From Kiloniellales bacterium (GTDB lineage: Bacteria > Pseudomonadota > Alphaproteobacteria > Kiloniellales > JAKSDN01): a DNA stretch of 7,466 nt. A program made the translations under genes and the position numbers. Position 1 is the first letter of the stretch. Each line of letters opens with the position of its first letter. Shown here in pieces: positions 1 through 7,466 of this stretch. Location: contig JAKSDN010000132.1 of the NCBI GenBank assembly GCA_022360075.1, forward strand, positions 1 to 7,466, written 5' to 3'. The notes under the pieces are model-generated. The model made no database searches. It was not told where the DNA came from and saw only the letters and a program-made list of their open reading frames with translations.

Positions 1-150
1 ACGTAACCGACATCGCCAGTCCGCTGCCACGCGTACCTGGCTGTTGGCAGCTCCGGACGTGCCGGATCCCAGTATCCCGGCGAGACACCATCGCCCCGGA
101 ATGCAATTTCTCCGGTCTCGCCGCGGGCGGCCTGTTCATCCCTCTAACGA

Positions 151-822
151 TCAGCCGAGCAGCTCAGCTTGCTCAAGCCGGCACTCAGGGACTACGTCAT
201 CCAGTGACTTGATCTCGATTGTCGGGGGAAGCCAGTTGGTAACCCGGTGCAGCGCGCCGACGAAGAGCATGCCGGTCTCCCCCGGCTGCAGGGTCGTGCT
301 GATGCGCCGTGCGATAAAGCGGTCCCGCTCCTGGAGCAGTGCTCTCGCTGCGGCGCCGGCTGATGGATGACCGCGGATTTCGTTCCGGCGCTGCTCCGCT
401 TCGGTCTTCAACAAGTGGTATTCCTTCAGCAGCAGCTGGGGGCTCTCGGTCCCCTCGAGCGTGGCGCCGCGGGCCATCAGGAACAAAAGGATCCGATAGT
501 TCATTCCGCCGGTCTCGGCCAGATCGCCAACAATCTCAGCTTCATGCCCGCACACCGGAAGCCCGTCCTGATAGAGCCTCAGCTTGTCGCAGTCCAGGTC
601 GAGCACCTTGATCTTCCGCTCGAGGTCCCGCCAGAAAGCCGCAATCACCCGCCGGCTCTCGCTCCAAGCTTCGCGTCCCTTTTGCGCGATGTACAGGTCC
701 CGTACATCGGCAGACAGGGACCCCAAGTCGGCCAGGCCATGGACAATGGGAATATGGATAAGCCGCCGCGACAAACTGCGCGCGCCGACCAGATCGGGGT
801 TCCTGAGCAATGTCTCAGTCAT
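151..822 (-). CDS. Conserved-looking protein of unknown function at the end of the gvp operon
   Basis: This encodes 223 residues from the ATG at 822. An in-frame ATG at 888 with GGAAGAAG upstream would give 245 residues, but the extra part overlaps gvpK and is low-complexity. I do not recognise the protein with confidence. It has an early LIHIPIVHGLADLG segment (20-33) and a long charged helical middle (LYIAQKGREAWSESRRVIAA onwards). Near the end is RDRFIARRISTTLQPGETGM followed by LFVGALHRV. The GETGxLFxGAxHxV segment recalls the C-terminal motif of some TraB/PrgY-like proteins, but the rest does not clearly match. There is no signal peptide or membrane span. Codon phase looks genuine over the whole length. 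Its place after gvpK suggests co-expression with vesicle genes, possibly for regulation or assembly. Confidence 0.75.
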   Translation of the reverse strand: MTETLLRNPDLVGARSLSRRLIHIPIVHGLADLGSLSADVRDLYIAQKGREAWSESRRVIAAFWRDLERKIKVLDLDCDKLRLYQDGLPVCGHEAEIVGDLAETGGMNYRILLFLMARGATLEGTESPQLLLKEYHLLKTEAEQRRNEIRGHPSAGAAARALLQERDRFIARRISTTLQPGETGMLFVGALHRVTNWLPPTIEIKSLDDVVPECRLEQAELLG

Positions 823-869
823 CGAAGGCCGCCGATACCGAGGCCGCTGGCTGCCGTGCTCACCGTCAT
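819..869 (-). CDS. Possible 16-codon coupling ORF between gvpK and the last gene
   Basis: The ATG at 869 overlaps the gvpK stop as ATGA. It has an excellent ribosome binding site, GGGAGG, ending eight bases upstream. It encodes MTVSTAASGLGIGGLR and ends in TGA at 821-819, which itself overlaps an ATG at 822 that starts the next gene (ATGA again). The chain of two start-stop overlaps suggests either a ribosome relay or a gene whose original start was here and whose first codons have been frameshifted. A peptide this short could also be chance. Confidence 0.3.
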   Translation of the reverse strand: MTVSTAASGLGIGGLR

Positions 870-1279
870 CGGCCTGTCCTCCCGGCATCTTCTTCCGTCA
901 ACACGTCCATCAGCTCCCGCGCCGTTCCCAAGTGAAGAGAGAGGCCGTCCTCCTCAATACCGAACTGCGCTTTCAGTTCGCCCATCCGTTCCTCCAGCCG
1001 CAGTAAAGTCACGCCGAGCCGCTCGACCTCATCCTCCGACAGCGAGCCGCTTTCGACCCGGCGGATCGCCTGCCGCTCCACCAATTGACGGACCGTCTCG
1101 ACCAGAGCGAGGACGAGCCTCACAAGATCGTCCGCTGCCTTTTCAGGACCGGTCTCCAGGCGCCGCGGCGGCGATGCCGACTCGGCCCACCCGAACGGAC
1201 CCTCCGCATGGCTGCCGGTCCCGCCGCCCAGTAGGACCTTTTTCGCCATGTCGCCACCAAGATCCGGCCGCACAGTCAT
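866..1279 (-). CDS. gvpK: GvpK gas vesicle protein
   Basis: This encodes 137 residues from the ATG at 1279, three bases after the gvpL stop. A second ATG at 1249 with GGTGG upstream is also possible and would remove ten residues. The conserved domain covers about 46-120: EKAADDLVRLVLALVETVRQ, then LVERQAIRRVESGSLSEDEV, then ERLGVTLLRLEERMGELKAQ and FGIEEDGLSLHLGTA. The VERxAxRRVExGxL and LGxxLxxLEExMxELKxxFG patterns are diagnostic of GvpK. GvpK is an accessory protein needed for normal vesicle formation in several hosts, probably through contacts with other Gvp proteins. The N-terminal 45 residues are Gly/Pro/Ser-rich and likely flexible. The protein also has about 20 residues after the conserved domain. 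The TGA stop forms ATGA with a short downstream ORF. Confidence 0.93.
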   Translation of the reverse strand: MTVRPDLGGDMAKKVLLGGGTGSHAEGPFGWAESASPPRRLETGPEKAADDLVRLVLALVETVRQLVERQAIRRVESGSLSEDEVERLGVTLLRLEERMGELKAQFGIEEDGLSLHLGTARELMDVLTEEDAGRTGR

Positions 1280-1282
1280 GCC

Positions 1283-1990
1283 TTACGGTCCCATCCCAAC
1301 GTCTGTAACGAAGGAGTACGGCGCCCACGGGCCGGTGCAGCTCACGGAAAGATCGTGGTCGCACGATACCAAGGCCTCCGCCCTGTCGACGAACGCGGGC
1401 ACCGCCTCCCTTGCTATCAGAAAGGACGCCTCGACCGGCAACGTCGGCGCGCCCTCGCGATCCCAGACCGCGTCCGCCGACAAGGCCTCGAGCCGTGCCA
1501 AAACCGACGCGACAGCTGCCCGGCCCCGCTCGCAAAGCTGCGCGGTCCGCCGCCGCTGGGCCATCCGCGACCGCAGGTAAGCCGTGCCCGATGACCGACC
1601 GTCGTCTCCACCACAGGGCGAGTGGGTTTCCGGGATCGTCGCCGGCAGCTTCGAGAACACCCGAACAGCGATCTCCACCTTACCGCTCACGCGCCGCAGC
1701 GCACGGCACAATGTCACCCGGCGTCGCTCCAGGTCGGCGGTAAGCCGGTCGGAGTTCGCGATAGTTCCGAATCGCATCGGCAGTACCGCATGCCGCTTCA
1801 TCAACGCATCAAGAACTCGGTCATGGCACCAGATGTTCTCCATCGTCGCCGCAATGTCCGACTGCGATGCCGCGCTGACGGCAGCAGCGAGATCGCCAAC
1901 CGGGTGCGCTGTCACATGAAATCGGTGGTGACCGCTGGGGATAGCTGCGCGGATCTCGCTGCCATCTATGATCCCGTAGACATGGAGCAT
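1283..1990 (-). CDS. gvpL: GvpL/GvpF family gas vesicle protein (fourth copy)
   Basis: This encodes 235 residues, the shortest of the four gvpF/L genes. The ATG at 1990 is two bases after the TAG of the mini-ORF, with GGGAGAG about ten bases upstream. Family marks are LHVYGII at 2-8, AVLPMRFGTIANSD at 68-81, LPVEASFLI at 184-192, and SCTGPWAPYSFV at 217-228. The central region (about 115-155) is shortened and Arg/Ser-rich. The interdomain helical part may therefore be reduced compared with the first copy. It probably acts with the other GvpF/L proteins on GvpA, GvpJ or GvpS. Its position before gvpK and after gvpS fits the gvpL slot in other bacterial clusters. The first 37 codons are part of the tandem repeat. 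The TAA stop is three bases before the gvpK start. Confidence 0.9.
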   Translation of the reverse strand: MLHVYGIIDGSEIRAAIPSGHHRFHVTAHPVGDLAAAVSAASQSDIAATMENIWCHDRVLDALMKRHAVLPMRFGTIANSDRLTADLERRRVTLCRALRRVSGKVEIAVRVFSKLPATIPETHSPCGGDDGRSSGTAYLRSRMAQRRRTAQLCERGRAAVASVLARLEALSADAVWDREGAPTLPVEASFLIAREAVPAFVDRAEALVSCDHDLSVSCTGPWAPYSFVTDVGMGP

Positions 1991-2055
1991 CCCTATGCCG
2001 GCTCTCCCACACCGGCCAGCACGTGCCCCAGCGCAGCCGCGCGCATGCGCTGCGC
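1880..2055 (-). repeat. Tandem repeat, downstream arm (176 bp, mini-ORF 3' end plus gvpL 5' end)
   Basis: This is the second arm of the repeat, directly adjacent to the first. It runs from the last 20 codons of the mini-ORF, through TAG, two bases and the gvpL ATG, to codon 37 of gvpL. The distance between the two TAG codons (2169 and 1993) and between the two ATG codons (2166 and 1990) is 176 bases in each case. The sequence divergence indicates that the duplication is old. Confidence 0.8.
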
Positions 2056-2166
2056 GGCGGCAGCGAGACCGCCCACCGGGACTGGAACCATATGGGGCCG
2101 GTGGTGACCGGGGGGGATGGTCGTGCGGGTCTCGCTACCAACTATGATTCCGTGTACACAAAGCAT
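1993..2166 (-). CDS. 57-residue chimeric mini-ORF: GvpL-like N-terminus joined to GvpS-like C-terminus
   Basis: This short frame lies between gvpS and the last gvpF/L gene. Residues 1-37 start MLCVHGIIVGSETR and match the first 37 residues of the downstream GvpL (MLHVYGIIDGSEIR) at 24 of 37 positions with no gap. Residues 38-57 start AQRMRAAA and match the last 20 residues of GvpS (VQRMRTAA), ending in TAG at the equivalent place. It is therefore a by-product of a tandem duplication across the gvpS/gvpL junction. The frame has stayed open despite about 28% base divergence. It keeps the two-base TAG-to-ATG spacing on both sides. It may be a remnant that survives because it passes ribosomes from gvpS to gvpL, or it may make a small peptide. 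No complete domain is present. Confidence 0.6.
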   Translation of the reverse strand: MLCVHGIIVGSETRTTIPPGHHRPHMVPVPVGGLAAAAQRMRAAALGHVLAGVGEPA

Positions 2167-2231
2167 CGCTATGTCGGTTCTTCCGCGTGGGCCGACAGAG
2201 GCTCTCGCGCCGCCGTGCGCATTCGCTGCAC
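2056..2231 (-). repeat. Tandem repeat, upstream arm (176 bp, gvpS 3' end plus mini-ORF 5' end)
   Basis: This is the first arm, in transcription order, of two adjacent 176-bp direct repeats. It runs from the last 20 codons of gvpS, through TAG, two bases and ATG, to codon 37 of the mini-ORF. Aligned without gaps to 2055-1880, the 114 bases after the ATG differ at 32 positions. CAGCG occurs in the gvpS codons at the upstream edge and also near codon 39 of gvpL, so microhomology could have seeded the duplication. That mechanism is inference. Confidence 0.8.
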
Positions 2232-2393
2232 GGTCTCGACCGAACCCACGAGGACCTTTAGGCCGACGTAAACGAGATCGACTCCAGCCAACGAAATCGT
2301 TGCTTCCCCACGGATCACGACCCCCTTGTTAAGGGCCCGATCCAGGAGGTCCGAGAGCGCCAGCTCCTGGCGATCCTGAGGCTCAAGCAGCAT
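2169..2393 (-). CDS. gvpS: GvpS, GvpA-related minor gas vesicle protein
   Basis: This encodes 74 residues from the ATG at 2393, which has GGGAGG about eight bases upstream. Alternative starts at 2399 and 2423 are poorly spaced from it. The protein is a GvpA-type shell fold throughout: ALSDLLDRALNKGVVIRGEA, then TISLAGVDLVYVGLKVLVGS and VETVQRM. The AGVDLVY segment resembles the one I recall from Bacillus GvpS and separates it from GvpJ and GvpA. GvpS is a minor, probably tip- or nucleation-associated shell component. The start overlaps the previous gene by 11 bases. Its last 20 codons lie in one arm of a tandem repeat and are copied, in diverged form, at the end of the mini-ORF that follows. 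The TAG stop is two bases before that mini-ORF. Confidence 0.9.
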   Translation of the reverse strand: MLLEPQDRQELALSDLLDRALNKGVVIRGEATISLAGVDLVYVGLKVLVGSVETVQRMRTAAREPLSAHAEEPT

Positions 2394-3216
2394 GCTCATC
2401 GCCTCCCAGTTGGCAGTCGGCAAAGCTATAAGGAGGCCAGGGACCGGTGATCTCGTGATCGAGTCCGAACCCGGCGTAGGCGCTGCGCAGATCCTGGACC
2501 AGCTCGAGGAACGCCTGCTCTAACACCCGGTCGACCAGACAGGCGCCGTTGAAAACCATTGCGCCTTCGCGCGCATGCACCTGGGCCGGCTGAAGCTTGC
2601 CGGATGCGAACTCGCGCACGGTGCTGTTCAGACGCTCGCCCGTATGGTTCAGGCACCGTGCGATCGCCTGTTCGATCTCCTCTTCGACGAGACGCCTGCG
2701 CCGGTGTCGCAGAAAGAACCCGCTACCCTCCTCGGCAGATTCGAGCTGTGCGTCCAGCGCGGCAACCGCTGGGTTGTTATCAGGTAGCCACTGGCCCAAC
2801 TGCTGCCGCACGCAGTAGATCTTCAGCCCCCACTCGATGGCGCCGTGAACTCGCTCCATCGCGTAAAGCAACGCCTTACGATTTCGCGCCAGCGCACCCA
2901 TCACGCCCCGATCGTCCTCGAACATGACGCCGAGGCGGAAGGGCAGGACCGACTGCCTAGCGATCAGCGCCTGCAGAACCTGATGGTGGTGCAGGACCAG
3001 CTTCTCCGCATCGCGTCCGTTCTCCACAAGCGCGGCGAGCGATCGGCCGTCGTTCAGCGTCAGGTCGCTGACGACAGCCAAAAAGCCATCAGATGACAGG
3101 AGTCGGGGCGGTCCAAACGTCGCGCCAGGCAGGACGGCTGCCTCATCGAAGAGTTCCGCGTCGGAACCATCCGGAACGATTCCATAGACATATGCCAAGG
3201 GCGGCGATGGCGGCAT
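2383..3216 (-). CDS. GvpL/GvpF family gas vesicle protein (third copy)
   Basis: This encodes 277 residues. I chose the ATG at 3216 because TAGGAG lies seven bases upstream, and the TAG in it is the stop of the previous gene. An upstream in-frame start at 3234 would overlap that gene by 8 bases and add six residues. Family marks are AYVYGIVPD at 8-16, SVLPFRLGVMFED at 89-101, AMVFNGACLVDR at 219-230 and EITGPWPPYSF at 255-265. An arginine-rich patch, LRHRRRRLVEEE (169-180), sits in the middle, in the helical region linking the two halves. It probably binds shell or accessory proteins like other GvpF/L members. It is clearly diverged from the other copies and I cannot assign it to F or L with confidence. 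Confidence 0.92.
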   Translation of the reverse strand: MPPSPPLAYVYGIVPDGSDAELFDEAAVLPGATFGPPRLLSSDGFLAVVSDLTLNDGRSLAALVENGRDAEKLVLHHHQVLQALIARQSVLPFRLGVMFEDDRGVMGALARNRKALLYAMERVHGAIEWGLKIYCVRQQLGQWLPDNNPAVAALDAQLESAEEGSGFFLRHRRRRLVEEEIEQAIARCLNHTGERLNSTVREFASGKLQPAQVHAREGAMVFNGACLVDRVLEQAFLELVQDLRSAYAGFGLDHEITGPWPPYSFADCQLGGDEHAA

Positions 3217-3226
3217 GACGGCGCTC

Positions 3227-4252
3227 CTACCCACCGCCGGCGGCCGATGCCGCCTCGGTTCGGCTCACCGTGACCACCACGGGGCCGCCCGCATCGACAT
3301 AGGAGGAGAGCGTCGTGAAGGCGTCTTTCAGTTCGGCGATACGTTCGCCGTCACCACCACCGGCCGCTGTGTCCGGATGCGCCTGTTTGGCGAGCCGCCG
3401 ATAGGCCGCCTGCAGTGTCCTTGCATCCTGGACGGCATCGAGCTCCAACAGCCGACGGGCCCATGTGATCTTGCCAGCCTCGAGGAAGGTAATCTCGACT
3501 GTGGCGAAACTGTGCGGCGGCAAAGGTCCGATGCAACGGAACGTCAACTTGCCCTCATAGGAGGCATCGAGCGTTTCGAGGCAATCATCAAGGGCGGCCG
3601 TTCGGTCGTCTTCGATCAGCAGTGCCATGTTCAAGACCATTCGGTCGTCCATCAAGGCGTTGGGCACGGCATCCTGCGAGGTCTGCCGCAAGACCTGCGC
3701 GATGCCGTCAGCAAGTTTGTTCCGCCGCCGAACGAAGAACCACTTGACGAGTGCACCAAGTCGTGACGCCGCAACGAGATAGGCCCCGTAGCCGTCGGTC
3801 GTCAGCTCCTGCTTCAACTGAACGACCTCGGGCTCGGCGGCGATGGACGCGAAGACCGGCTCCGGGTCCCAGGTCACCAAAATCTCGAACTGGGATTTTC
3901 CCTTCATCCGCTCGAACGCATCGGCGAACGCGGCGGTGCCGTTTGCGAGGCTGCGCGAAACGGCTTGGCCGTCGGGCGCCACGGTGCCGAACTTCACCGG
4001 TAGGATCGATGTCCATGCCATGACGCGCTCGATCACCTGCTGATGCCGGAGCAGCAGGAGGGCCAGTTCCTGGCGGTCTCGCAGATCGAACGGCGAAGCG
4101 ACGGCGTCCCTCACGACGGCGGAGAAGCGCTCGCCCTGGATGAAATAGACTTCGTCATCGAGTCGATCCGGAACCTGGCGCCAGTCGGGGTTGGGAATGA
4201 TGGCATAAAGATAACGGGGACCGTCGGCCCCATTGCTCGGCAAGGCCATCAC
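3227..4252 (-). CDS. GvpL/GvpF family protein fused to a C-terminal J domain (second copy)
   Basis: This encodes 341 residues, about 80 longer than its paralogues. The start is GTG at 4252 (GTGA overlap with gvpJ) or the ATG directly after it at 4249. Residues 1-258 form a GvpF/L protein: RYLYAII at 13-19, ILPVKFGTV at 83-91, MVLNMALLIED at 205-215, CIGPLPPHSF at 240-249. Residues about 262-320 read as a J domain: WARRLLEL, a helix II QAAYRRLAKQ at 281-290, the HPD motif at 292-294, and helix III ERIAELKDAFTTL. HPD is the residue set by which DnaJ-type proteins stimulate Hsp70 ATPase. I infer that this protein brings an Hsp70 to GvpA or other shell subunits. The last 20 residues are a Gly/Ala-rich tail. 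The TAG stop lies within the ribosome binding site of the next gene. Confidence 0.92.
   Translation of the reverse strand: MMALPSNGADGPRYLYAIIPNPDWRQVPDRLDDEVYFIQGERFSAVVRDAVASPFDLRDRQELALLLLRHQQVIERVMAWTSILPVKFGTVAPDGQAVSRSLANGTAAFADAFERMKGKSQFEILVTWDPEPVFASIAAEPEVVQLKQELTTDGYGAYLVAASRLGALVKWFFVRRRNKLADGIAQVLRQTSQDAVPNALMDDRMVLNMALLIEDDRTAALDDCLETLDASYEGKLTFRCIGPLPPHSFATVEITFLEAGKITWARRLLELDAVQDARTLQAAYRRLAKQAHPDTAAGGGDGERIAELKDAFTTLSSYVDAGGPVVVTVSRTEAASAAGGG
3293..3469 (-). other. J domain (HPD motif) within the GvpF/L fusion
   Basis: This marks the part of the fusion gene that codes for the J-like module, residues about 262-320. The codons CAT CCG GAC at 3379-3371 give His-Pro-Asp. The helix before HPD carries the expected basic face (YRRLAKQ) and the helix after it ends with a DAFTTL segment like the AYxxL end of classical J domains. 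The first helix, ITWARRLLELD, lacks the usual Tyr of DxYxxLGV, so this is a divergent J domain. There is no glycine/phenylalanine region or zinc-finger region, which makes it type III-like. Confidence 0.8.
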
Positions 4253-4566
4253 CTCGGCTCCTGCTCGACTGATCGAGCAAGCAACGCCTCAAGACGCGCA
4301 ATCCGTTCCTGCAAGGCGGCATGTTGCTCGTCGGATTGCGTTTTTGATGGCGCCAGAAAGGGATCGCTCTGCCACCAGTTCATGCCCATCTCCATCGCCT
4401 TGTCGACCGAAGCGATCAGCAGCCGCAGGCGAATGTTGAGGAGCTCGACACCAACCAGCGAGATGGTTACATCGCCGGCGATCACCACGCCCTTGTCGAG
4501 TACCCGGTCGAGCACATCCGCCAGCCCAACGGACTGGACCGAATGCTCCATCCTCCCGTTGTTCAT
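4249..4566 (-). CDS. gvpJ: GvpJ, GvpA-related minor gas vesicle protein
   Basis: This encodes 105 residues. The GvpA-type shell fold is clear at about 15-60: LADVLDRVLDKGVVIAGDVT, then ISLVGVELLNIRLRLLIASV. It continues with DKAMEMGMNWWQSDPFL, which closely resembles the GMDWWENDPYL segment I recall from Bacillus GvpJ and separates it from GvpA itself. After residue 75 there is a heptad-like helix (AALQERIARLEALLARS), probably a short coiled coil. GvpJ is a minor component thought to help nucleate or shape the bicone tips. The start is well supported by GAGGAGG six bases upstream. It lies 27 bases after the previous stop, one of the few real gaps in the operon. Its stop overlaps the next start. 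Confidence 0.93.
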   Translation of the reverse strand: MNNGRMEHSVQSVGLADVLDRVLDKGVVIAGDVTISLVGVELLNIRLRLLIASVDKAMEMGMNWWQSDPFLAPSKTQSDEQHAALQERIARLEALLARSVEQEPR

Positions 4567-4593
4567 GCTCGCCTCCTCGCCCGAGCAAAGCGC

Positions 4594-4875
4594 TCAGCAA
4601 ACAAGGTCCGCCGCCCGCTGGACCAACGCCGCCGTCTTGTCGCGCAACTCCGAGAATTCCCGACAGATACGGCAGTTCACATTGCCCGCGTCGTAAGCCT
4701 CGCACGCGAGCAGCTTGCCGACGACGCGTCGCAAATCGCCGGCAAGCGGTGCCTTTGCCGCCGCCGTCGGAGCCCGGTTGATCGCCACCGTGATCTTCTC
4801 GACCTCCCGTTCCGTGGGGCCAAACAGGTCGATCGGACAGTCGATGCCGCCCCCGCGCGAAGGCGCCGGGTTCAC
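4594..4875 (-). CDS. Small cysteine-containing protein of unknown function
   Basis: This encodes 93 residues. The start is the GTG at 4875, which overlaps the gvpO stop as GTGA and has GGGAGA about six bases upstream. The same frame is open further upstream to 5028, but that part overlaps gvpO and has no protein-like character. I do not recognise a family. Five cysteines are visible at residues 13, 58, 68, 71 and 93. A NCRICREF segment at 67-74 forms a CxxC pair, with another cysteine ten residues before it. The rest is mostly charged helix with no signal peptide or membrane segment. The CxxC could bind a metal or be redox active. Its location inside the core gvp block, with coupled translation upstream, implies a job in vesicle assembly or its control. 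Confidence 0.75.
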   Translation of the reverse strand: MNPAPSRGGGIDCPIDLFGPTEREVEKITVAINRAPTAAAKAPLAGDLRRVVGKLLACEAYDAGNVNCRICREFSELRDKTAALVQRAADLVC

Positions 4876-5285
4876 GTCGGTTCTCCCACCTGATCGCGGA
4901 AGTAGCGGCGACCACGTCGGTAGTCGACGATGTCGCCCATCCGATTCAGGCCCACGATGTATTCGGCCAGGACGTCGGTTGCCGGCGGGATCCGACCGAG
5001 CTCGACCACCGTGACCGTCAGTTTCCAACCGTCTTCCGTTCGACCGAACTCGGATACGCTGTCGACCGGGTAGCCCGTTAGCTCCTTCAATTGCCGCTTG
5101 GCGCTCTCGATCAGATCGATCGGCCGTCGGGCTGGCATCGCGGACGTCTCGGCCTCCGGGGCAGCGCTCTTCGGCGCTTCGCTTGCCCGATCGGCGCCCC
5201 CATCGGACGTTTTCGCCTTGCCCGCCGCTATAGTAGTCTGCTCCGCCGTTTTAGGCCGCTTGTCAGGCGAACTCGGTTTAGCCAT
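4872..5285 (-). CDS. gvpO: GvpO gas vesicle protein
   Basis: This encodes 137 residues. The first 50 or so are low-complexity, rich in Lys, Ala, Ser and Glu, and likely disordered, as is common in GvpO. The conserved domain covers about 52-135: RRPIDLIESAKRQLKELTG, then VSEFGRTEDGWKLTVTVVEL, then RIPPATDVLAEYIVGL and a DYRRGRRYFRDQ end. The GW-x-VxVxVxE-x-x-RIP-x-x-DVLA-x-Y pattern is diagnostic of the GvpO family. GvpO is required for vesicle formation in haloarchaea and occurs in many bacterial clusters. Proposed roles include regulating vesicle gene expression and assisting assembly, and its biochemical function is unsettled. The start overlaps the gvpG stop by 8 bases. The stop shares GTGA with the next gene. 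Confidence 0.92.
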   Translation of the reverse strand: MAKPSSPDKRPKTAEQTTIAAGKAKTSDGGADRASEAPKSAAPEAETSAMPARRPIDLIESAKRQLKELTGYPVDSVSEFGRTEDGWKLTVTVVELGRIPPATDVLAEYIVGLNRMGDIVDYRRGRRYFRDQVGEPT

Positions 5286-5526
5286 CGCCCTTTGCCCCTC
5301 TGGCCACTTTCAGGCGTTGCAAAAGCGTCTCTTCCTGCGCCTCGAAATCGGCGGGCACGATCTCGCCGAGATCGAGGCGCAACTCCAACTCGGCCAACGC
5401 ACCACGTATCTTGTCTTCGTCGTAAAGCTCTTCCCGGGCCTGGTCGTCGATCAGTCGCGCCAGCCACAACACGCCCTGAATCGGGCCCAGCACAGGTGCG
5501 GCAAGGACACGTCCGAGAATGCTCAT
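5278..5526 (-). CDS. gvpG: GvpG gas vesicle accessory protein
   Basis: This encodes 82 residues. The N-terminus, MSILGRVLAAPVLGPIQGVL, is hydrophobic with the GP pair typical of GvpG. It is followed by WLARLIDDQAREELYDEDKI and a charged helical segment, LAELELRLDLGEI, with an E-rich QEETLLQRL end. This N-terminal hydrophobic stretch and charged second half match bacterial GvpG in order and length. GvpG is an essential accessory protein in several systems, interacts with GvpF/L and probably acts early in shell formation. The ATG overlaps the gvpF/L stop (ATGA). A GAGGGGG ribosome binding site lies four bases upstream, inside the previous gene. The stop overlaps the gvpO start by 8 bases. Confidence 0.92.
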   Translation of the reverse strand: MSILGRVLAAPVLGPIQGVLWLARLIDDQAREELYDEDKIRGALAELELRLDLGEIVPADFEAQEETLLQRLKVARGAKGDG

Positions 5527-6305
5527 GCCACCCCCTCGACGCCCCAGTTGACGGCAATACTGACGAAGTTGTAGGGCGGCACCGGGCCGACATACTTGAA
5601 AATCAATCGTTCGCTGAACGTCTCGCCGAGCGCCTGCACCGCCGCGTCGACGTCAGGCTCCATCGCCGCATCCACGAGGAACGCCGCGTTCAGAACCATG
5701 CGGTCGCTGGTGATCTTGTTGGTGCGCGTCTTGTGGACATGGGGCCGAATGTGGGAGAGGATGGCCTCCACCTCGCGCTCGCGCTTTTCGCTCAGCGCCT
5801 TTTCCACAGCCTCACCGAGCCGAATCCGCGCATAGTAGGTCTCGGCTGGCGAGCGCCCCTCAAGCGCGTCGCGCATCTTGCGGATCGCTTCGTTCTCGCG
5901 CACCACCTCGTCGATGGCGACTCCTTCGTACCAGAAGGCCTTTAGGCCGAGTTCGACGCGATTCTCCATGCCGCCAAGCAGTTGCGTGAATTCGTCGTAA
6001 CGCGGTGCCAGGAGTTTCGTCTCGATGGCCTCCGGGTTCGGCGAGATGGTACCGAAACGCACGGGCAGGAGATCGAACTCCTCCATCACCTCATCGAGCA
6101 CCAGCATGTGCGCCATCATGTTGCGCCGGCTGTTGTCATACTCGATCATGGGAGAGTCGCTGACCACGGCCGCCAGTCTTCTATAGTTTATCGTATGCAC
6201 CAGATCGCCCCGTTCGCCGATACCGCGAACGCGAAACTCGCGCGGCTCGGGACAGGCGATGATCGCGTAGAGGTAGTTGCCCTCGACGATCTCCGGCTGC
6301 TTCAC
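5523..6305 (-). CDS. gvpF: GvpL/GvpF family gas vesicle protein (first copy)
   Basis: This encodes 260 residues. I prefer the GTG at 6305, which forms a GTGA overlap with the displaced gvpH tail. A second GTG at 6314 would add three residues. Family hallmarks are all present: GNYLYAII at 9-16, LLPVRFGTI at 79-87, SDRMVLNAAFLVD at 200-212, and the C-terminal YVGPVPPYNFV at 238-248. GvpF/L proteins are cytoplasmic, two-domain accessory proteins. They bind GvpA and are thought to guide nucleation of the shell and prevent premature aggregation. The length is normal for the family and the gene looks intact. Its stop overlaps the gvpG start (ATGA). It is the best conserved of the four gvpF/L genes here, and its position just before gvpG makes the gvpF label reasonable. 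F versus L naming is not certain in bacteria. Confidence 0.93.
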   Translation of the reverse strand: MKQPEIVEGNYLYAIIACPEPREFRVRGIGERGDLVHTINYRRLAAVVSDSPMIEYDNSRRNMMAHMLVLDEVMEEFDLLPVRFGTISPNPEAIETKLLAPRYDEFTQLLGGMENRVELGLKAFWYEGVAIDEVVRENEAIRKMRDALEGRSPAETYYARIRLGEAVEKALSEKREREVEAILSHIRPHVHKTRTNKITSDRMVLNAAFLVDAAMEPDVDAAVQALGETFSERLIFKYVGPVPPYNFVSIAVNWGVEGVA

Positions 6306-6352
6306 AACGCCCACGTCTTTCGGTCCCGGATTTCAAGCACGCTGTTGCCGGA
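6302..6352 (-). other. gvpH: Displaced 3' tail of gvpH in a different frame
   Basis: Read in a frame different from the annotated gvpH end, this stretch gives GNSVLEIRDRKTWAL followed by TGA. It resembles the conserved last beta-strand of Hsp20/GvpH proteins (NGVLEIRL-like). Its TGA (6304-6302) overlaps a GTG (6305-6303) that begins the downstream gvpF/L frame, forming GTGA. That is the same kind of coupled junction seen elsewhere in this operon. Both facts suggest that this was the original end of gvpH. Removing one base, or adding two, near 6350-6354 would join the frames. Compared with the usual family spacing, about 11 bases may be missing between the LP segment and this strand. Confidence 0.6.
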
Positions 6353-6842
6353 CGCTGTCGTTGGCCACCGGCGTTGGCAGCGATGTTTCCTTTGCCAAGC
6401 GGCGCTGTCCGACCGTCTTGACGGCCAGTCTCTTTCCGCCTGTTCGAACCAGAATCTCATTCTCGAGAACGCCGGGAAGCTCGACCGTGACGACGATGTC
6501 ATCGCCTTCACCGAACGCGTCGACCAGTGGCTCACTCACGTCATCAACGACACGATCGCTCGCCCTTGCACGTGCATGGAGATTGCCGCAGGGTGCCATG
6601 CGCGGCGCGTCACCGATTCCACTGTGGATGCTGAAGCCGTAGACCCCGCGCACCTGATCGCCCAGGCCCGCGACACGAAACGCGCCATGGCGTTGGATAG
6701 ATTGACCGTCAGCCTCCGTTAGCCTGCCGAGCAGATTGACAAAGCTTTTGAGACGGCGAAACAGCCCGCCGAAGTCGAGCGCGATATCAGTCAAGACACC
6801 CTTGTCCTTCGTCGCGTCTTGCCCGTTCAGTTTCCCGATCAT
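6333..6842 (-). CDS. gvpH: GvpH, Hsp20-like gas vesicle protein with an apparently frameshifted C-terminus
   Basis: This encodes 169 residues from the ATG at 6842. The same frame is open upstream to 7094, but that part overlaps the preceding gene and is not protein-like. The N-terminal half has the GvpH block GGLFRRLKSFVNLLGRL (25-41) and VRGVYGFSIHSGIG (64-77). Residues about 104-156 form an alpha-crystallin/Hsp20-like domain: EPLVDAF, then VVTVELPGV, then SLPTPV. GvpH is regarded as a small-heat-shock-like stabiliser of vesicle proteins. In the family the LP segment is followed by a strand resembling NGVLEIRLRK. Here that strand is missing from this frame, which stops after VRQQRA, but it is present in another frame at 6302-6352. 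The gene therefore looks frameshifted at its 3' end, through either mutation or sequencing error. It starts 50 bases after the previous stop. Confidence 0.85.
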   Translation of the reverse strand: MIGKLNGQDATKDKGVLTDIALDFGGLFRRLKSFVNLLGRLTEADGQSIQRHGAFRVAGLGDQVRGVYGFSIHSGIGDAPRMAPCGNLHARARASDRVVDDVSEPLVDAFGEGDDIVVTVELPGVLENEILVRTGGKRLAVKTVGQRRLAKETSLPTPVANDSVRQQRA

Positions 6843-6892
6843 GGTCGACCCCGGCTCTGACGATTGAGATAAGAAACCACTTGGCTGCCCGT

Positions 6893-7252
6893 CTAATAGT
6901 CGATCGACATGTTTCGCTTCGGTGCCGTCAGCGGCGCGTCCCTGTCTGACCGAACGGACGCCTTCTGACCGCGAAGCATTCGAGGACCGGCCAACCGTGT
7001 GGGGCGCTCTTCGAGCAACAGCGAACGCATGGCATCGATCTGCTGATAGATCTGACCCAGCCTTTCCTGAACCGCTGCTCTTCGCGCCTCCCACATGGCG
7101 AGCTCACGCTCCAGCCGTGCGCGTTCGTTCTCCAGGCGGACGAACCTGCTCACCTGCTGATAGCGCTCCCGCGGCTGCCTCCCTTGGGCCAGGCTCTGCA
7201 TCGTCACCAGCTCGCGCGCCCCTTTCGCGGCGACCGTCCGTCGATCAGCCAT
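6893..7252 (-). CDS. Small coiled-coil gas vesicle cluster protein, possibly GvpV-like
   Basis: This encodes 119 residues. I chose the ATG at 7252 because GGAGGG lies about six bases upstream and the start overlaps the gvpN stop by 8 bases. An in-frame ATG at 7288 would add 12 arginine-rich residues and has no better support. Residues about 30-85 are charged and strongly helical, with Glu/Arg/Leu spacing typical of a coiled coil. A basic linker follows, and the end is KRNMSIDY. There is no signal peptide, membrane segment or catalytic motif. In Serratia a small accessory gene called gvpV sits just after gvpN. Position and character suggest an equivalent here, but I infer this from context rather than from a recognised motif. 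A role as a scaffold or adaptor in vesicle assembly is plausible and unproven. Confidence 0.7.
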   Translation of the reverse strand: MADRRTVAAKGARELVTMQSLAQGRQPRERYQQVSRFVRLENERARLERELAMWEARRAAVQERLGQIYQQIDAMRSLLLEERPTRLAGPRMLRGQKASVRSDRDAPLTAPKRNMSIDY

Positions 7253-7466
7253 GCCGACCCTCCGTCTTCTGAACGACGGTTGCTCCATCCTGGTTCTTTT
7301 CCGGCCCTCCCGAATTGGCGACTGGCCGGCGCGCCGGGCAGTGATGCTCGACCAGACTCAACAGCATTTTCTGCTGCTGCACGCGCTCGTTCGCCGACTT
7401 GCCGACGAACGCTGATTTGGAGCCGAGTACGTCGATACAGACCTGCACGAAATAGGGGTCTTCGAT
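7245..7466 (-). CDS. gvpN: GvpN gas vesicle AAA+ ATPase, C-terminal 73 residues (5' end outside window)
   Basis: The frame is open from the window edge and ends in TGA at 7247-7245. It reads IEDPYFVQVCIDVLGSKSAF near its start, which matches the conserved end of GvpN (typically DPxFxQVCxDVLG). GvpN is a MoxR-like AAA+ ATPase needed for full-size gas vesicles, probably by remodelling or enlarging the shell. The Walker A and B motifs would lie upstream and cannot be seen. After the conserved block the protein has a hydrophilic tail of about 30 residues rich in Gly, Lys and Gln. The stop overlaps the start of the next gene by 8 bases, so the two are probably translationally coupled. Identity rests on a short segment, but the operon context makes it convincing. 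Confidence 0.85.
   Translation of the reverse strand: MEDPYFVQVCIDVLGSKSAFVGKSANERVQQQKMLLSLVEHHCPARRPVANSGGPEKNQDGATVVQKTEGRHG

Follow-up and report, generated by a model that had tools for sequence, protein, structure and literature searches.

How does an open reading frame (ORF) that begins like one gas-vesicle gene and ends like another come to lie between those two genes, and does it do anything there? The question is raised by a 7,466-nucleotide stretch of DNA from a Kiloniellales bacterium (contig JAKSDN010000132.1; hereafter the window, whose numbering is used throughout), in which a chimeric ORF of 57 codons separates a gvpS-like from a gvpL-like gene. An earlier note had traced this mini-ORF to a 176-bp tandem duplication of the gvpS/gvpL junction and had suggested that selection keeps its frame continuous, perhaps for translational coupling between the two genes or for a small functional peptide. 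The duplication and the chimeric ORF are both borne out by repeat search, alignments and the ORF list, and the mini-ORF is probably a relic of recombination, not a gene with a job of its own. The wider point is that no selection is needed for a chimeric in-frame ORF to appear at an operon junction: codon-aligned microhomology can bring it about.

The ORF list and Pfam and NCBIfam profile searches place a gas-vesicle cluster on the minus strand of what appears to be a complete contig of 7466 bp. In their listed order, the genes are a GvpH/Hsp20-like gene, gvpF, gvpG, gvpO and a gvpA-family gene, then a GvpL/F gene with a weak DnaJ match, a second GvpL/F gene and the gvpS-like gene, followed by the mini-ORF, a further GvpL/F gene (here called gvpL), gvpK (866-1279, minus; PF05121, 92.7 bits) and an ORF at 888-151. 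The gvpS-like gene is intact (2169-2393, minus) and encodes 74 amino acids of the GvpA/J/M/S family, with a PF00741 score of 55.3 bits, taken on the longer ORF 2169-2423, and with two relatives of the same length that are 96-99% identical (P0087 and P0088). The gvpL/F-like gene, also intact (1283-1990, minus; 235 aa), scores 148.3 bits against PF06386, its protein is 74% and 78% identical to relatives P0002 and P0003, and the GvpL sequence profile matches two solved chains, 6l5d_A and 4qsg_A. The gvpL product reaches 45.6 bits against an NCBIfam GvpL equivalog cut-off of 200. Judged by these profiles, the names gvpS and gvpL given in the earlier note hold at the level of the families PF00741 and PF06386 only.

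The junction itself consists of two adjoining, gap-free, head-to-tail direct repeats of 176 nt, at 1879-2054 and 2055-2230 (repeat search and alignment), one base from where the earlier note had put them. On the minus strand the two arms have the same make-up: a GvpS-like end of 19 complete codons, a TAG, two further bases, then an ATG with 36 codons and one base after it. Arm 1 (2055-2230), delimited by repeat search, alignments and colinearity with a related locus, carries the true gvpS-like end, TAG-CG-ATG and a detached GvpL-like start; arm 2 (1879-2054), delimited by repeat search and alignments, carries a detached gvpS-like end, TAG-GG-ATG and the true gvpL/F-like start. The arms agree at 126 of 176 positions (71.6%), with 44 of 64 matching before the ATG (31% different) and 82 of 112 from the ATG onwards (27% different, close to the 28% first estimated). 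Alignment and ORF list agree that there is neither an indel nor an internal stop and that the TAG-NN-ATG junction is intact in both arms. Screening for shifted self-similarity within 700 nt of the gvpL start gives, over 100 nt, 74% identity at a shift of 176 in the window and at best 69%, at shifts of 60-66 nt, in 57 related loci; two adjoining head-to-tail copies that none of these loci equals are a tandem duplication above chance.

The mini-ORF (1993-2166, minus) spans the two arms and is open from 2166 to 1993, as had been described. Its first part is the GvpL-like start from arm 1, continued in frame by the GvpS-like end that belongs to arm 2, and comparison of the break sites puts the join at 2054-2055 (minus), where GvpL-like ...GCTGCCGCCG gives way to GvpS-like CGCAGCGCATG... 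The gap from stop to start is +2 nt at both of its junctions. No Pfam family matches it at E<=0.1, neither PF06386 nor PF00741 included, and all that it carries of gvpS is the end, outside the PF00741-matched domain; the last ~15 residues of gvpS vary among relatives. A protein search with the mini-ORF returned two candidates, none at E<=10; the mini-ORF did not even recover itself, an indication that gene callers had missed it.

Related loci were gathered from a species-genome collection by scanning for two short peptide patterns taken from the GvpL alignment; the 57 loci are thus those whose contigs hold one of the two peptides, and many of them are from Streptomyces and only distantly related. 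No comparable duplication is present in any of the 57 (shift screen, 700 nt around the start of the GvpL match). The earlier note had proposed comparing the junction across related gvp clusters, and in the 11 loci where it was read (L001-L010 and L051) there is a single junction and no mini-ORF in every case. The closest two, L001 and L002, are metagenome-assembled genomes (MAGs) of Rhodovibrionaceae with a GvpL identity of 62-63%; their gvpS-gvpL pair shares the gene order and the TAG-CG-ATG junction of the window but, unlike the window, has one junction and no mini-ORF. Nothing closer than these two was found in the pattern scan or in wider genome sets, where matches came from 2 of 61 genomes in the order of G001 (E<=1e-20), 2 of 385 genomes drawn from its class (E<=1e-30) and 1 of 317 in the order of G003 (E<=1e-35). 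A plasmid collection gave one distant match, from Octadecabacter, which covers 12% of the query (window 2220-2462) and overlaps just the first 11 nt of arm 1, and among viral contigs 16 stretches fit the pattern, with no relatives among them.

The comparison with L001 and L002 also indicates how the join could have been made. In BLASTN, window 6169-2055 is colinear with L001 1-4112 (76.5%), and window 2082-891 matches L001 3912-5105 (71.3%), overlapping the first segment; the first colinearity stops exactly at the join, at 2055, the last base of arm 1. The corresponding sites in L001 and L002 read GCCG/TCCAGCG in gvpS and GCCG/TCAGCG in gvpL (the slash marks the break), and the translations show that GCC GTC is codon-aligned in the two genes. 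Their similarity score of 8 is equalled by 0.4% of nearby pairs and by 4% of pairs at the same offset. An unequal, microhomology-assisted recombination, either inside a single cluster or involving two versions of the cluster that had diverged, probably joined a site at about codon 37 of gvpL to one about 20 codons before the end of gvpS, and the product would be the 176-bp S/L junction in tandem. If the two sites then read as they do in L001 and L002, both would have offered GCC GTC in the same codon phase and the fusion would have been in frame, at 57 codons, without selection. The mini-ORF would since have drifted free of GvpL-type constraint, while the flanking intact gvpS end and gvpL start presumably remained functional. 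The recombination and its age are inferred, as is the mini-ORF's lack of a function.

Relaxed constraint is suggested by the pattern of change in the arms, which was polarised with L001 and L002, leaving four sites ambiguous. The detached GvpL part of arm 1 has 5, 5 and 2 changes at codon positions 1, 2 and 3, and the GvpL part in use, in arm 2, has 5, 3 and 8; taken as 10:2 against 8:8, the difference gives a Fisher p of 0.11. In the GvpS parts, neither the detached one in arm 2 (3/5/4) nor the one in use in arm 1 (2/2/1) has an excess at third positions. The residues point the same way. Against 49 GvpL sequences, namely that of the window and P0002-P0049 (the 48 best among 85 further hits, P0050-P0086 lying outside the comparison), 6 of the 37 GvpL-like residues of the mini-ORF are unseen, with His at Tyr5 (Tyr in 49/49) and Val at Asp9 (Asp in 46/49). 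The nine close relatives P0002-P0010 have none or one such residue each, the window's own GvpL has two, and some distant GvpL members reach 5-6. Over its first 37 positions the mini-ORF thus departs from the conserved residues of GvpL, and its GvpL-like half appears, on small counts, to be under relaxed constraint.

That the frame has stayed open is no evidence of selection. In a neutral simulation, in which the inferred 12 + 14 base changes were placed at random and base changes alone were allowed, the mini-ORF frame had no internal stop in 57-60% of runs, and start, stop and frame were all kept in 23-26%. With only the 12 changes of the GvpL half the frame was open in 87% of runs, and with only the 14 of the GvpS half in 66%. 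Long open stretches are moreover not peculiar to the mini-ORF: over 1850-2260 its frame is open for 88 codons, the gvpS frame, non-coding past gvpS, for 97 and the gvpL frame for 95, the final 47 of them belonging to gvpL. With 57-87% of simulations open, a non-coding frame open for 97 codons and a microhomology that gives an in-frame fusion, the proposal that selection maintains frame continuity loses its footing, and the inference of selection from a stop-free frame is ruled out by the simulation. The missing indels do mildly favour that proposal.

Several observations sit less easily with a relic. With 26 changes inferred in two segments under weak constraint, the lack of any indel is mildly unexpected under pure drift, and so is the survival of both TAG-NN-ATG junctions. 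The relic is also 16-17% different from L001 and L002, less than neutrality predicts: third positions of the neighbouring genes differ by 33-44%, so more change would be expected had it been neutral since the split from L001. The third-codon difference of arm 1 to L001 is low (7/37 against 0.38, binomial p 0.011), and the detached parts have changed unequally, at 12 of 112 positions in the GvpL part and 14 of 62 in the GvpS part (Fisher p 0.046). Finally, the microhomology is imperfect in the window's own copies of the break sites (ACCG/TGCAGCG in gvpS, GCCG/TCAGCG in gvpL) and weak in L003, where 7% of pairs score as high.

A relay for ribosomes is an alternative that we regard as unlikely. 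Ribosomes would pass from gvpS to the mini-ORF and on to gvpL, restarting 2 nt further on each time; the frame would again have been born by recombination, and selection would purge stops and frameshifts from it while tolerating amino-acid changes. Changes of amino acid without stops or indels are what this reading predicts and what the mini-ORF has. The geometry fits as well: each of the 11 related loci read offers a candidate start for gvpL within -4 to +6 nt of the gvpS stop (upstream of the matched segment in L004, L005 and L009), and here, without the mini-ORF, the gap from gvpS to gvpL would be 178 nt. For gene pairs of E. coli and Haloferax, PMC10666635 gives, in the part drawn on here, reinitiation reduced by 40-80% at 13-14 nt and nearly or fully gone at 22-38 nt. 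The +2 nt gaps at both junctions of the window and the tight spacing in its relatives resemble the termination-reinitiation of that study, of which the part used here does not describe an interposed relic ORF as a relay. An S-to-L relay would make sense given the tight spacing and the strong GvpL-GvpS interaction that the cited portion of PMC11445434 reports for the Bacillus megaterium operon.

What weighs against a relay is, besides the ease with which chance alone opens the frame in the simulations and the non-coding frame open on the same strand, that gvpL has a predicted Shine-Dalgarno sequence of its own. Its predicted pairing energy is -7.3 kcal/mol, like that of gvpL in L001 (-7.0 kcal/mol) and weaker than that in L002 (-10.7 kcal/mol), and the value for the mini-ORF is -3.5 kcal/mol, all computed with what we take to be the anti-Shine-Dalgarno sequence; the predicted ribosome-binding region of gvpL lies inside arm 2. 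Of the coupling suggested in the earlier note, then, the geometry and the close S-to-L spacing in 11 of 11 relatives hold up, and the mini-ORF may serve as a relay. Were it to do so, a meaningless frame would have been kept open solely because it carries ribosomes over 178 nt that would otherwise break the coupling of gvpL to gvpS, while its amino-acid sequence drifts; in this respect the junction lets one ask, in a natural setting, whether coupling of translation is enough to hold a drifting frame open.

An artefact of assembly, in which the contig of one strain ends inside gvpL and that of a related strain begins inside gvpS, would also place the two arms side by side. The window is apparently a whole contig, the break is exact, the 28% divergence between the arms is close to that between the window and L001, and the best tree sets the mini-ORF apart from the window's GvpL. 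However, sequences of 600 nt taken from each side of the join have no exact word longer than 12 nt in common, which by established practice would be too short to join contigs by k-mers. The GvpL part of arm 1 lacks Tyr5 and Asp9, both expected in a fragment of a functional gvpL, and the join sits on the codon-aligned microhomology of L001 and L002. The short shared word and the lost conserved residues make it unlikely that two functional alleles were simply joined in assembly.

A working peptide of 57 residues, for instance one that competes with GvpL or GvpS or acts as their partner, is very improbable: its start and stop codons are spaced suitably for translation and the two proteins interact strongly in B. 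megaterium (PMC11445434, as far as cited here), but with just 37 of the 235 gvpL codons and a variable gvpS end, no Pfam family, no homologue in the protein search, no equivalent in any of the 11 related loci read, the GvpL-conserved Tyr5 and Asp9 lost and a weak predicted Shine-Dalgarno pairing, the mini-ORF has little standing as a gene in its own right.

If the mini-ORF is a relic of recombination, as we think probable, it may have come either by duplication in situ or by the joining of two diverged clusters. In comparison with L001 and L002 the arms match at 142 and at 130-131 of 176 positions, and with each other at 126. A tree built from the first 37 residues of 26 proteins places the window's GvpL beside P0002 and P0003 (99/91) and the mini-ORF with the L001 type (94/81); forcing the two together costs 6.2 log units (p-AU 0.081; protein, 37 columns). 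DNA clade tests of the arms as sisters give p-AU 0.239 and 0.316, and His25, common to both arms and seen nowhere else in the GvpL comparison, favours sister arms. A mosaic contig was sought in the third-position divergence to L001, which is 0.33-0.43 in the upstream genes and 0.43-0.44 downstream, with no clear step across the join; this too speaks against two sources.

Both routes have partial parallels. Spontaneous duplications with microhomology at their junctions are described from Salmonella cultures in PMC3411829 (as far as drawn on here), and the rearrangement junctions are, as in the window, at short common sequences; the verified Salmonella cases have at least 11 bp of junction microhomology and come from fresh cultures, whereas the arms of the window are 28% diverged and their microhomology is imperfect and known from relatives. 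Homology-facilitated illegitimate recombination, in the portion of PMC6382021 consulted, would account for arms with species-level divergence joined at a few bases, although that process is doubted beyond 23% divergence in B. subtilis and the arms of the window are not significantly rejected as sisters (p-AU 0.08-0.32). In a literature search for tandem duplication with fusion at a gene junction, the one match concerns human rearrangements.

Some further features of the window deserve mention. Over the gvpL start, 1838-1989 (minus) resembles Rfam family RF02691, scoring 20.9 bits where the gathering score is 153; this was the only hit, it was taken as chance, and a structured RNA at the junction was set aside. 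The 245-aa ORF at 151-888 (minus) has a sub-threshold TraB-like match in Pfam; it is present in L003 (67% over 192 codons) and was not found in the stretches of L001 and L002 compared. The ORF at 4594-5028 (minus), between gvpO and the gvpA-family gene, has no Pfam or NCBIfam match at E<=0.1. Four genes of the GvpL/F family (PF06386) lie within this single cluster (1283-6314, minus). One of them, at 3227-4252 (minus), encodes a GvpL/F protein that resembles DnaJ in a C-terminal stretch (PF00226, 25.5 bits, below the cut-off of 27.8), and it can be aligned with its homologues over 337 (L001), 337 (L002) and 319 (L003) of its 341 codons.
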